Shown here: positions 1 to 64,000 of the stretch, piece by piece | How the letters are laid out: each line of letters starts with the position of its first letter | Numbering within the stretch: the stretch's first letter is position 1 | NCBI GenBank assembly: GCA_015709215.1 | Contig: JACCQN010000002.1 | Coordinates: forward strand, 62,001 to 126,000 | From: Bacteroidales bacterium | GTDB lineage: Bacteria > Bacteroidota > Bacteroidia > Bacteroidales > F082 | DNA length: 64,000 nucleotides | Direction: 5' to 3' | The notes under the pieces: model-generated | The model's input: only the letters and a program-made list of their open reading frames with translations | The model's database searches: none | Told to the model about the DNA's origin: nothing | Program-made: the position numbers and the translations under genes

Positions 1-1089
1 TATGCTGCTTTGCGATACATTACTGTCATTCCCGAAATTGAAATGCCCGCACATGCTTCTGCTGCCTTAGCTGCTTATCCAGAGCTCGGATGTACTGGCG
101 GCCCTTATAAAGTGGAAACCAGCTGGGGTGTTTTTGAAGATATTTTTTGTACAAAAGAGGAAACCTTTACTTTTTTGGAGCAGGTTTTGGATGAAGTATT
201 GGAATTATTTCCTTCCACCTATATTCACATTGGAGGAGATGAGGCTCCAAAAACAAGATGGAAGGCTTGTAAGCAGTGCCAGCAACGAATCAAATCAGAA
301 GGTCTGGCAGATGAACACGAATTGCAGAGCTGGTTTATTCAACGTATTGAAAAATACCTTAATGCACATGGTCGTAAGATTATTGGTTGGGACGAAATTC
401 TCGAAGGAGGACTGCCTCCGGATGCAACTGTGATGTCGTGGCGTGGCATTGCTGGTGGGATTGCCGCTGCTCAAATGGGGCATGATGCAATAATGACACC
501 CGGGAGTCATTGCTATTTGGATCATTACCAAGGCGATCCCGCTGTTGAACCGCTGGCTTTCGGCGGATATACCCCAATATCAAAAGTTTATGCCTACGAG
601 CCAATCCCAGAAGAACTCACCGAAAAGCAGTCAAAGCATATTCTTGGAGCACAGGCGAATGTGTGGACAGAATACCTTAAAATGCCTGAGGATATAACTT
701 ATATGGTGTTGCCGCGAATGGCCGCACTTTCAGAAGTGCTCTGGAGTCCGGTAAAATCAAGGAACTGGGAAAATTTCTATGATAGATTACCTGCACATTT
801 CGAGCGTTATAAAGCCTTGGGGATTAATTACAGCATGTCAGTAAATCAAATCAAAGTGGAAAAAATACAAGCAGCTGACAGTGTGATACAGCTAAATTTG
901 AAAACAGAAGTGCCAAATGGCATGATTTATTATACTACCAACGGCTCTACACCCGATACGCTCTCGGCACGATTTGATCAGCCATTTGATCTGGCAGAGA
1001 TTGATCTGCTTAAAATGCAACTATACCGAAATGGCCAAAAAGTTGGAGATATTCAGCAAAGAGCGATTTCAGTTTCAGCCGACAAATAA
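1..1089 (+). CDS. GH20 beta-N-acetylhexosaminidase, C-terminal part (5' truncated by window edge)
   Basis: The reading frame is open from base 1, so the true start lies upstream. It removes terminal beta-linked GlcNAc/GalNAc from glycans, probably in the periplasm or on the surface. The family signature HIGGDEAP lies about 80 residues in, and its Asp-Glu pair polarises the substrate acetamido group and acts as general acid. PEIEMPAH before it and GAQANVWTEY near residue 215 are further GH20 barrel motifs. The last ~80 residues (IYYTTNGSTPDT) match the chitobiase/hexosaminidase C-terminal domain, which also occurs in the GH92 protein at 2.5 kb. Its 3' end overlaps the convergent zinc-ribbon gene by 15 bp. 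Family assignment is secure; substrate is not. Confidence 0.93.
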   Translation, partial: YAALRYITVIPEIEMPAHASAALAAYPELGCTGGPYKVETSWGVFEDIFCTKEETFTFLEQVLDEVLELFPSTYIHIGGDEAPKTRWKACKQCQQRIKSEGLADEHELQSWFIQRIEKYLNAHGRKIIGWDEILEGGLPPDATVMSWRGIAGGIAAAQMGHDAIMTPGSHCYLDHYQGDPAVEPLAFGGYTPISKVYAYEPIPEELTEKQSKHILGAQANVWTEYLKMPEDITYMVLPRMAALSEVLWSPVKSRNWENFYDRLPAHFERYKALGINYSMSVNQIKVEKIQAADSVIQLNLKTEVPNGMIYYTTNGSTPDTLSARFDQPFDLAEIDLLKMQLYRNGQKVGDIQQRAISVSADK

Positions 1090-1284
1090 ATCGAAAATGT
1101 TGGCTAAATTACTGCTTTTGGTCTTGTAAAATTCTGTGTAGGTGCATCGGCTGCAACTAATGGTTGAGAATTTTTTGTTTTGAACATCAAAGATTTTGGC
1201 CAATAAACTGCCGGTTACACGGATCTCTCCTATTTCATATTGTCTGTTGCCGCATTTCGGGCATTTGTAATTCATATTTCTCAT
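1075..1284 (-). CDS. Small zinc-ribbon protein (DUF2082-like)
   Basis: A 69-residue protein with two CxxC knuckles, CPKCG at residue 8 and CSRC at about 44, which form a zinc ribbon. The segment between them (VTGSLLAKIFDVQNKKF) resembles small nucleic-acid-binding Zn-ribbon proteins of the DUF2082 type. Its ATG overlaps the stop of the upstream Arc-like gene as ATGA (1281-1284), so the two are translationally coupled. It is the last gene of an SPFH/RHH/Zn-ribbon operon. The role is unknown; nucleic-acid binding is inferred only from the fold. Confidence 0.8.
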   Translation of the reverse strand: MRNMNYKCPKCGNRQYEIGEIRVTGSLLAKIFDVQNKKFSTISCSRCTYTEFYKTKSSNLANIFDLFVG

Positions 1285-1457
1285 GTGGGATTATCTTTTT
1301 TTGCACTTTTTTTAGAGCGACCTGCTTCACTTAAGGCTTTGCTGATGATCCATTCCAGCTGACCATTGGTGCTTCTGAACTCATCAGCAGCCCATTTTTC
1401 AACAAGATTTAACAGATCTTCATCAATACGTAAAGCAAATGCTTTTTTTTTCGCCAT
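1281..1457 (-). CDS. Arc-family ribbon-helix-helix DNA-binding protein (58 aa)
   Basis: This 58-residue gene starts at the ATG at 1457, four bases after the SPFH stop. It begins MAKKKAFALRIDEDLL and continues through FRSTNGQLEWIISKALSEAG, then a lysine/serine-rich tail. A short basic beta strand (AFALRID), two helices and the NGQLEWII segment are typical of Arc/MetJ-type ribbon-helix-helix repressors, which bind palindromic DNA as dimers. The stop overlaps the next ATG as ATGA. The arrangement SPFH - Arc-like protein recurs in Bacteroidota as far as I recall. A 19-bp palindrome at 2327-2345, at the operon promoter, is a plausible target and would make this an autorepressor. Confidence 0.75.
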   Translation of the reverse strand: MAKKKAFALRIDEDLLNLVEKWAADEFRSTNGQLEWIISKALSEAGRSKKSAKKDNPT

Positions 1458-1461
1458 AATT

Positions 1462-2310
1462 TTATTGATACAAAGTTCCGGTATTCACTACTGGTGTAGC
1501 TTCCTTATCGCCGCAAAGCACAACCATCAGATTGCTAACCATTGTAGCTTTTTTATCGTCGTCGAGCTCCACAATTTGTTTTTCAGTCAGCTGTTCGAGT
1601 GCCATATCTACCATACTTACAGCACCTTCAACAATTTTGAAACGTGCTGCAACAATTGCAGTGGCTTGTTGACGCTTGAGCATGGCCTGTGCAATTTCCT
1701 GAGCATAAGCAATGTAATTTATGCGCGCTTCAATCACTTCAATGCCTGCAATATCAAGCCTTTCGATGATTTCTTTTTCCAGCTCGGCATTCACTTCTTC
1801 TCCCCCCGATCGTAAAGTAATCTCTGCATCATGGTCTTCGAAATTATCATAAGGATAAATCCCGGCAAGTTTTCTGAGGGCTGCCTCACTTTGAACAACT
1901 ACAAAATGCTGAAATTCATCCACAGCAAAAGAAGCTTTAAAAGTGTCTGATACTTTCCAAACCAGTACAACACCAATCATGATTGGATTTCCGATCTTGT
2001 CGTTTACTTTGATCGGATCACTGTCAAAGTTTCTGGCTCTTAAGGAAATCGTCCGGCGAATAAAAAATGGATTGACCCAGAAAAATCCGTTGTCTTTTAT
2101 CGTTCCCGAATATTTTCCAAATAAGGTAAGCACAACAGCTTTGTTAGGATTGATTACCGTGAATCCAACCGAAAGAAAAATTGCGATTAGCAAAAGGGTA
2201 ACAAACCAGGCTGACTTTATCACCGCCAAACCTGCAATTCCAAGGCCTAAAAGCAGGATTATAATAACCAGCATCAAATAACCGGATGCAGCAGACTTTA
2301 ATTTTTCCAT
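1462..2310 (-). CDS. SPFH/Band 7 (prohibitin-homology) membrane protein
   Basis: A 282-residue protein with two hydrophobic segments near the N-terminus (about 10-30 and 35-55), followed by an SPFH domain that starts around VINPNKAVVLTLFGKY. The later part (EITLRSGGEEVNAELEKEI, then GIEVIEARINYIAYAQEIAQAML) is the usual helical end of prohibitin/stomatin proteins, ending ATIVAARFKIVEG. Such proteins oligomerise on membranes and organise microdomains or act as adaptors for proteases. First gene of a three-gene operon; the start MEKLKSAASGYLML is 36 bp downstream of a good -7 box. Family is certain, the cellular role is not. Confidence 0.9.
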   Translation of the reverse strand: MEKLKSAASGYLMLVIIILLLGLGIAGLAVIKSAWFVTLLLIAIFLSVGFTVINPNKAVVLTLFGKYSGTIKDNGFFWVNPFFIRRTISLRARNFDSDPIKVNDKIGNPIMIGVVLVWKVSDTFKASFAVDEFQHFVVVQSEAALRKLAGIYPYDNFEDHDAEITLRSGGEEVNAELEKEIIERLDIAGIEVIEARINYIAYAQEIAQAMLKRQQATAIVAARFKIVEGAVSMVDMALEQLTEKQIVELDDDKKATMVSNLMVVLCGDKEATPVVNTGTLYQ

Positions 2311-2326
2311 GATGTGAACATTAAAT

Positions 2327-2345
2327 TGATATTAAAATAATATCA
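2327..2345. promoter_or_regulatory. 19-bp perfect palindrome at the SPFH operon promoter (candidate operator)
   Basis: TGATATTA-AAA-TAATATCA is a perfect inverted repeat with 8-base arms and a 3-base centre. It lies directly downstream of the predicted -7 box (2346-2353, minus strand) and so covers the expected transcription start of the SPFH operon. Because that operon encodes a ribbon-helix-helix protein, the site is a natural candidate for autorepression. This is inference from position and symmetry; the region is AT-rich, which makes chance palindromes easier. Confidence 0.5.
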
Positions 2346-2376
2346 CAAAGATATAAGTTTATTAAGCTGTTGTCAA
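2346..2376 (-). promoter_or_regulatory. Promoter of the SPFH operon
   Basis: On the minus strand TATCTTTG (2353-2346) fits the Bacteroidota -7 consensus TAnnTTTG. A TTG (2376-2374) lies 20 bases upstream in the -33 position. The predicted start point is near 2338, giving a leader of about 28 nt. Confidence 0.5.
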
Positions 2377-2535
2377 GTAATTCAGGTTAAATTTTATTCG
2401 TATTACAACCATATTTGCTTTAAGTTTGTCTATCAATTATCAGCCCGAATAAGGTTTGTGGCCAATTGTCATAAACTAAATACAAGCAAATTGTGTGGGA
2501 TAATAATTCATAAAACTTTTCATTAATCTTTTACT

Positions 2536-5490
2536 ATGCGACCAGTGCCGTTAATTTCGATTCTGATTCTAGTTCTGCTTTCTTTTTCCTGCGAACAAAA
2601 GAAGCAGGTTGTTGACTATGTTGATCCATTCATCGGCACTGGAGGGCATGGTCACACTTATCCCGGGGCCACCATGCCTTTTGGAATGGTGCAGTTAAGT
2701 CCGGATACACGAAAAGATTCCTGGGATGGCAGTTCGGGTTATCATTATAGCGATCAAACTATAATGGGATTCAGTCATACCCACTTAAGTGGCACTGGCG
2801 TAGGTGATTATGGAGATATTCGTTTGATGCCGACTGTTGGCGATCTTATACTTGAGCCGGGTTTTGAAGAGAATCAGTCAACAGGCTACCGGTCGCGGTT
2901 TTCGCATGACAATGAACAGGCTCAGGCTGGTTATTATCAGGTTTGGCTCACAGATTATAAGCTAAACGTTGAACTGACTGCCAGTGAGAGGGCAGGTTTT
3001 CACCGCTATACTTTTCCAAAAAGCGATAGTTCTCATATTATTATTGATCTTTTCGAAGGTGTAACTTCCGATCTGGTGTTGGATACACATTTAAAAATTG
3101 AAAACGACAGCATCATTAGTGGCTACCGCAGAACAAAAGGATGGGCCAATGATCAGCACGTCTATTTTTATGCTGTATTTTCCAAGCCATTCAAGCGATA
3201 CGGCATTGCACAAAACGATAAGTTGCAGCCTATGCAAACCTTCGCCGAAGGTGGTAAAATTGTTGCATGGGTTGATTTTACTACTGAAGATAAGGAAGTT
3301 GTGTTGGTTAAAGTTGGTATTTCAGCCGTGGATACAGAAGGTGCAAAGCAGAATCTTAATACAGAAATACCTCATTGGGATTTCGAACAGCAACGGCAAT
3401 CAGCTCTTGATGCCTGGAATCAGCAACTTGAAAAGATAATCGTTGATGGGAATTCAGAAAAAGATAAAACGATTTTCTATACAGCCATTTATCACACCAT
3501 GCTGGCGCCTAATCTTTATTCTGATGTTGATGGTAGATACCGCGCTCATGATATGAAAGTTTATACTACACAAAATAAGGCTTATACAGTTTTTTCGCTG
3601 TGGGATACCTTTAGGGCATTGCATCCACTGTTCAATATAATTGAGCCGGCACGAAGCACCGAAATGATCAGACATATGCTCGATATTTATGAAAAAGGAG
3701 GCTTATTACCCGTTTGGGAGCTGGCCGCAAACGAAACCCAATGTATGATAGGTTATCATGCTGTTCCGGTAATTGTTGATGCCTGGAGAACCGGAATTCG
3801 GGATTTTGACAGCGAACAGGCTTTACAAGCTATGGTGAAAAGTGCCACACAACCTTTGCATGGTTTGGATGCTTATCAGCAATATGGATTTATCCCGGCG
3901 GATTGTGAAAGCGAATCGGTATCCAAAACCCTGGAGTATGCGTATGATGATTGGTGTATTGCAGAATTCGCCAAAAGTCTGGGAAAGAATCAGCTGGCTG
4001 ATTCATTTTATTTGCGAGCGCAGTACTATAAAAACCTGTACGATCAGGAAACCCGTTTTTTCAGAGGACGACAAAATGGTGGGTTTATCGATCCTTTTGA
4101 TCCGGCTCAGGTTAATTTTATGCTTACTGAAGCCAATTCGTGGCAGTATAACTTCTTTGTTCCTCAGGATGTTGACGGACATATTGCCTTGATGGGAGGT
4201 GAGGAATCTTATACGCAAATGCTGGATTCGCTGTTTCGCGGTAAAACTGCTTTAACAGGTCGCAAACAGGCTGATATCACAGGACTTATAGGTCAATACG
4301 CTCATGGTAACGAACCCAGCCATCACATGGCCTACTTGTATAACTTTGTAGGGCAACCTTATAAAACCCAAGGGCTTATTCATCAGATTATGGATGAGCT
4401 GTATCACGCTTCTCCTGATGGGTTGAGCGGCAACGAAGACTGTGGCCAGATGTCGGCCTGGTATGTGTTTAGTGCCTTGGGATTTTATCCGGTTACTCCC
4501 GGTTCGGGTACCTATATTATAGGAGTACCTCGTTTTGAATATGCCACAATACGATTGGAAAAAGGCAATGATTTTCAGATCAGGACAAAAGGCTTATCAA
4601 ATGAGAATAGGTATATTCAGGAGGTATGGCTTAATGGAAAACCGTATCAAAAAAGTTTTATAAACATCGAAGATATTGCATCCGGAGGGTTATTGGAATT
4701 TAGGATGGGGCCGGAGCCGGGAAAGGTATTTGGAATTGAGCCTGATAAGCGGCCGCAACAAAATATCGATGGGCAGGAACTTATGGCAGTTCCTTTTATT
4801 CAAGCCACTTCGAAAACCTTTACAGACCAGATTGAAGTGAGGCTTGGACATCAAAATCAGGAAGCTATAATTTATTATACAACAGATGGATCGCATCCTG
4901 ATTTATCCGGCGAAGTTTACAGAGATCCGTTAATTCTTAATAAAACAGTTGAAATACATGCGTTTGCAATGGAAAATGAGAAATCCAGTGCCATTGTTTC
5001 AGCAAATTACTATCGTATTCCGGCCGGAAGGAGCATTGAGTTGTACACGGAGTACAGTCCGCAATACCATGCAGGTGGCGATATTGCCTTGATCGACAGG
5101 CAGCGTGGGCAAACCGATTTCAGAACAGGATCCTGGCAAGGTTATCATGGCGTTGATTTGCTGGCAATTGTTGATTTGGGCAAAAAGCAAAAAATCAATC
5201 GTGTAGCTGCTGGCTTTTTACAAGATGAGCAATCCTGGATTTTTATGCCCGAATGGGTTGAGTTTAGCTTTTCGGATGATGGCATAAACTTTGAAAAGGC
5301 CGGAAGAGTCCTAAATACCATTTCGGTATATCACAACGGCAGCCTGATAAAAGACTTTGAACTGGATACAAAAAGAAAATCGGCGCGGTTTATTAAAGTG
5401 ATGGCGAAAAACAGAGCTGTTTGTCCTCCGGGACATTCGGGTGCAGGTGAGCCGGCCTGGATTTTTGTTGACGAAATTGTAATAAATTAA
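2536..5490 (+). CDS. GH92 alpha-mannosidase lipoprotein with chitobiase-C and F5/8-type C-terminal domains
   Basis: A 984-residue exo-alpha-mannosidase that would trim mannose from N-glycan-like or mannan substrates. The N-terminus (LLSFSCEQKK) is a lipoprotein signal with Cys at residue 19. GH92 hallmarks follow: DPFIGTGGHGHTYPGATMPF near residue 30, GFSHTHLSGTG near 80, GNEPSHHMAYLYN near 595, and GLSGNEDCGQMSAWY near 635 with the catalytic acid region. After about residue 750 come a chitobiase-type C-terminal domain (YYTTDGSHPD) and a discoidin/F5-8C-like module (GSWQGYHGVDLLAIVDLG). GH92 enzymes are calcium-dependent. Transcribed alone, divergently from the SPFH operon; a TAAGTTTG at 2421-2428 may be its -7 box. 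Exact linkage specificity cannot be read. Confidence 0.95.
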   Translation: MRPVPLISILILVLLSFSCEQKKQVVDYVDPFIGTGGHGHTYPGATMPFGMVQLSPDTRKDSWDGSSGYHYSDQTIMGFSHTHLSGTGVGDYGDIRLMPTVGDLILEPGFEENQSTGYRSRFSHDNEQAQAGYYQVWLTDYKLNVELTASERAGFHRYTFPKSDSSHIIIDLFEGVTSDLVLDTHLKIENDSIISGYRRTKGWANDQHVYFYAVFSKPFKRYGIAQNDKLQPMQTFAEGGKIVAWVDFTTEDKEVVLVKVGISAVDTEGAKQNLNTEIPHWDFEQQRQSALDAWNQQLEKIIVDGNSEKDKTIFYTAIYHTMLAPNLYSDVDGRYRAHDMKVYTTQNKAYTVFSLWDTFRALHPLFNIIEPARSTEMIRHMLDIYEKGGLLPVWELAANETQCMIGYHAVPVIVDAWRTGIRDFDSEQALQAMVKSATQPLHGLDAYQQYGFIPADCESESVSKTLEYAYDDWCIAEFAKSLGKNQLADSFYLRAQYYKNLYDQETRFFRGRQNGGFIDPFDPAQVNFMLTEANSWQYNFFVPQDVDGHIALMGGEESYTQMLDSLFRGKTALTGRKQADITGLIGQYAHGNEPSHHMAYLYNFVGQPYKTQGLIHQIMDELYHASPDGLSGNEDCGQMSAWYVFSALGFYPVTPGSGTYIIGVPRFEYATIRLEKGNDFQIRTKGLSNENRYIQEVWLNGKPYQKSFINIEDIASGGLLEFRMGPEPGKVFGIEPDKRPQQNIDGQELMAVPFIQATSKTFTDQIEVRLGHQNQEAIIYYTTDGSHPDLSGEVYRDPLILNKTVEIHAFAMENEKSSAIVSANYYRIPAGRSIELYTEYSPQYHAGGDIALIDRQRGQTDFRTGSWQGYHGVDLLAIVDLGKKQKINRVAAGFLQDEQSWIFMPEWVEFSFSDDGINFEKAGRVLNTISVYHNGSLIKDFELDTKRKSARFIKVMAKNRAVCPPGHSGAGEPAWIFVDEIVIN

Positions 5491-5546
5491 AGGAATTCTA
5501 CCCAGCCTTTCATTCCTCACTTTTAAGCTGGTTCAGCATTAGCACT

Positions 5547-5575
5547 TTTGTTTCCGGAAGAATAGGCTAACTTTG
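5547..5575 (+). promoter_or_regulatory. Promoter of the EamA-yigZ transcription unit
   Basis: TTTG (5547-5550) and TAACTTTG (5568-5575) are separated by 17 bases, an almost exact match to the Bacteroidota -33/-7 consensus. The predicted start is about 10 nt before the ATG at 5593. Confidence 0.6.
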
Positions 5576-5592
5576 CCTTTCATCAAATTATC

Positions 5593-6453
5593 ATGCTGTA
5601 TTTAGTTGCCACCACCTTACTTTCGTCGGCGATTTTCGTGGTTTTTAAACTTTTCAAAAAGTTTAGGATCGATAATTTGCAAGCCATTGTTGCCAATTAT
5701 TTAACGGCCAGCGCAATGGCACTATGGGTTTATTCGGGCGAATTGCAATTGAGTAGTTTTTTAAGTGCCAGTTGGTTTACTTTTTCTTTATTGATTGGCA
5801 CCGCTTTTATCGGAGTTTTTTTTCTTTTTGCTTTGTCGAGCCAAAAAGCCGGAATCGCAATTACAGCAGTATCCAGCAATATGTCGGTTGTAATACCTGC
5901 TGCAGCTGGTTTTATCCTTTTCCAGGAACAGAGTTCTTTGCTAAAAATAATAGGTATCATTCTGGCGCTTTTGGCTTTGTATCTGTCGCTTAGGAAGAAA
6001 AAGCAAGAGAAAATTAAAGTTTCGTGGCAGGTATTTTTATTACCGGTGTTTTTATTTTTTGGTACAGGATTGAATGACCTGATGATGAAAATTGCTGAAT
6101 ATTATTATGTTACAGACGATCTATTACTTTTGTTAGCATCAATTTTTATCGTGGCCTTATTAATTGGTAGTTCGGTCTTGATCTTTCGCCTCAGGATGGC
6201 GGATTACAAACTGAATTTCAGGAACTTTATCGCTGGATTTTTACTGGGATTGATTAACTTCGGCTCCACCTATTTTTTGTTTTTAAGTATGGCCTGGTTC
6301 GATAATTCTGTTTTGTTTCCAATAAGAAATACCGGTGTTGTGGCAATAACCGCTTTAATAGCATTATTCTTTTTTGGTGAAAAACTTACAAAAACAAATT
6401 GGATTGGAATTGGAATAGCCATTTTGGCCATCATAATGATTGCTCAGGGATGA
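5593..6453 (+). CDS. EamA/DMT-superfamily transporter
   Basis: A 286-residue, very hydrophobic inner-membrane protein with about ten predicted transmembrane segments arranged as two five-helix EamA repeats. The last loop of each repeat shows the usual small-residue helix (SSQKAGIAITAVSSNMSVVIP in repeat one; FPIRNTGVVAITALIALFFF in repeat two). DMT exporters/importers move metabolites such as amino acids, purines or nucleotide sugars; the substrate here cannot be told. Its stop overlaps the start of yigZ as ATGA (6450-6453), so the two are co-translated. Confidence 0.85.
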   Translation: MLYLVATTLLSSAIFVVFKLFKKFRIDNLQAIVANYLTASAMALWVYSGELQLSSFLSASWFTFSLLIGTAFIGVFFLFALSSQKAGIAITAVSSNMSVVIPAAAGFILFQEQSSLLKIIGIILALLALYLSLRKKKQEKIKVSWQVFLLPVFLFFGTGLNDLMMKIAEYYYVTDDLLLLLASIFIVALLIGSSVLIFRLRMADYKLNFRNFIAGFLLGLINFGSTYFLFLSMAWFDNSVLFPIRNTGVVAITALIALFFFGEKLTKTNWIGIGIAILAIIMIAQG

Positions 6454-7064
6454 TAAATGAAGACACATACAAGGAACTATCCGGAAACGGAGAAGGGCTC
6501 TATAAAGAGAAGGGAAGTAAATTTATTGCTCATGCTTTTTCAGTGTATAGCGAGGAGGATGTGAAAGAAGAATTGGAGAACATGAAAAAGCGCTACCATG
6601 ATGCACGACACCATTGTTACGCTTATATGATCGGGACGGAAAAATCGGTGTTTAGAGCGAACGACGATGGAGAACCTTCAGGCACAGCAGGAAAGCCAAT
6701 TCTCAATCAGATTTTATCCAAAGAGCTTACAAATGTTTGTGTAGTGGTTATTCGTTATTTTGGAGGTACAAAACTGGGTGTAAGCGGCTTAATAACTGCC
6801 TATAAAACTGCAGCACGCGAAGCACTTGAAAACGCAACGATTGTTGAAAAGACCATCAACAAGATTTTTGCACTTCATTTCGACTATCCATTGATGAATG
6901 AAGTGATGCGAATTATGAAGGAGGAAAATTTGGAACAGCACAACTCGAAATTTGAGTTGGATTGTTATTTTGAAATTCAAGTCAGAAAAAATGACGCTGA
7001 TCGAATTTTTGAAAAATTTCAAAACCTCTACGGATTAAACATTAAATATCTCGAAATCAGATAG
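6450..7064 (+). CDS. yigZ: YigZ/IMPACT-family protein
   Basis: 204 residues from the ATG at 6450, which overlaps the previous stop. An in-frame ATG at 6399 exists, but it would lie inside the EamA gene and encode no family residues. The IMPACT/UPF0029 core is clear: KGSKFIAHAFSV, ARHHCYAYMIG, NDDGEPSGTAGKPIL, and VVVIRYFGGTKLGVSGLI near residues 105-125, followed by the ferredoxin-like DUF1949-type C-terminus. Eukaryotic IMPACT modulates GCN2; the bacterial role is unsettled (a link to translation or peptide handling has been suggested). Confidence 0.93.
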   Translation: MINEDTYKELSGNGEGLYKEKGSKFIAHAFSVYSEEDVKEELENMKKRYHDARHHCYAYMIGTEKSVFRANDDGEPSGTAGKPILNQILSKELTNVCVVVIRYFGGTKLGVSGLITAYKTAAREALENATIVEKTINKIFALHFDYPLMNEVMRIMKEENLEQHNSKFELDCYFEIQVRKNDADRIFEKFQNLYGLNIKYLEIR

Positions 7065-7227
7065 AATTCTAAAGAAAAAAGGGGATTATCTCCAAAATCG
7101 GATAGTGATGGTATAGATACACTAAAAAAAATATTATATCAAGCCTAATTTTACTTTTTTTTTCACTTTTTTCCTCTCATATTTGTTGAAAAATCAGCAG
7201 CTCCTCAAACGAATTGTAAATTAATAA

Positions 7228-7248
7228 TAATCAGCTATTTGCTGATTA
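7228..7248. promoter_or_regulatory. Perfect 8-bp inverted repeat upstream of dnaA
   Basis: TAATCAGC-TATTT-GCTGATTA lies 53-73 bases before the dnaA start and about 20 bases upstream of the candidate -7 box. The 5-base loop allows either a DNA operator or an RNA hairpin, but no T-run follows, so a terminator is unlikely. It does not resemble the DnaA box TTATCCACA. Confidence 0.4.
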
Positions 7249-7267
7249 GATGGAAATGTGCGGTTGT

Positions 7268-7275
7268 TAATTTTG
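7268..7275 (+). promoter_or_regulatory. Candidate -7 box for dnaA
   Basis: TAATTTTG matches TAnnTTTG and would start transcription about 19 nt before the dnaA ATG. The nearest TTTG (7238-7241) is 26 bases upstream, longer than the usual 17-23, and it overlaps the inverted repeat. The call is therefore tentative. Confidence 0.4.
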
Positions 7276-7300
7276 TATTAACTGATTGATTATAATTTAG

Positions 7301-8734
7301 ATGAAGAAAAGACACATCGAAGTTTGGGAAAATTGTTTAAGTGTGATCAGGGATAATGTTCACAATCAAAGTTTTAAAACATGGTTCGAACCTATTAAAC
7401 CAATCAAGCTTGAGAATAATGTCCTGACGATTCAGGTTCCCAGCCAGTTTTTTTATGAGTGGTTAGAAGAACACTACATTAATTTGCTCAAGAAAACAGT
7501 AAAAAAAGAGCTGGGTATAGAAGGCCGACTGGAGTATAGTATCATCATGGATAACTATGATTCGGGAACGCCATATGCCATAAAATTTCCAACCAGCAAC
7601 AAGAAAGACACTAAGAATCCGCTTGTTTCTATGCCACTCGACCTGAATAAAGGCACTTCAAAAGATATTCCAAATCCATTTATTATTCCTGGGCTTAAAA
7701 AAATTAAGGTTGAATCTCAGTTAGTTGAAAGTTATTCCTTTGATAATTTCGTTGAAGGCGACTGTAACCGACTGGCTCGGTCAGCCGGATATGCCGTGGC
7801 CGAAAATCCCGGGAAAACGGCTTTCAACCCATTGTTAATCTTTAGTGGCACCGGATTAGGAAAAACACACCTGGCACATGCCATTGGATTGCAGGTGAAG
7901 AACAATTACCCTGATAAAACAGTATTATACATTCAAACAGAGCAGTTTATAAGTCAATTTATACAGTCAGCACGTAATAATAATCAAAACGATTTTGTTC
8001 ATTTTTATCAAATGATCGATGTGTTGATTATTGATGATATCCAATTTTTGGCCGGAAAAGACAAAACACAAGATGTGTTTTTCCATATTTTCAACCACCT
8101 GCACCAGAGCAACAAGCAGTTGATTATTACCAGCGACAAACCTCCGGTTGAGTTGAAAGGAATGGAACCTCGCCTGCTTTCCCGTTTTAAATGGGGCCTC
8201 TCTGCCGATTTACAGGTCCCCGATTTGGAAACAAGAATTGCCATCCTGAAAAGAAAACTTTACAATGATGGTATCGAAATACCACAGGAAGTAATTGAAT
8301 ACCTGGCATATAATATCACTACCAATGTACGTGAAATGGAAGGTGCTTTGATTTCGTTGGTTGCCCAGTCGTCTTTGAATAAAAAGGCAATAACCATTGA
8401 GCTTGCCCGGCAAATGATTGACAAATTCGTGAAGAATACTACACGCGAAATTTCTATTGATTACATTCAAAAGATTGTTTGTGATTTTTTTGGACTACCT
8501 GTTGAGCAAATCAACACCAAAACACGTAAACGCGAAATCGTTCAGGCTCGTCAACTGGCAATGTATTTTTCGAAAAAACACACAAAATCATCACTCGCAA
8601 CAATTGGTCTGCACTGTGGAAATAAAGATCATGCTACAGTTCTACATGCCTGCAAAACAGTAAGTAACCTCATTGAAACTGATAAACAATTTGAAGGATA
8701 CGTAAACGAAATCGATAAAAAAATACAACATTAA
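7301..8734 (+). CDS. dnaA: Chromosomal replication initiator DnaA
   Basis: A 477-residue AAA+ initiator that binds DnaA boxes at oriC and melts the origin. Domain I covers about 1-80 (WENCLSVIRDNVHNQSFKTWF); a poorly conserved linker runs to about 140. The AAA+ domain follows, with Walker A GTGLGKTH at 183-190, Walker B VLIIDDIQFLAG and sensor-type RLLSRFKWG. Domain IV ends with the DnaA signature CGNKDHATVLHACKTVSNL. Length is normal. The 236-bp upstream gap has no convincing cluster of DnaA boxes, so the origin need not be here. Monocistronic, with its own promoter. Confidence 0.98.
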   Translation: MKKRHIEVWENCLSVIRDNVHNQSFKTWFEPIKPIKLENNVLTIQVPSQFFYEWLEEHYINLLKKTVKKELGIEGRLEYSIIMDNYDSGTPYAIKFPTSNKKDTKNPLVSMPLDLNKGTSKDIPNPFIIPGLKKIKVESQLVESYSFDNFVEGDCNRLARSAGYAVAENPGKTAFNPLLIFSGTGLGKTHLAHAIGLQVKNNYPDKTVLYIQTEQFISQFIQSARNNNQNDFVHFYQMIDVLIIDDIQFLAGKDKTQDVFFHIFNHLHQSNKQLIITSDKPPVELKGMEPRLLSRFKWGLSADLQVPDLETRIAILKRKLYNDGIEIPQEVIEYLAYNITTNVREMEGALISLVAQSSLNKKAITIELARQMIDKFVKNTTREISIDYIQKIVCDFFGLPVEQINTKTRKREIVQARQLAMYFSKKHTKSSLATIGLHCGNKDHATVLHACKTVSNLIETDKQFEGYVNEIDKKIQH

Positions 8735-8837
8735 ACTTAAAAATGTGGTATATTCGTGCAGAAGAATCAAAAATATTTTGTTGATAAAAAAATGATTTTG
8801 AAGCAAGTGATCCGGGATTTAATAATTTCATAAAGCT

Positions 8838-9290
8838 ATGAATGTACTTTTCGTTTGTTTAGGAAACATCTGCCGCTCTCCGATGGCAGAAGGAATTTTG
8901 AAAAAAATTTATAAGGAAAAAAAATTAGAAGGAAAGGTTGATTCTGCAGGATTCGAGTCTTTCCATATTAACGAACCTCCAGAACCCAGAGCGGTCAAGG
9001 TAGCTGCAAATCATAGTATTGATATCTCAAAAAAGCAAGCCAGACTTTTTAGAAAAGTTGACTTTGATCAATTTGATCATATTTATGTGATGGATACTCA
9101 AAACATGAATGATGTGAAGGATTTAGCCAGAAATGAGACTGACTTGCAAAAGGTTGATTATCTGATGAATGTTTTGGAACCCGGTTCCAATAAAGTAATT
9201 CCTGATCCTTATTTGAGTGGCATTGAAGATTGTGAAAAAGTGTTTGAGTTGATGGAAAAAGCTTGTCACAAAATTGCTGAAAAGGCCTGA
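8838..9290 (+). CDS. Low-molecular-weight protein-tyrosine phosphatase
   Basis: A 150-residue cytoplasmic phosphatase. The active-site P-loop CX5R(S) is CLGNICRS at residues 7-14, right after the N-terminal strand MNVLFVC. The general-acid Asp is in DPYLSG near residue 122, and DSAGFESFH carries another conserved family segment. Low-Mr PTPs act on phosphotyrosine proteins, often those controlling polysaccharide export, although a tyrosine kinase is not visible here. It is followed 4 bp later by a dehydratase gene, suggesting co-transcription. Confidence 0.94.
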   Translation: MNVLFVCLGNICRSPMAEGILKKIYKEKKLEGKVDSAGFESFHINEPPEPRAVKVAANHSIDISKKQARLFRKVDFDQFDHIYVMDTQNMNDVKDLARNETDLQKVDYLMNVLEPGSNKVIPDPYLSGIEDCEKVFELMEKACHKIAEKA

Positions 9291-9294
9291 TAAC

Positions 9295-10257
9295 ATGCTG
9301 CATACTTCAGAAGGTTTGCCTGACAAACAGTCCCTTCAAACAGCAGCTGTCAGGATTGCAGCTTATATACATCATACCCCGGCACTCACTTCAGCCTTTC
9401 TGAATCAGAGCGTTAACGGAAAGCTTTTTTTTAAATGCGAAAATTTTCAAAAAGCCGGAGCCTTTAAATCCCGGGGTGCATTCAATACCCTCTTATCGTT
9501 ACCGGAGGATGAGCTTATAGCTGGCGTTGCAACACATTCCAGCGGTAATCATGCTCAAGCCCTTGCCCGGGCTGCATTAATTCTTAAAACCAGGGCTTAT
9601 ATTGTCATGCCCCGCACGGCACCTAAAGTTAAGGTTGATGCAGTGAAGGATTATGGTGGAATTATTACGTTCTGTGAGCCAACGCTTGAGGCTCGCGAAA
9701 CAGCTTTGCAAAAAGTGGTGGCTAAAACCGGAGCTACTGTTATTCATCCCTACAACGACTACCGCATCATTGCCGGACAGGCCAGCTGCGCAATGGAGTT
9801 ATTGCAGCAGGTAAATCACCTTGATTATATTTTTTGTCCGGTGGGTGGTGGCGGTTTATTGAGTGGCACCGCCTTATCTGCACACTATTGGTCACCTGAA
9901 ACAAAAGTGATTGGCTGTGAACCTGAGGGAGCTAATGATGCCTGTCTGTCTTTTGTTACCAAACAATTTGTGCCGAGTATCAATCCAAATACGATTGCTG
10001 ATGGGCTGTTAACCTCGCTCGGAAGTTTGACTTATCCCATCATTTTGAAGCATGTAAATGATATATTGACGGTTGGTGAAGAAGAAATTATCAGCGCGAT
10101 GCGTTTGGTTTGGGAACGGATGAAAATCGTGATCGAGCCGAGTGCTGCTGTTCCGTTGGCGGTTGCTTTATCCGGAAAAATTGATCTAAAAGGAAAACAG
10201 GCCGGTATTATTTTTTCCGGAGGAAATGTTGATTTAAATGCCTTGCCCTGGTTATGA
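9295..10257 (+). CDS. PLP-dependent threonine/serine dehydratase
   Basis: 320 residues from the ATG at 9295; an in-frame TTG at 9274 would overlap the phosphatase gene and adds only seven unconserved residues. This is a fold-type II PLP enzyme: the Schiff-base lysine sits in FQKAGAFKSRGA, the phosphate-binding loop is GGGGLLSG, and SGGNVD is the C-terminal cofactor contact. No ACT regulatory domain follows, so it resembles catabolic threonine dehydratase (TdcB) or serine racemase/dehydratase rather than biosynthetic IlvA. It deaminates L-threonine to 2-oxobutanoate and/or L-serine to pyruvate. The stop overlaps the next gene (ATGA). Confidence 0.88.
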   Translation: MLHTSEGLPDKQSLQTAAVRIAAYIHHTPALTSAFLNQSVNGKLFFKCENFQKAGAFKSRGAFNTLLSLPEDELIAGVATHSSGNHAQALARAALILKTRAYIVMPRTAPKVKVDAVKDYGGIITFCEPTLEARETALQKVVAKTGATVIHPYNDYRIIAGQASCAMELLQQVNHLDYIFCPVGGGGLLSGTALSAHYWSPETKVIGCEPEGANDACLSFVTKQFVPSINPNTIADGLLTSLGSLTYPIILKHVNDILTVGEEEIISAMRLVWERMKIVIEPSAAVPLAVALSGKIDLKGKQAGIIFSGGNVDLNALPWL

Positions 10258-11009
10258 ATAATGCCGGAACCTTATACTTAATACCAACGCCAATTGGCGA
10301 TATAGCAGCAGAACAGACTATACCTTTACAAACCCTTGAGATTGTGCGAAAGCTCGATTACTTTATCGTTGAAAATATACGCACGGCAAGGCGTTTTATC
10401 AGTAAAGCGGGTGTTTTAAAAACGATAGATGAGTTGGAATTTGTGGTTCACGATAAACATTATGATCCACACGATATTGGTTTGATGCTGAAGCCTTTAC
10501 TCAAAGGAAAGGATGGTGGTCTTTTATCGGAGGCAGGTACTCCCTGTGTAGCTGATCCCGGCGGAGTGGTGGTTGCGCAGGCACACGAATGGGGAATTAA
10601 GGTTGTGCCACTGAGTGGACCAAATGCTATTATTTTGGCTTTGATGGCATCAGGCTTTAATGGGCAGGCGTTTCGGTTTTATGGGTATTTGCCGATTCAG
10701 GAAAATGATTGCGTACAGAGTATAAAATCGTTGGAACAGCAAGCCTTTTCGACCGGAGAAACACAAATTTTTATTGAAACGCCTTTTCGGAATAATACCT
10801 TGATTGAGCGAATCATCAAGCATGGTCATCCTGATACTTTTTTATGTGTAGCGGCAGGTATCAGCACTCCGGACGAAAAAATCATTTCGATGCCTATTGG
10901 CCAGTGGCGTACAATGGCATTCGATTTTCATAAAATACCTGCGGTAATGCTGATTTGGAGTGCAAATAAAAACGTGTTTCAGAATAAGCGAAAAAAATAT
11001 AAGCGCTAA
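10254..11009 (+). CDS. SAM-dependent methyltransferase, RsmI-like (tetrapyrrole methylase fold)
   Basis: 251 residues beginning GTLYLIPTPIGD, the N-terminus of the RsmI branch of the tetrapyrrole methylase superfamily. LLSEAGTPCVADPGGVVVAQAHE and VVPLSGPNAIILALMASGF are the two conserved SAM/substrate loops; FIETPFRNN follows at about residue 178. RsmI methylates the 2'-O of C1402 in 16S rRNA. The Bacteroidota proteins of this length are divergent paralogs, so the RNA target is inferred. Translationally coupled to the dehydratase upstream. Confidence 0.8.
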   Translation: MNNAGTLYLIPTPIGDIAAEQTIPLQTLEIVRKLDYFIVENIRTARRFISKAGVLKTIDELEFVVHDKHYDPHDIGLMLKPLLKGKDGGLLSEAGTPCVADPGGVVVAQAHEWGIKVVPLSGPNAIILALMASGFNGQAFRFYGYLPIQENDCVQSIKSLEQQAFSTGETQIFIETPFRNNTLIERIIKHGHPDTFLCVAAGISTPDEKIISMPIGQWRTMAFDFHKIPAVMLIWSANKNVFQNKRKKYKR

Positions 11010-11026
11010 TTCCAAAACACGTTAGC

Positions 11027-11047
11027 TTAAAGCCATTGAGGCTTTAA
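11027..11047. terminator. Hairpin between convergent rsmI-like and slyD-like genes
   Basis: TTAAAGCC-ATTGA-GGCTTTAA is a perfect 8-bp stem with a 5-base loop in the 47-bp gap between convergent genes. It lacks a strong T-run on either strand, so it may work weakly or bidirectionally. Confidence 0.5.
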
Positions 11048-11056
11048 AATCAAATC

Positions 11057-11566
11057 TTAATGATGATGCTCATGATGCGGGCCATGAACATGACCATGAT
11101 TTTGTTCTTCTTCAGTAGCTTCACGAACATCGAGAATATCGCCTGAAAAATGAAGATCCATTCCGGCAAGCGGATGGTTAAAGTCCATTTTTACAGCATC
11201 ATCGGTAATTTCCATAACAATACCATCAAGTGGATTGCCATTCTGATCCTGCATCGTTATCTGATTGCCAATTTTTAATAAATCTTCATCAATTTTGCCA
11301 TCAATCTCAAAGATTTTTTTGTCCAGGTCGATAATTGCTTCCTCACTGGGTTGTCCGTAACCTTCTTCAGCTGATAAGCTAAAGCTGAATTTGTCGCCAA
11401 CAGCAAGGCCGCTGAGACTTTCTTCAAACTTAGGCAGCAGACCACCTACCCCGAAAAGGTAAACGAAAGGTCTGTCTTTTTCTACTTTTTGAATGAGTTC
11501 TCCTTCTGCATCATTCTGACGCAGCTCGTAGGTGAGCGAAACTACTTTTTGATTTCCTACTTTCAT
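11057..11566 (-). CDS. SlyD-like FKBP-type peptidyl-prolyl isomerase
   Basis: 169 residues. The FKBP half-barrel (VVSLTYELRQ, then FVYLFGVGGLLPKFEESLSGL near 50-70) is interrupted by an IF chaperone domain (about 75-125), the SlyD arrangement. The last ~20 residues are histidine-rich (HGHVHGPHHEHHH), a metal-binding tail as in SlyD, where it binds Ni2+ and links folding with metallocentre assembly. Likely cytoplasmic since no signal peptide is present. Monocistronic. Confidence 0.9.
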   Translation of the reverse strand: MKVGNQKVVSLTYELRQNDAEGELIQKVEKDRPFVYLFGVGGLLPKFEESLSGLAVGDKFSFSLSAEEGYGQPSEEAIIDLDKKIFEIDGKIDEDLLKIGNQITMQDQNGNPLDGIVMEITDDAVKMDFNHPLAGMDLHFSGDILDVREATEEEQNHGHVHGPHHEHHH

Positions 11567-11818
11567 TAAACGAGTATTTGTATAGTTTTAAAATAGATTT
11601 TCAGTCGAAAATAATATAATCTACTTGAAAATCAATAATTTTTCGGTGCAAAGGTAAGGTAATTATTTAAACCGTAGTTTTGATTTTGAATGGGACTAAT
11701 GGGTATTTTGACAGCATCTTAGCCAGAGAAGTTGACTGAAAGCTGTTTTATCTGGTGAGGATGTAATAAATATCTGCTACATTCGTCTTTATATATCGCA
11801 CCTAAGAAAATCAAATGT

Positions 11819-12721
11819 ATGACGTCTGAAACTGTGCTGAGCATTCATGGCTTGGTAAAGCAATTTGGCAGGGTCAAAGCTGTTGATTCATTGCAGCTGG
11901 AGATCGCTTCGGGTCAGATTTTTGGGATTTTAGGTCCCAATGGCTCCGGAAAAACAACAACTTTGGGAATGGTTCTCGGGTTAATCCGTCCTGATCGAGG
12001 CTCGTTTGAATGGTTTGGCAAACCTTTATCGCCTGATGTGCTTAAGCAAATAGGATCGATACTTGAAACGCCGCTGTTTTATCCTTATCTCAGTGCCACA
12101 GATAATTTGAAAATTATTGCAGATATAAAACAAACGAAATATAACGAATTACCAGAGTTGTTAAAAATGGTCGGACTTTTTGAAAGACGAAAAGATGCTT
12201 TTAAAACCTACTCGCTTGGTATGAAACAGCGTCTGGCAATCGCGGCTGCCATGCTTGGAGATCCGGAGGTACTGATTTTGGATGAGCCAACAAATGGGCT
12301 TGATCCACAAGGAATTGCTGAAATACGTGAATTGATACTTCAAATAGGCAGGCGAGGCAAAACCATCATCATGGCAAGCCATTTGCTGGATGAGGTACAA
12401 AAAATTTGTACAGATGTCGCCGTATTGCAAAAGGGCGTTTGTCTCTATTCCGGCAGCGTAAGCGCTATCATGAGCGACGGGGTTTCATTGGAGATTTCTG
12501 CCGAGGATACAAAACAACTGCTCAGTGTGATTGAGGCTTGCGAATGGATCGCATTATTGGGTCAAAAAGGAGATGTGATAAAAGTTAATCTTGACAAAAA
12601 TAATTCACCTGCCGACTTAAATATTTATTTGGTACAGCAGGGTGTCCGTATTAATCATCTGAGCGCAAGTAAAAAATCGCTTGAAACCCATTTTCTTGAA
12701 ATTCTAAAGCAACAGGCATGA
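11819..12721 (+). CDS. ABC transporter ATP-binding protein (ABC-2 type)
   Basis: 300 residues with all nucleotide-binding motifs: Walker A GPNGSGKTT near 40, the signature YSLGMKQRL near 135, Walker B VLILDEPTNGLD near 155, and the switch histidine in ASHLLDEV. The C-terminal ~80 residues are the usual extension of DrrA/CcmA-type export subunits. The stop overlaps the permease start (ATGA at 12718-12721), so it pairs with the next gene in a half-size exporter. Substrate unknown. Confidence 0.93.
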   Translation: MTSETVLSIHGLVKQFGRVKAVDSLQLEIASGQIFGILGPNGSGKTTTLGMVLGLIRPDRGSFEWFGKPLSPDVLKQIGSILETPLFYPYLSATDNLKIIADIKQTKYNELPELLKMVGLFERRKDAFKTYSLGMKQRLAIAAAMLGDPEVLILDEPTNGLDPQGIAEIRELILQIGRRGKTIIMASHLLDEVQKICTDVAVLQKGVCLYSGSVSAIMSDGVSLEISAEDTKQLLSVIEACEWIALLGQKGDVIKVNLDKNNSPADLNIYLVQQGVRINHLSASKKSLETHFLEILKQQA

Positions 12722-13521
12722 AAAGGTTATCAAAGATTGCATTCAGAAAGCTTTACAAAAGCCGTGTGTTTTGGATTATGCTGTTGTTGTATGCAGTAAG
12801 TATGAGCGGTATGTTGTTTGGTGTGGAGGCTTTTATAAACAAAATAGCGAGCAATACCGGCAAAAATTCTCCTATTCCGATCCCTGATTTTTCGCTTTAT
12901 GAATTTCCTTACATCTGGCATAATCTCAGTTATCTGGCGGGTTTTTTAAAATTGTTTCCGGCATTGATATTAATGGTTTTTGTAGCTGCTGATTATTCTT
13001 ATCGAACAAATCGAATGCAGATGATGATGGGCTTGAGCAGGACGGAATATTTTTTCACCCAGGTTTTATTAGTGTTGGCGCTTGCCATTATTTCTGCTTT
13101 ATTGCTCGTATTTTGGGCTATGGCGAAAGGATTGGTGCATTCAACCGATCTGAATGTGGGCAGTATTTTCGGTAAAAGTTATTTCGTAGCAGCCTATTTT
13201 TTGGAGCTTATAGCTTTTTTGAGCTTTGCTTTACTTCTTGTTACTACTCTTCGCAAAAGCGGTTTGAGTATTATAGCTTTTTCAATTTCATTTATTGCCA
13301 TTGAGCCAATTATTCGTGTTTATGTGCCAGATGTAGTTGCGCAAAATATGCCTTTTAAGCGTATCGGAAGCATGATAGATGTGCCAAACACGAGCCTGAT
13401 GCAACTTTTTGGGTTTAATTTTAAAACGTATATTGATTTGTCGGATTTAGCTATTACGCTGCTATATACGATTTTATTTTTGGTTTTAACCTATTGGATT
13501 ATTAAGCGTCGCGACCTCTGA
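12718..13521 (+). CDS. ABC-2 type transporter permease
   Basis: 267 residues with about six transmembrane segments (for example residues 15-35, 75-100, 115-140, 155-180, 190-205, 240-262), starting with a short basic cytoplasmic N-terminus. The arrangement matches ABC-2 permeases of the drug/antibiotic-exporter class. Translationally coupled to the ATPase upstream. Substrate cannot be deduced. Confidence 0.85.
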   Translation: MKRLSKIAFRKLYKSRVFWIMLLLYAVSMSGMLFGVEAFINKIASNTGKNSPIPIPDFSLYEFPYIWHNLSYLAGFLKLFPALILMVFVAADYSYRTNRMQMMMGLSRTEYFFTQVLLVLALAIISALLLVFWAMAKGLVHSTDLNVGSIFGKSYFVAAYFLELIAFLSFALLLVTTLRKSGLSIIAFSISFIAIEPIIRVYVPDVVAQNMPFKRIGSMIDVPNTSLMQLFGFNFKTYIDLSDLAITLLYTILFLVLTYWIIKRRDL

Positions 13522-13565
13522 AAAGGAAGTTGTTTTTACAGAATCATTCGGGTCTTATATAGGAC

Positions 13566-13598
13566 TTTGCTTGGTTGAAAGAAATTCATTTATATTTG
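13566..13598 (+). promoter_or_regulatory. Promoter of the sugar transferase gene
   Basis: TTTG (13566-13569) and TATATTTG (13591-13598) are 21 bases apart, a full Bacteroidota promoter match. The leader to the ATG at 13672 would be roughly 65 nt. Confidence 0.55.
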
Positions 13599-13671
13599 CG
13601 ATCAATTCAGCCATTTTTATCCTGACTTAGAATTAAGCTGTGTTAATCTGTCAGGTATAAGTGAGAACCTA

Positions 13672-14466
13672 ATGAGTAAAATTATATTTCCCGAGAGGGA
13701 ATCATTTAAGCAATATCGAATCGGTTTCGGGAAGAGGCTGTTTGATATTATATTTTCGTCGTTGGCGCTTTTAATTGCATCGCCGATTATTATTTTGATT
13801 GCGATTCTTATTAAGCTTGAATCAAAAGGGCCAATACTGTATGTTTCTGAGCGCGTGGGCACCGGATATGATATTTTTAAGTTTTATAAGTTTCGTTCGA
13901 TGCGTTTAAATGCAGAGAAAGAACGAACGCAACTCTCTGAGCTTAACCTCTATTTGATCAACAAAAAGCATCAACAGGATAGTGATGAAGAAAGCTGTCC
14001 TGAATGTGAAAGACTTGGTAAACCTTGCTCACCACTATTGTATATTGATGGAACTGAGATTTGTGAAAACTGGTATCTCGAGCTCAAAAGGCGCAAAAAC
14101 AGAAATACTGCTTTTTTTAAAGTGAAAGATGATCCACGTGTCACCGTTATCGGAAAAATTATTCGCCGTTTTAATCTGGATGAACTTCCACAATTTATTA
14201 ATGTGATTAAGGGTGACATGTCGATTGTTGGTAATCGCCCGCTTCCACTTTATGAGGCCGAAAAACTGACTACTGATCAATGGTCTTACCGTTTTTTAGC
14301 TCCTGCCGGTATCACAGGAATGTGGCAAATTGATCCGGATCGTTTCAAATCTGAAGAAAATAGAATCAACCTCGACAACCAGTATGCCATGATTGCTTCG
14401 CCACTCAAAGACCTTGAAATCATTGTGAAATCGTTTCCAACTTTTTTTAGGAAAAACAACTATTAG
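13672..14466 (+). CDS. Bacterial sugar transferase (polyprenyl-phosphate glycosyl-1-phosphate transferase) with Cys-rich insert
   Basis: 264 residues. An N-terminal re-entrant/TM helix (LFDIIFSSLALLIASPIIIL) is followed by the monotopic phosphoglycosyl transferase core: ERVG, FKFYKFRSM, the Asp-Glu site LDELPQF, and SIVGNRPLP, ending with PAGITGMWQI. It would transfer a sugar phosphate to undecaprenyl phosphate to start an O-antigen or exopolysaccharide unit. Between FRSM and FKVKDDPRV is an extra ~45-residue segment with CPECERLGKPC and a later EICENW, a possible metal site. No glycan-assembly genes lie next to it, so its pathway is unknown. Confidence 0.9.
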   Translation: MSKIIFPERESFKQYRIGFGKRLFDIIFSSLALLIASPIIILIAILIKLESKGPILYVSERVGTGYDIFKFYKFRSMRLNAEKERTQLSELNLYLINKKHQQDSDEESCPECERLGKPCSPLLYIDGTEICENWYLELKRRKNRNTAFFKVKDDPRVTVIGKIIRRFNLDELPQFINVIKGDMSIVGNRPLPLYEAEKLTTDQWSYRFLAPAGITGMWQIDPDRFKSEENRINLDNQYAMIASPLKDLEIIVKSFPTFFRKNNY

Positions 14467-15417
14467 TCCTGAATTTTGGTTTAGGTAAGCTTGCGAAGAC
14501 AACTTTTTAGATCAGGATGCTGGTAATAAAACTGAACATAAAGCGGATGTGGGTATAAGTTTACGACCTCTTTGGCTGCTTGGCTGTTGTAGAGCTTTGG
14601 CCAGCGACAAATCCGGTTTGGCTTTTTATATCTTCATTTACTCGCAATTCAAAATTCCGGTATAGTTAGGAGTTGCTGAAAAAGTCTGTCGTGCCCCATG
14701 TTTCGGCTCGGCGCTCAGCACGGGTATTCAAGGCGCTAAGACAAAAATGTATTGACATACTTAACGTTATAGACATCCGGCAAGCGAAGAAGATGACGTG
14801 CAACAGACTAACCTATTCATGTTTCAAAATACATATTAATTTGAATTAAGTTTTGTTGAAATTACTGAATTCAAATGCTTTAATGTGCTGCAAGGCTTTG
14901 TGATGATTTCGATCAAAAACCAGCATTGAGTTTTGTGCTTCTTCATTCAATTTCTATTATATCAATGAGTTATTGGTTTTTTATCAGACCCCTGTTTAAC
15001 CCGTTTTTTATTACAAAAACGCATTTCCAGACGAAAAACCCTGATGATTTCTAAAGGAAGTTTCAGCATTTGAAGTAGCGAGGCAAATATCGAAAAAAAA
15101 CTATTCCAAGCGGCAATGAACTCAACGGTTGATCTCTTAATTTCTCATCCAGCAAGCCCGGTAAACCAATAGAAACGAGGAAAATAGAAACGATATAAAC
15201 GATGTGTTGGATGCTTCATTCACAATCAGGATTAGCGCAATGAATGAGCTGCCGCCGCCGATACGCGCTGTAACGATAAATATTTTTAACCATTGCTGGT
15301 AATGAATCAAACAGGCGAGACCGGTTTAGAAAATAAAGCAGACTTCTTATGAAAAAAATCAATGAATAGTGCCATAAACAGGTGAGCTGGATTCGTAGTA
15401 TTGAACACATTAATGCT
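14467..15417. other. 951-bp region with no intact gene; decayed minus-strand coding remnants
   Basis: No open frame here looks like a whole gene. The minus strand keeps short coding-like pieces broken by stops and frame changes: EEAQNSMLVFDRNHHKALQHI (about 14850-14953), MLKLPLEIIRVFRLEMRF (from 15072 leftward) and SIFLVSIGLPGLLDEKLRDQ (around 15130-15200). I do not recognise the parent family. GGAGTTGCTGAAAAAGTC near 14671 resembles insertion-sequence ends seen in Bacteroidota, with a loosely similar inverted copy near 14985. Best read as a relic of one or more lost genes, perhaps IS-related. Confidence 0.45.
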
Positions 15418-17508
15418 TTAATAAGCACCGAAATATTTGCGCAAAAACCATTCGACTGCAAGCAAAAAGATTATAGCATTGAACAATAATTCCAGATCAA
15501 TGAGGGCATCAAATAAATTTTCAAACCGGGAAACACTTACCATAGTTTCATCGGCCGAGATATCGGTAATTAGTTCGTTTAGGTTTGCACTGGAATAAAA
15601 ATTTCCACCAGTTTGGTTGGCAAGTTGCTGCATTAATTTCCAATCAGCCACGAGGACACTGCTTTCGATACTGGTGCCTTCGACAATAAACCGTCCGCTG
15701 GCTTCGAGAATTTCCTGGCCCAATTCGCCGGAAATCATGTAGGAATAAACTCCTTCGTTCAAATGGCCGGCATTCAAAGTGTAAAAGGGAGGATTTTGAA
15801 CCAAATCAAATTGGTACGAACGCTCCTCCTGTTCATGAAACAATCGAGCCTTAAGAGGAACATCCGTGACAAGCTCGCCACTTTTATTGCGGAGCTCGGC
15901 TTTAATAATTACAGGGCTTCCACTGGAATATTCGTTTTCAGCAAATACTTTTAAAAGACTGTTATCATTTTGAAGACTAACATAGCGGATGATTTGCTGT
16001 ATTAGCGCATCAAAATTAAGGTGTGAGCCATTGTTTTTGAAATCGTGTAACCGCCATCTCCAGATTCCCGTACCTAAAATAAGCCCAGATTTACGATCCT
16101 GATCTCTTGTGAAAAGCAACATCGGACGATCAGTTTCTATGCCTCTAATCTTTTGATAGAGAAGTGTTTCTGTTAGCGAAGCCAGCTCAATATCAGCAAA
16201 CAGAAGATTTAGCGGAGGCCATTGGCTCACGTGAGCTGTTGTTTGCGGATCAGTAGTAAAGGCTGAAAAATTTGGATTGAACCAGGCATTAGCCTGAATT
16301 ATTTCGTCAGAGGTGGCGTAAATTTTGCTGAATTGCTGTAATTCGTTATAAAACCTTAAGCTGGTTTGCTGGCCAATAATCCAGAGCACAGGTAATTGTT
16401 TCCGGTTTTGCAATAAGCTTTGCAGGGGACGAAAAGAGGCTTCGCCATCAGGCATTTGATGAAGGATAAGCAAGTCATATTTTGGGATATCGCCGTTCAG
16501 GTTTGAAGTATTGTATTTAAAATCAATTTGATACTGATCTCCTAATGCCGCCTGAATGGCTCCCAAATCGGGATGAGGTGCTTTAGCAATGACAAGAATG
16601 CTTTGCTTTTGTTCGATCACCTCCACAAAAAACTGTTTTTCGTTATTTGTTGTGTATATTTCACCATCGAGCGGGGCAATTCGAATTTCCATATTTTTGA
16701 ACCCAGGTTCATCTGCTTCAACCTGAAAACTTAAAGTGCCGGAAAAACGATTCGACCCTGCTTTCAGTTTTTGTTGTCCAATTTTTTTTCCGTCCATCCA
16801 AAGTGAAACGTCAATATCCTGCCGGAGCGCATTTTGTGCTCGCACGGTCACTTCTACAGGGAAAAGTGATTTTTTAAGCACTTGTTTGTTGAAACGTAAA
16901 TCATAAACTGCCAGATCAGGATGAATTAGCGTATCGCCCAAACCTACTGTATGCATTTTGAAAGGAAAATTTGAAGCTGCCAGTTCAGGCTGGTATCCAG
17001 CGTTATAGATGCCATCGGAGAAAAGCACCACAGCGCCAAGGTTTCGCCTGAAATAACGTTTTTTTAGGTGATTAAAAACTGCTGCGAGATCAGTTTGGTT
17101 TTCTGTGTAATCTGGGAATGATCCTACATGGATTTCTTTTCCAAACAAAAGCGTATCAATTTCAAAATCAGCACTAATTTCCTTGTAAACGGAATCGAGT
17201 TTTTGGCGGTATTCTCCCAGATAAAAGGCAGAATCGTATGTGGATTTCAGGGAGATGGAGTTGTCGTGAGCGAACACAATAACTGGGGGCTCAACTTGTT
17301 TGATGCGCTGCAGCAGATATGGTTTTAACAAAAGCAAGCCCAGCACTAAAACCACGAGAAAGCGAAGGGCAAACAGCAGCCGTTTTACCCAAATAGGGTA
17401 GGGGAGTACTTTATTTTTCCAATAAAGCAAGGCAGCTATTCCGGCTGCTGCAATTATTACAGGAATAATCAGCCAGCCGGGGTATTCCAAAAAGATGGGA
17501 AAATTCAT
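15418..17508 (-). CDS. Large vWA-like membrane protein
   Basis: 696 residues. Two N-terminal transmembrane helices (about 10-28 and 42-62) precede a von Willebrand A-like domain, whose MIDAS motif DxSxS appears as DNSIS near residue 83 and whose later strand is AVVLFSDGIYNAG. A long extracytoplasmic region with Ig-like segments follows, then a glutamine-amidotransferase-like stretch (YDLLILHQMP) and a final TM helix (LLFNAIIFLLAVEWFL). Bacteroidota carry many such proteins near BatA/aerotolerance genes; function is not established. Transcribed toward the decayed region; 61 bp separate it from fabG. Confidence 0.78.
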   Translation of the reverse strand: MNFPIFLEYPGWLIIPVIIAAAGIAALLYWKNKVLPYPIWVKRLLFALRFLVVLVLGLLLLKPYLLQRIKQVEPPVIVFAHDNSISLKSTYDSAFYLGEYRQKLDSVYKEISADFEIDTLLFGKEIHVGSFPDYTENQTDLAAVFNHLKKRYFRRNLGAVVLFSDGIYNAGYQPELAASNFPFKMHTVGLGDTLIHPDLAVYDLRFNKQVLKKSLFPVEVTVRAQNALRQDIDVSLWMDGKKIGQQKLKAGSNRFSGTLSFQVEADEPGFKNMEIRIAPLDGEIYTTNNEKQFFVEVIEQKQSILVIAKAPHPDLGAIQAALGDQYQIDFKYNTSNLNGDIPKYDLLILHQMPDGEASFRPLQSLLQNRKQLPVLWIIGQQTSLRFYNELQQFSKIYATSDEIIQANAWFNPNFSAFTTDPQTTAHVSQWPPLNLLFADIELASLTETLLYQKIRGIETDRPMLLFTRDQDRKSGLILGTGIWRWRLHDFKNNGSHLNFDALIQQIIRYVSLQNDNSLLKVFAENEYSSGSPVIIKAELRNKSGELVTDVPLKARLFHEQEERSYQFDLVQNPPFYTLNAGHLNEGVYSYMISGELGQEILEASGRFIVEGTSIESSVLVADWKLMQQLANQTGGNFYSSANLNELITDISADETMVSVSRFENLFDALIDLELLFNAIIFLLAVEWFLRKYFGAY

Positions 17509-17569
17509 AAGCTCCGGCTAAGTTTGTTCTGTTAAAATTAACAGTGCTGTCAATAGTAATTAGCAATGA

Positions 17570-18316
17570 TTACATGCTCATTCCACCGCAAACACTAATC
17601 ACCTGGCCTGTGACATAAGCTGACAAATCTGAAGCTAAAAATACAGCCACATCAGCTACATCTTCCGGTTTTCCACTACGGCGCAAAGGAATTGTTGAAA
17701 TCCATTGAGTGCGTACATCATCCGGAAGTTTGTGTGTCATTTCCGTTTCAATAAAGCCCGGAGCTATGGCATTGCAACGTACGTTACGGCTACCCAGCTC
17801 GGCTGCTATTGATTTGGTAAAGCCAATCATTCCGGCTTTGGATGCAGAATAATTCGACTGGCCCGCATTCCCTCTAACACCAACTACGGAACTCATATTT
17901 ATGATAGATCCGCTGCGCTGTTTGAGCATGGTTCGTTGAACAGCTTTTGTAAGGTTGAAAACAGATTTTAGGTTTACCGTCAATACAATGTCCCAGTCTT
18001 GCTCCGTCATGCGCATCAGCAGGCTGTCCCTGGTAACACCGGCATTATTGATCAGGATATCAATTCTGCCAAAATCAGCTACTACAACTTCGGCAAGTTT
18101 TTCGCTGTCTTCAAATGATGCAGCATTCGAGCTGTAACCTTTGGCTTTAATTCCTAAATCGAGTAATTCTTTTTCTGTTTGCTCCATGAGCTCATCTTTT
18201 TTGAGATCAGAAAATGCTACAGCAGCTCCTTCGGCTGCAAACCGCATGGCCAGGGCTTTTCCTATGCCACGGGATCCCCCGGTTATCAGGGCAACCTTAC
18301 CTTCAAGTAACTTCAT
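17570..18316 (-). CDS. fabG: 3-oxoacyl-[acyl-carrier-protein] reductase
   Basis: 248 residues from MKLLEGKVALITGGSRG; an upstream in-frame ATG at 18388 would add 24 residues unlike the family. A short-chain dehydrogenase with the NADP motif GGSRGIG, NNAGVTRDSLLMRM, catalytic Ser in NMSSVVG and YSASK, and the FabG-type end CGGMSM. It reduces 3-oxoacyl-ACP in fatty acid elongation. No other fab genes are adjacent, so a role in another SDR reaction cannot be fully ruled out. Confidence 0.93.
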   Translation of the reverse strand: MKLLEGKVALITGGSRGIGKALAMRFAAEGAAVAFSDLKKDELMEQTEKELLDLGIKAKGYSSNAASFEDSEKLAEVVVADFGRIDILINNAGVTRDSLLMRMTEQDWDIVLTVNLKSVFNLTKAVQRTMLKQRSGSIINMSSVVGVRGNAGQSNYSASKAGMIGFTKSIAAELGSRNVRCNAIAPGFIETEMTHKLPDDVRTQWISTIPLRRSGKPEDVADVAVFLASDLSAYVTGQVISVCGGMSM

Positions 18317-18403
18317 ATACTTTTGTTTTTGTGGTGGCGAAGATACAAAAGAAACTTTTAAGTGATTCATGCGATTTGTTAGCTGCAATGGCTTGCAAAT
18401 AGC

Positions 18404-19573
18404 CTATTGATTAAAATAGAGCTGAATGCAAGCGCCTCCGGCATCCCTGTTTTTTATGGTAACATTGCCATTATGAGCTTTTGCAATCAGCTTTACCGCC
18501 GCCAGCGAAAGCCCAAATCCTTGTTCAATAGTGAGCTGATCTTGCGACATAAAATCCTGCAGCCTGCTGAGGTCTTCGTCTGAAAATCCCGGCCCGTTAT
18601 CATGAACTTCTATGCAAATGCCACGAGGAAATTTTTTACTGCTTAAAGTGATTTTTCCTTTCGATGGTAAGTGGGACAGGGCATTTTCGACTAATATGCA
18701 TATGCTTTTTCTCAACAAATCAGCATCTGCACTTAGAAGTTTGGCTTCAGGTTTTACATCGATAGTTACGCTTATATTTTTTTCATCAATTGCTGCTTGT
18801 AGCTCATCAATTGCCATTTCAAAGAGGCTTTCGAGGGCAATGTCAAAAAGCTCAATTTTTTGATTGCTCGATTGCAGAGCGGTAATTAGTAAGGCCGTTT
18901 CAGAAAACCTGACCAAACGCTCAGAAGAACTTTTCAGGTAATCCAGATATTCTTTTTGTTCTTCATCCTCAATGATTTGTTTTAGAAGTGAAGTGATGCC
19001 GATGATGCCGTTGAGGGGAGTGCGTAGTTCGTGGCTAATGATATTCAAAAAATCGCTTTTAGCTTTTTCAAGATACGAAAGCTGCTGATTTGCTTTTTGT
19101 AATTCCTCTGTGCGCTGCGCCACTTTTTCTTCCAGATTTTGATTTAAAAGTTGTAATAGTTTTTTGTTTTTAACCAGATCGAGTTGCGTTTTGATGCGGG
19201 CTTGCAGCTCAGCCGCATTAAATGGTTTGGTGATATAATCGTTAGCGCCGCATTCAAAACCCTTAACGATTTCGGCAGGTTCCGTTTTTGCGGTTAGGAA
19301 AATGATTGGAATGGAAGCAGTTCGTTTGTCTTTTTTTAACTTAACACAAACTTCAAAACCATCCATTTCGGGCATCATAATATCGAGCAGGATAAGGTCG
19401 AAATCGTTTTCAGAAGTTAACCTTAATGCTTCACTTCCTGAGAGTGCATAAGCAATTTCGCGATTCTGACTGCTTAGCAATTTGCCAAGAATCTGGATAT
19501 TTTTTGGCAGATCATCAACAATAAGTAGCCTTTCGGGATTTGAATTTTGTTGCATATCACATATTTTTGGCAT
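18404..19573 (-). CDS. Response regulator-histidine kinase hybrid (REC-HisKA-HATPase)
   Basis: 389 residues. The N-terminal receiver has LLIVDD (acidic pocket), the phospho-acceptor in [14 protein letters not shown] and the Lys in YITKPF. A coiled coil (about 130-165) leads to the H-box [11 protein letters not shown] near 175. The ATPase has N-box VENALSHL, G1 DNGPGF and G2 [11 protein letters not shown]. The receiver-first layout suggests it is a downstream relay partner phosphorylated by another kinase. Its ATG comes two bases after the stop of the TPR kinase gene, so both form one operon and probably one pathway. An alternative ATG is at 19555. Confidence 0.9.
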
Positions 19574-19575
19574 GA

Positions 19576-22473
19576 TCAGGCTTTATTTTTTTGCTGCATG
19601 AGGTAAACCTCAACAGCTTTGATATTTTGAAACTGCCGGAGCAAACGACTAATTTGTTCTACATCAAAATTTTCGACAGCTTCTTTAAGGCTTTTACTGT
19701 AATGAAAAAGCTCTTTTAGTTGATTTGTTTCTGCAAGTTGAAGGCATGCCAGTGCAAACTGATGCGCATCGCTAACAACATTGCTGCTAAGGGCTTTGAG
19801 CCAGAGACTGTGTAGTGTTTCAAAGGCTGAATTTGTACTGTTTTCAAGGCTAAAGAGTAGTTGTCCATTTCCATTATTTTGTCTTGAAGATTCATTCAGG
19901 AGTTTGTTTAGATAATGTCCGAGCAAATCTTGCTTATCAGGCAGATCAAAAATAGCTCCATCTGGCAGATTTTCTTGCTGGCTGGATGAAAGATTATCAG
20001 TATAAACTAACTGCAGCCTGTGTTCGCGAACAAGTATAAAAAGTTCTTTCCTTAACGACTCTGTTACTTCAGCGGGGTCAATGATCAAACAGCTTGGATG
20101 ATGATTAAAGGTTTTGGTTCTGAGATCAACATCGTTTTTTGATAAAATCACTTCAAAACCGGATTGACTGGCAATTTCATTTATCAGGTGGTGATGAACC
20201 GGATTTTTAGTAAGGAGAATAAGGCTGTGGGAATTATCTAATTGCAAATAATCCTCTTGGATTTTTGTTGAAGGATGACTAAGAAGAGATGTTTGCTTAA
20301 GTTGATTCGGTTCAACGGCAGAGAAACAAATCGAAAATACAGTTCCTTTTCCGGGTTCGCTTTCCAAATTAATTGTGCCATTCATAGCCTCAACAAGGCG
20401 CTGCGTGATGGCAAGGCCCAGCCCGGTTCCTTTTAAATTGCCCGCTTGGGAGTGATGTTGATAAAAAGCCTCAAAGATCTTTTCCTGACCAGCTTTATCG
20501 ATGCCCACTCCAGTATCTTTTACCTGAATATGCAAGTCGAATAATGACTTGGTATTTTTATTTTCACTTGTAAAAATAGTTAATTCAATGTAGCCTTCAG
20601 TTGTGAATTTTACTGCATTGCCAATGAGGTTAAAAAGTATTTGCCGCATTCGTATTTCGCTCAGGAAAATCTCTTCGGGAAGTGAATCATCGATTTGAAG
20701 TTTGAAGTTTAGCTTTTTCTCTCTCAGTTGTATCGAAAAAATCTGTTTTATTTCGGCTGCCAGTGCACGCAAATCGAGTGGCCCGTTATCGATGATTAGC
20801 TTGTCAGCTTCAATTTTCGATAGGTCGAGAATATCGTTGATAAGCATGAGCAGGCTTTGTCCTGATTTTCGAATAGCATCCAAAAAAGACCGGTGCTGAC
20901 TGTTATCTATCAGTTTGTCCAGGATGTCGGCAAAACCAATAATAGAATTCATCGGTGTTCTGATTTCATGGCTCATATTAGCCAGGAACTGACTTTTTAA
21001 TTTGCTATGATGTTCAGCTTCTTCTTTTGCCTGAAGAAGTTTTTCGGCATAATCTTTTAGTTCGGCCTGTGCTTTTTCCAGCTCATTTTTTTGTTCCAAT
21101 AACAGTTTATTTGAACGATTTTTCATGTGTACTACATAAACGCCTGCTATAAGGGCGATTAAAAGCACTACAAGCCCGAAAACACCGATCAGGTTGATTA
21201 GTCTTTGGTCTTTTATGCGCAGTTCGGCAAGTTCTTTTTGGTGTTGCAACAATGCAATCTGACTTTCACTTCTTTCGCGATCAAAAAGTGTTTGCATTTG
21301 TATTACCGTGCGGCGCAAATTATTGCTCAAAATACTGTCATTAATACGGTCAGACTCCTCCATGTAGGCAATGGCTGTTTTGTAGTCGCCTTTGTATTTG
21401 CGGTACTTATACATGAGATCAATTGCCCTTTTATAAGTAGCTAATGCATTTGATTTCCGGGCCATTTCTAGTCCCTGATTGATGTAGGGTAAAGCTTTTT
21501 CATACTTTTCCATTTCAATGTAAAGCTCTCCAACACTTACATTGCTCTGAGCCAGATAGTGCAGGTCGCCTAAAGATTCATAAATTTCCAGGCCGAGGAG
21601 ATAATAATTCAGTGCTTTGTCGAATTGTTTTCGTTCGCGGTAAACGCTTCCCATATCATTATAACAAATAGCTACCCCCTTTTTGGAACCTGCTTCTCTG
21701 TTCACTTCGAGCGAAAGCAGATAATACTCAAGGGCCTTATCGTATTCATACTGTTTAAAAAAAACATTGCCAATATTGTTAAGGTTGATGGCTACTCCAA
21801 TCAAATCGTTCCGTTTCTGCTCCATAGCAAGGCATTCCCTGAATCTTCGGAGGGCTTCCTGATAATTTCCGAGCATAAATTGAATATTGCCCAGTCCGTT
21901 AGCAGCGATCAGATAGCTTTTTTCGTCCTTTAATTTCTCGGCCAATGCCATTGCCTTTTGGTGATAATCACTGGCAAGCCGGTAATCGTCCATCCATCGG
22001 TGGGCTATTCCCAGATTATTGAGCGTTACGATTCGTGCTTTGTCAATTTGTAGTGAATCAGCCAAGGCTAATTCCTGCCGGTGCCAGAACAAGGCCTCAT
22101 GATACAGGGCTTGATTACGAACATAAACACCTATTTCACTCATTTTTTGCAAATAAAGTAGCGCAAAATCCTGTTGAATAGCAAGTTGCTTTGCAGCATG
22201 GATTAGCGAATCTGCTTTTTGTATTGAATTTGTCACCTCAGCATGAGTGCGGCAGTATAGTGCGGCTTCGAGAAGCAGATTGATTTTAATACTATCTGGA
22301 GTATTGGGGTTTTCTGTGAGTAAAAGCAAACTGTCGAGCTGAGTAATTGAATTTTGCGCAATCGATTTTGAAACAGGCAAAAAGCTTATCCAAAATATAA
22401 AAAAGCTGGCAAAACAGAAAAACTTGTTTCTCCGATACAGCTTGCTGAAAGTGTTGGATGGAATGTTTGTCAT
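19576..22473 (-). CDS. TPR-domain hybrid sensor histidine kinase with degenerate receiver
   Basis: 965 residues. After an N-terminal signal/anchor, roughly eight tetratricopeptide repeats fill about 80-370 (for example NLGIAHRWMDDY, NGLGNIQFMLGNYQEALR, NNIGNVFFKQYEYDKALEYY). A single TM helix (LIGVFGLVVLLIALIAGVYV) near 435 and a coiled coil follow, then H-box NMSHEIRTPMNSIIGF, N-box LIGNAVKFT, G1 DTGVGI and G2 GTGLGLAI. The next ~110 residues look like a receiver that lost its consensus (LIIDPAEV), and the last ~90 form a helical Hpt-like end without an obvious phospho-histidine. Couples an extracytoplasmic TPR sensor to the REC-kinase downstream. Confidence 0.9.
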   Translation of the reverse strand: MTNIPSNTFSKLYRRNKFFCFASFFIFWISFLPVSKSIAQNSITQLDSLLLLTENPNTPDSIKINLLLEAALYCRTHAEVTNSIQKADSLIHAAKQLAIQQDFALLYLQKMSEIGVYVRNQALYHEALFWHRQELALADSLQIDKARIVTLNNLGIAHRWMDDYRLASDYHQKAMALAEKLKDEKSYLIAANGLGNIQFMLGNYQEALRRFRECLAMEQKRNDLIGVAINLNNIGNVFFKQYEYDKALEYYLLSLEVNREAGSKKGVAICYNDMGSVYRERKQFDKALNYYLLGLEIYESLGDLHYLAQSNVSVGELYIEMEKYEKALPYINQGLEMARKSNALATYKRAIDLMYKYRKYKGDYKTAIAYMEESDRINDSILSNNLRRTVIQMQTLFDRERSESQIALLQHQKELAELRIKDQRLINLIGVFGLVVLLIALIAGVYVVHMKNRSNKLLLEQKNELEKAQAELKDYAEKLLQAKEEAEHHSKLKSQFLANMSHEIRTPMNSIIGFADILDKLIDNSQHRSFLDAIRKSGQSLLMLINDILDLSKIEADKLIIDNGPLDLRALAAEIKQIFSIQLREKKLNFKLQIDDSLPEEIFLSEIRMRQILFNLIGNAVKFTTEGYIELTIFTSENKNTKSLFDLHIQVKDTGVGIDKAGQEKIFEAFYQHHSQAGNLKGTGLGLAITQRLVEAMNGTINLESEPGKGTVFSICFSAVEPNQLKQTSLLSHPSTKIQEDYLQLDNSHSLILLTKNPVHHHLINEIASQSGFEVILSKNDVDLRTKTFNHHPSCLIIDPAEVTESLRKELFILVREHRLQLVYTDNLSSSQQENLPDGAIFDLPDKQDLLGHYLNKLLNESSRQNNGNGQLLFSLENSTNSAFETLHSLWLKALSSNVVSDAHQFALACLQLAETNQLKELFHYSKSLKEAVENFDVEQISRLLRQFQNIKAVEVYLMQQKNKA

Positions 22474-22626
22474 TTAGTGGCTTATGTCAGCAATGTTTTA
22501 CAAAAATAGCTGAATTTTGCGATTATTAATAAATAAAACAATTCAAAGTGGAATTTGACAGGCTCATCTGTTGCTGTTTTTGGTTGTTTTTTTTGAACGG
22601 ATCTACTGCAATTTGATAAAAGCTTT

Positions 22627-22658
22627 ATTGCGGTGCTGAATGAAAGTCGCTACTTTTG
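22627..22658 (+). promoter_or_regulatory. Promoter of the GT9-Sua5 unit
   Basis: ATTG (22627-22630) and TACTTTTG (22651-22658) are 20 bases apart and fit the Bacteroidota promoter pattern. The predicted start lies about 12 nt before the ATG at 22677. Confidence 0.5.
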
Positions 22659-22676
22659 TGAGCTTAAAACAAATGC

Positions 22677-23675
22677 ATGATCAAGCGTATTCTTGTCATA
22701 CAGACTGCTTCTCTGGGTGATGTGATTCTGGCAACTGCCCTGCTCGAAAAACTTCATGAGTATTATCCAAAAGCCCGTTTGGAATTTTTAATCAAACAGG
22801 GCTATGAAGGGCTTTTCAAAGATCATCCTTATTTGGGGCGTCTTTGGGTTTGGGATAAGTCGGAGCACAAATATGAAAACCTTCGCCTCACCATTCGTGA
22901 AGTAAGAGCCGGAAAATTTGATTTGGTGATCAATTTACAACGATTTGCTGCTACGGGTTTAATCACAGCAATGAGTAAAGCGCCTATGCGTATTGGTTTT
23001 ACCCAAAACCCTTTCAGTCTATTTTTTACGCATCGTGTAAAGCATCTGATCGGAAATGCTGAACATCCGGTTCACGAAACTTATCGCAACCAGCAGCTTA
23101 TAACGCATCTAACAGACCAAATTCCTTCGCGCCCGGCGCTTTATCCGGGCAAAAATGATTTTGCAAAAGTATCTGAATTCAAAACGAAGACCTTTATTTG
23201 TATCGCTCCGGCTTCGCTGTGGTTTACGAAGCAATTTCCGGAAGAAAAATGGGTGAGTTTTATGCAGCAACTCGATCGGGAATTACATGTTTATTTATTG
23301 GGTGGCAATGCTGATAAAGTGCTGTGCGAAAGAATCATAAAAGCCTCTGCTCATCGCAATAGTATCAATCTGGCCGGAAAGCTTAGCCTGCTGGAATCGG
23401 CTGCTTTGATGCGTGATGCAAAAATGAATTTTGTGAACGATTCTGCTCCCATGCATTTGTGCAGTGCTGTTGATGCACCTGTTACAGCCATTTATTGCTC
23501 TACTGTTCCTGACTTTGGCTTTGGGCCACTTTCGTCGGATTCGGTAATTGTACAATCTACTGAGCAACTCGATTGTCGTCCTTGCGGGCTTCATGGCTGG
23601 CAATCGTGCCCCAAAAAGCACTTCCGTTGTGCGACAACCATTTCAATTAACCAGTTGTTAAAGCGTGTAAAATGA
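22677..23675 (+). CDS. Glycosyltransferase family 9 (ADP-heptose:LPS heptosyltransferase-like)
   Basis: 332 residues. The N-terminus RILVIQTASLGDVILATALL is the GT9 signature, with the Asp thought to be catalytic in Waa-type heptosyltransferases. The C-terminal donor-binding domain has IAPASLWFTKQFPEEKW, YLLGGNADK and FVNDSAPMHLCSA. It adds heptose, or another ADP- or nucleotide-linked sugar, to the lipopolysaccharide core at the inner membrane. The stop overlaps the following Sua5 gene (ATGA). Confidence 0.9.
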   Translation: MIKRILVIQTASLGDVILATALLEKLHEYYPKARLEFLIKQGYEGLFKDHPYLGRLWVWDKSEHKYENLRLTIREVRAGKFDLVINLQRFAATGLITAMSKAPMRIGFTQNPFSLFFTHRVKHLIGNAEHPVHETYRNQQLITHLTDQIPSRPALYPGKNDFAKVSEFKTKTFICIAPASLWFTKQFPEEKWVSFMQQLDRELHVYLLGGNADKVLCERIIKASAHRNSINLAGKLSLLESAALMRDAKMNFVNDSAPMHLCSAVDAPVTAIYCSTVPDFGFGPLSSDSVIVQSTEQLDCRPCGLHGWQSCPKKHFRCATTISINQLLKRVK

Positions 23676-24241
23676 CCTACGAACAAGAAATTGAAGCTGC
23701 TGTCGAAATCCTGAAAGCCGGAAAAGTGATGCTTTATCCTACTGACACAATATGGGGTTTAGGTTGTGATGCTACGAATCAAAAAGCTGTTGAAAGGCTC
23801 TTCAAAATCAAACAGCGAACAGAAAAAAAGAGCCTTATCATATTGGTTGATAGTGAAAAACGTATAAAACAATACGTAAAAAACGTCCCTGAAATGGCCT
23901 ACGACCTGATTCGTAATGCTCCCAACCCAATCAGTATTGTTTATCCGGGGGCAAAAAACCTGGCAAAAAACGTGATTGGTTCAGATAAAACAGTCTGTAT
24001 TCGAATTACCTCCAATGAGTTTTGCATTGAAGTGGTCAAACGTTTTGGAAAGGCAATAACTTCCACTTCAGCCAATATCTCGGGCCATCCCGCGCCATTG
24101 ATTTTTGGGCAAATTTCTGATGAAGTTAAGTCTGCTGTAGATCATATCGTTGGTTTGTATCAGGATGAGGTGAAGTTGCCAAAAGCGTCCACCATTATCA
24201 AATTGGAGAAGGATGGCACTTTTGAGATTTTGAGGCCATAA
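23672..24241 (+). CDS. L-threonylcarbamoyladenylate synthase (Sua5/YciO/YrdC)
   Basis: 189 residues, a single YrdC-type domain. Diagnostic segments are AGKVMLYPTDTIWGLGCDA, KQRTEKKSLIILV (Lys/Arg nucleotide contacts), and ITSTSANISGHPAP. It makes threonylcarbamoyl-AMP from threonine, bicarbonate and ATP for the t6A37 modification of ANN-decoding tRNAs. No C-terminal Sua5 domain is present, as in TsaC. The YciO-type paralog cannot be excluded from sequence alone. Convergent with mutS2, 37 bp apart. Confidence 0.9.
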   Translation: MTYEQEIEAAVEILKAGKVMLYPTDTIWGLGCDATNQKAVERLFKIKQRTEKKSLIILVDSEKRIKQYVKNVPEMAYDLIRNAPNPISIVYPGAKNLAKNVIGSDKTVCIRITSNEFCIEVVKRFGKAITSTSANISGHPAPLIFGQISDEVKSAVDHIVGLYQDEVKLPKASTIIKLEKDGTFEILRP

Positions 24242-24278
24242 TTTTTCCCCCAAGCGACATTGTCAAATGTGAAATAGG

Positions 24279-26705
24279 TTAACGCAAGCTAACCCTTGTA
24301 ATTCCATTGCCTCCTGATTCAGGTGGTGCATCACCAAAATTTGCAACTTCTTTTTGCTTGCTTAAAAACTCACGAATCAATTTACGAAGGATACCGTTGC
24401 CTTTGCCATGCAGAATATTCACTTCTTTTACGCTGAGCAAAATGGCTTCGTCAATATATTTGGCTGTTAGTTCCGAAGCTTCTTCGGCACGTTTGCCACG
24501 CAAATCGATGGTTAGTTTGAAGTTGCTTACTTTTTCGTTCAGGTCGGAAGTCACACTGCGCGATGATGCTGATTTGCGATGCTGATGTGTTTGTTTTCTG
24601 CTTTCGCGATGGCTAAGTTTCCTCAATTTTTCGGGAGAGGTGCGCAGCTTCACGGTGTTGAAACTTACAACGGCTTCATGTTCGTTGATTGAAATCAGTT
24701 CGCCAACAATATCCATTTCTTCAATACTTACCAGATCACCGGCCTGAAGCTCGCTTGCCTGCCAGGTTGTTTCTTCCTTTTCTTCTTTTTCTGCCAGCTT
24801 TTCGGCTATTTCTTCTGCCTCCGAAGCAATCAGATCGCGCGATAACTTAAGATCCTGACGCAGGGCTTTTGTCTTTTCCTTTTCGGCCTGTGCTTCTCTA
24901 ATCTCTTTGATGGTTAGCTCTATCTGGCGGTTTGCTTTGTCGATCAGGGCTTTGGCTTCTCTGCCAGCATCAGCCAGCATGTCTTTTCTGCGGTCTTCAA
25001 GCTGTTTGAGCAGCCGTTTATATTTCTCAATGACTTCATTTAAAAGTTGATCAGCCAGTTGTAGTTCAGTTTGTTTTTTGGAGAGTGCTTTTTTTTCTAC
25101 CTCAAGTTGCTGTAGTTGTTGATCAAAGTTGAAATGCGATTGTCCGCTGATAGCTGCAGCAGAATCCAGCAGGCTTTCGGGGAATCCTATTTTACGTGCA
25201 ATTTCGAAAGCGAATGAGCTGCCTGGTTTGCCGGTTTGCAGCATATACAAGGGTTCTAGCCTTTTGGTATCGAATAGCATGGCTCCGTTAAAAACGCCGG
25301 CATGTTCATCTGCAAACAGTTTGAGGTTGGCATAATGTGTCGTAATTAATCCAAAAGCCCGCAGTTCGTTTAGCTTTTTCAGCACTGCCTCGGCAATAGC
25401 GCCACCAAGCTGAGGTTCGGTTCCGGAGCCAAATTCGTCGATCAAAAATAATGTTTTGCTATCTGCATGCGTCAGATAATGCTTCATATTGAGCAGGTGA
25501 GAGCTGTAAGTGCTGAGGTCGTTTTCGAGGGATTGTTCATCACCGATATCGATAAATATTTTGTCGAAGATTCCGCATTTCGAGTCTTTTTCCATGGGAA
25601 CAGCCAACCCACACTGAAGCATATATTGAATGAGACCGGTAGTTTTCAGGCAAACGGATTTACCACCCGCATTGGGGCCTGAAATGACCAAAATACGTTG
25701 CTCTTGATTTAACTCCAGTTCGAGCGGCACAATGGATTTTTTTTCCTTTCGCAGCTTATGTTCGAGCAGGGGATGCCGGCTTTGTTTCCATTTGATAAAT
25801 GTCTGATCGGTAAGCTCGGGCACGATGGCATGCATCTCAGCAGCCAATATTGTTTTTGCCCGGATAAGGTCGATGCTACCCAATAACTCCCATCCGGCAA
25901 GTAAATCGCTGATAAAAGGTCTGATAAGTCTTGAAAAAGTGGCAAGAATGCGATTGATTTCACGTTTTTCGGCATATTCCAGTTCGCGCACTTCATTGTT
26001 GGTTTCGAGCACGGCGGCTGGTTCGATGTAAACGGTTTGGCCTGTTGAGGATTCGTCGTGAATAAAACCTTTGAGTTTGCGCTTGTCGGCGGCCCTAACC
26101 GGAATTACCATGCGGCCATTGCGTATGGTGGCTTCCACTCCGGAATCAGCCCATCCTGCATTTTTCGCTTCCTGAAGCATCTTGTTCACCTGCCGGTCGA
26201 TATGGCTGAGCTTTTGTCTGATTTGTTTGCGGATATCCGCCAGTTCGGGTGAAGCAGCGTCAGGAATATCGCCTTTGTCATCAGTGAGGCGGTTGCATTC
26301 GCTCCAAACGTTTTTATCTACACTAATACCATCACAAAGCCTTTGAATGGCAGGATAAGGCATCGCTTGCTCCGAAACAGCAAATCGAAGAATGGCTTTT
26401 AAGGCATTGAGCCCCGGCTTGAGTTCGAACAGCGCTTCCTGGCTGATCACCGTTCCTTCGATACGCAATTGGTGTAGATCGGAGCGCAGGTCAGCCGTTT
26501 CACTGACAGGGAATGGGAGTCCGTTTTCCATCAACTGACGGAATTCTTCTATTAAAGTAAGTTTTTCCCGAATTACCGGCAGGCTGGTTTCAAAACCCAT
26601 CTCATCAACCTGTGCAGCACCCATCGGACTGATACAATGCGCTGTAATCCATTCACGGATGCGGTCGAAACCCAGTTTTTCTTCAAAATTGGATGGATAA
26701 ATCAA
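24279..26705 (-). CDS. mutS2: Endonuclease MutS2
   Basis: 808 residues. The core/lever region (about 1-290) leads into the MutS ATPase: Walker A GPNAGGKSVCLKT near 345, Walker B LFLIDEFGSGTEP, and the ST-motif THYANLKLF. A long coiled coil (about 515-640) is followed by the Smr nuclease domain, LRGKRAEEA and LHGKGNGILR. MutS2 suppresses homologous recombination and/or rescues collided ribosomes in other species. The start codon is TTG at 26705: an in-frame TAG lies two codons upstream and the family begins (M)IYPSNFEEKLGFDRI. A TACTTTTG -7 box at 26734-26727 supports that start. Confidence 0.95.
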   Translation of the reverse strand: MIYPSNFEEKLGFDRIREWITAHCISPMGAAQVDEMGFETSLPVIREKLTLIEEFRQLMENGLPFPVSETADLRSDLHQLRIEGTVISQEALFELKPGLNALKAILRFAVSEQAMPYPAIQRLCDGISVDKNVWSECNRLTDDKGDIPDAASPELADIRKQIRQKLSHIDRQVNKMLQEAKNAGWADSGVEATIRNGRMVIPVRAADKRKLKGFIHDESSTGQTVYIEPAAVLETNNEVRELEYAEKREINRILATFSRLIRPFISDLLAGWELLGSIDLIRAKTILAAEMHAIVPELTDQTFIKWKQSRHPLLEHKLRKEKKSIVPLELELNQEQRILVISGPNAGGKSVCLKTTGLIQYMLQCGLAVPMEKDSKCGIFDKIFIDIGDEQSLENDLSTYSSHLLNMKHYLTHADSKTLFLIDEFGSGTEPQLGGAIAEAVLKKLNELRAFGLITTHYANLKLFADEHAGVFNGAMLFDTKRLEPLYMLQTGKPGSSFAFEIARKIGFPESLLDSAAAISGQSHFNFDQQLQQLEVEKKALSKKQTELQLADQLLNEVIEKYKRLLKQLEDRRKDMLADAGREAKALIDKANRQIELTIKEIREAQAEKEKTKALRQDLKLSRDLIASEAEEIAEKLAEKEEKEETTWQASELQAGDLVSIEEMDIVGELISINEHEAVVSFNTVKLRTSPEKLRKLSHRESRKQTHQHRKSASSRSVTSDLNEKVSNFKLTIDLRGKRAEEASELTAKYIDEAILLSVKEVNILHGKGNGILRKLIREFLSKQKEVANFGDAPPESGGNGITRVSLR

Positions 26706-26859
26706 AACCTATGTAATTTAAGTTTACAAAAGTAATAAGAAATTAAGGTCGGTCAGCGAATCTAAAGAGATAGGCTGCATTTCAAAGAGATGTCAAGAAA
26801 CGTAAATAATTCATAATGGTTTAGTCGGATTAATGTTTATGAATTGCCTGAATTTATTA

Positions 26860-28080
26860 TCACTCTTTTTGCTTTCTGGGTGTTCTCCGTTTGGCAAATA
26901 GAGCCAGGCCGCCTTCAGCTGTTTCTTTGTAAAGGCTGGGCAGGTCTTTTCCGGTAACTTTCATGGTTCGCACCACTTTGTCGAAGGAAACAAAATGCTT
27001 GCCGTCCGAAAGCAATGCAAACATATTTGAATCCAGGGCGCGGGCTGCTGCATGCGCATTACGCTCGATACAAGGCACTTGCACCAGACCATTGATTGGA
27101 TCACAGGTTAGTCCCAGATGATGTTCGAGTCCCATTTCGGCTGCATATTCAATCTGTTGCGGGCTTCCTCCAAAAAGCTGATTAACAGCGGCAGAGGCCA
27201 TGGCGCATGCCGTTCCAATTTCGCCCTGACAACCTACAGCGGCTCCCGAAATAGAAGCATTTGTTTTAACGATATTACCTATCAAGCCAGCAGTTGCAAT
27301 GGCTTTAAGGATTTTTTCATCCGAGAAACCATGTGCATTTTTAGCATGATAAAGCACAGCAGGCAACACACCACTTGAGCCACAAGTGGGAGCTGTTGAA
27401 ACCAGACCTCCTGAAGCATTTTCTTCTGAAACAGCCAGTGCATAAGCAAATACCAGACTCCTGCTTTTGAGCGAATCTTTCAAACTCTGTGCTTTGATAT
27501 AGTAGGACGAGGCCTTGCGCGCCAGTTTTAAGCCTCCTGGAATCACGCCTTCGCTTTCCAGCCCACGTCTCAGGGCTTCCTGCATCACCCTCCAAACCTC
27601 ACGGAGGTGATCCATTGTTTCCGGGGGTTCATGCATTTGGACGTATTCCCAGAGTGTCCGGCCTTCGCTACTGCACCATTTTAAAACGTCGGCCATGGTG
27701 CGGTGCGGGTAAATGGTATCTGATTTTTCTGCTTGGCCCTCCCAGATGATTGCTCCGCCTCCAATGCTGTATGCAGTGCGGCTGGCAATAGTTTTCCCGT
27801 TTTCATCAATAGCATCAAAAGTGAGGGCATTGGGATGGCGCTCAAGAAAAGTTTTGGGTTGCCAGTCAAATGTTACGCGGACCGGCTCCATCACCTGTAT
27901 GATTGCCTGATCGGTAAGATGCCCTTTTCCGGTTGCTGCCAGGCTTCCGTAGAGGGTTACTTTGAAGGCAGCAGCCCGAGGATTTTCTTGTTTAAAAATA
28001 CCGGCAGCCCGACTGGGCCCCATTGTATGACTACTTGAGGGTCCATAACCAATACGAAAAAGATGACAGATAGATTCCAA
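26860..28080 (-). CDS. sdaA: L-serine ammonia-lyase, iron-sulfur dependent
   Basis: 406 residues: the fused single-chain form with an N-terminal beta domain (LFRIGYGPSSSHTMGPSRAA) and the catalytic alpha domain (APTCGSSGVLPAVLY, GAAVGCQGEIGTACAMASAA, GLTCDPINGLVQVPCIERN). Conserved Cys residues in the latter motifs would hold the [4Fe-4S] cluster. It converts L-serine to pyruvate and ammonia. The start is TTG at 28080, only six bases after the kinase gene stop; the next ATG would delete the essential SSSHT segment. It is the last gene of the trehalose/GH65 operon, an unexpected partner. Confidence 0.94.
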   Translation of the reverse strand: MESICHLFRIGYGPSSSHTMGPSRAAGIFKQENPRAAAFKVTLYGSLAATGKGHLTDQAIIQVMEPVRVTFDWQPKTFLERHPNALTFDAIDENGKTIASRTAYSIGGGAIIWEGQAEKSDTIYPHRTMADVLKWCSSEGRTLWEYVQMHEPPETMDHLREVWRVMQEALRRGLESEGVIPGGLKLARKASSYYIKAQSLKDSLKSRSLVFAYALAVSEENASGGLVSTAPTCGSSGVLPAVLYHAKNAHGFSDEKILKAIATAGLIGNIVKTNASISGAAVGCQGEIGTACAMASAAVNQLFGGSPQQIEYAAEMGLEHHLGLTCDPINGLVQVPCIERNAHAAARALDSNMFALLSDGKHFVSFDKVVRTMKVTGKDLPSLYKETAEGGLALFAKRRTPRKQKE

Positions 28081-28086
28081 AGGTGT

Positions 28087-28725
28087 TTATTTTGCGAACC
28101 GAAGGCTGTAATCCATGCCAATCAATATGTCGGCGGTAGGTTTGAGAGCCTGAACTTCCTGGTGTTCTTTTTCGAGTACCTGCATGCGGTATTCATTTTG
28201 AGGTTCTTTGCCACGAACCACTTGGGCTTTCTTCGTTTCGTGATAAGTAAGTTCAATAAAAACCCGCACATCAACATCTTCAGTTTTGATGGCATAAAGC
28301 CCGTCGATGATGAGCATATCAATACCGCTGTAATCAGTTGTAAGCTGGTCGATTTGTTCGGTTATCAGATCCACGCATGGGCCTGTGGAGGTTTTGCCTT
28401 CCTTAAATTCTTTGATGTTTTTATTAAGCGTTTCCCAGTCTAATTCGCTGGGGCCAACCACATTTTGAATGCCATTTTGTTTACGCCATTCGGTACGTTC
28501 CAGCGGATGGATGCGATAATAATTATCGATATGCAAGAGCTTAGCCATAATTCCATGCTGGCGTAAACCTTTTGCTACTACATGAGCTAGCTCTGATTTT
28601 CCTGAACCTGACTCGCCCGAGATAGCGATCATCATCTTAGGTTTAGGATTGTTGAGGATGTGTTCGATGATGGCTTCTCCGGCCTTTTGGTGTTTTTCGG
28701 TGATGAGTAGTACGTCTCCTAACAT
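28087..28725 (-). CDS. Uridine-kinase-like P-loop kinase (second of a tandem pair)
   Basis: 212 residues. Walker A is SGESGSGKSELA near 36-47, followed by the substrate-binding HIDNYYRIHPLERTEWR, VGPSELDW and VDLITEQIDQL. IDGLYAI stands where uridine/phosphoribulokinase-family enzymes have their Walker B-like strand. It shares length and every motif with the neighbour at 28749-29387, so the two arose by duplication. Unlike typical Udk it sits in a disaccharide-phosphorylase operon and lacks the usual uridine-kinase length and C-terminus. A sugar or sugar-phosphate substrate is possible but unproven. Confidence 0.75.
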   Translation of the reverse strand: MLGDVLLITEKHQKAGEAIIEHILNNPKPKMMIAISGESGSGKSELAHVVAKGLRQHGIMAKLLHIDNYYRIHPLERTEWRKQNGIQNVVGPSELDWETLNKNIKEFKEGKTSTGPCVDLITEQIDQLTTDYSGIDMLIIDGLYAIKTEDVDVRVFIELTYHETKKAQVVRGKEPQNEYRMQVLEKEHQEVQALKPTADILIGMDYSLRFAK

Positions 28726-28748
28726 ATTGTCTGTGTTTTAAAATGCTG

Positions 28749-29387
28749 TTATAAATGATATTTATCAACAAGGGCGTCAAAGTCGAAAAACAGGTCGCAG
28801 CCTTTTTTTAAGCCTTGTACCATTTCGTGTTCCCTTTCCAGAATTTGCTTTCTGAAGGCCGTCATTTCCTCTTTGTCGCCAAAAATCTGTGCTTCTTTGG
28901 TTTCGTCATAGGTAAGTTCGATGAAGATGCGCAGGTCGGCCTGTTCTATTTTAGTGGCATATAGGCCGTTTAGGATTATAACGTTAACATCCTCAAAATT
29001 GGTTGTGATTTCGTCCACATAATCTGTGATAAGGTCAACGCATGGCATTACGCTTTTCTGGTTTTCATAAAAGTCGTTAATCACGTGAATAATCTTACCC
29101 CAGTTATATTCGGATGGGCCAACACTTTCGATGCCTTTGGCACGACGCCACTCTTTACGCTGGAGAGGGGGGATTTTATAAAAATCATCCAGATCAATGA
29201 TTTTTGAACGAATACCCTGTTTTTTAAGCTTATGAGCCAGTGCATAAGCCAAGGTAGATTTACCGGAACCCACCTCACCTCCGATGGTGATTATAAATTT
29301 GGGCTTCATTTTATCGGCCAGATAATCGATTACCACATCAGCTGCCTGTTCATGTTTGGGTGTTACTGTTATTCTGTCGTTCAACAT
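28749..29387 (-). CDS. Uridine-kinase-like P-loop kinase (first of a tandem pair)
   Basis: 212 residues, same length as its downstream paralog. Walker A is GGEVGSGKSTLA near 36-47; DLDDFYKIPPLQRKEWR, VGPSEYNW, CVDLITDYVDEITT and LNGLYAT align with the other copy. Both copies open with a ~30-residue helix containing a KH(E/Q) motif (TPKHEQAADVVIDYL). It lies 12 bp after the GH65 fusion gene and 23 bp before the second copy, so all are co-transcribed. General fold assignment (phosphoribulokinase/uridine kinase group) is firm; the substrate is not known. Confidence 0.75.
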   Translation of the reverse strand: MLNDRITVTPKHEQAADVVIDYLADKMKPKFIITIGGEVGSGKSTLAYALAHKLKKQGIRSKIIDLDDFYKIPPLQRKEWRRAKGIESVGPSEYNWGKIIHVINDFYENQKSVMPCVDLITDYVDEITTNFEDVNVIILNGLYATKIEQADLRIFIELTYDETKEAQIFGDKEEMTAFRKQILEREHEMVQGLKKGCDLFFDFDALVDKYHL

Positions 29388-29399
29388 GTTTTTTCTTTA

Positions 29400-32300
29400 T
29401 TAAGGATTAATTTCCAGTAGATTCCATTTGTTAGCTGTAAGATTTACTGTCTTATCCAGAACGCTGATTGATGCCTCTTTATTGGCCAGGATTCTAATCT
29501 GATCGTGATTGATATTAAAGCGATATTGTGTTCCTTTGAAAGTCAGGCCAAAACGAATCGATTTCCAGGCTTTTGGCAACTCTGGATTTAGCGTTAATTG
29601 AGCTTCGCGATAATTAAGGCCGGCGTAGGTATTCAGAGCGATTAAAACAGTTCCGGCCATTACGCCAGCGTGGATTCCTTCGCCGGTTGTGCCACCCTGT
29701 ATGTCGTTATAATCGCTTGTAAGTGCATCCTGATATAATTTCCAGCTCAGTTCATGATCACCGGTCATTGCTGCTAAACGGGCATGTACCACACGACTTA
29801 AAGTTGATCCATGTGAAGTACGCTGCAGGTAGTATTCCAGGTTTTTGCGCAGGTAATCTTCCGGAAGCTGATAACCCATTTGTTTTAGGAGTTGATCCAC
29901 TTCTGTTTTGTTGAGGTTGTAAAAAGTCATCAGCGTATCAGCTTGCTTGGCGAGTTTGTAAGCATCAGGCGATTTGCCCTCTGCCTTTAGGATGCGATCC
30001 ATACGGTAGATATTACCATATTTCTTGCGATAGAACTCCCAGTCGAGTTCCTTTAAATCAAAATAGCCGTCAAACTGAGCTATAATGCCTTCCTTATTTA
30101 TGATAAGATTAAGTTTTGAAGCAATTTCTTTCCAGTTCTGCACTTCCTTATCATCAAAATCCGGAAGTGATTCTTTTGAGTTTTCAAGCAGAGAATTGAT
30201 TTCTTGAGCTTTACTGAATAGCCAAGCCACCATAATATTTGTGTAGGCATTGTCGGTCAGGCCACCTTTTTTTGTTCCGGGTAGATGTTCATGAAATTCA
30301 TCAGGTCCCATTACTTCGCTGATGTGATAGCGAAGGCTTTGTTCATTGTATTGTGCCTTGCTGGCCCAGAATCGGCAAATTTCAAAAATCAGCCGGGCGC
30401 CATATTTTTTTAGAAATGTCAGGTCATTTGTGATCCAGTAGTAGTCCCAAACATTGTAGGCGATAGCCAGTGAAACGTGGCGCTGCAGTGAGGAATGATC
30501 ATCGCCCCATTCTCCGGTAAGCGGGTTAAGGTGTACAACCTGAGTTTCTTCGCGCCCATTGCTTCCGCTTTGCCATGGAAACATAGCACCTTGATAACCA
30601 TGCTGTGCAGCATATTTGCGTGCCTCATCGAGCCGGCGATAACGGTACATCAGCATTGATTTGGCCACTTCGGGAAGGTGCATATCATATAGCGGAAGAA
30701 TGTAGAGCTCGTCCCAGAAGATATGACCACGGTAAGCTTCGCCATGCAAACCACGGGCGGTAATGCTGGCATCAAGTTGCTGGTTGAAAGGCGATACAGA
30801 AATCAGGAGGTGAAAAAGGTGCAAACGCAGGAGCTTTTGCGACCAGCGATCACCTTCAATTTGGATATCTATTTCTTCCCAAAGCTTTGCCCAGGAGGAG
30901 GAATTGTCGGCTAGGAGTTTTTCAAAATCCGGAGCTGATTTGATTGCCAAAAAAGCTGAGGCCAGCGCATCATCCACAAAATGTTCCTTGTCGCTGCAAA
31001 TGGCAACTGTTTTTTCGAGCCGAATTTTCTGACCTGAGTGAATATCCAGGCTGTAGCTTGCAAAAGCTTTTCCATCTTCAAGTTGAGATTGTGACGCAAG
31101 GGTGGTCAGTTTTTCATCAATAAAAAGCTTGTGGCGGGCTACTTCTGCAATTTGATGATGGGATTGATTGGTTTTGACCAAAACAAAGAGTTTATCATTT
31201 TCCACACCTTGCTTAAGCGGTTCCAGGTGTTTAGATGCCAAAGATTTATATCGATCAACACCGCTATTGATGATAGTTCCGTCGATACCGGAACGTAAAG
31301 TAATGTTAGCAGTATAGTTTAAAGGTTCGAGCTCATATTGCAGTGCAGCCAGCAGGTTGTTATCAATGCTTGCCAGCCTTTTGCTGCGGATGGCAGTTTT
31401 TCGGCCTTGTACATCTTCCACAAGCAATTCGCGGCACAAGACTGCATTTTTAAAATCAATTTTTCGTGTGATGTTGTGTATTGTCGCATTATTTGGATCG
31501 AACCAGGCTTCATTATTAATCTTAAAACTCACTGGAAGCCAATTGGGCAGATTCACAAAGTCTTCATTTTCCACATTGCGATCTGCTACTTTAGTAATCA
31601 ATCTGTTGTACATTCCGGCCATATATGTCCCGGGATAATTTATCTTGTTAGCACTTGTTTCTTCCATGGCACCTCTAACGCCAAAATAACCGTTACCTAC
31701 TGCCAGCAAGGTTTCGCGCGAGCGTTCTTTTTCCTGATTGTAGCCATGATAGGTTATAGACCAGCTATCGGCTTCGGCTCCTTCAGCAAACCAACGATTT
31801 AATTCAGCAATGCCAATGCCTTCAAGATCTTCTACCACCCAATCGGCACCGTTATCATATAATTCAGTTGTATTTTTTTCGCGCGCAAGTCCAAGCACTA
31901 AACCAAAACGGCCGTTTTTGCCTGCTGCTACTCCCGACACTGCATCTTCCACAACGATGCAGCGATCGTAGCTACACCCCAGCTTATCGGCTGCGGTAGT
32001 AAAAATATCTGCTTCGGGTTTGCCTTTCAAACCCAGCTCGGCCGATACCACCCCGTCAATCCGTGTTTCAACCAGATCAAGTAATCCGGCTGCATGCAAA
32101 ACATTTTCACAGTTTTTGCTCGAGGAAGCCACTCCTACACGATATCCCTCTTTTCGCAGGTTTTTCATCAGGATTACGGTTGAAGGATAAACCTCCACGC
32201 CATCGCGATCGAGCACTTCGTTAAATGCTTGATTTTTACGATTACCCAATCCGCAAACCGTTTGCATCTCGGGACTGTCGTTGGGATCGCCAAAAGGTAG

Positions 32301-32540
32301 TTCGATACCACGTGAAGTTAAAAAATCAGCAACACCTTTGTATCTTGGCTTGCCGTCAACATAAGGAAGGTAGTCTGTTTTATGCTCGAAGGGGATAAAT
32401 TCGGTTCCTGTTTTTTCGGCATGTGCTTTCAGGAATTCATCGAACATCAGTTTCCAGGCAGCGCTGTGGACAAGCGCAGTTTTAGTAATAACGCCATCCA
32501 GGTCGAAAATTACACCATCAAAATATTTTTGAGCAGTCAT
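29400..32540 (-). CDS. Beta-phosphoglucomutase (HAD) fused to GH65 disaccharide phosphorylase
   Basis: 1046 residues, two enzymes in one chain. Residues ~8-245 are a HAD-family beta-phosphoglucomutase: GVIFDLDGVITKT carries the nucleophile and general-acid Asp, VASSSKN motif II, and IVVEDAVSGVAAG motif IV. From ~260 a GH65 protein follows: LLAVGNGYFGVRG, the (alpha/alpha)6 barrel, the general-acid Glu in VMGPDEFHEH, and the phosphate-site segments RTSHGSTLSRVVHA and GGTTGEGIHAG. GH65 phosphorolysis of maltose, trehalose or kojibiose gives beta-glucose 1-phosphate, which the first domain would turn into glucose 6-phosphate. With treS upstream, trehalose is the favoured substrate, an inference. 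Cytoplasmic; no signal peptide. Confidence 0.93.
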   Translation of the reverse strand: MTAQKYFDGVIFDLDGVITKTALVHSAAWKLMFDEFLKAHAEKTGTEFIPFEHKTDYLPYVDGKPRYKGVADFLTSRGIELPFGDPNDSPEMQTVCGLGNRKNQAFNEVLDRDGVEVYPSTVILMKNLRKEGYRVGVASSSKNCENVLHAAGLLDLVETRIDGVVSAELGLKGKPEADIFTTAADKLGCSYDRCIVVEDAVSGVAAGKNGRFGLVLGLAREKNTTELYDNGADWVVEDLEGIGIAELNRWFAEGAEADSWSITYHGYNQEKERSRETLLAVGNGYFGVRGAMEETSANKINYPGTYMAGMYNRLITKVADRNVENEDFVNLPNWLPVSFKINNEAWFDPNNATIHNITRKIDFKNAVLCRELLVEDVQGRKTAIRSKRLASIDNNLLAALQYELEPLNYTANITLRSGIDGTIINSGVDRYKSLASKHLEPLKQGVENDKLFVLVKTNQSHHQIAEVARHKLFIDEKLTTLASQSQLEDGKAFASYSLDIHSGQKIRLEKTVAICSDKEHFVDDALASAFLAIKSAPDFEKLLADNSSSWAKLWEEIDIQIEGDRWSQKLLRLHLFHLLISVSPFNQQLDASITARGLHGEAYRGHIFWDELYILPLYDMHLPEVAKSMLMYRYRRLDEARKYAAQHGYQGAMFPWQSGSNGREETQVVHLNPLTGEWGDDHSSLQRHVSLAIAYNVWDYYWITNDLTFLKKYGARLIFEICRFWASKAQYNEQSLRYHISEVMGPDEFHEHLPGTKKGGLTDNAYTNIMVAWLFSKAQEINSLLENSKESLPDFDDKEVQNWKEIASKLNLIINKEGIIAQFDGYFDLKELDWEFYRKKYGNIYRMDRILKAEGKSPDAYKLAKQADTLMTFYNLNKTEVDQLLKQMGYQLPEDYLRKNLEYYLQRTSHGSTLSRVVHARLAAMTGDHELSWKLYQDALTSDYNDIQGGTTGEGIHAGVMAGTVLIALNTYAGLNYREAQLTLNPELPKAWKSIRFGLTFKGTQYRFNINHDQIRILANKEASISVLDKTVNLTANKWNLLEINP

Positions 32541-32562
32541 AGGCTTAGGGTAATTTCAGGGG

Positions 32563-34272
32563 TTAATCAATTTTAATCCAATGATAAGCAAAAGGTTTCA
32601 TAACAATCTCGTTCAGCTGAACAGCTTTGTCTTGCAGCAAATCGACACCTTCTTTAGCAAAATTATCGAGCATAGCAAGCTGGGGTTTGGACGACAGGTT
32701 TTGCAGCACGATAATGCGCTGATCTTCAATGCGGCGTTCATAAGCCAGCAAAGCAGGATTGGCACCTGCTTCTCCAGTTTGAATGGAGATAAATTCCATG
32801 CTTCCACGCCCAAAAACGCCTGTTTGACAACGCACTTCCAACATTTTTTGGATACGATGAAACACACGGTATTGAAACGTTGAAGGGTCGTTAAGCTGCA
32901 CTTCGCGTAAGGGCCAGTTGATTTTGCCCCGTACCAGAAAACGGGTATCATCTTTACCGGTCAGCTTAATCATTTCCTCGTAGTAGCGTTGGTCGTTTTC
33001 TTTTCCAAATTCATCACCATAATAAATAACCGGTGTTCCTGGGAGTGTGAGCATCATGGAATAGGCTAGTCCTATTTTCCGTTCATCAAACTGGAAGAGA
33101 TTGGCCAGGCGTGCCGAGATGCCTTCGCCCTGGCGAAAATCCCATTCAGGCTGAAGGCAATATCTGTCGTGAATGTATTTACGATCTTCTTCCGAAACAT
33201 AAACAAGCTCCAGGCTCAGCTCATCATGGCAACGCAGGAAGGTGAACCATTGGGCATTTTCAGGTATTGGGGGAGTGATTTTGGTGTCCAGAATTTTAAT
33301 GATAGGCTCAGCCTGTTCACTGGCAATGGCTTTGTAGAACATCGGCATCAGTGGAAAATGATAAGCAGCGTGACATTCATCTCCATCTCCCATATACTCC
33401 ACAACTTTGTTTGGTTTTTGACAGGCTTCGGCCAGCAACAAAGTGCCCGGGCGAATACTATCCAAAATAGCTCTGATAAATTTTACGATCAGATGGGTTT
33501 GTGGAAGATTTTCGCAATCTGTGCCGTCTTCTTTCCATATGTAGGGAATGGCATCAGCTCTAAAACCATCAACACCCAATCTTTGCCAGTAGATGAAATG
33601 GCGTAGCATATCAAGCAAAACATGGGGATTGCGGTAGTTTAGATCGGGCTGAAAATTGAAGAAACGATGGAAGAAATACCAGTCGCCTACTTTTTCCCAG
33701 TTACTGGTTTCCATGCCTTTGAAGATGATACGGGCGTCTTGATAAAGTGAAGTGTCTTTTGTCCAGATGAAATAATCACGGTAAGGATTATCCTCGGACG
33801 AGCGGGCTTGCTGAAACCAGGGGTGAGTTTCCGAAACATGATTCAACGCGATATCAAAAATAACCCTCAAACCTCGGGTGTGCGCTTCGTTAAGGAATTT
33901 TCCGAAAAGATATTCTTGTTCTTCTTTGGAATGATTTTCGGGAAGCCCAAGCAATTCGTGCCTTATTTTGTCGTAATTGCGAATGTCGAAACCGGCATCG
34001 CGCATGGGCGAATCCAAAATGGGAAGCAACCACAAGGTGTTCACTCCCAGCGAGCGGATGTAATCAAGTTTTTCAATTAGCCCTTCGAAATCCTTGTTGA
34101 ATAAGTCAACATAAATGGAGTAAACCACAGCGTCCTGATACCAAAAGGGCTGGGAATCCTGTTGTATTTTTTTAAAACTTTCCAGTTCAGCAAGAAAGCT
34201 GTTTAAGAGCGTGAGATCTGATTTCGGGTAAATCGTGTTCCAGAGGGTTTTGATTATCTCTTTTTGATTCAT
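32563..34272 (-). CDS. treS: GH13 trehalose synthase-like protein (maltose/trehalose isomerase)
   Basis: 569 residues, cytoplasmic. It matches TreS (GH13_16): FWYQDAVVYSIYVDLF, LLPILDSPMRDAGFDI, DIALNHVSETHPWF (region I), YQDARIIFKGMETSNW, GVDGFRADAIPY (nucleophile Asp), LLAEACQKPNKV (acid/base Glu), GDGDECHAAYHFPLMP, and region IV RCHDEL. TreS proteins I remember have RNHDEL, so Asn to Cys next to His-Asp is unusual. TreS interconverts maltose and trehalose. First gene of the leftward operon (22 bp before the fusion gene), consistent with supplying trehalose to a GH65 phosphorylase. Confidence 0.88.
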   Translation of the reverse strand: MNQKEIIKTLWNTIYPKSDLTLLNSFLAELESFKKIQQDSQPFWYQDAVVYSIYVDLFNKDFEGLIEKLDYIRSLGVNTLWLLPILDSPMRDAGFDIRNYDKIRHELLGLPENHSKEEQEYLFGKFLNEAHTRGLRVIFDIALNHVSETHPWFQQARSSEDNPYRDYFIWTKDTSLYQDARIIFKGMETSNWEKVGDWYFFHRFFNFQPDLNYRNPHVLLDMLRHFIYWQRLGVDGFRADAIPYIWKEDGTDCENLPQTHLIVKFIRAILDSIRPGTLLLAEACQKPNKVVEYMGDGDECHAAYHFPLMPMFYKAIASEQAEPIIKILDTKITPPIPENAQWFTFLRCHDELSLELVYVSEEDRKYIHDRYCLQPEWDFRQGEGISARLANLFQFDERKIGLAYSMMLTLPGTPVIYYGDEFGKENDQRYYEEMIKLTGKDDTRFLVRGKINWPLREVQLNDPSTFQYRVFHRIQKMLEVRCQTGVFGRGSMEFISIQTGEAGANPALLAYERRIEDQRIIVLQNLSSKPQLAMLDNFAKEGVDLLQDKAVQLNEIVMKPFAYHWIKID

Positions 34273-34617
34273 ATTCAGTAGATTAGATGAGTGTAAGGCT
34301 TTTTACAAAAATAGCCTATTTCGGGCAGTTGATCCTTGCTTTTAGTTGGTTTGGCAAGATTATTAGACTGCAAACGGTTTCGGTTAAAAATTTGAGATGC
34401 AGGACTTATCTTCGTAGCTGATATTTTTGATCTTCGGCTGTACTCAAAACCCTCATTAGCTTGATTTTTTTAAAATTTGGAGTATTCTCAGAAACTTATA
34501 ATTCAACTTATAATGCGATATTCAAATCTCATTCTTTTCGTTTAAAGCCTTATCTTTACTGCCTTATCGTTGCTCATTAGATAGCACCATCGTAACACTA
34601 ACAATAAAATAAATGCT
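34273..34617. promoter_or_regulatory. 345-bp divergent control region of the alpha-glucan/trehalose locus
   Basis: No gene fits here. Both operons start from this gap. AAACGGTTT (34372-34380) is a short perfect palindrome around a central G and loosely recalls LacI-family operators, but flanking bases do not extend the symmetry. TATCTTTA near 34550 approximates a -7 box for the rightward operon. A direct repeat CTTATAAT/CTTATAATG occurs near 34495-34515. None is strong enough to name a regulator. Confidence 0.35.
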
Positions 34618-36501
34618 ATGACCAGATTCAGATCGATCGTTTCAGGATTTATCCTGATTGCAGCTTTTCTGCTGCTAAACATGCAAGTAATAGCCCAATC
34701 AAAGTCAACTGATATATCAATAGAACCTCCGTTTTGGTGGGTGGGTATGCAAAACCCCAAGCTTCAGCTGATGGTACATGCTGATAATATTGGTGAAACG
34801 CGCGTTCGGATTAATGAAGAAGGAATTAAGCTGGAGCGTGTTTCGGCGGTTGAAAGCCCGAATTACTTATTTCTGGATTTACATATTGATGCTTCGGCAA
34901 ATGCCGGTAACTTTGAGATAGAATTTTTGAAATCAGGAAAAGTAGTGCATCGGGTCACATACGAATTGAAAGGCCGTAATGCAGGTTCGGCCGATCGCCT
35001 GGGTTTTAACAGTTCGGATGCGATTTACCTGCTGATGCCTGATCGTTTTGCTAATGGAAATCCAGAAAATGACGATATGCCCGGCATGTTGGAAAAAGCC
35101 AATCGCAAAAATCCGGATGGTCGTCATGGCGGTGATATTGAAGGTATTATTCAAAATCTGGACTATTTTACCGATTTGGGAGTAACTGCCTTGTGGCTTA
35201 ATCCGGTGCTCGAGAATAATATGCCGGCCTATAGCTATCATGGCTATGCTATCACAGATTTTTACAAAGTTGATCCACGCCTGGGCGGAAATGAAAAATA
35301 CCTGGAACTTGTTGAAAAGGCACGAAAAAAGGATTTGAAGATCATTATGGATATGGTTTTTAATCATTACGGAAAAGGACATAAATGGACTGAAGATATG
35401 CCGATGAGCGATTGGGTAAATCAATGGCCCGAGTTTACACGATCGAACTATCGCGGAGGCTCGCTTACTGATCCTTATGCCTCAGCCTATGATCAGGATA
35501 AAATGCTGCGCGGTTGGTTTGATGTGAGCATGGCCGACCTGAATCAACGCAATCCTTTTGTAGCCAATTATCTCATTCAGAATAGTATCTGGTGGGTTGA
35601 GTATGCTAATCTTGGAGGAATCAGGATGGACACTTATCCCTATTCTTTTAAAGAATTTATGCAAGAATGGATGCAGCGTCTCAGAGCAGAATATCCAAAT
35701 TTTTCGGTCGTTGGGGAGGTTTGGCTCAACTACAGCCCTATGGTGGCATACTGGCATGAGCAAAAGCATAATTTCGACGGTTTCAATTCTCATCTGAATT
35801 ATGTGATGGATTTTCCTTTGAAATACGCCATTGGTCGTGCATTCAACGAATCGAACGGCTGGAGTTCTGGTGTTGCGGCATTATACGAATCCCTGAGTAT
35901 GGACTTTCAGTATGGCGATCCGAATACCATCGTTAATTTTCTCGACAATCATGATATGGATCGCATTGCTACTACTTTTGGAGAGGATATTGACAAACAG
36001 AAGCTGGCCGCCACTTTTCTGCTTACTGTAAGGGGTGTGCCGCAACTTTATTACGGCAACGAACTTGGCACTTCGGGCGTTGAACATAAAGGGCACGGGC
36101 AAATGCGTAATGATTTTCAGGGCGGCTGGGCTGGCGATAGCAGAAATGCTTTTACAGCTGAAGGCCGAACAACCGACGAAAATGAATTGTGGAATCATTT
36201 TAGAACTTTGCTGCATTTTAGAAAAGACAGCAAAGCTCTTCAAAATGGGGTAATGACCCATTATATTCCCGAAGACGGTGTTTATGTTTATTTTCGCTAC
36301 AACGATGAACAAAGCCTGATGATCATTCTGAATAATAATGCAGAAGAAAAGACTATTGAAACTAAACGTTTTGCAGAAAATATGAAAGGCTTTGAAACCG
36401 GAACTGATTTGTTGCATCGTACCTGGTTCGAAAACCTGGATGAGATTACTATCCCGGCGATGGATAGCCGTGTGATTGAACTGAAATCCAAATATAATTA
36501 A
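34618..36501 (+). CDS. Secreted GH13 neopullulanase/cyclomaltodextrinase (SusA-like)
   Basis: 627 residues with a Sec signal (FILIAAFLLLNMQVIAQ). An N-terminal Ig-like domain (about 30-120, EPPFWWVGMQNPKLQLMV) typical of cyclomaltodextrinases precedes the catalytic barrel: DMVFNHYG (region I), GGIRMDTYPY with the nucleophile Asp, VVGEVWLN with the acid/base Glu, and NFLDNHDMDRI with the third Asp. A C-terminal beta domain closes the protein. It cleaves maltodextrins, cyclodextrins or pullulan in the periplasm. Its stop overlaps the next start (TAATG), so it is coupled to the GH31 gene. Confidence 0.92.
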   Translation: MTRFRSIVSGFILIAAFLLLNMQVIAQSKSTDISIEPPFWWVGMQNPKLQLMVHADNIGETRVRINEEGIKLERVSAVESPNYLFLDLHIDASANAGNFEIEFLKSGKVVHRVTYELKGRNAGSADRLGFNSSDAIYLLMPDRFANGNPENDDMPGMLEKANRKNPDGRHGGDIEGIIQNLDYFTDLGVTALWLNPVLENNMPAYSYHGYAITDFYKVDPRLGGNEKYLELVEKARKKDLKIIMDMVFNHYGKGHKWTEDMPMSDWVNQWPEFTRSNYRGGSLTDPYASAYDQDKMLRGWFDVSMADLNQRNPFVANYLIQNSIWWVEYANLGGIRMDTYPYSFKEFMQEWMQRLRAEYPNFSVVGEVWLNYSPMVAYWHEQKHNFDGFNSHLNYVMDFPLKYAIGRAFNESNGWSSGVAALYESLSMDFQYGDPNTIVNFLDNHDMDRIATTFGEDIDKQKLAATFLLTVRGVPQLYYGNELGTSGVEHKGHGQMRNDFQGGWAGDSRNAFTAEGRTTDENELWNHFRTLLHFRKDSKALQNGVMTHYIPEDGVYVYFRYNDEQSLMIILNNNAEEKTIETKRFAENMKGFETGTDLLHRTWFENLDEITIPAMDSRVIELKSKYN

Positions 36502-39359
36502 TGAATACAACTATGCGTTTAAAACAGTTTTTTTATTTTATTCCGATTGCCTTATTGCTGACGATATTTTTCCCACGGCAGATCTCGGCGCAGATGGTTC
36601 GGGCAATACCGGCCCAGCCGGAAATAACAGATACACTTTTATTTATCTTTGATTCCAATCAGGGAAACCAGGCATTAAAGGACTACAACGGAGCTGTTTA
36701 TTTTCATGCAGGATTAATCACCGACAGGAGCAAGGACGGAAGTGATTGGAAGTTTGTGGTTGGCGAATGGGGACAGCCCGACGAACGAGTAAAAATGATT
36801 CCGATGGGAGCAGGGCTTTACAGGGCAAGCCTGCCATTGCAATCGTTCTTCGGGGTGGATGAAGATATCCTTGTAAAGCAACTGGCACTTGTATTTCGTA
36901 ATGCTGATGGAAGTTTGGTTGGGAAAACAGCAGACGAATCGGATTTTTTTATCAATTTTAAAGGATACCAGCCCGAAGAAAAAATTCTTGTTACCAAGCA
37001 AGGTGTTAAAGGAAAATATTTGGGTCAGCGTGTCGAAGGCAGCACCTTATTTGTATCTACCGATTTAGGTGAATATACTTTCAGGGCATTTGTCGACAGC
37101 ATCCTTGAGGTTGGCTTTCATCCCGGTGGATTTCAGGGTTTTGATAGTTCACATGCCGTCATTCTTAAGCCAGGAAAGGTAGATGTGTTGCTCACAGAAA
37201 CACCTAATGCCTTGATGTTTGACTTGCCCGGAATGCAGGTGTTTATCCAAAAGAAAAATCTTGATATCAGTTATTTAAGTAATGGCAGAACGTTGTTGAA
37301 GGAAGAAAAAGGCTTTTTTTCGAGTAGTCAGGAAGTTGGATTTCGTTTTGAGGCACAGCAGGGAGAGCGGTTTTATGGCAGTGGCGGTCGGGCTCATGGT
37401 ATGGATTTGCGCGGAAAGAAACTTGGACTTTACAATCGCGCTCATTATGGTTATGAACTGGGCGCCACAGATTTGAATTATATGATTCCACTGATGGTGT
37501 CGAATCAAGATTACCTGATACTTTTCGACAATCCCCAGAAAGCTCAGCTTGATGTGGATAGTAATCGCGATGGTATCGTGGAATTTTCTGCCATGGGTGG
37601 CCCTCAACGTTTTTATCTTGTTCATAGCCACTCTTATGCCGGATTAATGAAACAATACGGCCAGCTCACCGGAAAGCAGGAATTACCGCCCAGATGGGTT
37701 TTTGGTAACCTCCAGTCGCGCATGGCTTATCGTACACAGGCCGAAACAGATTCAATCGTAAATCTGATGATTGATCAGGATTTTCCTCTTGATGCCATTA
37801 TCCTTGACTTTTATTGGTTTGGCGACAGCATTCTTGGACACCTCGGTCGGCTTGATTGGTATAAACCTTCCTGGCCTGAACCCGAAAAAATGATTGCTGA
37901 TTTCGCCTCCAAAGGAGTGAAAACCATCACTATTTCCGAACCCTATATTATTGATTCACTGGCCAATTTTGAAGTAGCGAAGGATTTGGACATATTGGCT
38001 AAAGACACCCTCGGAAATGTTTATATTGACAAGCAGTTTTATTTTGGCAATGGCTCATTAATCGATATTTTTAAGCCTGAAGCAGCTGATTGGCTCTGGA
38101 GCAAATACAAAACCCAGTTTGAGCAGGGTGTTGCAGGTTTGTGGGGCGATTTGGGCGAACCCGAATCGCACCCCTCTGATTTGAAGCATGTAGTAGGTAT
38201 GGCCGATGAGGTACATAATATCTACGGACATTATTGGGCTAAATCAATTTATGAGCGTTTCCGAAGGGATTATCCTAAAAGGCGCTTATTTTTTTTGGCA
38301 CGAAGCGGTTTTGCCGGAAGCCAGCGCTACAGCATGTTTCCCTGGACAGGCGATGTGAGCCGAAGCTGGGGAGGCCTTCAGGCACAGCTACCGGCAATGC
38401 TGAACATGAGCATGTCGGGGGTGCCTTATATGCACAGCGATGCCGGTGGTTTTGCGCTCGGCGAAAAGGATGATGAACTTTATACCAGATGGTTGCAATA
38501 TGCTGTTTTTACGCCCATTTTGCGTCCGCATGGCTCAGGAGTGCCTTCGGAGCCGGTGTATTTTAATGATACCACCAAACGAATCGTTCGTGATTTTATG
38601 AAACTACGATACAGGTTATTGCCCTATATTTATACAGCAGCATGGAAAACTGCCACGGTTGGAATTCCAATTGCAAAACCTGTATTTTTCTATTATCCTG
38701 ATGATGAGCGTTTTGAAAATCATTATAACAGCTATTTCTTTGGAAGCGACCTGCTTGTGGCGCCTGTTACCTCTCCCGGCATTAACCGGATGCAGGTAGA
38801 GTTGCCTGCCGGTTTGTGGTATCATTTCTGGTCGGGAGAGCAGCTGTACGGAGGTAAAGCGGTTGGAGTGAATGTGGCGCTCGAGAGTATTCCGGTATTT
38901 GCACGGGCGGGTAGTATCATTCCGATGACAAAAAGTGTGAATACTACGGATCACTATAACAGTCGGATGCTTTTTTTGAAAACTTATTTGCATGACAGAG
39001 CCGGGAAATTGAAGGGCGAAGTGTTTGAAGACGACGGACAAACTTATGGAACTTATCAGTCGGGTGATTATGAATTGCTTACTTTTGAAGGAAAACAGGA
39101 TGCCGAAGGTGGGATGGAGCTGCTTTTCACAAGAAGTGGGAATGGTTTTGCCGGTATGCCGGAGATCAGAGTGGTTGATATGGAGATTTTTGGCAAAGCA
39201 AGAGCTTTGAAAAAAGTTAGAATAAACGATATGGAATTACAGCCACTGAATGCCGATGCTGTTCAAAATGGCGACCTGGGATTCTGGACCGACAGTAAAG
39301 GTCGTAATCATGTGCGCCTGATGTGGGCTGGAGAAGATATTAAACTTACTGCAGAGTAA
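36501..39359 (+). CDS. Secreted GH31 alpha-glucosidase
   Basis: 952 residues with an N-terminal signal (FIPIALLLTIFFPRQISAQ), an extra ~130-residue N-terminal domain, a galactose-mutarotase-like region (RFYGSGGRAHGMDL), then the GH31 barrel. The nucleophile Asp is in LWGDLGEPE near 550, the acid/base Asp in FPWTGDVSRSW near 615, and SGVPYMHSDAGGF follows. C-terminal beta domains include a DUF5110-like part (VFEDDGQTYGTY). It would release glucose from alpha-oligosaccharides made by the neighbouring GH13 enzymes. GH31 also includes alpha-xylosidases; context favours alpha-glucosidase. Unlike the Bacteroides sus operon, this locus uses GH31, not GH97. Confidence 0.92.
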   Translation: MNTTMRLKQFFYFIPIALLLTIFFPRQISAQMVRAIPAQPEITDTLLFIFDSNQGNQALKDYNGAVYFHAGLITDRSKDGSDWKFVVGEWGQPDERVKMIPMGAGLYRASLPLQSFFGVDEDILVKQLALVFRNADGSLVGKTADESDFFINFKGYQPEEKILVTKQGVKGKYLGQRVEGSTLFVSTDLGEYTFRAFVDSILEVGFHPGGFQGFDSSHAVILKPGKVDVLLTETPNALMFDLPGMQVFIQKKNLDISYLSNGRTLLKEEKGFFSSSQEVGFRFEAQQGERFYGSGGRAHGMDLRGKKLGLYNRAHYGYELGATDLNYMIPLMVSNQDYLILFDNPQKAQLDVDSNRDGIVEFSAMGGPQRFYLVHSHSYAGLMKQYGQLTGKQELPPRWVFGNLQSRMAYRTQAETDSIVNLMIDQDFPLDAIILDFYWFGDSILGHLGRLDWYKPSWPEPEKMIADFASKGVKTITISEPYIIDSLANFEVAKDLDILAKDTLGNVYIDKQFYFGNGSLIDIFKPEAADWLWSKYKTQFEQGVAGLWGDLGEPESHPSDLKHVVGMADEVHNIYGHYWAKSIYERFRRDYPKRRLFFLARSGFAGSQRYSMFPWTGDVSRSWGGLQAQLPAMLNMSMSGVPYMHSDAGGFALGEKDDELYTRWLQYAVFTPILRPHGSGVPSEPVYFNDTTKRIVRDFMKLRYRLLPYIYTAAWKTATVGIPIAKPVFFYYPDDERFENHYNSYFFGSDLLVAPVTSPGINRMQVELPAGLWYHFWSGEQLYGGKAVGVNVALESIPVFARAGSIIPMTKSVNTTDHYNSRMLFLKTYLHDRAGKLKGEVFEDDGQTYGTYQSGDYELLTFEGKQDAEGGMELLFTRSGNGFAGMPEIRVVDMEIFGKARALKKVRINDMELQPLNADAVQNGDLGFWTDSKGRNHVRLMWAGEDIKLTAE

Positions 39360-39385
39360 ATTGTTAAAAATTAAAACCCAAAACT

Positions 39386-40780
39386 ATGAGAAGACTATTT
39401 AAATTTTTGCCGTTTCTGTTAATTCCGGTAACGGTATTTATTTCTGGCTGTGAAAACCAACCTAAAAAAGTGGTTAATGATGAGCCTGTTACATTAAGTA
39501 AAAATCCAGAATGGGCAAAAGATGCCGTGATTTATGAAGTAAACACACGTCAATTTACTGAGGAAGGTACATTTGCCGCATTCGCCAGTCACCTTCCCCG
39601 ATTGAAAGAGCTCGGTGTTGATATTTTGTGGTTCATGCCCATTTATCCCATTGGAGAAAAAAACCGAAAAGGAAGTCTGGGAAGCTATTATTCCATTAAA
39701 GATTACACTGCCGTAAACCCTGAATTTGGCTCTCTTGAAGACTTTAAAGTGCTTGTTAATCAGGCTCATGAAATGGGTTTCAAGGTAATTCTTGATTGGG
39801 TTGCCAATCACACGGCTTTTGATCATGAATGGGCTGCTACACACCCCGAATGGTATAACAGAGATGAAGATGGAGAGATAATTTCTCCCTTTGACTGGAC
39901 TGATGTAGCTGACCTTAATTATGATGACAATCCCGACTTGTGGGACGCCATGATTGGCGAGATGAAATTCTGGGTGAGCGAAGCCAATATCGACGGTTTT
40001 CGTTGCGATGTAGCCGGAATGATTCCTGTTGAATTTTGGAACAGAGCACGGAAGGAGCTTGATGAAATAAAGCCTGTGTTTATGCTCGCCGAAGATGAAG
40101 GCGTAGTCGAATTAACGGATTACGCGTTTGGCGCTAATTACAGCTGGGAAGTACATCACATCTTTAACAAAATGGCCAGAGGCGAAAACACCATTGCCGA
40201 TTTGTGGGCTTATCTCAAGAAAAATGACAGCATTTTTGAACCGGATGTGTTTAGAATGACCTTCACCTCCAATCATGATGAAAACTCCTGGAATGGTACT
40301 GTATTTGAGAGACTTGGTGACGGAGCCAAGGCTTTTGCAGTGCTGTCATACACTATCCCGGGCTTTCCGTTGATTTATAACGGACAGGAAGCAGGCCTCG
40401 ACAAACGACTGGAATTTTTTGAAAAAGATCAAATTGACTGGGAAAACCCAAATGCCGATGCTTTCAGTGCTTTATACACAAAACTCAATAAAGCTAAAAC
40501 CGAAAACCCTGCGCTGTGGAATGCCGGACATGGTGGTATAATGGAAAAAATTGACATCAATGTGCCAAACAAAGTCTTAGCGTTTGCACGTGTAAAGGAT
40601 GATAATAAAGTTTCGGTTTACATCAATATGAGTGCTGAGCCGCAAAATGTGATCGTCACTAACAAGTGGGATTATGGCGCTTTTACTGATTTGATCAGCG
40701 GAAGAGAATTGCTCATTAGCGGAACTACGGCCTTTGAAATCCCAGCATGGGGTTATTTTGTGCTGAAAGAGAAGAAGTAA
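39386..40780 (+). CDS. GH13 alpha-amylase-family lipoprotein
   Basis: 464 residues. The signal ends at a lipobox (VFISGCENQ, Cys near 22), placing it in the envelope. Catalytic regions: DWVANHTAFDHEW (I), GFRCDVAGMIP with nucleophile Asp (II), FMLAEDEGV with acid/base Glu (III), and FTSNHDENSW with the third Asp (IV). The barrel starts with AKDAVIYEVNTRQF. It is short for the family and lacks an N-terminal module; a small beta domain ends the chain. Third gene of the rightward glucan operon, 26 bp after the GH31 gene. Confidence 0.92.
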   Translation: MRRLFKFLPFLLIPVTVFISGCENQPKKVVNDEPVTLSKNPEWAKDAVIYEVNTRQFTEEGTFAAFASHLPRLKELGVDILWFMPIYPIGEKNRKGSLGSYYSIKDYTAVNPEFGSLEDFKVLVNQAHEMGFKVILDWVANHTAFDHEWAATHPEWYNRDEDGEIISPFDWTDVADLNYDDNPDLWDAMIGEMKFWVSEANIDGFRCDVAGMIPVEFWNRARKELDEIKPVFMLAEDEGVVELTDYAFGANYSWEVHHIFNKMARGENTIADLWAYLKKNDSIFEPDVFRMTFTSNHDENSWNGTVFERLGDGAKAFAVLSYTIPGFPLIYNGQEAGLDKRLEFFEKDQIDWENPNADAFSALYTKLNKAKTENPALWNAGHGGIMEKIDINVPNKVLAFARVKDDNKVSVYINMSAEPQNVIVTNKWDYGAFTDLISGRELLISGTTAFEIPAWGYFVLKEKK

Positions 40781-40861
40781 CAATTTAACTAAATATACTT
40801 ACAAAGCTTGGGTTTAGTGGTGTTTTGTTGTTTTAGATAAGCAAAAATATTTTTAAACATG

Positions 40862-40893
40862 CTTGCTCATGAATGGGATTGCCTCTACATTTG
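40862..40893 (+). promoter_or_regulatory. Promoter of tRNA-Gly
   Basis: CTTG (40862-40865) and TACATTTG (40886-40893) are 20 bases apart and match the Bacteroidota promoter pattern. The start point would fall a few bases before the tRNA. Confidence 0.55.
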
Positions 40894-40904
40894 CGTTTTG
40901 TTTT

Positions 40905-40976
40905 GCGGGCATAGCTCAGTGGTAGAGCATTAGCTTCCCAAGCTAAGGGTCGTGGGTTCGAGCCCCATTGCCCGCT
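40905..40976 (+). tRNA. tRNA-Gly (anticodon CCC)
   Basis: A full cloverleaf can be drawn. The acceptor GCGGGCA pairs with TGCCCGC; the D-arm is GCTCAGTGGTAGAGC; the anticodon stem TTAGC/GCTAA holds loop TTCCCAA with anticodon CCC (40937-40939), reading GGG; the T-arm is GTGGG-TTCGAGC-CCCAT. The discriminator is T, as usual for glycine, and CCA is not encoded. It marks the left boundary of the accessory region that runs to about 52 kb. Confidence 0.95.
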
Positions 40977-40996
40977 CCCTTAAAAACCAGTGAAAT

Positions 40997-41026
40997 AGGG
41001 CATTTCGAAAGAAGTGCTCTTTTTTT
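40997..41026 (+). terminator. Rho-independent terminator after tRNA-Gly
   Basis: AGGGCATTTC-GAAA-GAAGTGCTCT forms a 10-bp stem (two G-T pairs) with a GAAA tetraloop, followed by a run of T. Confidence 0.8.
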
Positions 41027-41237
41027 GTTTCTGCACTTTCATTACAGAAAATGCAGTTATCCATTTTAGATCATTAAGCATGCCTTTCTATTTTTAAAAA
41101 TGACTCATCTTAATCCCAGATAGTTGTGATCATTTACCTTACAAGGTGGGTTAAACGTTTTTGTAACTTAAAAATACACTGCTCAGCAGGTGGTCATGTT
41201 ATTTAATTTCTACTCCGACTGAATTTCATTCATTACC

Positions 41238-42497
41238 TCAGGGTTTAAAGACCCCGTTTTCGGCAACAATTGTTGGGGTGATATCTACCTGGTACAGTTC
41301 TTCATTATTGATCCATAAAAACTCCCCTGTGGCAGCATCGAGGCATAACAAACCGGAACCATTATCCACATCAAAACTTAGACCTTCGTAATACAATCTT
41401 CCATTGGCATAAGCAGGAGAATCATGAACACTTACATCGTCATTCTCCCATATTATATCTCCTGTTTCCACTGAGAGTGCAATTGGTTTCCCGTTTAATC
41501 CTCCGTATCCTGATCCCCGGTGATAGACTCCAAAGACCAGTTTACCAGCCGTTTTCAGACTAATCCGGGCAGCTTCTCCAAGTCCGGCATTTGTCGTCCA
41601 GAGTACATGTCCGTTGGTTTTGTCCAGGCAGTACACTTTTGCATCAACCTCTGAGGCACCTCCCTGAAATATTACTTTATTGCCTACAATTACAGGTTTG
41701 CCCGTTCCATAGTAATCATTCACAGGAAATGACCATATTATTTCGCCCGTTTGAATATCCCTTGCTTCGAATTCAGTACCGGGGACATACACAACATTGT
41801 TTTCAATAACAACACCTTTTCCAACCATACCATCACCTTTCAGGGGCTTTTTCCAGATTAATTCACCTGTTTTATTGTTTATACAAAATAGATGATTGTC
41901 ATCCATTGTGGAACGGGTACCATAAACCAAATAATCCCTGTCCAGGGCCAGATCCCCGTAAGTTCCCATAAGATCATCCATAGAACCATCGTCATGCAAT
42001 GAGTATTGCCAGATAATTTCACCCGTCACCGGATTGACTGCTAAAAGGATACCCCATAAACCTCCTACATACAATGTATTGTTGTAAAAAGTGGGCGCCG
42101 TTTTGGAAATTGAACTCGAGTAGGCTTCCGGTAAACCAATAGTCCAGTTAATAACTCCCGTGAAAGGATTATATGCGGTCATATAATTATTATCAGTAAC
42201 ACAATAAATAACATTATCATGATATTCAATCGTTGAGGCTACATCCCAACTATGACTATTAAATGTGAGTGTCTTCTGACTAACACCCGTAGCCGGGTCG
42301 ACTCCAAATACTTCTTCATATACCGCAGTGAACAACAACTGGTTTAATGAGGGATCCTCATCAATCCAAGCTATATCATTATCATTTCCATCATTATCCT
42401 CATTACTTCCAACATCATCATTATTTTTTGAGCAGGAGTAACTGAATACAATAAGCAGCAAAAACAAAATTAATTTGTCAGGTTTTCTGATTCCCAT
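41238..42497 (-). CDS. PQQ-repeat beta-propeller lipoprotein
   Basis: 419 residues. A lipoprotein signal with Cys near 22 (VFSYSCSKNNDD) is followed by an acidic Asn/Asp-rich linker and about eight BamB/quinoprotein-like blades, each with the motif [T/D]G-x-I-x-W (GEIIWQYS, GELIWKKPL, GEIIWSFPV, GHVLWTTN, GDIIWEND, GEFLWINN). No PQQ-dependent dehydrogenase active-site residues are evident, so a structural or binding role is more likely than an enzyme. Lies alone between the tRNA and an IS remnant. Confidence 0.85.
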   Translation of the reverse strand: MGIRKPDKLILFLLLIVFSYSCSKNNDDVGSNEDNDGNDNDIAWIDEDPSLNQLLFTAVYEEVFGVDPATGVSQKTLTFNSHSWDVASTIEYHDNVIYCVTDNNYMTAYNPFTGVINWTIGLPEAYSSSISKTAPTFYNNTLYVGGLWGILLAVNPVTGEIIWQYSLHDDGSMDDLMGTYGDLALDRDYLVYGTRSTMDDNHLFCINNKTGELIWKKPLKGDGMVGKGVVIENNVVYVPGTEFEARDIQTGEIIWSFPVNDYYGTGKPVIVGNKVIFQGGASEVDAKVYCLDKTNGHVLWTTNAGLGEAARISLKTAGKLVFGVYHRGSGYGGLNGKPIALSVETGDIIWENDDVSVHDSPAYANGRLYYEGLSFDVDNGSGLLCLDAATGEFLWINNEELYQVDITPTIVAENGVFKP

Positions 42498-42654
42498 ATC
42501 TATCTGGTTTTTAATTTATACAAGAAAAGATTCACTAGGTTGTTGAGTAAAACAATCTTGCTTTGTTTTAATTTGATATTGCAAAGAAAATACTTTAGTA
42601 TTAACTGAATCTTAAATCCGCAAATAATAATTATTGGGCAAACATAATGTCATA

Positions 42655-43437
42655 TCAAACATCAATTGACAGATAAAGGCGATGCAGTTTTATTCTTGCC
42701 TCAAAAGAGCTGAACTGCCACTTAATCTTCGTATTCTTATTGTTTATGTGATTTTGCCAAGCTCTGACTTCTGCTTTTACTGTATTTATTTTATCAATCC
42801 TTCTGTTAAAACATTGTTTAGTTAATATTTCCAGCTCTATTTCTGCTATGTTCAACCAGTTAACATGTTTAGGAGTAAAAATCTACTCCAAACGATCCCA
42901 AAACCTTTTTGCCTTTGTTGTTTTAAAAGTTTCATTTAATGCCGCAGCGCTGTGTGAAGCAGGATTATCCATTACCAAGGTTATGGTTTCTGCCTTGTGA
43001 TATAGCTTATCACAAATATACTGAACCATCAATGCCCAGTCTTTTTTTGTCCGTTGTTACGTTAGCTTCATCTTTTGTCCTTCGGCCAGAGGCTCGCTAC
43101 CACAAAAATATTACAAACCCCATTGCGTGAATATTCATAGCCGACTCTTTTCTCAAAGACTGGCTTCATCGGTATTGTTTTGCAAACTTCTTTTATTAAT
43201 TAATTGTTTCAGTGTTTCATCCATGCGAACTACCGGATTTACCTTTATTATAGGGTCGTTTGTAAACATCAAGCACCTGCTCCATAGCGGCAACAAAATG
43301 ACTGTTTTGCTCTTGTGGTATTACCCAACCTTTGACCCGCCAAGGATGACTTTTTTGGCTGTATGACTGCCCTTACGTGTGTTTTCCATCAATGATTCTC
43401 TTTCTTCTTTCGTTAAGATTACATTGTACTGTACCAT
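42655..43437 (-). pseudogene. Degenerate IS630-family transposase
   Basis: The minus strand shows pieces of one DDE transposase in different frames. It begins at 43437 with MVQYNVILTKEERESLMENT (helix-turn-helix N-terminus). After an internal deletion WVIPQEQNSHFVAAMEQVLD and VNPVVRMDETLKQLI follow, then YEYSRNGVCNIFV, LVMDNPASHSAAALNETF, and PKHVNWLNIAEIELEILTKQ with the closing DDE Glu. Frameshifts and a stop (TAG before FTPKHVNW) break the frame. Total length (~780 bp) is below the ~1 kb of an intact element. No clear terminal inverted repeats remain. Confidence 0.8.
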
Positions 43438-43537
43438 TAGCGTTTGGGGTATAGATATAAAAAATACATTACGTCATACTATTGTTGCCATGACACTAGT
43501 GATGAAAAGTGAACAAAACAATTCAGAAAACAAGTCT

Positions 43538-44272
43538 TTATTCGTTCATTCCCAACGCATTGTTTACCTCATCCCTGAAACTTCGTCCAAGCGGTAACTG
43601 TTTTTGGTTAATTTCAATTGTATTCCCAAAAACAGCATCAATATTCTTAACTGAAACAATATAGGATTTGTGCACTCTGATAAACCCTTTTTCTTTTAGA
43701 AAATTCTCCATGTTTTTCATCCGGTCGAGTTTAGTAAATTTTTTGTCTTTTGTATGGATGACCACGTATTCTTTCATACCTTCCACGTACAGGATATCGC
43801 TGATATTCACTTTCACCGACTTTTAGCCTGATTTGACAAAAATAAAATCGCGGGTGGTTGTTTCGTTTTCATCAGCTGGTGACAAGCCGATACTGATATT
43901 GCCGACTTGTTTTTCCAAACGTTTGGCCACTTTGTTCACGGCTTTAGCAAACCGGTCAAAAGAAATAGGCTTCAGCAGGTAGTCGGCTACATCCAGTTCG
44001 TAGCCTTCAAGGGCATACTCGGAATAAGCGGTGGTAAGAATAATCGCCGGTTTTTTTTGTAGGGTGCGGATAAATTCTATTCCGGTTAGTCCTGGCATTT
44101 GAATATCCAGAAAAACCAGTTCGACTGCTCCTGAACCGATGATTTCCCAGGCATTCTTTGCACTGCTAAAAACAGCCAGTAGTTCAAGTTGAGACATTTT
44201 TGCGATATAATCGCTCAAATACTGACGGGCAATGGGCTCATCATCCACCACAATACATTTAATCCTTTCCAT
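43538..44272 (-). pseudogene. LytTR-type response regulator interrupted by one in-frame TAA
   Basis: Codons 1-149 encode a receiver (CIVVDDEP, phospho-Asp in VFLDIQMPG, Thr in ILTTAYSEYA, Lys in LLKPISFDR). Codon 150 (43825-43823) is TAA. The same frame continues without shift into a complete LytTR DNA-binding domain (VNISDILYVEGMKEYVVIHT, IRVHKSYIVSVKNID, LPLGRSFRDEV) ending at 43538. The junction reads VKSG*KSVKVNISD, where relatives I recall have Tyr before K-[ST]-V-K, so TAT/TAC to TAA is the simplest origin. The start overlaps the kinase stop by one base (TAATG). Could be a pseudogene, a sequencing error, or read-through. Confidence 0.85.
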
Positions 44273-45372
44273 TACAACTCCTCTTTTTTTAAAAAAACCG
44301 GAAACCGGAGCGATACCATGTACTCGTCTTCCTGTTTCACAATTTTGAGCTCATAATTTTCCCCGAAAATCAGGTCCAACCGCTTTCTTACATTTGTCAG
44401 TCCAAGCCCTGTTCCATTCATTTGCCCTTGTTTTTTATCTTCACGGCAACTGTTTTTACAAACAAAAAAGAAACGTCCCTTGTCATCCCAGATATCCAGT
44501 TCGATCCACCCTTCATCTTCCCGGCCGATGGTACCGTGTTTAAAACAGTTTTCTACAAAAGGAAGCAACAACAAGGGTGGGATAAAACCAGTTTGGCTGG
44601 CCATGTTAACCGAAAGGTGGATATTTTCAGGGTGTGAGATGCGCTTTTTTTCGAGGTCGATATAATTACAGATAAAATCCAGTTCTTTTTCCACTGGCAC
44701 TAACTTTTGCTCGGTCTCATAAATCAGGTAGCGCATCGTGTCCGAGAGCCCCAGTACCATTTGTGGGGCCAGGTCGGATTTAGAATAGGCCAGGCCGTAC
44801 AGGTTGTTCAAGGTATTGAAAAGGAAATGCGGGTTGACTTGCGATTTCAGGTACAGGATTTGAGCTTCCTGGCTGCGTTGCAGCTTTTCACGGCTTTCCT
44901 GTTCTTTCTTCGCCTTATGTTAATACATTCTAAACAAGGTGGCGACAAGCAGGATAACCACGTTCATAATAAATCCGGGCAAATAGGCAGCTCTGCCTGG
45001 TTTTAAACGGTTTAGCAATTCAGGATTATACCCCGGGTTCAAATCCCTTTTCGATTCTAAAAATTCTCTTGGAAACCGGCCGGTAAAGCCGGGTACAGAT
45101 TCAGGAAACAAGCCCAGTAATTTGACCCGTATTATGGAAAACACAATACACAACAAAATGGAAGACAGCATGAACAATACATACTTTTTACGTTTGATCA
45201 AAAAATGGGAGGCCAGCACCCACCCCGAAATATAGAAAATACCGGCAATCAGTGCAATTCCGGCAATCGCCCTGGTTAATGCCATTGTCCAGGGCAAAAA
45301 CAATGCGAAGGGAATATACAGGAAATAAGTAAGGACTAACCAAACGCTGATATGTATAAGCATTTTCTTCAT
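44272..45372 (-). pseudogene. LytS/YehU-type sensor histidine kinase interrupted by one in-frame TAA
   Basis: Codons 1-150 give about four transmembrane segments (VWLVLTYFLYIPFALFL, IAGIALIAGIFYISGWVLA, YVLFMLSSILLCIVFSI, FIMNVVILLVATLFRMY). Codon 151 (44922-44920) is TAA. The same frame runs on through a coiled coil (KKEQESREKLQRSQEAQI) to SQVNPHFLFNTLNNL with the phospho-His, then N-box FVENCFKHG and G-box GTGLGLTNVRKRL. A product stopping at the TAA would be membrane-only; any restart at the TTG at 44811 would lack the His. Upstream partner of the LytTR regulator, which has the same kind of lesion. Confidence 0.85.
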
Positions 45373-45411
45373 ACTGCAATATTACAATTATTAGGCAATT
45401 CAGGATAAATC

Positions 45412-45443
45412 ACTTAAACCAACGTCATTTAAACTTAAACCAA
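45412..45443 (-). promoter_or_regulatory. Tandem direct repeat upstream of the LytS-like kinase (candidate LytTR site)
   Basis: ACTTAAACCAA occurs at 45412-45422 and again at 45433-45443, exactly 21 bp apart (two DNA turns). On the kinase strand the unit is TTGGTTTAAGT. LytTR regulators bind paired direct repeats with a GTT core and about this spacing. It lies 40-71 bp before the kinase start and within the shared gap with the divergent secreted-protein gene. Autoregulation is an inference. Confidence 0.5.
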
Positions 45444-45470
45444 TGGCTAAAATGTTCAACGAGCTGCTTG

Positions 45471-45525
45471 TTGAGTTGTCAGGTTATTGGTATAAAAGAA
45501 TGTGCCGTTTGACGAAAAAGTTTTC
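45471..45525 (+). promoter_or_regulatory. Shared upstream element, copy A
   Basis: 55 bp that aligns without gaps to 50307-50361 (about 40 of 55 identical), and in its inner 34 bases to 48147-48180 (27 identical). The best-kept part is ATTGGTATAA and TGCCGTTTGACGAAAA. It lies 53-107 bp before the secreted-protein gene at 45578. The GTTTG core could be part of a -7 element or a regulator half-site. Confidence 0.55.
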
Positions 45526-45577
45526 ATTTACCTGATAGGGAGACGTAAGTTTGAACCAAATTTTAAAGTGAAATATT

Positions 45578-45991
45578 ATGAAAATAAAAAACATTTTTAT
45601 TGGAACAGCAGCATTGCTTGTAATAATTACGTTCAGCAGTTTTGCGCAGGACAGGCAAGATGGCTTTCGTGAGCTGTTCAGGAAAAGCCCGGAAACCCGT
45701 GCACAAGTGGTTACTATGATCATGAAAAACAGATTGGACATGGATGAAGCTCAGGCTGAAAAATCCTTACAGATTAATCTGAAATACGCTAAGTTGAGCC
45801 AGCCCTATCTGAAAGTGGATGGCGGGGCAATGGAAAATACCGCTGAGCTGGTGACGCTCAACCAAAAGCGAAGCATTGAACTAAAAGCCATCCTCACACC
45901 AGAGCAAATCAAAAAAACGGAAGATATCCGTGCAAAGTGGATTAATCGGCTGGAAACCATTCTGGCCCATTTAAAAGAAAACAATTTTTAA
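45578..45991 (+). CDS. Secreted Spy/LTXXQ-like protein
   Basis: 137 residues with a cleavable Sec signal (IFIGTAALLVIITFSSFAQ). The mature part is helical and charged, with the pattern RAQVVTMIMKNRLDMDEAQAEK, NLKYAKLSQPY and LKAILTPEQIKKTEDI; the LTPEQ segment recalls the LTXXQ motif of Spy/CpxP periplasmic chaperones. It shares spacing of these blocks with the protein at 49826. Likely periplasmic. It is divergent from the LytS/LytTR operon and 31 bp before a lipoprotein gene, so the two may be co-transcribed. Function inferred from weak similarity only. Confidence 0.65.
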   Translation: MKIKNIFIGTAALLVIITFSSFAQDRQDGFRELFRKSPETRAQVVTMIMKNRLDMDEAQAEKSLQINLKYAKLSQPYLKVDGGAMENTAELVTLNQKRSIELKAILTPEQIKKTEDIRAKWINRLETILAHLKENNF

Positions 45992-46022
45992 TAATCATTT
46001 AGTTAACTTAAATTTTTAAAAA

Positions 46023-46817
46023 ATGAAAACTAGAAATCTTTTATTAACAGCTATTATTATCCTTTCGGGGATGTTAATTTTTACTTCCTGTAACAAGGAT
46101 GACGAACCGGTAGTGGGTGATTTACCGGCTAGCGAAACGGAAGCGGCCGAAATGGTGGCCTCTTCACTGGCCAACGGCACCTCAGGCACCGCATCGGATA
46201 TTGAAACTGCCGCTGCGCTTGCCAATGAGGCGGTTGGTTATGAAAGTAACCTGAAATATGCCATCACAAATGACAAAAGTTTAAGTTGTGGCGAATCGGC
46301 GGATACGACAATAGTTACTGTCGAAACCGGTGTAATTATCTATAATAACACTAAAACCTACAATTACACATTGGAGTGCGACGAGTTGGGAAACCCCTTG
46401 AAGTTGGATGTAGGCTTTAGCTACAACGGTGAATTCGATGCCCCCCGCCTGGCTTCTACTCATTCGGTGAGCGGTAATTTTGAAATCACTCAAATCGAAT
46501 ATACTTCCGATATGTACCTGATAAACGGTACGTGGCAACGAAGTGGCGGGTTCGAGTCTAAAATTGGAAACAAGGCAAACCGTCAGGTCACAATTCAATT
46601 TGAACTTATTGATATAGCCGTTGAAAAAGAACCTAAGGAAATCGACAACGGAACCATTCATTTTACTATTGAAGGCAGTAGTAGTCACGGTTCGTTCAGC
46701 TACGACGGAACCATTACATTTACCGGCAACAGGGTAGCAATCATCGAAATTTCCGGAAACCGTTATGTTACCAATCTGGAAACAGGAGATGTGGAAGAAG
46801 AAGGGGCTCAAAGGTAA
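46023..46817 (+). CDS. Hypothetical lipoprotein, paralog 1
   Basis: 264 residues. The lipobox is LIFTSCNKDDEP with Cys near 21. A Glu/Ala-rich segment (SETEAAEMVASSLANGTSGT) is followed by a predicted all-beta region (TTIVTVETGVIIYNNTKTYNY, SYNGEFDAPRLASTHSVSGNFE) ending in repeated beta-strand pairs rich in Gly, Ser and Asn. I recognise no domain. A second copy lies at 48265-49047; a 284-bp stretch (46245-46528) is identical base for base between the two, whereas the flanks differ. A strong terminator follows. Confidence 0.7.
   Translation: MKTRNLLLTAIIILSGMLIFTSCNKDDEPVVGDLPASETEAAEMVASSLANGTSGTASDIETAAALANEAVGYESNLKYAITNDKSLSCGESADTTIVTVETGVIIYNNTKTYNYTLECDELGNPLKLDVGFSYNGEFDAPRLASTHSVSGNFEITQIEYTSDMYLINGTWQRSGGFESKIGNKANRQVTIQFELIDIAVEKEPKEIDNGTIHFTIEGSSSHGSFSYDGTITFTGNRVAIIEISGNRYVTNLETGDVEEEGAQR
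46245..46528 (+). repeat. 284-bp tract identical to 48487-48770
   Basis: Read base by base at a constant offset of 2242, the two tracts show no difference, including silent sites. The first mismatch on the left is 46244/48486, and on the right divergence resumes at 46529/48771 with many changes. This is the pattern of recent gene conversion inside older duplicates. Confidence 0.8.
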
Positions 46818-46875
46818 GAGTAACAGGAAAAGGTAGTTTTTGTTTATAGGTAGTCCTTTATAGATTACACATCTC

Positions 46876-46908
46876 ACATGCTGGTGATAATTCACCGGCA
46901 TGTTTTTT
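46876..46908 (+). terminator. Rho-independent terminator after lipoprotein paralog 1
   Basis: ACATGCTGGTGA-TAAT-TCACCGGCATGT forms a 12-bp stem with one T-G pair and a 4-base loop, followed by six T. An ATG at 46900 lies within it and is therefore not the serine hydrolase start. Confidence 0.85.
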
Positions 46909-46926
46909 GCTTTAAAATGGTTTTAC

Positions 46927-48021
46927 ATGAAAAGAATAAAATATTATCGTATGAAATATATGAGCATATTGTTATTTGCATTACTATTATTGACAAGTCA
47001 TAGTAAAGATGACAACCCGGTACCGACACATCCAGATTCTTCTATGTATTTTCCTGCAAATTCAGGCACAGAATGGGAAACAACATCTGCATCGGAATTA
47101 GGTTGGAATCAAAATGCAATTCAGCCTTTAAAAGATTTTCTTGTCCAGAAGAATACAAAATCATTTATGATTCTTGTAAACGGCAGAATTGTTCTGGAAG
47201 AATATTTTAACGGACACACGGCAAACACAGACTGGGAGTGGAACAGCGCAGGCAAAACTTTGGTAGCCACAACAACGGGAATTGCTCAGCAGGAAAGTTT
47301 ATTGAATATAAATAATAAAGCATCCGATTATTTGGGAACGGAATGGACGAATATGCCATTGGAAAAAGAAAATCGGATAACAGTAAGGCATTTACTGACC
47401 ATGACCTCTGGCATTAACGACACTAAACAATATGTGAAAAAATTTAATCTCACTTATGTTGCTGATGCCGGAACGAGGTGGGCTTATGGCAATGTTTTCC
47501 AAAAACTGACAGCCATAGTTGCCGAAGCAAGCAATAAAGATTTTAAAACGTACTTCAATGAGAAACTGAAAAACAAAATCGGCATGAATGGCTATTGGAA
47601 ATTTGGCATAATTTTCACCATATATCACAGCGATACAAGAAGCATGGCAAGATTTGGTCTTTTAGCTTTAAACAAAGGAAAATGGAAAAACGAACAATTG
47701 GTCAATGAGCCTTTTTTCACTGAAAGTATTAGTACATCACAAAACATAAATCCGTCTTATGGCTACCTGTGGTGGCTCAACGGAAAAACAAAGTTTATGA
47801 TGCCGGGCGAGCAAACCGTTTACGCTGGTTTTTTAGTTCCCAATGCACCAGCAGATATGTACGCAGCTATGGGTGCAAAAGACCAGCGGATTTATGTTAT
47901 ACCAAGCAAAAAAATGGTCATCGTAAGAATGGGAAATGCCTCTGACCCAAACAACCCCAATTTTGTTGTTTCAGGATTTGACAATGAACTTTGGGCAAAA
48001 ATCAATGCGGTGATAAACTAA
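46927..48021 (+). CDS. Serine hydrolase, beta-lactamase class C family
   Basis: 364 residues from the ATG at 46927 (another ATG at 46951 is possible). Active-site SxxK is SAGK near residue 108, YxN is YGN near 190, and the third motif region is AAMGAKDQRIYVIPSKKMV, as in 6-aminohexanoate-dimer-hydrolase/esterase relatives. A hydrophobic N-terminus ends LLLLTSHSKDDNP, where a lipobox Cys would be expected but His (CAT) stands, so lipidation should fail. Substrate (peptide, ester or beta-lactam) cannot be told. It sits between the duplicated lipoproteins, following a terminator, with AT-richer codons than they have. Confidence 0.85.
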   Translation: MKRIKYYRMKYMSILLFALLLLTSHSKDDNPVPTHPDSSMYFPANSGTEWETTSASELGWNQNAIQPLKDFLVQKNTKSFMILVNGRIVLEEYFNGHTANTDWEWNSAGKTLVATTTGIAQQESLLNINNKASDYLGTEWTNMPLEKENRITVRHLLTMTSGINDTKQYVKKFNLTYVADAGTRWAYGNVFQKLTAIVAEASNKDFKTYFNEKLKNKIGMNGYWKFGIIFTIYHSDTRSMARFGLLALNKGKWKNEQLVNEPFFTESISTSQNINPSYGYLWWLNGKTKFMMPGEQTVYAGFLVPNAPADMYAAMGAKDQRIYVIPSKKMVIVRMGNASDPNNPNFVVSGFDNELWAKINAVIN

Positions 48022-48131
48022 AAAATACGAACAGCCAACAAGGATCTGGTGTCAGGCGGGCTGATGTTCTAAACGATGACGAATCAATATCTTTTCTTCA
48101 AAAATAATTATACAATGAAATCAGTAGTTTG

Positions 48132-48180
48132 TTGATAGAATAAACCATTGATATAAGTAAATCTGCCGTTTGATGAAAAG
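48132..48180 (+). promoter_or_regulatory. Shared upstream element, copy B
   Basis: The segment aligns without gaps to copy A: TTGA at the left end and ATTGATATAAG plus TGCCGTTTGATGAAAA on the right, 27 of 34 inner bases identical. It lies 85-133 bp before lipoprotein paralog 2. The rest of the 48022-48264 gap shows no gene. Confidence 0.55.
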
Positions 48181-48264
48181 ATTCCTGCCAACCGGGGTTC
48201 ATTGTTTAAGTTTGCACTATCATTAATTCAGGAACAAAAATTATCTAATTAAAAATTTTAAAAA

Positions 48265-49047
48265 ATGAAAATAAGAAATCTTTTATTAACAACTATCATT
48301 ACCTTTTCAGGAATGTTAATTTTTACTTCCTGTAACAAGGATGACGAACCGGTAGCCGACGACTTATCGGCTACTAAGACAGAAGCGGCCGAAATGGTGG
48401 CCTTCTCACTGGCCAACGGCACCTCAGGCACCGCATCGGATATTGAAACTGCCGCCGCGCTTGCCAATGAGGCGGTTGGTTATGATAGTAACCTGAAATA
48501 TGCCATCACAAATGACAAAAGTTTAAGTTGTGGCGAATCGGCGGATACGACAATAGTTACTGTCGAAACCGGTGTAATTATCTATAATAACACTAAAACC
48601 TACAATTACACATTGGAGTGCGACGAGTTGGGAAACCCCTTGAAGTTGGATGTAGGCTTTAGCTACAACGGTGAATTCGATGCCCCCCGCCTGGCTTCTA
48701 CTCATTCGGTGAGCGGTAATTTTGAAATCACTCAAATCGAATATACTTCCGATATGTACCTGATAAACGGCTCATGGCAGCGAAGCGGCGGTTTCGAATC
48801 TAAAATTCGTAATCAGATAAACCGCCAGGCCACGATTCAATTTGAATTTGTTGATGTTGCTGTTGAAAAAGAACCTAAGGAAATCGACAACGGAACCATT
48901 CATTTCTCAATATCAGGCAGTAGTAGTCACGGTTCGTTCAGCTACGCTGGAACTATTACGTTTACCGGCAACCGGGAAGCTACCATTGAAATCTCAGGGT
49001 CCCGTTATGTTACTAATCTGGAAACAGGTGAGGTGGAAGAGCAATAA
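48265..49047 (+). CDS. Hypothetical lipoprotein, paralog 2
   Basis: 260 residues, the second member of the duplicated pair. It has the same lipobox (LIFTSCNKDDEP) and the same beta-rich body. It differs mostly in the first 40 mature residues, around RNQINRQATIQFEFVDVAVE, and at the C-terminus (GEVEEQ instead of GDVEEEGAQR). Its upstream region carries the shared element copy B, while paralog 1 follows the Spy-like gene that has copy A, so both would respond to the same signal. A terminator follows. Function unknown. Confidence 0.7.
   Translation: MKIRNLLLTTIITFSGMLIFTSCNKDDEPVADDLSATKTEAAEMVAFSLANGTSGTASDIETAAALANEAVGYDSNLKYAITNDKSLSCGESADTTIVTVETGVIIYNNTKTYNYTLECDELGNPLKLDVGFSYNGEFDAPRLASTHSVSGNFEITQIEYTSDMYLINGSWQRSGGFESKIRNQINRQATIQFEFVDVAVEKEPKEIDNGTIHFSISGSSSHGSFSYAGTITFTGNREATIEISGSRYVTNLETGEVEEQ
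48487..48770 (+). repeat. 284-bp tract identical to 46245-46528
   Basis: The second copy of the zero-mismatch tract described at 46245. It encodes the central beta region of lipoprotein paralog 2. Confidence 0.8.
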
Positions 49048-49461
49048 ACTTCTTCGAATGTTTTTAATACAAATACCTGTCTTTTAGTAAATTGAAAGAT
49101 GAGGTTGTTAAATTGAAACCAGATAAAGTTTAAAAAGAAACCATGCCGGCAGAAAGAATGATAACGGCATGGTTTTTATAGTTCCGAAAAATATATGAAT
49201 AATGAAGAAAAGACTAATTATATTTTTATTATTGATGATTCCACTTTTCTGGTTTTTGAGGCTAAATTATTTGTTCAACGAAACTGTGGTATAATGGCTT
49301 TTGATAATCTAAGAAGAGATAATTAGTTCTTTCCTTCCCCTCATGGCAGATTTTGAAAATCGGTTGAGTGAAAAGATAATTACGGATGCCCTGAAGGCAA
49401 AATCTCTTGGGATGCCATTGATATGATTAACATTTAGCTTGACTATACAGATGATGCATGT
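49048..49461. other. 414-bp gap: terminator, tiny hydrophobic frame, decayed DNA
   Basis: After the terminator at 49138-49177, a 30-codon frame (49202-49294, MKKRLIIFLLLMIPLFWFL then a stop) looks like a signal anchor without a mature protein. A 27-codon frame (MADFENRLSEKIITDALKA) begins near 49343. Neither resembles a known family. Probably the ruined 5' part of the T9SS-type gene whose end survives at 49462. Confidence 0.35.
49138..49177 (+). terminator. Rho-independent terminator after lipoprotein paralog 2
   Basis: AAACCATGCCG and CGGCATGGTTT pair over 11 bp around a 16-base loop, with T-run at 49173-49177. Confidence 0.8.
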
Positions 49462-49803
49462 ATGGATATTTTAACAAATTGCCGGAAAGAAAGGATGTTT
49501 ACTGTTCCGGAAAATAGTCCCCGAAAAAAAGAATTGGTTGAACATCCCGGCAAATCTGTTTCAACAGCTGAGATGAAAACTAAAATAAAGGTATATGTGA
49601 ATCTGTTATCTAAAACCTTGTATGTCGAATTTCCTCGTCCTGCGGATAATGTATCAAATAGGATTTTCACTATTGACCAAAGGCAGTTAGTTGGTGAAGT
49701 CCAGTTGCATTCAACTAATAAAATGGTGGGTTTAAACCATTTGCCATCAGGCTTTTACATTATGGAATTTGCCGATGCCACCAGAAATTTCACTAAAAGA
49801 TAA
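49462..49803 (+). pseudogene. Orphan T9SS sorting-domain fragment
   Basis: The open frame of 113 codons has no signal peptide. Its last ~70 residues (KVYVNLLSKTLYVEFPRPAD, RIFTIDQRQLVGEVQL, LNHLPSGFYIMEFADATRNF) follow the plan of a type A Por-secretion C-terminal sorting domain. In relatives the first strand is VYPNP-[LV]S; here it reads VYVNLLS, so even that motif has decayed. An intact T9SS cargo is normally much larger and needs a Sec signal, so this is most likely the tail of a deleted gene. It ends 22 bp before the next secreted-protein gene. Confidence 0.55.
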
Positions 49804-49825
49804 AACTTAAATAAAAACAATAATT

Positions 49826-50239
49826 ATGAGAAAAATAATTTTTAACGTTATTTTCGTGTCCTTTTTCCCGCTTGCCGCCTTTGCTCAGAATTTTGGGATG
49901 CAGCTTACACCCGAAGAACGCGCCCAATTGCAAACGGAATGGATGAAAGAAAACCTGCAGTTAAGCGATTCGCAACAGGTAAAAGTTGAGGCGCTGAACC
50001 TGGAATATGCGCTGAAAATGGAAAAAATAAAGGGCATTGATGGCAATTTAAGCAAGCTGAAAAAAGCCAGAAAAACATCGGAAGAGAAAGACGAAAAGTT
50101 GAAAAAACTGTTGAGTGAAGAACAGTTTGCGTTTTACCTCGACAAACGGAAAGAACTGAGGAAAAAAACCAAGGAAATGGCCAAAGAGCAAAAACAGGAA
50201 GAACAGGGAATGTCTGACCAACCTGGCAAGTGTCCATAA
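49826..50239 (+). CDS. Secreted Spy/LTXXQ-like protein 2
   Basis: 137 residues, the same length as the protein at 45578. A Sec signal (IFVSFFPLAAFAQ) is followed by a charged helical body: RAQLQTEWMKENLQLSDSQQVKVEALNLEYALKM, then LKKLLSEEQFAFYLDKRKEL and a Lys/Glu-rich tail. Block order RAQ...MK..L.L...Q..K...NL.YA and LSEEQ matches the first copy, so they look like distant duplicates. Probably a periplasmic chaperone-like or metal/stress-responsive protein, which is an inference from weak similarity to Spy/CpxP. Confidence 0.65.
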   Translation: MRKIIFNVIFVSFFPLAAFAQNFGMQLTPEERAQLQTEWMKENLQLSDSQQVKVEALNLEYALKMEKIKGIDGNLSKLKKARKTSEEKDEKLKKLLSEEQFAFYLDKRKELRKKTKEMAKEQKQEEQGMSDQPGKCP

Positions 50240-50306
50240 AAATATTTTTGGTAAGCTTGTTTTAAATTTTTAAATCAGTAATCCGTTTAATCAAATATAC
50301 CGCTTA

Positions 50307-50361
50307 TTGAATTATCAGGTCATTCGTTTAAATGGATTTACTGTTCGATGAAAACTTTTCC
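50307..50361 (+). promoter_or_regulatory. Shared upstream element, copy C
   Basis: Ungapped alignment to copy A over 55 bases (about 40 identical), including TCAGGTCATT, GTTTAAATGG and GTTCGATGAAAA. It is 57-111 bp before the DUF6515-like gene, nearly the same distance as copy A from its gene. Confidence 0.55.
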
Positions 50362-50417
50362 ACATTCGGAAACTGAAGGTTATCTTTGGACTGGAATAAA
50401 CAAAAACATAAAAAATC

Positions 50418-50975
50418 ATGAAAGCAAAACATATTGTATTTATTTTAATCATTGTTTTTTTGGGTGTAGCTTCAAGTTCGTATGCACAACGAAGGGTGAT
50501 TAATACCCCCCGCCGGACGGTGGTGCAAGGGCCGCGCGGAACAGTTGTTTACAAGAAAAGGCCGGTGGTAAGGTCGGTCAGGCGTCTTCACCGAAATGCT
50601 GTTGTGATCCGGTATCGTAATGTCCCCTATCATTATTATGGTGGTGTGTTTTATGTGGCCCGCAACGGGGTTTATGTCCAAACTGCGCCGCCCGCTGGCA
50701 TCCGGATTGCGGCATTGCCTGCCGGATATATGCGGGTTGTTGTCGGGCCGAGCGTTTTCTTTTATGCCGGGGGAATATTTTACACGCTGGATGAAGCCAG
50801 CAAGGAATATGTCGTTGCTGACCCACCCGTGGGAGCGGTTGTAAACCAACTGCCATCCGATGCTGTCGAAATAGAAATCGACGGCAAACCTTTCATGGAA
50901 TACAACGATATCATTTACAAGCAGGTAGATATAGAAAAAACAGGTTACGAAGTGGTGGGGAAACTTGATTCTTAA
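50418..50975 (+). CDS. Secreted DUF6515-like protein
   Basis: 185 residues with a Sec signal (IIVFLGVASSSYAQ). An Arg-rich stretch (RRVINTPRRTVVQGPRGTVV, RSVRRLHRNAVV) is followed by tandem short beta units of the form YHYYGGVFYVARNGVYVQTAPP, GPSVFFYAGGIFYTLDEASK EYVVADPP and KPFMEYNDIIYKQV, characteristic of DUF6515-type envelope proteins. Their function is not known. Its promoter region has element copy C. Confidence 0.75.
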   Translation: MKAKHIVFILIIVFLGVASSSYAQRRVINTPRRTVVQGPRGTVVYKKRPVVRSVRRLHRNAVVIRYRNVPYHYYGGVFYVARNGVYVQTAPPAGIRIAALPAGYMRVVVGPSVFFYAGGIFYTLDEASKEYVVADPPVGAVVNQLPSDAVEIEIDGKPFMEYNDIIYKQVDIEKTGYEVVGKLDS

Positions 50976-51050
50976 AAGCAATTATTTTAAATATAGCATT
51001 TAACCCACATCACAGCTAGTAGGTTCATAACTGTCTGATATTAAGAAGAA

Positions 51051-51230
51051 TTATTTTAAAAATGTTGGAGGGAGACTACGTATTTTTTTCCGATGGAATG
51101 GAACTGTTTTATATCCCATCAGGTCATATACCTGTTTTACCTTTTGTGAGGGTTCAGTACATTGGCGGGCAGATACTGTTTCCCTTTTTGTGTTTTTTAC
51201 AATTGTAGTAAGGTGTTTTTGTGTATTCAT
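51051..51230 (-). CDS. 59-residue hypothetical protein or transposase remnant
   Basis: An ATG-to-TAA frame that begins MNTQKHLTTIVKNTKRETVS and contains KVKQVYDLMGYKTVPFHRKK. It is strongly basic and has no signal peptide. It may be a fragment of the decayed element around it, and I cannot name a family. Confidence 0.25.
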   Translation of the reverse strand: MNTQKHLTTIVKNTKRETVSARQCTEPSQKVKQVYDLMGYKTVPFHRKKIRSLPPTFLK

Positions 51231-51459
51231 AGTGCGTACAATCTTTTTCCAGGTGTGGTTATTCTTATTGCTTTAGATGATACTTAATGGTAGGCATAAG
51301 CCAGGATGCCTGTATTCCCTGGTGCTGTTGGGCTTTAGAGGTATCATCAGTTTTTTGGAATATGGAGCGTAAGTCCCAATCAATTTTAATATTCTGGAAG
51401 TATATTCAATCTCCATGATAGTATTGTAAATTGACTCTAATGTTTAAGCATCGGTTTTA

Positions 51460-51640
51460 TCCTTGCTTGACTTTTACTGCTAAAATATAGTCGATCTGCT
51501 GGTTGATTATTTTTTCCCATGATCTCTTGATCCGCAAATTATTGTACCGTCTGTGCTTATAACTTATGCATCGGTCATTTGGGACACTGAAGCTACCCAA
51601 TCAGGGAAGTACTTTTCTGATTCACTCGGGATATAAAGCG
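51460..51640 (-). pseudogene. ISAs1-type (H-repeat-like) transposase relic
   Basis: Minus-strand pieces read SEKYFPDWVASVSQMTDA, then a stop, then VISTDGTIICGSRD, and in a shifted frame KKIINQQIDYILAVKVKQG. Intact ISAs1 transposases I recall have a W-V-x-S-I...VIAIDGKTLRGS block and later IID-x-x-x-DYVLALKGNQ, so order and content agree while the middle is deleted. No terminal repeats found. Confidence 0.55.
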
Positions 51641-52093
51641 CTGAAAAATAGATTGAAGGTGCTGTGAAATGGGATACTTCACATAATCTTTTTATCCAGG
51701 GTGCTTTTGAAATGCTAAAGTCCTCTATGTCATTTCACGTTTCCACATTGCAAATCACGTGGCTATGGTGATAAAAATAATATCAGCAAGCAAATGCTCT
51801 TTTGATCAGTCAACTTCCGGATGGGGCAATTTTAAAAAATCATCAATTGGCGATTATATCTGTGTTTATTTGCAATATGATGGAATTTTTTAACACACTA
51901 ATACGTTTCTAACAGGATAGCTTTCAACTATGAGTTGATAGTTTAAAGGCGTTTGCGCTGAATTTAAACCTTTGGCAATTTGAATTTTAAAAACGCATCA
52001 CTACTTTTGATCAATAATAGAACCAGACCTTAAAACTAAACCGAAACATCCTACCTTTGCAAACTGATTTTTTGAAACTTAAAACGAAGCATC

Positions 52094-53191
52094 ATGGCAC
52101 TCAATTGTGGCATTATCGGACTGACAAACACAGGCAAAACAACCATTTTCAACTGTATGTCGAACACCAAGGCAGAGGCATCCAATTACGCTTTTAGTGC
52201 GACAAAATCAAATATTGGCATGGTTGAAGTGCCCGATCCGCGCCTGGATGCCATTGATGCTCTGATTCATTCAGCAAAGATAGTTCCGGCCACTGTTGAA
52301 ATAGTTGACCTTCCCGGCCTTGCCAAAGGCGCTAGCCAGGGCGAAGGAGTAGGCAATAAATTCCTGGCCGACATACAACAAGTTGATGCGCTGATTCATG
52401 TGCTGCGCTGTTTCGAAGACGACAACCTGGCTCATGTGGAAGGCTCGATCGATCCTGTGCGCGATAAAGATATTGTAGATTTTGAGTTGCAGGTGCGCGA
52501 TTTGGAATTGGTTTCCCGAAAATTGCATCGTACCGAAAAGCTGATCAAAGCGGGCGACAAAGACGCCAAAAGAGCTATGGAAGTGTTGCTAAAATATAAA
52601 GCACACTTCGAGAACTTTGGCAATGCCCGCGACCTTGATGTAAGCGATGAAGACAAAAAGTATGTGCAAGAATTACAGTTGCTCACCGCCAAACCTGTGA
52701 TTTACGTTTGCAATGTGGATGACAAATCTGCTACAACAGGTAATGCCTATACTAAGGCGGTGGAAGAAGCTCTTAAAAATGAAAATACCGAGGTGCTGAT
52801 TATTGCCGGTGCTCTTGAAGCAGAAATTGCCGAGCTGGAAGATCCTGAAGATCGTGAGGTATTTCTATCTGATGCCGGTCTGAATGAACCCGGCGTAAAC
52901 AAATTAATTCGAGCAGCTTACAAAACACTTAGTCTGCAAGCCTTTTTTACAGCAGGCCCCAAGGAAGTTAAAGCCTGGACCATACGCAAAGGCATGACGG
53001 CTCCTCAGGCTTCGGGAGTTATTCATTCCGATTTGGAGCGCGGCTTTATTCGTGCTGAAGTGATGAAATACGACGACTTCATTCAATACAAATCAGAGCA
53101 AGGCGTTAAGGATGCCGGAAAATTTAAAGTGGAAGGTAAAAACTATATCATTGAAGATGGTGACATTTTGCACATCCGTTTTAATGTGTAA
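52094..53191 (+). CDS. ychF: Ribosome-binding ATPase YchF (Obg family)
   Basis: 365 residues. P-loop GLTNTGKTT near 10, the Bacteroidota version of GLPNVGKST; DLPGLAKGASQGEG is G3; CNVDD replaces the GTPase NKxD and explains the ATP preference. An alpha-helical insert (about 135-185) and a C-terminal TGS domain (KVEGKNYIIEDGDILHIRFNV) complete the fold. YchF binds ribosomes and affects stress responses. It overlaps the convergent M1 peptidase gene by 11 bp, and its promoter has TACCTTTG at 52052. Confidence 0.96.
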   Translation: MALNCGIIGLTNTGKTTIFNCMSNTKAEASNYAFSATKSNIGMVEVPDPRLDAIDALIHSAKIVPATVEIVDLPGLAKGASQGEGVGNKFLADIQQVDALIHVLRCFEDDNLAHVEGSIDPVRDKDIVDFELQVRDLELVSRKLHRTEKLIKAGDKDAKRAMEVLLKYKAHFENFGNARDLDVSDEDKKYVQELQLLTAKPVIYVCNVDDKSATTGNAYTKAVEEALKNENTEVLIIAGALEAEIAELEDPEDREVFLSDAGLNEPGVNKLIRAAYKTLSLQAFFTAGPKEVKAWTIRKGMTAPQASGVIHSDLERGFIRAEVMKYDDFIQYKSEQGVKDAGKFKVEGKNYIIEDGDILHIRFNV

Positions 53192-55595
53192 GGTGTTCTG
53201 TTTTAAGTTTTTGTTTCAATTCAACTTGTTGTTCTCGGGTTAGATTTGATTTCTTTAATTGATCTGATATCAACATCCGATTGTTTTCACTGGCATAAAA
53301 TTCCTGAAGTGCCTCCAAGGCAACAGGGCTCAGCCGGAAATTCCAATGAAAAGCTGCTGCTATTAAATTTTCGGCTATCGCTTCATTTATTTTATTTAGG
53401 CTGGCTAAAGCCTTGATCGCATTCATACGTGTTCGAAATTCGTATTGATTACCCGAAAAGTTTGTTAAAAGTTCAAAAGCCTTTTCGTTGCCGGAATGCG
53501 CCAGCAATTCGAGTTGTGCAATCTTCACGTTCAATCCCGGAAAACCGGTTGCTGTGTCCATCAACGATAGATAAGCCGGCAAACGATCTGGATTTAAAGT
53601 GGCCAGTTTTCTCAAGGCCAGTTCCTGATTGCTGTACGAAATATCCGAAAGCACTTTTTCAAGCTCCAAAACACCTTCTAAATGATGTTCTTGCATTGCG
53701 TTGATCGCCGCTCTACGAACAAAAACATTCGTGTCAGTCAGGCAGTTAATGATAAAATTCCTGCTCTCATCATTTTTATCCGCCGAAAGTTGATCCATGA
53801 TTTCGGATTTGATCAGGTGAAATTCAGAGGTGCTCCCGGCTTGTAATAAAGCCGTGCGTTTATCTTCAAGAGGAAAATTACGCAAATCGAGTAAAGCTTC
53901 ATAACGATCAATCATCAACTGAGCCTGAAGCAATTGGTTAATTAACAGATTTGCTGGTCGATCAAACTGTTGTTGTTTTAAGATACGATTGCCCGGATCA
54001 AAAAGGATATAGGCTAATTGCTTGGATTCGGGATAAAAACGTTCAATACGTTGATATTGCGTTTGGTTGATAATTTGGAAATGATCGTAACTTCCGTCTT
54101 CAAAATGAATTTCGAAAAAGGGTTTTGTTAAAAATAATGGCCTTTCAGGTTTTGCCTCCTGCATTTGCCTGATTTCTAATATCAAGCTATCATTTTTTTT
54201 ACTATAATCAAGCCTAAAAGATGGTTCTCCACCTCTTTCAATCCATTGATCGAAAAACCAATCAAGGCTTCTTCCGGTGGTTTCGTAAATGGTTTTTTTC
54301 AGATCAGGTGTCCAGGTTTCAGTGTAGGCAAACTTTTTCAAATAAGCTGTAATTGATTTCTTAAAATCCGCATCTCCCAATTCATCCCGAAGCATATCCA
54401 ACACCAGCGAGCCCTTTTGATACCATCGCGCTACGCCTCCCAAACTGCTGGCAACTGCATAATTATCATGTGATGATGCGTTAAGGGTGATGGTTGTTTC
54501 TTTGAGCCTTTCCCAATGGTAGTAATCTTCGCCATAAAGCTGTTTTTCAAATATTTTTGCATAATAAGTGGCAAAACTTTCTGTAAGCCACACATCAGCA
54601 GGGCGGAGATGCGAAATATAGTTTCCAAACCATTGATGCACAAGCTCATGTATGTTTACGTTCACATAATTGCGTTCCCAGAAGGCGCGCTCATCAATAT
54701 GTAAGTAATCACCAAAAATGGTTGATGTTGTGGTTTCCATCGCTGCATAAAGGTAATTGGCTACCGGAGCCTGGCGATACAGTTCGTAGGGATATCCAAT
54801 CCCAAATTCATTTTCACAAAAGGCAATCATCTCATTCATATGCTGATAGGTCGCTTCAAAATGATTTTCCCGATCGGGATAATACCACAACTCAACGGGA
54901 AGTCCTTTTTTAGTATGGTTTTGTTGGTATTTGTATTTCCCAATTACCAGCGCGGTAGAGAAAAACGGATGGGTACGATACATTTTGTAATGCCAGCGTG
55001 AAAGGCCGTTATCGAAATGCTCCACATTTTCACGAACGCCGTTCGAAAAAACCTGATAACGGCTGTCGAAAGTAATGTAAAGATCCATGGTTAAGCGATC
55101 ATTGGCAAAGGGCAGCCAATTGTAAGGTCGATGAGCCCAAACCTGCCGGCGCATGCTTAGCGTGGTATCGTCCCAACCAACAAAATACAATTCGCTTTCA
55201 GGTTTTACCTGGTATTCCAAATACAAGCTGTGGGTAGCTCCCCGCTTGGTTTTTGATGGTAAGCCGACAATAAGATCTTTTCCGGAAAATTTCCATTGCG
55301 CATTGGTATCATCAAGCAACAGCCTGCCAATTTTAAAATCCGGAGCCAGCAAAACCATACTATCCACTTCCGAACGGGTTTGCCTGAAAAGTAGTTCCAC
55401 TTTTGCCGCTACCAGCTGATTGAAAGGATCGATACGAATATCAGCAGAAAGATGTTCCAGATCAACAAGTTTCTCAGGAATAAAACGATAAGGTTCCTGT
55501 TGAAAAACCAGAAAATCCTGAGCATATCCAAAGCGAATAGGCCCAAAGCACAGAAAAATCAGCAAATAAAAAAAACGTAAACCAGCCTTAATCAT
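53181..55595 (-). CDS. M1-family zinc aminopeptidase, secreted
   Basis: 804 residues with a Sec signal (FFYLLIFLCFGPIRFGYAQ). Zinc ligands are HELVH and the Glu of WLTESFATYY 18 residues on; the acid Glu lies in HELVH. The substrate-anchoring GAMEN is replaced by AAMETTTS just before. The catalytic Tyr region is likely AVASSLGGVARWYQKG. The C-terminal ~270 residues are helical with HEAT/ARM-like repeats. It removes N-terminal amino acids from peptides in the envelope. The gene lies 55 bp downstream of clpB on the same strand. Confidence 0.92.
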   Translation of the reverse strand: MIKAGLRFFYLLIFLCFGPIRFGYAQDFLVFQQEPYRFIPEKLVDLEHLSADIRIDPFNQLVAAKVELLFRQTRSEVDSMVLLAPDFKIGRLLLDDTNAQWKFSGKDLIVGLPSKTKRGATHSLYLEYQVKPESELYFVGWDDTTLSMRRQVWAHRPYNWLPFANDRLTMDLYITFDSRYQVFSNGVRENVEHFDNGLSRWHYKMYRTHPFFSTALVIGKYKYQQNHTKKGLPVELWYYPDRENHFEATYQHMNEMIAFCENEFGIGYPYELYRQAPVANYLYAAMETTTSTIFGDYLHIDERAFWERNYVNVNIHELVHQWFGNYISHLRPADVWLTESFATYYAKIFEKQLYGEDYYHWERLKETTITLNASSHDNYAVASSLGGVARWYQKGSLVLDMLRDELGDADFKKSITAYLKKFAYTETWTPDLKKTIYETTGRSLDWFFDQWIERGGEPSFRLDYSKKNDSLILEIRQMQEAKPERPLFLTKPFFEIHFEDGSYDHFQIINQTQYQRIERFYPESKQLAYILFDPGNRILKQQQFDRPANLLINQLLQAQLMIDRYEALLDLRNFPLEDKRTALLQAGSTSEFHLIKSEIMDQLSADKNDESRNFIINCLTDTNVFVRRAAINAMQEHHLEGVLELEKVLSDISYSNQELALRKLATLNPDRLPAYLSLMDTATGFPGLNVKIAQLELLAHSGNEKAFELLTNFSGNQYEFRTRMNAIKALASLNKINEAIAENLIAAAFHWNFRLSPVALEALQEFYASENNRMLISDQLKKSNLTREQQVELKQKLKTEHLTH

Positions 55596-55650
55596 AATTT
55601 TAGATTAAAGCGCAATTTACGTTTTTTGATGATAATCTATTCTGAGACTA

Positions 55651-58248
55651 TTAGGAATTGCTAAAAATCAACTTGCCATCGGAATAATCAACCAGAATTG
55701 TCTTGGATTTATCTACAACATCCGACAGTATCATTTTCGATAGCTCGTTCAGCAATTCGCGCTGTAGAACACGTTTTACAGGTCGGGCGCCATATTGAGG
55801 GTCAAATCCTGCTTCTGCCAGATGATCCAGGGCGGCAGCTAAAAGATCGACATGAATGCCATTTTTAAGCAACATCTTTTGAACCTGTATAAACTGTAAA
55901 TTAACCACTTCTTTAATTTCGGCTTTGGTGAGCGGCTTGAACATGATAATATCATCAATACGGTTCAAAAATTCAGGTCGTAGCTGCTGTTTGAGCAGTT
56001 GAAAAACTTCCAAACGAGTATGTTCAAAATCTGCTTCAGAAACCTCGTGAGTATTTTCATTTCCAAGGTTTTGCTGAATGATATGTGAACCAATATTGGA
56101 GGTCATTATGATGATCGTATTCCTGAAATCTGCTGTCCTGCCTTTATTATCAGTCAAGCGGCCATCATCAAGAACCTGCAGTAAAATATTAAAAACATCA
56201 GGATGAGCTTTTTCTATTTCGTCGAGCAGCACTACGGAATAAGGTTTGCGCCTTACTGCCTCTGTAAGTTGCCCGCTTTCATCATAACCCACATATCCCG
56301 GAGGTGCACCAATCAATCGCGATACAGCATGACGTTCCTGGTATTCTGACATATCAATACGTACCATATTTTGCTCATTATCAAATAAAAACTCAGCCAG
56401 TGCACGCGCCAGCTCTGTTTTGCCCACACCGGTAGTACCTAAAAAAATGAATGAGCCAATAGGTCTTTTAGCATCCTGCAAACCTGCCCTGCTGCGGCGA
56501 ATCGCATCTGCCACGGCAACAATAGCTTCGTCCTGTCCAACCACCCGCCGATGCAATTCATCTTCCAGTTTCAAAAGCTTTTCGCGTTCGCTCTGCATCA
56601 TTTTACTCACAGGAATTCCTGTCCAGCGTGAAACAATTTCTGCAATATCTTCTGCTGTTACTTCTTCATTGATCAAAGGATGCTCTCCCTGTATGTTCAT
56701 CAACTCCTGTTTTGCTCTGTCGATCGCCTTTTCGGCTTCTCCAATGCGACCATAGCGCAGCTCGGCCACTTTGCCAAAATCACCATCGCGTTCAGCTTGT
56801 TCGGCCTCCAGTTTGAACTGCTCAATATTTTTCTTTTCCTGTTGAATCTTGTCAACCAGCGTTTTTTCAGCTTCCCAGCGCGAACGAATTTTGTTGCGTT
56901 CATCGGTAAGTTCGGCGATCGTTTTGGAAATAATATCCAGTTTGGGCTGGTCTTTTTCCCGACGAATAGCCTCACGCTCAATTTCCAATTGTCTGATTCT
57001 TCGTTCAATCGTTTCCAAATCTTCGGGCAAAGAATTGATTTGCAGCCTCAATCGTGATGCAGCTTCATCTATCAGGTCGATGGCCTTATCAGGCAAAAAA
57101 CGATCGCTGATATAGCGCTGCGAAAGTTCTACCGAAGCAATCACGGCTTCATCTAAAATGCGCACCTGGTGATGGCTTTCGTAGCGTTCTTTCAGGCCTC
57201 GAAGGATAGAAACAGCATCTTCTGTATCGGGCTCGTTAACCATCACCAATTGAAACCTACGCTCAAGGGCTTTGTCTTTTTCAAAGTATTTCTGATACTC
57301 TTTTAAGGTTGTTGCGCCAATTGCACGTAGCTCACCTCGTGCCAGAGCAGGTTTCAGAATATTGGCAGCGTCCATGGCACCTTCACCCTTGCCGGCTCCG
57401 ATCAAGGTGTGAATCTCATCGATAAACAAAACCACATCACCTTCCGATCCTATCACTTCCCGAACAACGGATTTTAGGCGTTCCTCAAATTCTCCTTTAT
57501 ACATGGCACCGGCAACCAATGCCCCCATATCAAGCGAGTAAATTTGCTTGCTTTTTAGGTTTTCGGGTACATCGCCATTGATAATACGGTGTGCCAGGCC
57601 CTCGGCAATGGCCGTTTTGCCAACACCTGGCTCTCCGATTAAAATTGGATTGTTCTTGGTGCGCCGCGACAAAATCTGCAATACCCTGCGGATTTCTTCA
57701 TCTCGCCCTATCACCGGATCAAGTTTCCCTTCGGAGGCTAATTGATTCAAATTGCGGGCATAACGATTCAGTGCATCATAATTTTGTTCGGCATTTTGGG
57801 TATCAACTTTTTTGCCCTGACGCATTTGCCTGATGGCTTCAACCAGTTCATTGCGTTTTATTTGGCTGTCTTTCAACAGCGTTGAGGCGGTACTTTTGGT
57901 GTCGAAAATTGCCAGCAATAAATGATCAAGCGAAACAAAATCGTCTTGAAAAAGCTTGGCATTTTCCTGCGCTTTTTGAAGGGCTTTGGCAGTTTCCTGT
58001 GCATAAAATTGCTCGTCTTCATTTTGCACCTGAGGTAAACTATCAATGATACGATCAAGCGCCTTTTTAAAATTATTGACCTCAACCTGCAGTTTGCTGA
58101 GCAGATTTGGTATCAGGTGTTCATCTTCTTCAATAATTGCTGCAAGCAAATGCACATTTTCAACGGCTTGTTGGTGATGAGCAGCTGCAATTTGCTTAGC
58201 CTTTGCAATAGCTTGCTGCGCTTTTATAGTAAACTGATTTAAGTTCAT
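55651..58248 (-). CDS. clpB: ATP-dependent disaggregase ClpB
   Basis: 865 residues from [14 protein letters not shown], which matches ClpB N-termini; an ATG three codons earlier (58257) is possible. The Clp-N repeats cover 1-145; the first AAA+ domain has [13 protein letters not shown] and FIDEIHTL; the coiled-coil middle domain (about 410-520) is full-length and distinguishes ClpB from ClpA/C; the second AAA+ domain has [13 protein letters not shown] and [12 protein letters not shown]. ClpB with DnaK dissolves protein aggregates after heat stress. A direct repeat at 58306-58337 lies before it. Confidence 0.97.
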
Positions 58249-58305
58249 GACATTCATTTTCTTTGCTTTATATCAAATTCTTTACCAGATTCAATTGTTT
58301 CCCAA

Positions 58306-58337
58306 ATTCGGAAAATATGTCGGCATTCGGAAAATAT
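58306..58337. repeat. Direct repeat upstream of clpB
   Basis: ATTCGGAAAATAT occurs at 58306-58318 and again at 58325-58337 (19 bp apart), 58-89 bp before clpB. It is not a CIRCE element. The 235-bp gap to the divergent KAS III gene otherwise shows only AT-rich promoter-like DNA. Confidence 0.4.
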
Positions 58338-58492
58338 TGCTGGCAAATTGGCAACAGACCAAACCTTGATCTGAATTTTCACTTGCCTTAAATTAAGTCA
58401 GAAGTTAGATTTATACTACTTTTACACTCGAAAACAAATGTTTTTATTCTAATATTAAAACTGTAATTTCCTTATATTCAATTACTTAATTT

Positions 58493-59569
58493 ATGTCATC
58501 AATCAGAACTATCATAAGCGGAACCGGAAGCTACATCCCGGAGAACATTATAAAAAACAGTGAATTTGTTAAACAGATTTTCTTTGAAAAAGACCATACA
58601 GAAATTTTTAGCCATGGCGAAGATGTTGTGAGGAAATTCAAAGACATAACAGGTATCAGTGAGCGTCGATGGGTAAATGACAACCAAAACAATTCCGATA
58701 TTGCTGCTATTGCTGCCAAACGCGCTATACAAAATGCGGGAATCGACCCCGAAACCATTGATCAGATTATTGTGGCTCATAATTATGGAAATGTTCTGAA
58801 AGGCAGTATCCAGTCAGATACAGTTCCAAGTATGGCATCCCGTGTGAAGCATAGATTAGGCATCAAAAATAACCAATGTGTGCCTTATGATGTTCTTTTT
58901 GGTTGTCCGGGATGGATACAGGGGATGATTCAGGCAGATGCCTATATTAAATGCGGTTTGGCCAAACGTTGTCTTGTGATTGGATCAGAAACACTTTCGA
59001 GAGTTGTAGATATTTACGATCGTGATACCATGATTTTTTCTGATGGTGCCGGAGCTGCAATTGTTGAGGCCAATACAAAAGATGACGGTTCCGGTATTAT
59101 TGCAACGGCTAATATGTCGCATACCGAAGAAGAAGTGGATTATCTGTATTATGGGAAATCCAATTCCCCGGAAAGCAATCAAGACATTAAATATATCAAA
59201 ATGCTTGGGCGGAAAATTTATGAATATTCGCTCAACTATGTTCCCGAAGCGATGAAAATGGCATTGGATAAATCAAGTATTCTCATTGAATCCATAAAAA
59301 AAATTCTGATCCATCAGGCCAACGAAAAAATGGATGCTGCCATTGTGCAACGATTTTACCGCAAATACGGCATCAGAGTAAAGGTTGACGAAGTGATGCC
59401 TATGAGTATCCGCGAGTTAGGCAATAGTTCTGTGGCTACTGTACCCACTTTGTATGATATGGTACTGAAAGGTCAAATTCCTGAACATCATATCGAGAAA
59501 GGAGACATCATGCTCTTTGCATCGGTGGGCGCCGGAATGAATATTAATGCTTTTGTTTATCAACAATAA
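58493..59569 (+). CDS. 3-oxoacyl-ACP synthase III family protein (FabH-like)
   Basis: 358 residues. The KAS III catalytic triad is visible: Cys in DVLFGCPGWIQGM near 140, His in ILIHQANEKMD near 280, Asn in ELGNSSVATVP near 310. N-terminal ISGTGSYIPENII and TGISERRW are also family marks. It condenses an acyl-CoA primer with malonyl-ACP or performs a related C-C or ester-forming step. It is longer than housekeeping FabH (~320 residues), so a specialised role is possible. No lipid-synthesis genes adjoin. Divergent from clpB. Confidence 0.9.
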   Translation: MSSIRTIISGTGSYIPENIIKNSEFVKQIFFEKDHTEIFSHGEDVVRKFKDITGISERRWVNDNQNNSDIAAIAAKRAIQNAGIDPETIDQIIVAHNYGNVLKGSIQSDTVPSMASRVKHRLGIKNNQCVPYDVLFGCPGWIQGMIQADAYIKCGLAKRCLVIGSETLSRVVDIYDRDTMIFSDGAGAAIVEANTKDDGSGIIATANMSHTEEEVDYLYYGKSNSPESNQDIKYIKMLGRKIYEYSLNYVPEAMKMALDKSSILIESIKKILIHQANEKMDAAIVQRFYRKYGIRVKVDEVMPMSIRELGNSSVATVPTLYDMVLKGQIPEHHIEKGDIMLFASVGAGMNINAFVYQQ

Positions 59570-59615
59570 AAACGGGAAAAATGCATTAATAAGTAGTGCT
59601 GATATAATTTAATTT

Positions 59616-59987
59616 ATGACAAACACTACAAAAAAAACGCTGGTGATCGGAGCTTCAGAAAATCCGACGCGGTATGCCAACAAAGCAGTAAAAATGCTTC
59701 GTTCATACGATTATGAGGTACTCGCCTATGGCCTGAGAGCAGGGAAGATATTGGATACACCCATACTAACTAACTGGCCCGAGAAGGAGTCCGTTGACAC
59801 TATAACGCTGTATATAGGGCCACAGCGGCAACCGGATTATTATGATAAAATACTGGCACTCAATCCTAAACGTATTATTTTTAATCCGGGAACGGAAAAC
59901 CAGGAATTGATTGCTTTGGCTCAAAATGCAGGAATCGAAACCGTTTTGGACTGCACCCTTGTGATGCTGCAATCCGGAACATTTTAG
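59616..59987 (+). CDS. CoA-binding domain protein (YccU-like)
   Basis: 123 residues, a single Rossmann domain: LVIGASENPTRYANKAVKML (nucleotide loop), TITLYIGPQRQPDYYD, and IIFNPGTENQEL. The family corresponds to the CoA-binding domain of succinyl-CoA synthetase. Cytoplasmic; function of the stand-alone form is not known. 46 bp downstream of the KAS III gene. Confidence 0.88.
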   Translation: MTNTTKKTLVIGASENPTRYANKAVKMLRSYDYEVLAYGLRAGKILDTPILTNWPEKESVDTITLYIGPQRQPDYYDKILALNPKRIIFNPGTENQELIALAQNAGIETVLDCTLVMLQSGTF

Positions 59988-60046
59988 TCAAGAGACTGTG
60001 TCATTTTTATTAATTTTGCCCTTGTATTACGTTCAATACTAATTCA

Positions 60047-61234
60047 ATGATAAAAAAAATCCGTTCGGAAATTCCTGCACTGGCAGTTTTTGCTTTTTTC
60101 ACAGCAATTTTTCCGTTTTTAAGTCATTCAGCCAAAGCTCAGGTTGACTGTCAGATTTCTGCTGATGCCCCAATGCCATTATGTTATGGCCAGCTCGTAA
60201 AACTGGAAGTGTTGGAACAGGAAAACGTAATCTATTCCTGGTCAACAGGTGATACAACCTCGGGTATTGAATTTTACGCAATGGAAACAGCAGATTATCA
60301 AATTACTGTAACGGATACCATCACCGGAGAAATTTGTGAAAGTGCCCTATTCACTTTGGAAGTTCGGCCAAAATTTGATGTTATGTTGCAGCAAATGCAA
60401 CTTACCTGCACCAATGGCGATAACGACAACGGAAACACTGCCATGATAAGTGCTGCTGCATCGGACGAATCAGCCACTTATGAATATCGCTGGCAGGTGC
60501 CTCCAATTCAGATTGCGCCCGGAAATCCGGCTATGGCAATCGGGCTGAAAGCGCATCTGTGGTATTTTATAAATATTGAAGACGAATTTGGCTGCATTCA
60601 AATGGATTCCATTTATACGCAAGCCTACGATAATCCCCTGGTTGAAATAGAGGCTGATCCTGATACGGCTTACATTCAAAATCCTTTTATCGACTTTTCC
60701 TATGTCAATCTTTCTGCCGACAGCATTCAGATTACCAATCATTTCTGGGAATTTGGCGACGAAAGTCCCAGCTCTGATCTGCTAACACCCCAACACCTTT
60801 ATACCGAAGAAGGCGATTACAATGTGATCTTAACTGTGGTGAACGAGCAAGGATGTGATACGATTTTCCTGAAACGGGTGAAAGTATTGCCCATCAAACT
60901 GAAAATACCCAATGTGATCACTCCTAATGGCGATAATATCAACGACTATTTTGTAATTACCGAAGCTCCTGCAGAATCGCCTGAGGAAGGAAACAGCACT
61001 CTTAAAGCGTTGAATAACAATCAGTACAGGCCGCTTAACGATTATTACCAAAGAACCACCCTGGTAATTTTTAACCGACACGGCCGTAAAGTTTATGAAT
61101 CAGTAAATTACCAAAACGATTGGGATGGTGGTGGTTTGAAAGACGGCACTTATTTTTATGTGCTGCAATGCGAGGGCTTTAAAAGTAATGAGGTGTATAA
61201 AGGCTCACTCACAATTATCGGCAGCGTAAATTAG
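60047..61234 (+). CDS. Secreted PKD-domain protein with T9SS type B (gliding motility-associated) C-terminus
   Basis: 395 residues with a Sec signal (VFAFFTAIFPFLSHSAKAQ). Two Ig/PKD-like modules follow; the second is clear (FWEFGDESPSSD, YTEEGDYNVILTVVNEQGCD). The C-terminal ~100 residues (IPNVITPNGDNINDYFVI, LVIFNRHGRKVYES, NDWDGGGLKDGTYFYVLQ) are the CHU_C/type B sorting domain used by type IX secretion, so the product should be exported across the outer membrane. TAATTTTG at 60011-60018 is a likely -7 box. Partner or ligand unknown. Confidence 0.93.
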   Translation: MIKKIRSEIPALAVFAFFTAIFPFLSHSAKAQVDCQISADAPMPLCYGQLVKLEVLEQENVIYSWSTGDTTSGIEFYAMETADYQITVTDTITGEICESALFTLEVRPKFDVMLQQMQLTCTNGDNDNGNTAMISAAASDESATYEYRWQVPPIQIAPGNPAMAIGLKAHLWYFINIEDEFGCIQMDSIYTQAYDNPLVEIEADPDTAYIQNPFIDFSYVNLSADSIQITNHFWEFGDESPSSDLLTPQHLYTEEGDYNVILTVVNEQGCDTIFLKRVKVLPIKLKIPNVITPNGDNINDYFVITEAPAESPEEGNSTLKALNNNQYRPLNDYYQRTTLVIFNRHGRKVYESVNYQNDWDGGGLKDGTYFYVLQCEGFKSNEVYKGSLTIIGSVN

Positions 61235-61264
61235 GATTCGACTACTTAGTTCAGAGATAAATAT

Positions 61265-61272
61265 TAATTTTG
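61265..61272 (+). promoter_or_regulatory. Candidate -7 box of the DUF1573-yajC-ybbR-coaE operon
   Basis: TAATTTTG fits TAnnTTTG and would start transcription about 25 nt before the ATG at 61304. No clear -33 TTTG is seen. Confidence 0.4.
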
Positions 61273-61303
61273 CGATCACTAATGTGCTTTTAAACCATAA
61301 AAC

Positions 61304-61759
61304 ATGAATTTCAGGTTACTTTCATTTCTTATTTTATTCGTTATTGGGTTTTCCTGTCAAAATCCTGACAAACAAGTTTCCGGCGATGTGGTTCATAATC
61401 CCAAATCGGCTGACAGCAAAGGAAAAGCTACGGATATGCCGGAAATCTCTTTTACGAAAACTGAACATGATTTTGGAAAACTCATTCAGGGAGAAAAGGT
61501 GAGCTATATTTTCAAGTTTAAAAATACCGGCGATGCTCCGCTGTTGATCAGCAAAGTAAGTGCAAGTTGCGGATGTACGGCCAGTAAATACCCCACAGAA
61601 GCTATTGCCCCCGGAGAGGAAGCAAAGCTCGAAGTTACATTTGATAGTAGCGGGCAACGTGGCATTCAAAACAAAACCATCACAGTACTCACCAATACGC
61701 AACCCAAATCAACTACGCTGCGCCTCAAAGCGCAGGTAGCAACACCAGATTCTTATTAA
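61304..61759 (+). CDS. DUF1573 lipoprotein
   Basis: 151 residues. The lipobox is VIGFSCQNPDKQ (Cys near 18). The mature part is one Ig-like DUF1573 domain: EHDFGKLIQGEKVSYIFKFKN, SASCGCTASKYP with the conserved Cys pair, and the closing strand TTLRLKAQV. Common in Bacteroidota and of unknown function. It heads a compact operon, 10 bp before yajC. Confidence 0.92.
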   Translation: MNFRLLSFLILFVIGFSCQNPDKQVSGDVVHNPKSADSKGKATDMPEISFTKTEHDFGKLIQGEKVSYIFKFKNTGDAPLLISKVSASCGCTASKYPTEAIAPGEEAKLEVTFDSSGQRGIQNKTITVLTNTQPKSTTLRLKAQVATPDSY

Positions 61760-61769
61760 ATTTAATCAC

Positions 61770-62096
61770 ATGAATATCTTAAACATTTTATTATTAGGCC
61801 CAACTCCTGACGGACAGGAATCAGGTGGATTTATGTCCTTTTTGCCTTTGATTCTGATTATGGTTGTTTTCTATTTCTTTTTCATTCGTCCGCAAATGAA
61901 AAAGGCAAAAGAACAGCGCAAATATCGTGAAGCCCTCAAAAAAGGAGATAAAATTATCACCATTGGTGGTATCCACGGAAAAATTATTGAAGTGCGTGAA
62001 ACCTCATTTATAATCGAAGTCGAAGGTCAAAACAGACTCGAAATTGAGAAAAGCGCTGTTGTAATGGACAGCTCACAGATTGGACAGGGCAAATAA
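61770..62096 (+). CDS. yajC: Preprotein translocase subunit YajC
   Basis: 108 residues. One N-terminal TM helix (FLPLILIMVVFYFFFIRPQMK) is followed by the cytoplasmic domain KEQRKYREALKKGDKIITIGGIHGKI. YajC associates with SecDF at the Sec translocon. The PQMKK after the helix and GD-x-I-x-T-x-GGIHG are family signatures. Confidence 0.96.
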   Translation: MNILNILLLGPTPDGQESGGFMSFLPLILIMVVFYFFFIRPQMKKAKEQRKYREALKKGDKIITIGGIHGKIIEVRETSFIIEVEGQNRLEIEKSAVVMDSSQIGQGK

Positions 62097-62138
62097 GCAG
62101 TGGATTTACACTTTTGTTCGATCAGGTAAATCCTTCCA

Positions 62139-63122
62139 ATGGCAATGAATGCAATTAGTTCTTATGGTAGAACCTTAAGATCCGACGAGAAAAAACGGAA
62201 ACAGCTTATGGTGTTTCTGTTTTTTTTATTGCTTTCGGCCTTTTTTTGGCTATTGATCAAGCTTTCGGATGTTTATACTGTTTCCTATGTTTATACAGTT
62301 CGCCTCACTGAAGTGCCGGCAGATCAGTTTATCCAAAATCCGGAATCGAACATACTGCGATTTACAGTTGAATCCTCCGGGTATAATATCTTGCTAATAA
62401 ATATTTTTAGAAACTCTAAACGTAAGCTTAATATCCCGCTTAATGAGGTGGTGTATCGTCAGATTAAGGATAAAACTTATGCAATAAGCACTTCACAGTT
62501 GCGCGAATCACTAAGTAAAAAGCTCAGGCTGAACGAAACAGAGCTAAGCTTTAGCGTTAACGAGCTTTATTTTGACATGGAAAAACTCGTCTCGAAGAGG
62601 ATTCCTGTCCGTGTGGATACAAAACTTGAGTTTAGAGAAGAATTTGGTTTGTATGATACAATTGTTTACAGCCCAAAAACAATTGAGGTTTTTGGTCCGG
62701 CTGATTTGCTCGATACTATCCGATCAGTAAAAACATCACTTTTGAAAGAGGAGGATGTTTTCAGGTCATTTTCCAAAAGGCTAAAACTTGTGTTGCCACA
62801 TGAGTCACTGAAAACTTCAACCAATGAAATTGAAGTGAAAGTGGATGTGGCGCGGTTTACAGAAGCACAGTTTGAAATTCCAGTTCATAGTCCTGATAAT
62901 TTGCATCTAAAGTTATTTCCTGATGTGGTAAACATCTATTTTTCAGTAGCCATGCGCGATTACGCCAGCATAAAACCCGAGCAATTTTTTGTTGAAGTGG
63001 ATGAAAGCCAAATAAGTCAAAGGCCTCAATATTTGTCGTTGCAGTTGGCTACAAAGCCTGAAAAAGTAAAAGTTATACGCCTCATTCCACAAAAAGTGGA
63101 ATACCTAATCATCAGTCAATAA
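62139..63122 (+). CDS. YbbR-like domain membrane protein
   Basis: 327 residues: a cytoplasmic N-terminus, one TM helix (LMVFLFFLLLSAFFWLLI, about 25-42), then extracytoplasmic YbbR-like beta repeats (for example RIPVRVDTKLEFREEFGLYD, PKTIEVFGPADLLDTI, RPQYLSLQLATKPEKVKVI). In Firmicutes YbbR (CdaR) regulates the diadenylate cyclase CdaA; no cdaA is adjacent here, so that role is only a possibility. It precedes coaE by one base. Confidence 0.85.
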   Translation: MAMNAISSYGRTLRSDEKKRKQLMVFLFFLLLSAFFWLLIKLSDVYTVSYVYTVRLTEVPADQFIQNPESNILRFTVESSGYNILLINIFRNSKRKLNIPLNEVVYRQIKDKTYAISTSQLRESLSKKLRLNETELSFSVNELYFDMEKLVSKRIPVRVDTKLEFREEFGLYDTIVYSPKTIEVFGPADLLDTIRSVKTSLLKEEDVFRSFSKRLKLVLPHESLKTSTNEIEVKVDVARFTEAQFEIPVHSPDNLHLKLFPDVVNIYFSVAMRDYASIKPEQFFVEVDESQISQRPQYLSLQLATKPEKVKVIRLIPQKVEYLIISQ

Positions 63123-63123
63123 A

Positions 63124-63717
63124 ATGTTTAGAGTTGGGATTACAGGCAATATGGGCAGCGGCAAATCGCTGGTTTGCAGCATTTTTAAATCGCTGGATAT
63201 TCCAATTTTTGAGGCCGACCAACAAACCAAACTGCTTTATACCGAAAACGACATCAGGCTAAAAATCCAAAAGCAGTTCGGTAAATCCATTTACCTTCCC
63301 GATGGCGAACTCAACAAAACCAAGCTGGCACAGCTCATCTTCAACGATCCTTTTGCCATGCAGTTTATAAGGGAACTGATGTACCCGCGACTACACGAAA
63401 GATTTGAGGAATGGGCAACAGGTCAACAAAACAGGCGATGCCCTTATGTGCTGTACGAAGCCGCTCTGATTTTCGAGAACGGTTTTCAATCTCATTTTGA
63501 TTTTACCATCCTTATTACAGCCCCCGAAGCCCTTCGTGTGGAACGTATAAAAGAAAGGGACAAACTTGCTGATTCCGAAATCCGGCAACGTATGGATCAC
63601 CAATGGCCGGAAACAAAAAAACTGGAACTGGCCGATTTTGTGATTCAAAATGATGGCAAAACCATGCTTATCCCGCAGGTATTGGAAATCCACAGGAAGT
63701 TGCTTGCTAATTCCTAA
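63124..63717 (+). CDS. coaE: Dephospho-CoA kinase
   Basis: 197 residues. Walker A is GNMGSGKSLVC near 8-18, then DIPIFEADQQTKLLY, the LID-like YEAALIFENGFQSHFD, and DFVIQNDG at the end. It phosphorylates dephospho-CoA at the ribose 3' position, the last step of CoA synthesis. Last gene of the operon, followed by a bidirectional terminator. Confidence 0.95.
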   Translation: MFRVGITGNMGSGKSLVCSIFKSLDIPIFEADQQTKLLYTENDIRLKIQKQFGKSIYLPDGELNKTKLAQLIFNDPFAMQFIRELMYPRLHERFEEWATGQQNRRCPYVLYEAALIFENGFQSHFDFTILITAPEALRVERIKERDKLADSEIRQRMDHQWPETKKLELADFVIQNDGKTMLIPQVLEIHRKLLANS

Positions 63718-63745
63718 AGCTTGGTAAATCAGCTTAAATCCAAAA

Positions 63746-63777
63746 AAAAAGGGACTCCCATACGGAAGTCCCTTTTT
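63746..63777. terminator. Bidirectional terminator between coaE and the T9SS gene
   Basis: AAAAAGGGACT and AGTCCCTTTTT pair over 11 bp around a 10-base loop. A- and T-runs on the two sides give a T-run on each strand, so both convergent genes can use it. Confidence 0.88.
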
Positions 63778-63794
63778 ATTTATTTCAATCAAGA

Positions 63795-64000
63795 TTATTC
63801 AATCATAATCTTTTGTGTAGCAGTGCCATTCACCGTTTGAATGGTCAGGATGTACATGCCTGTTTCGAAGGCATCAGTAGCAATGCGGGTTTCGCTTTGG
63901 CCAACAGTACCTTCATAAACTACCTGTCCGAGCGTATTGCTGAGGATAATGGAAGTAATTTCGGTATTGCCTTTAAGGAACAGCACATCATTAGCCGGAT
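63795..64000 (-). CDS. C-terminal end of a T9SS type A cargo protein (5' truncated by window edge)
   Basis: The open frame runs to the window edge, and the first visible residues PANDVLFLKG continue from a missing YPNP-type strand. The rest (SIILSNTLGQVVYEG, ETGMYILTIQTVNGTATQKIMIE) is a canonical type A Por-secretion sorting domain, which targets the cargo to the type IX system and is then cut off. The nature of the cargo lies outside the window. Confidence 0.88.
   Translation of the reverse strand, partial: PANDVLFLKGNTEITSIILSNTLGQVVYEGTVGQSETRIATDAFETGMYILTIQTVNGTATQKIMIE

Follow-up and report, generated by a model that had tools for sequence, protein, structure and literature searches.

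Probable recent pseudogenisation, one stop codon per gene, of a LytS/LytTR two-component pair on a segment very likely acquired by horizontal transfer

Bacterial sensor kinases and their response regulators are only useful to each other, in a sense that, once one partner is lost, the other has nothing left to do. What should be made, then, of an operon in which both partners carry a premature stop codon? In the window (i.e., the whole stretch of 64,000 nucleotides analysed here), a LytS-type kinase gene and a LytTR regulator gene are arranged in a layout typical of operons, with the start of the regulator at the end of the kinase (both at 44272), and a TAA interrupts the frame of each of them (Table 1). 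Has a whole pathway been lost and, if so, when? Are the stops errors of the consensus sequence? Are they read through, or do they separate modules that are used on their own? The initial annotation, made from the sequence alone, had raised these possibilities and regarded recent pseudogenisation as the simplest one. Its basic description is borne out by the minus-strand translation, with exactly one in-frame TAA per gene, the one of the kinase separating the membrane part from the His-box and that of the regulator lying at the border of the receiver and LytTR domains. The domains are also recognisable around the stops, since the pieces match the profiles of the receiver (PF00072, E 3.5e-21), LytTR (PF04397, 8e-19) and His_kinase (PF06580, 1e-23), the latter confined to the C-terminal piece of the kinase, downstream of its TAA, while the profile search matched no Pfam family to the sensor part. 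A LytTR-type regulator has a receiver followed by a LytTR domain in one protein, and here both domains are present but split by the TAA; likewise, the membrane sensor, the His_kinase domain and the ATPase that a LytS-type kinase has in one frame are interrupted. Both genes are homologous to intact genes and contain a premature stop, which (like a frameshift) is the mark of a pseudogene.

Table 1. Features of the kinase-regulator operon and its surroundings (positions of the window).
Feature	Position	Strand	Remarks
LytS-type sensor histidine kinase gene	44272..45372	minus	366 codons, disabled by one TAA
LytTR response-regulator gene	43538..44272	minus	244 codons, disabled by one TAA
In-frame TAA, kinase codon 151	44920..44922	minus	between membrane part and His_kinase domain
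In-frame TAA, regulator codon 150	43823..43825	minus	border of receiver and LytTR domain
Possible re-initiation ORF, GTG start	43538..43816	minus	LytTR-only, 92 aa, putative product
Segment common to the window and Anaerophaga thermohalophila	43507..50969	.	~7.5 kb, five blocks of 83-90% DNA identity, window-only inserts, one duplicated gene
Degraded IS630 transposase gene	42655..43450	minus	several stops and frame changes; PF13358; NF033545 below curated cut-off
Divergent small-protein gene, intact	45578..45991	plus	137 aa, signal-peptide-like start
Lipoprotein-like gene, intact	46023..46817	plus	264 aa; second copy at 48265-49047, 91% identical

The closest relative found is the operon of Anaerophaga thermohalophila DSM 12881, from the Marinilabiliaceae (NZ_AEWI01000007.1, L072:5986-7835), in which both genes are intact, continuous and collinear with those of the window, with 89% DNA identity and a protein identity of 90% for the kinase and 93% for the regulator, the latter uniting receiver and LytTR domain in one protein there. 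The alignment to it has zero gaps over 366 + 244 codons, which confirms that no frameshift is involved, as had been stated in the initial annotation. The latter had also proposed to determine which residue relatives have at each stop, and Anaerophaga has sense codons at both, Glu in the kinase and Tyr in the regulator. Each TAA is one substitution away from the Anaerophaga codon in the codon alignment, and both stops are therefore single-base nonsense substitutions, which most simply occurred on the window side. Searches of 61 relatives with each read-through protein yielded many more distant homologues, with at most 38% identity for the kinase and 49% for the regulator, and essentially all of these homologues are open at the stop sites; a few stops were flagged in lower-scoring kinase relatives, mostly in matches reaching the C-terminal end, and were not inspected singly. 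In the alignment of about 43 relatives, the stop sites correspond to variable linker columns, in which the common residues are Glu and Lys for the kinase and Tyr and Thr for the regulator (Tyr being the commonest), and none of the aligned relatives is split at either site.

How long have the genes been disabled? The dN/dS ratios of the gene halves, also proposed in the initial annotation and calculated here (NG86) between the window copy and that of Anaerophaga, are low before as well as after each stop. For the kinase, the ratio is 0.142 overall, with 0.349 before the stop (the membrane part) and 0.082 after it, and for the regulator it is 0.070 overall, with 0.082 before and 0.054 after, the intact neighbour genes showing values of 0.16-0.21. 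Furthermore, in a test for relaxed selection, the window copy had not changed in excess at conserved sites: where the two copies differ, it departs from the family-common residue at 8 positions in the kinase (vs. 6 in Anaerophaga) and at 3 in the regulator (vs. 3), and an old pseudogenisation was rejected for this reason. Low ratios on both sides together with the absence of such an excess indicate that the genes were working until very recently. As a rough bound, reasoned from dN/dS with no fitted model, the ratio of the regulator would exceed the observed 0.07 if a neutral phase had taken up more than some 14% of the window branch. Even a short neutral period would be enough for two stops to appear, since 4-5% of the random single substitutions in these genes are nonsense.

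Beyond what the initial annotation contained, the operon very likely sits on a horizontally acquired segment. At the DNA level, the 145 kb window contig and the 131 kb contig of Anaerophaga resemble each other nowhere but in the shared segment, and the identity of its blocks is far above that of the core genes, given that RecA and RpoC are about 74-79% identical at the DNA level (with one short RecA-side piece at 81%) and PurH shows 62% protein identity. In addition, no close copy turned up among the genomes searched, which were 6 from the same genus, 173 from the family and 393 from the order. This high similarity, combined with the absence from close relatives, points very likely to a transfer, which may have been to this genome or to both from a common source. 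The G+C content does not discriminate in this respect (0.40 vs. 0.41). As for a possible vehicle, a search of viral contigs with the regulator yielded only a relative with 26% identity, the plasmid matches were all short and to other LytTR regulators, and no mobile element carrying the segment was identified in these searches. The IS630 remnant, the only copy found in the genome, adjoins the operon-side edge of the segment.

The neighbours that the window shares with Anaerophaga remain intact, and the divergent small-protein gene is a possible target of the regulator. Other parts of the region differ between both genomes. A serine beta-lactamase-family gene (46900-48021) lies between the two lipoprotein-like copies (46023-46817 and 48265-49047) in the window, whereas Anaerophaga has one such copy and no beta-lactamase-family gene there. 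About 0.6 kb (49185-49800) is also missing in Anaerophaga, and its ORF weakly matches the PF18962 sorting domain (secretion-system C-terminal), below the cut-off. Between the segment and a YchF-family GTPase gene, a stretch with no ORF of at least 80 aa (50981-52093) possibly represents gene remnants. Anaerophaga, in turn, carries many copies of a dispersed ~95 bp repeat in 131 kb, in some cases in tandem pairs (L072:5616-5805 and a dozen or more further sites, L086-L092), and 578 kb of the window genome contained none. One pair of this repeat has inserted itself upstream of the counterpart of the gene at 45578; the ~165 bp that seem to be missing upstream of 45578 correspond to this insertion, and their interpretation as lost regulatory DNA was rejected.

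Taking this together, the locus is quite probably the product of a recent, and probably sequential, pseudogenisation of a horizontally acquired accessory two-component pair, so that the simplest view of the initial annotation turns out to be the best-supported one, given the low dN/dS on both sides, the conserved sites without excess changes and the intact close relative. The operon would have arrived on the segment of ~7.5 kb by horizontal transfer, and purifying selection would have acted on the pair through most of the period after the window and Anaerophaga copies parted. Very recently, a nonsense substitution would have hit one gene, whichever came first, and the loss of this partner would have freed the other from selection, allowing the second substitution. 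As neither partner is of use once the other is gone, two independent nonsense changes in adjacent genes find an explanation. What remains is an ATPase-bearing kinase fragment with no start that would keep the histidine and a receiver cut from its DNA-binding domain, from which we infer that signalling by the pair is lost in the cell. Two nonsense changes without any indel are not the most typical pattern of a pseudogene, which speaks against this reading, although with only two events such a pattern is not improbable. In these terms, the case is an ordinary loss of an acquired signalling pair, with no new genetic mechanism.

Could the genes nevertheless be intact in the organism, one or both TAA being wrong base calls or coming from a minority strain? 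The fully constrained look of the genes, with no sign of long relaxation, and an assembly in 106 contigs would agree with it. However, a survey based on codon usage over 578 kb of the same genome, with a sensitivity of about 84% on simulated nonsense mutations, found no further nonsense-split genes: it caught the regulator stop (the kinase stop, known by homology, fell below the filter due to the poor score of the membrane half), and the 17 remaining same-frame ORF pairs were ordinary adjacent genes when read by eye. Such a clean survey places the pair of stops beyond chance, and two nonsense errors within 1.1 kb would need a local cause, which makes a consensus or assembly error unlikely. The same data bear on stop read-through or codon reassignment, by which full-length proteins would be produced. 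The two stops are the same codon, TAA, with an open frame on each side, as would be expected under read-through, which the initial annotation had proposed; nonetheless, TAA also serves as the usual terminator, more often than any other stop codon (154 of 252 long ORFs), a tRNA family search found 36 tRNA genes and none with a TTA anticodon, and the residues of Anaerophaga at the two sites are different ones. The clean survey, the normal use of TAA and the tRNA set thus give support neither to recoding, which is extremely improbable, nor to widespread base-call error.

The remaining alternatives grant the stops a function. A GTG stands two sense codons past the regulator stop, and the ORF that it opens spans positions 5-97 of the 98 of the LytTR profile, that is, nearly the whole domain, so production of the LytTR part would still be possible, which is the other point against a complete loss. 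It would be a free, unphosphorylated DNA-binding protein outside the control of the receiver, and two point mutations would have replaced regulation under the control of a signal by constitutive regulation of the retained neighbours. The dN/dS of 0.054 downstream of the stop is in line with this partly functional split, but it mostly predates the stop. Moreover, the GTG is an old codon for Val, already present in the intact Anaerophaga gene, and therefore gives no sign of having evolved as a start, no aligned relative is split there, and the kinase offers nothing comparable: past its stop, no ATG, GTG or TTG occurs before a TTG at 44811, downstream of the phospho-accepting histidine, so that the kinase core could not be started with this residue retained and is predicted to lack a usable start. 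All in all, re-initiation deserves very little credence. Even less can be given to a phase-variable or programmed separation of modules, which the initial annotation had suggested and for which the location of each stop between domains could be invoked. Both changes are single substitutions that leave the length unchanged with respect to Anaerophaga, no simple repeat was seen by eye in their flanks, the kinase core would again be left without a start, and the position in the linkers fits the tolerance of variable columns.

If recent pseudogenisation is the true course of events, the locus cleanly captures an acquired signalling pair at the very beginning of its loss, with one base changed per partner and the rest of the sequence, as well as the presumed target genes, still intact. 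It would also be a datable case of linked partner-gene loss, although not one that teaches a new mechanism. Compared with known systems, the pair shares with LytS/LytR (BtsS/BtsR-like) systems the domain order, the adjacent kinase-regulator genes, the membrane N-terminus and the conserved His box and receiver, and differs from them in the nonsense codon of both genes and in a sensor part without a Pfam match; even the intact Anaerophaga regulator scores far under the NCBIfam cut-offs for BtsR and LytR. The Anaerophaga locus is the same operon with the same neighbours, but it has no stop codons and carries the repeat element upstream of the divergent gene that is absent in the window. Regarding the fate of acquired genes in general, transferred genes are enriched among prokaryotic pseudogenes, whose likelihood of belonging to the transferred type is about 2.3 times that of genes (Liu et al. 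2004, PMC522871). The failed-transfer pseudogenes of that study resemble the present pair in being acquired genes with premature stops that are absent from close relatives. Unlike them, the pair was constrained for long after the two copies parted, which suggests the late loss of a once-used pair and not an immediate failure.
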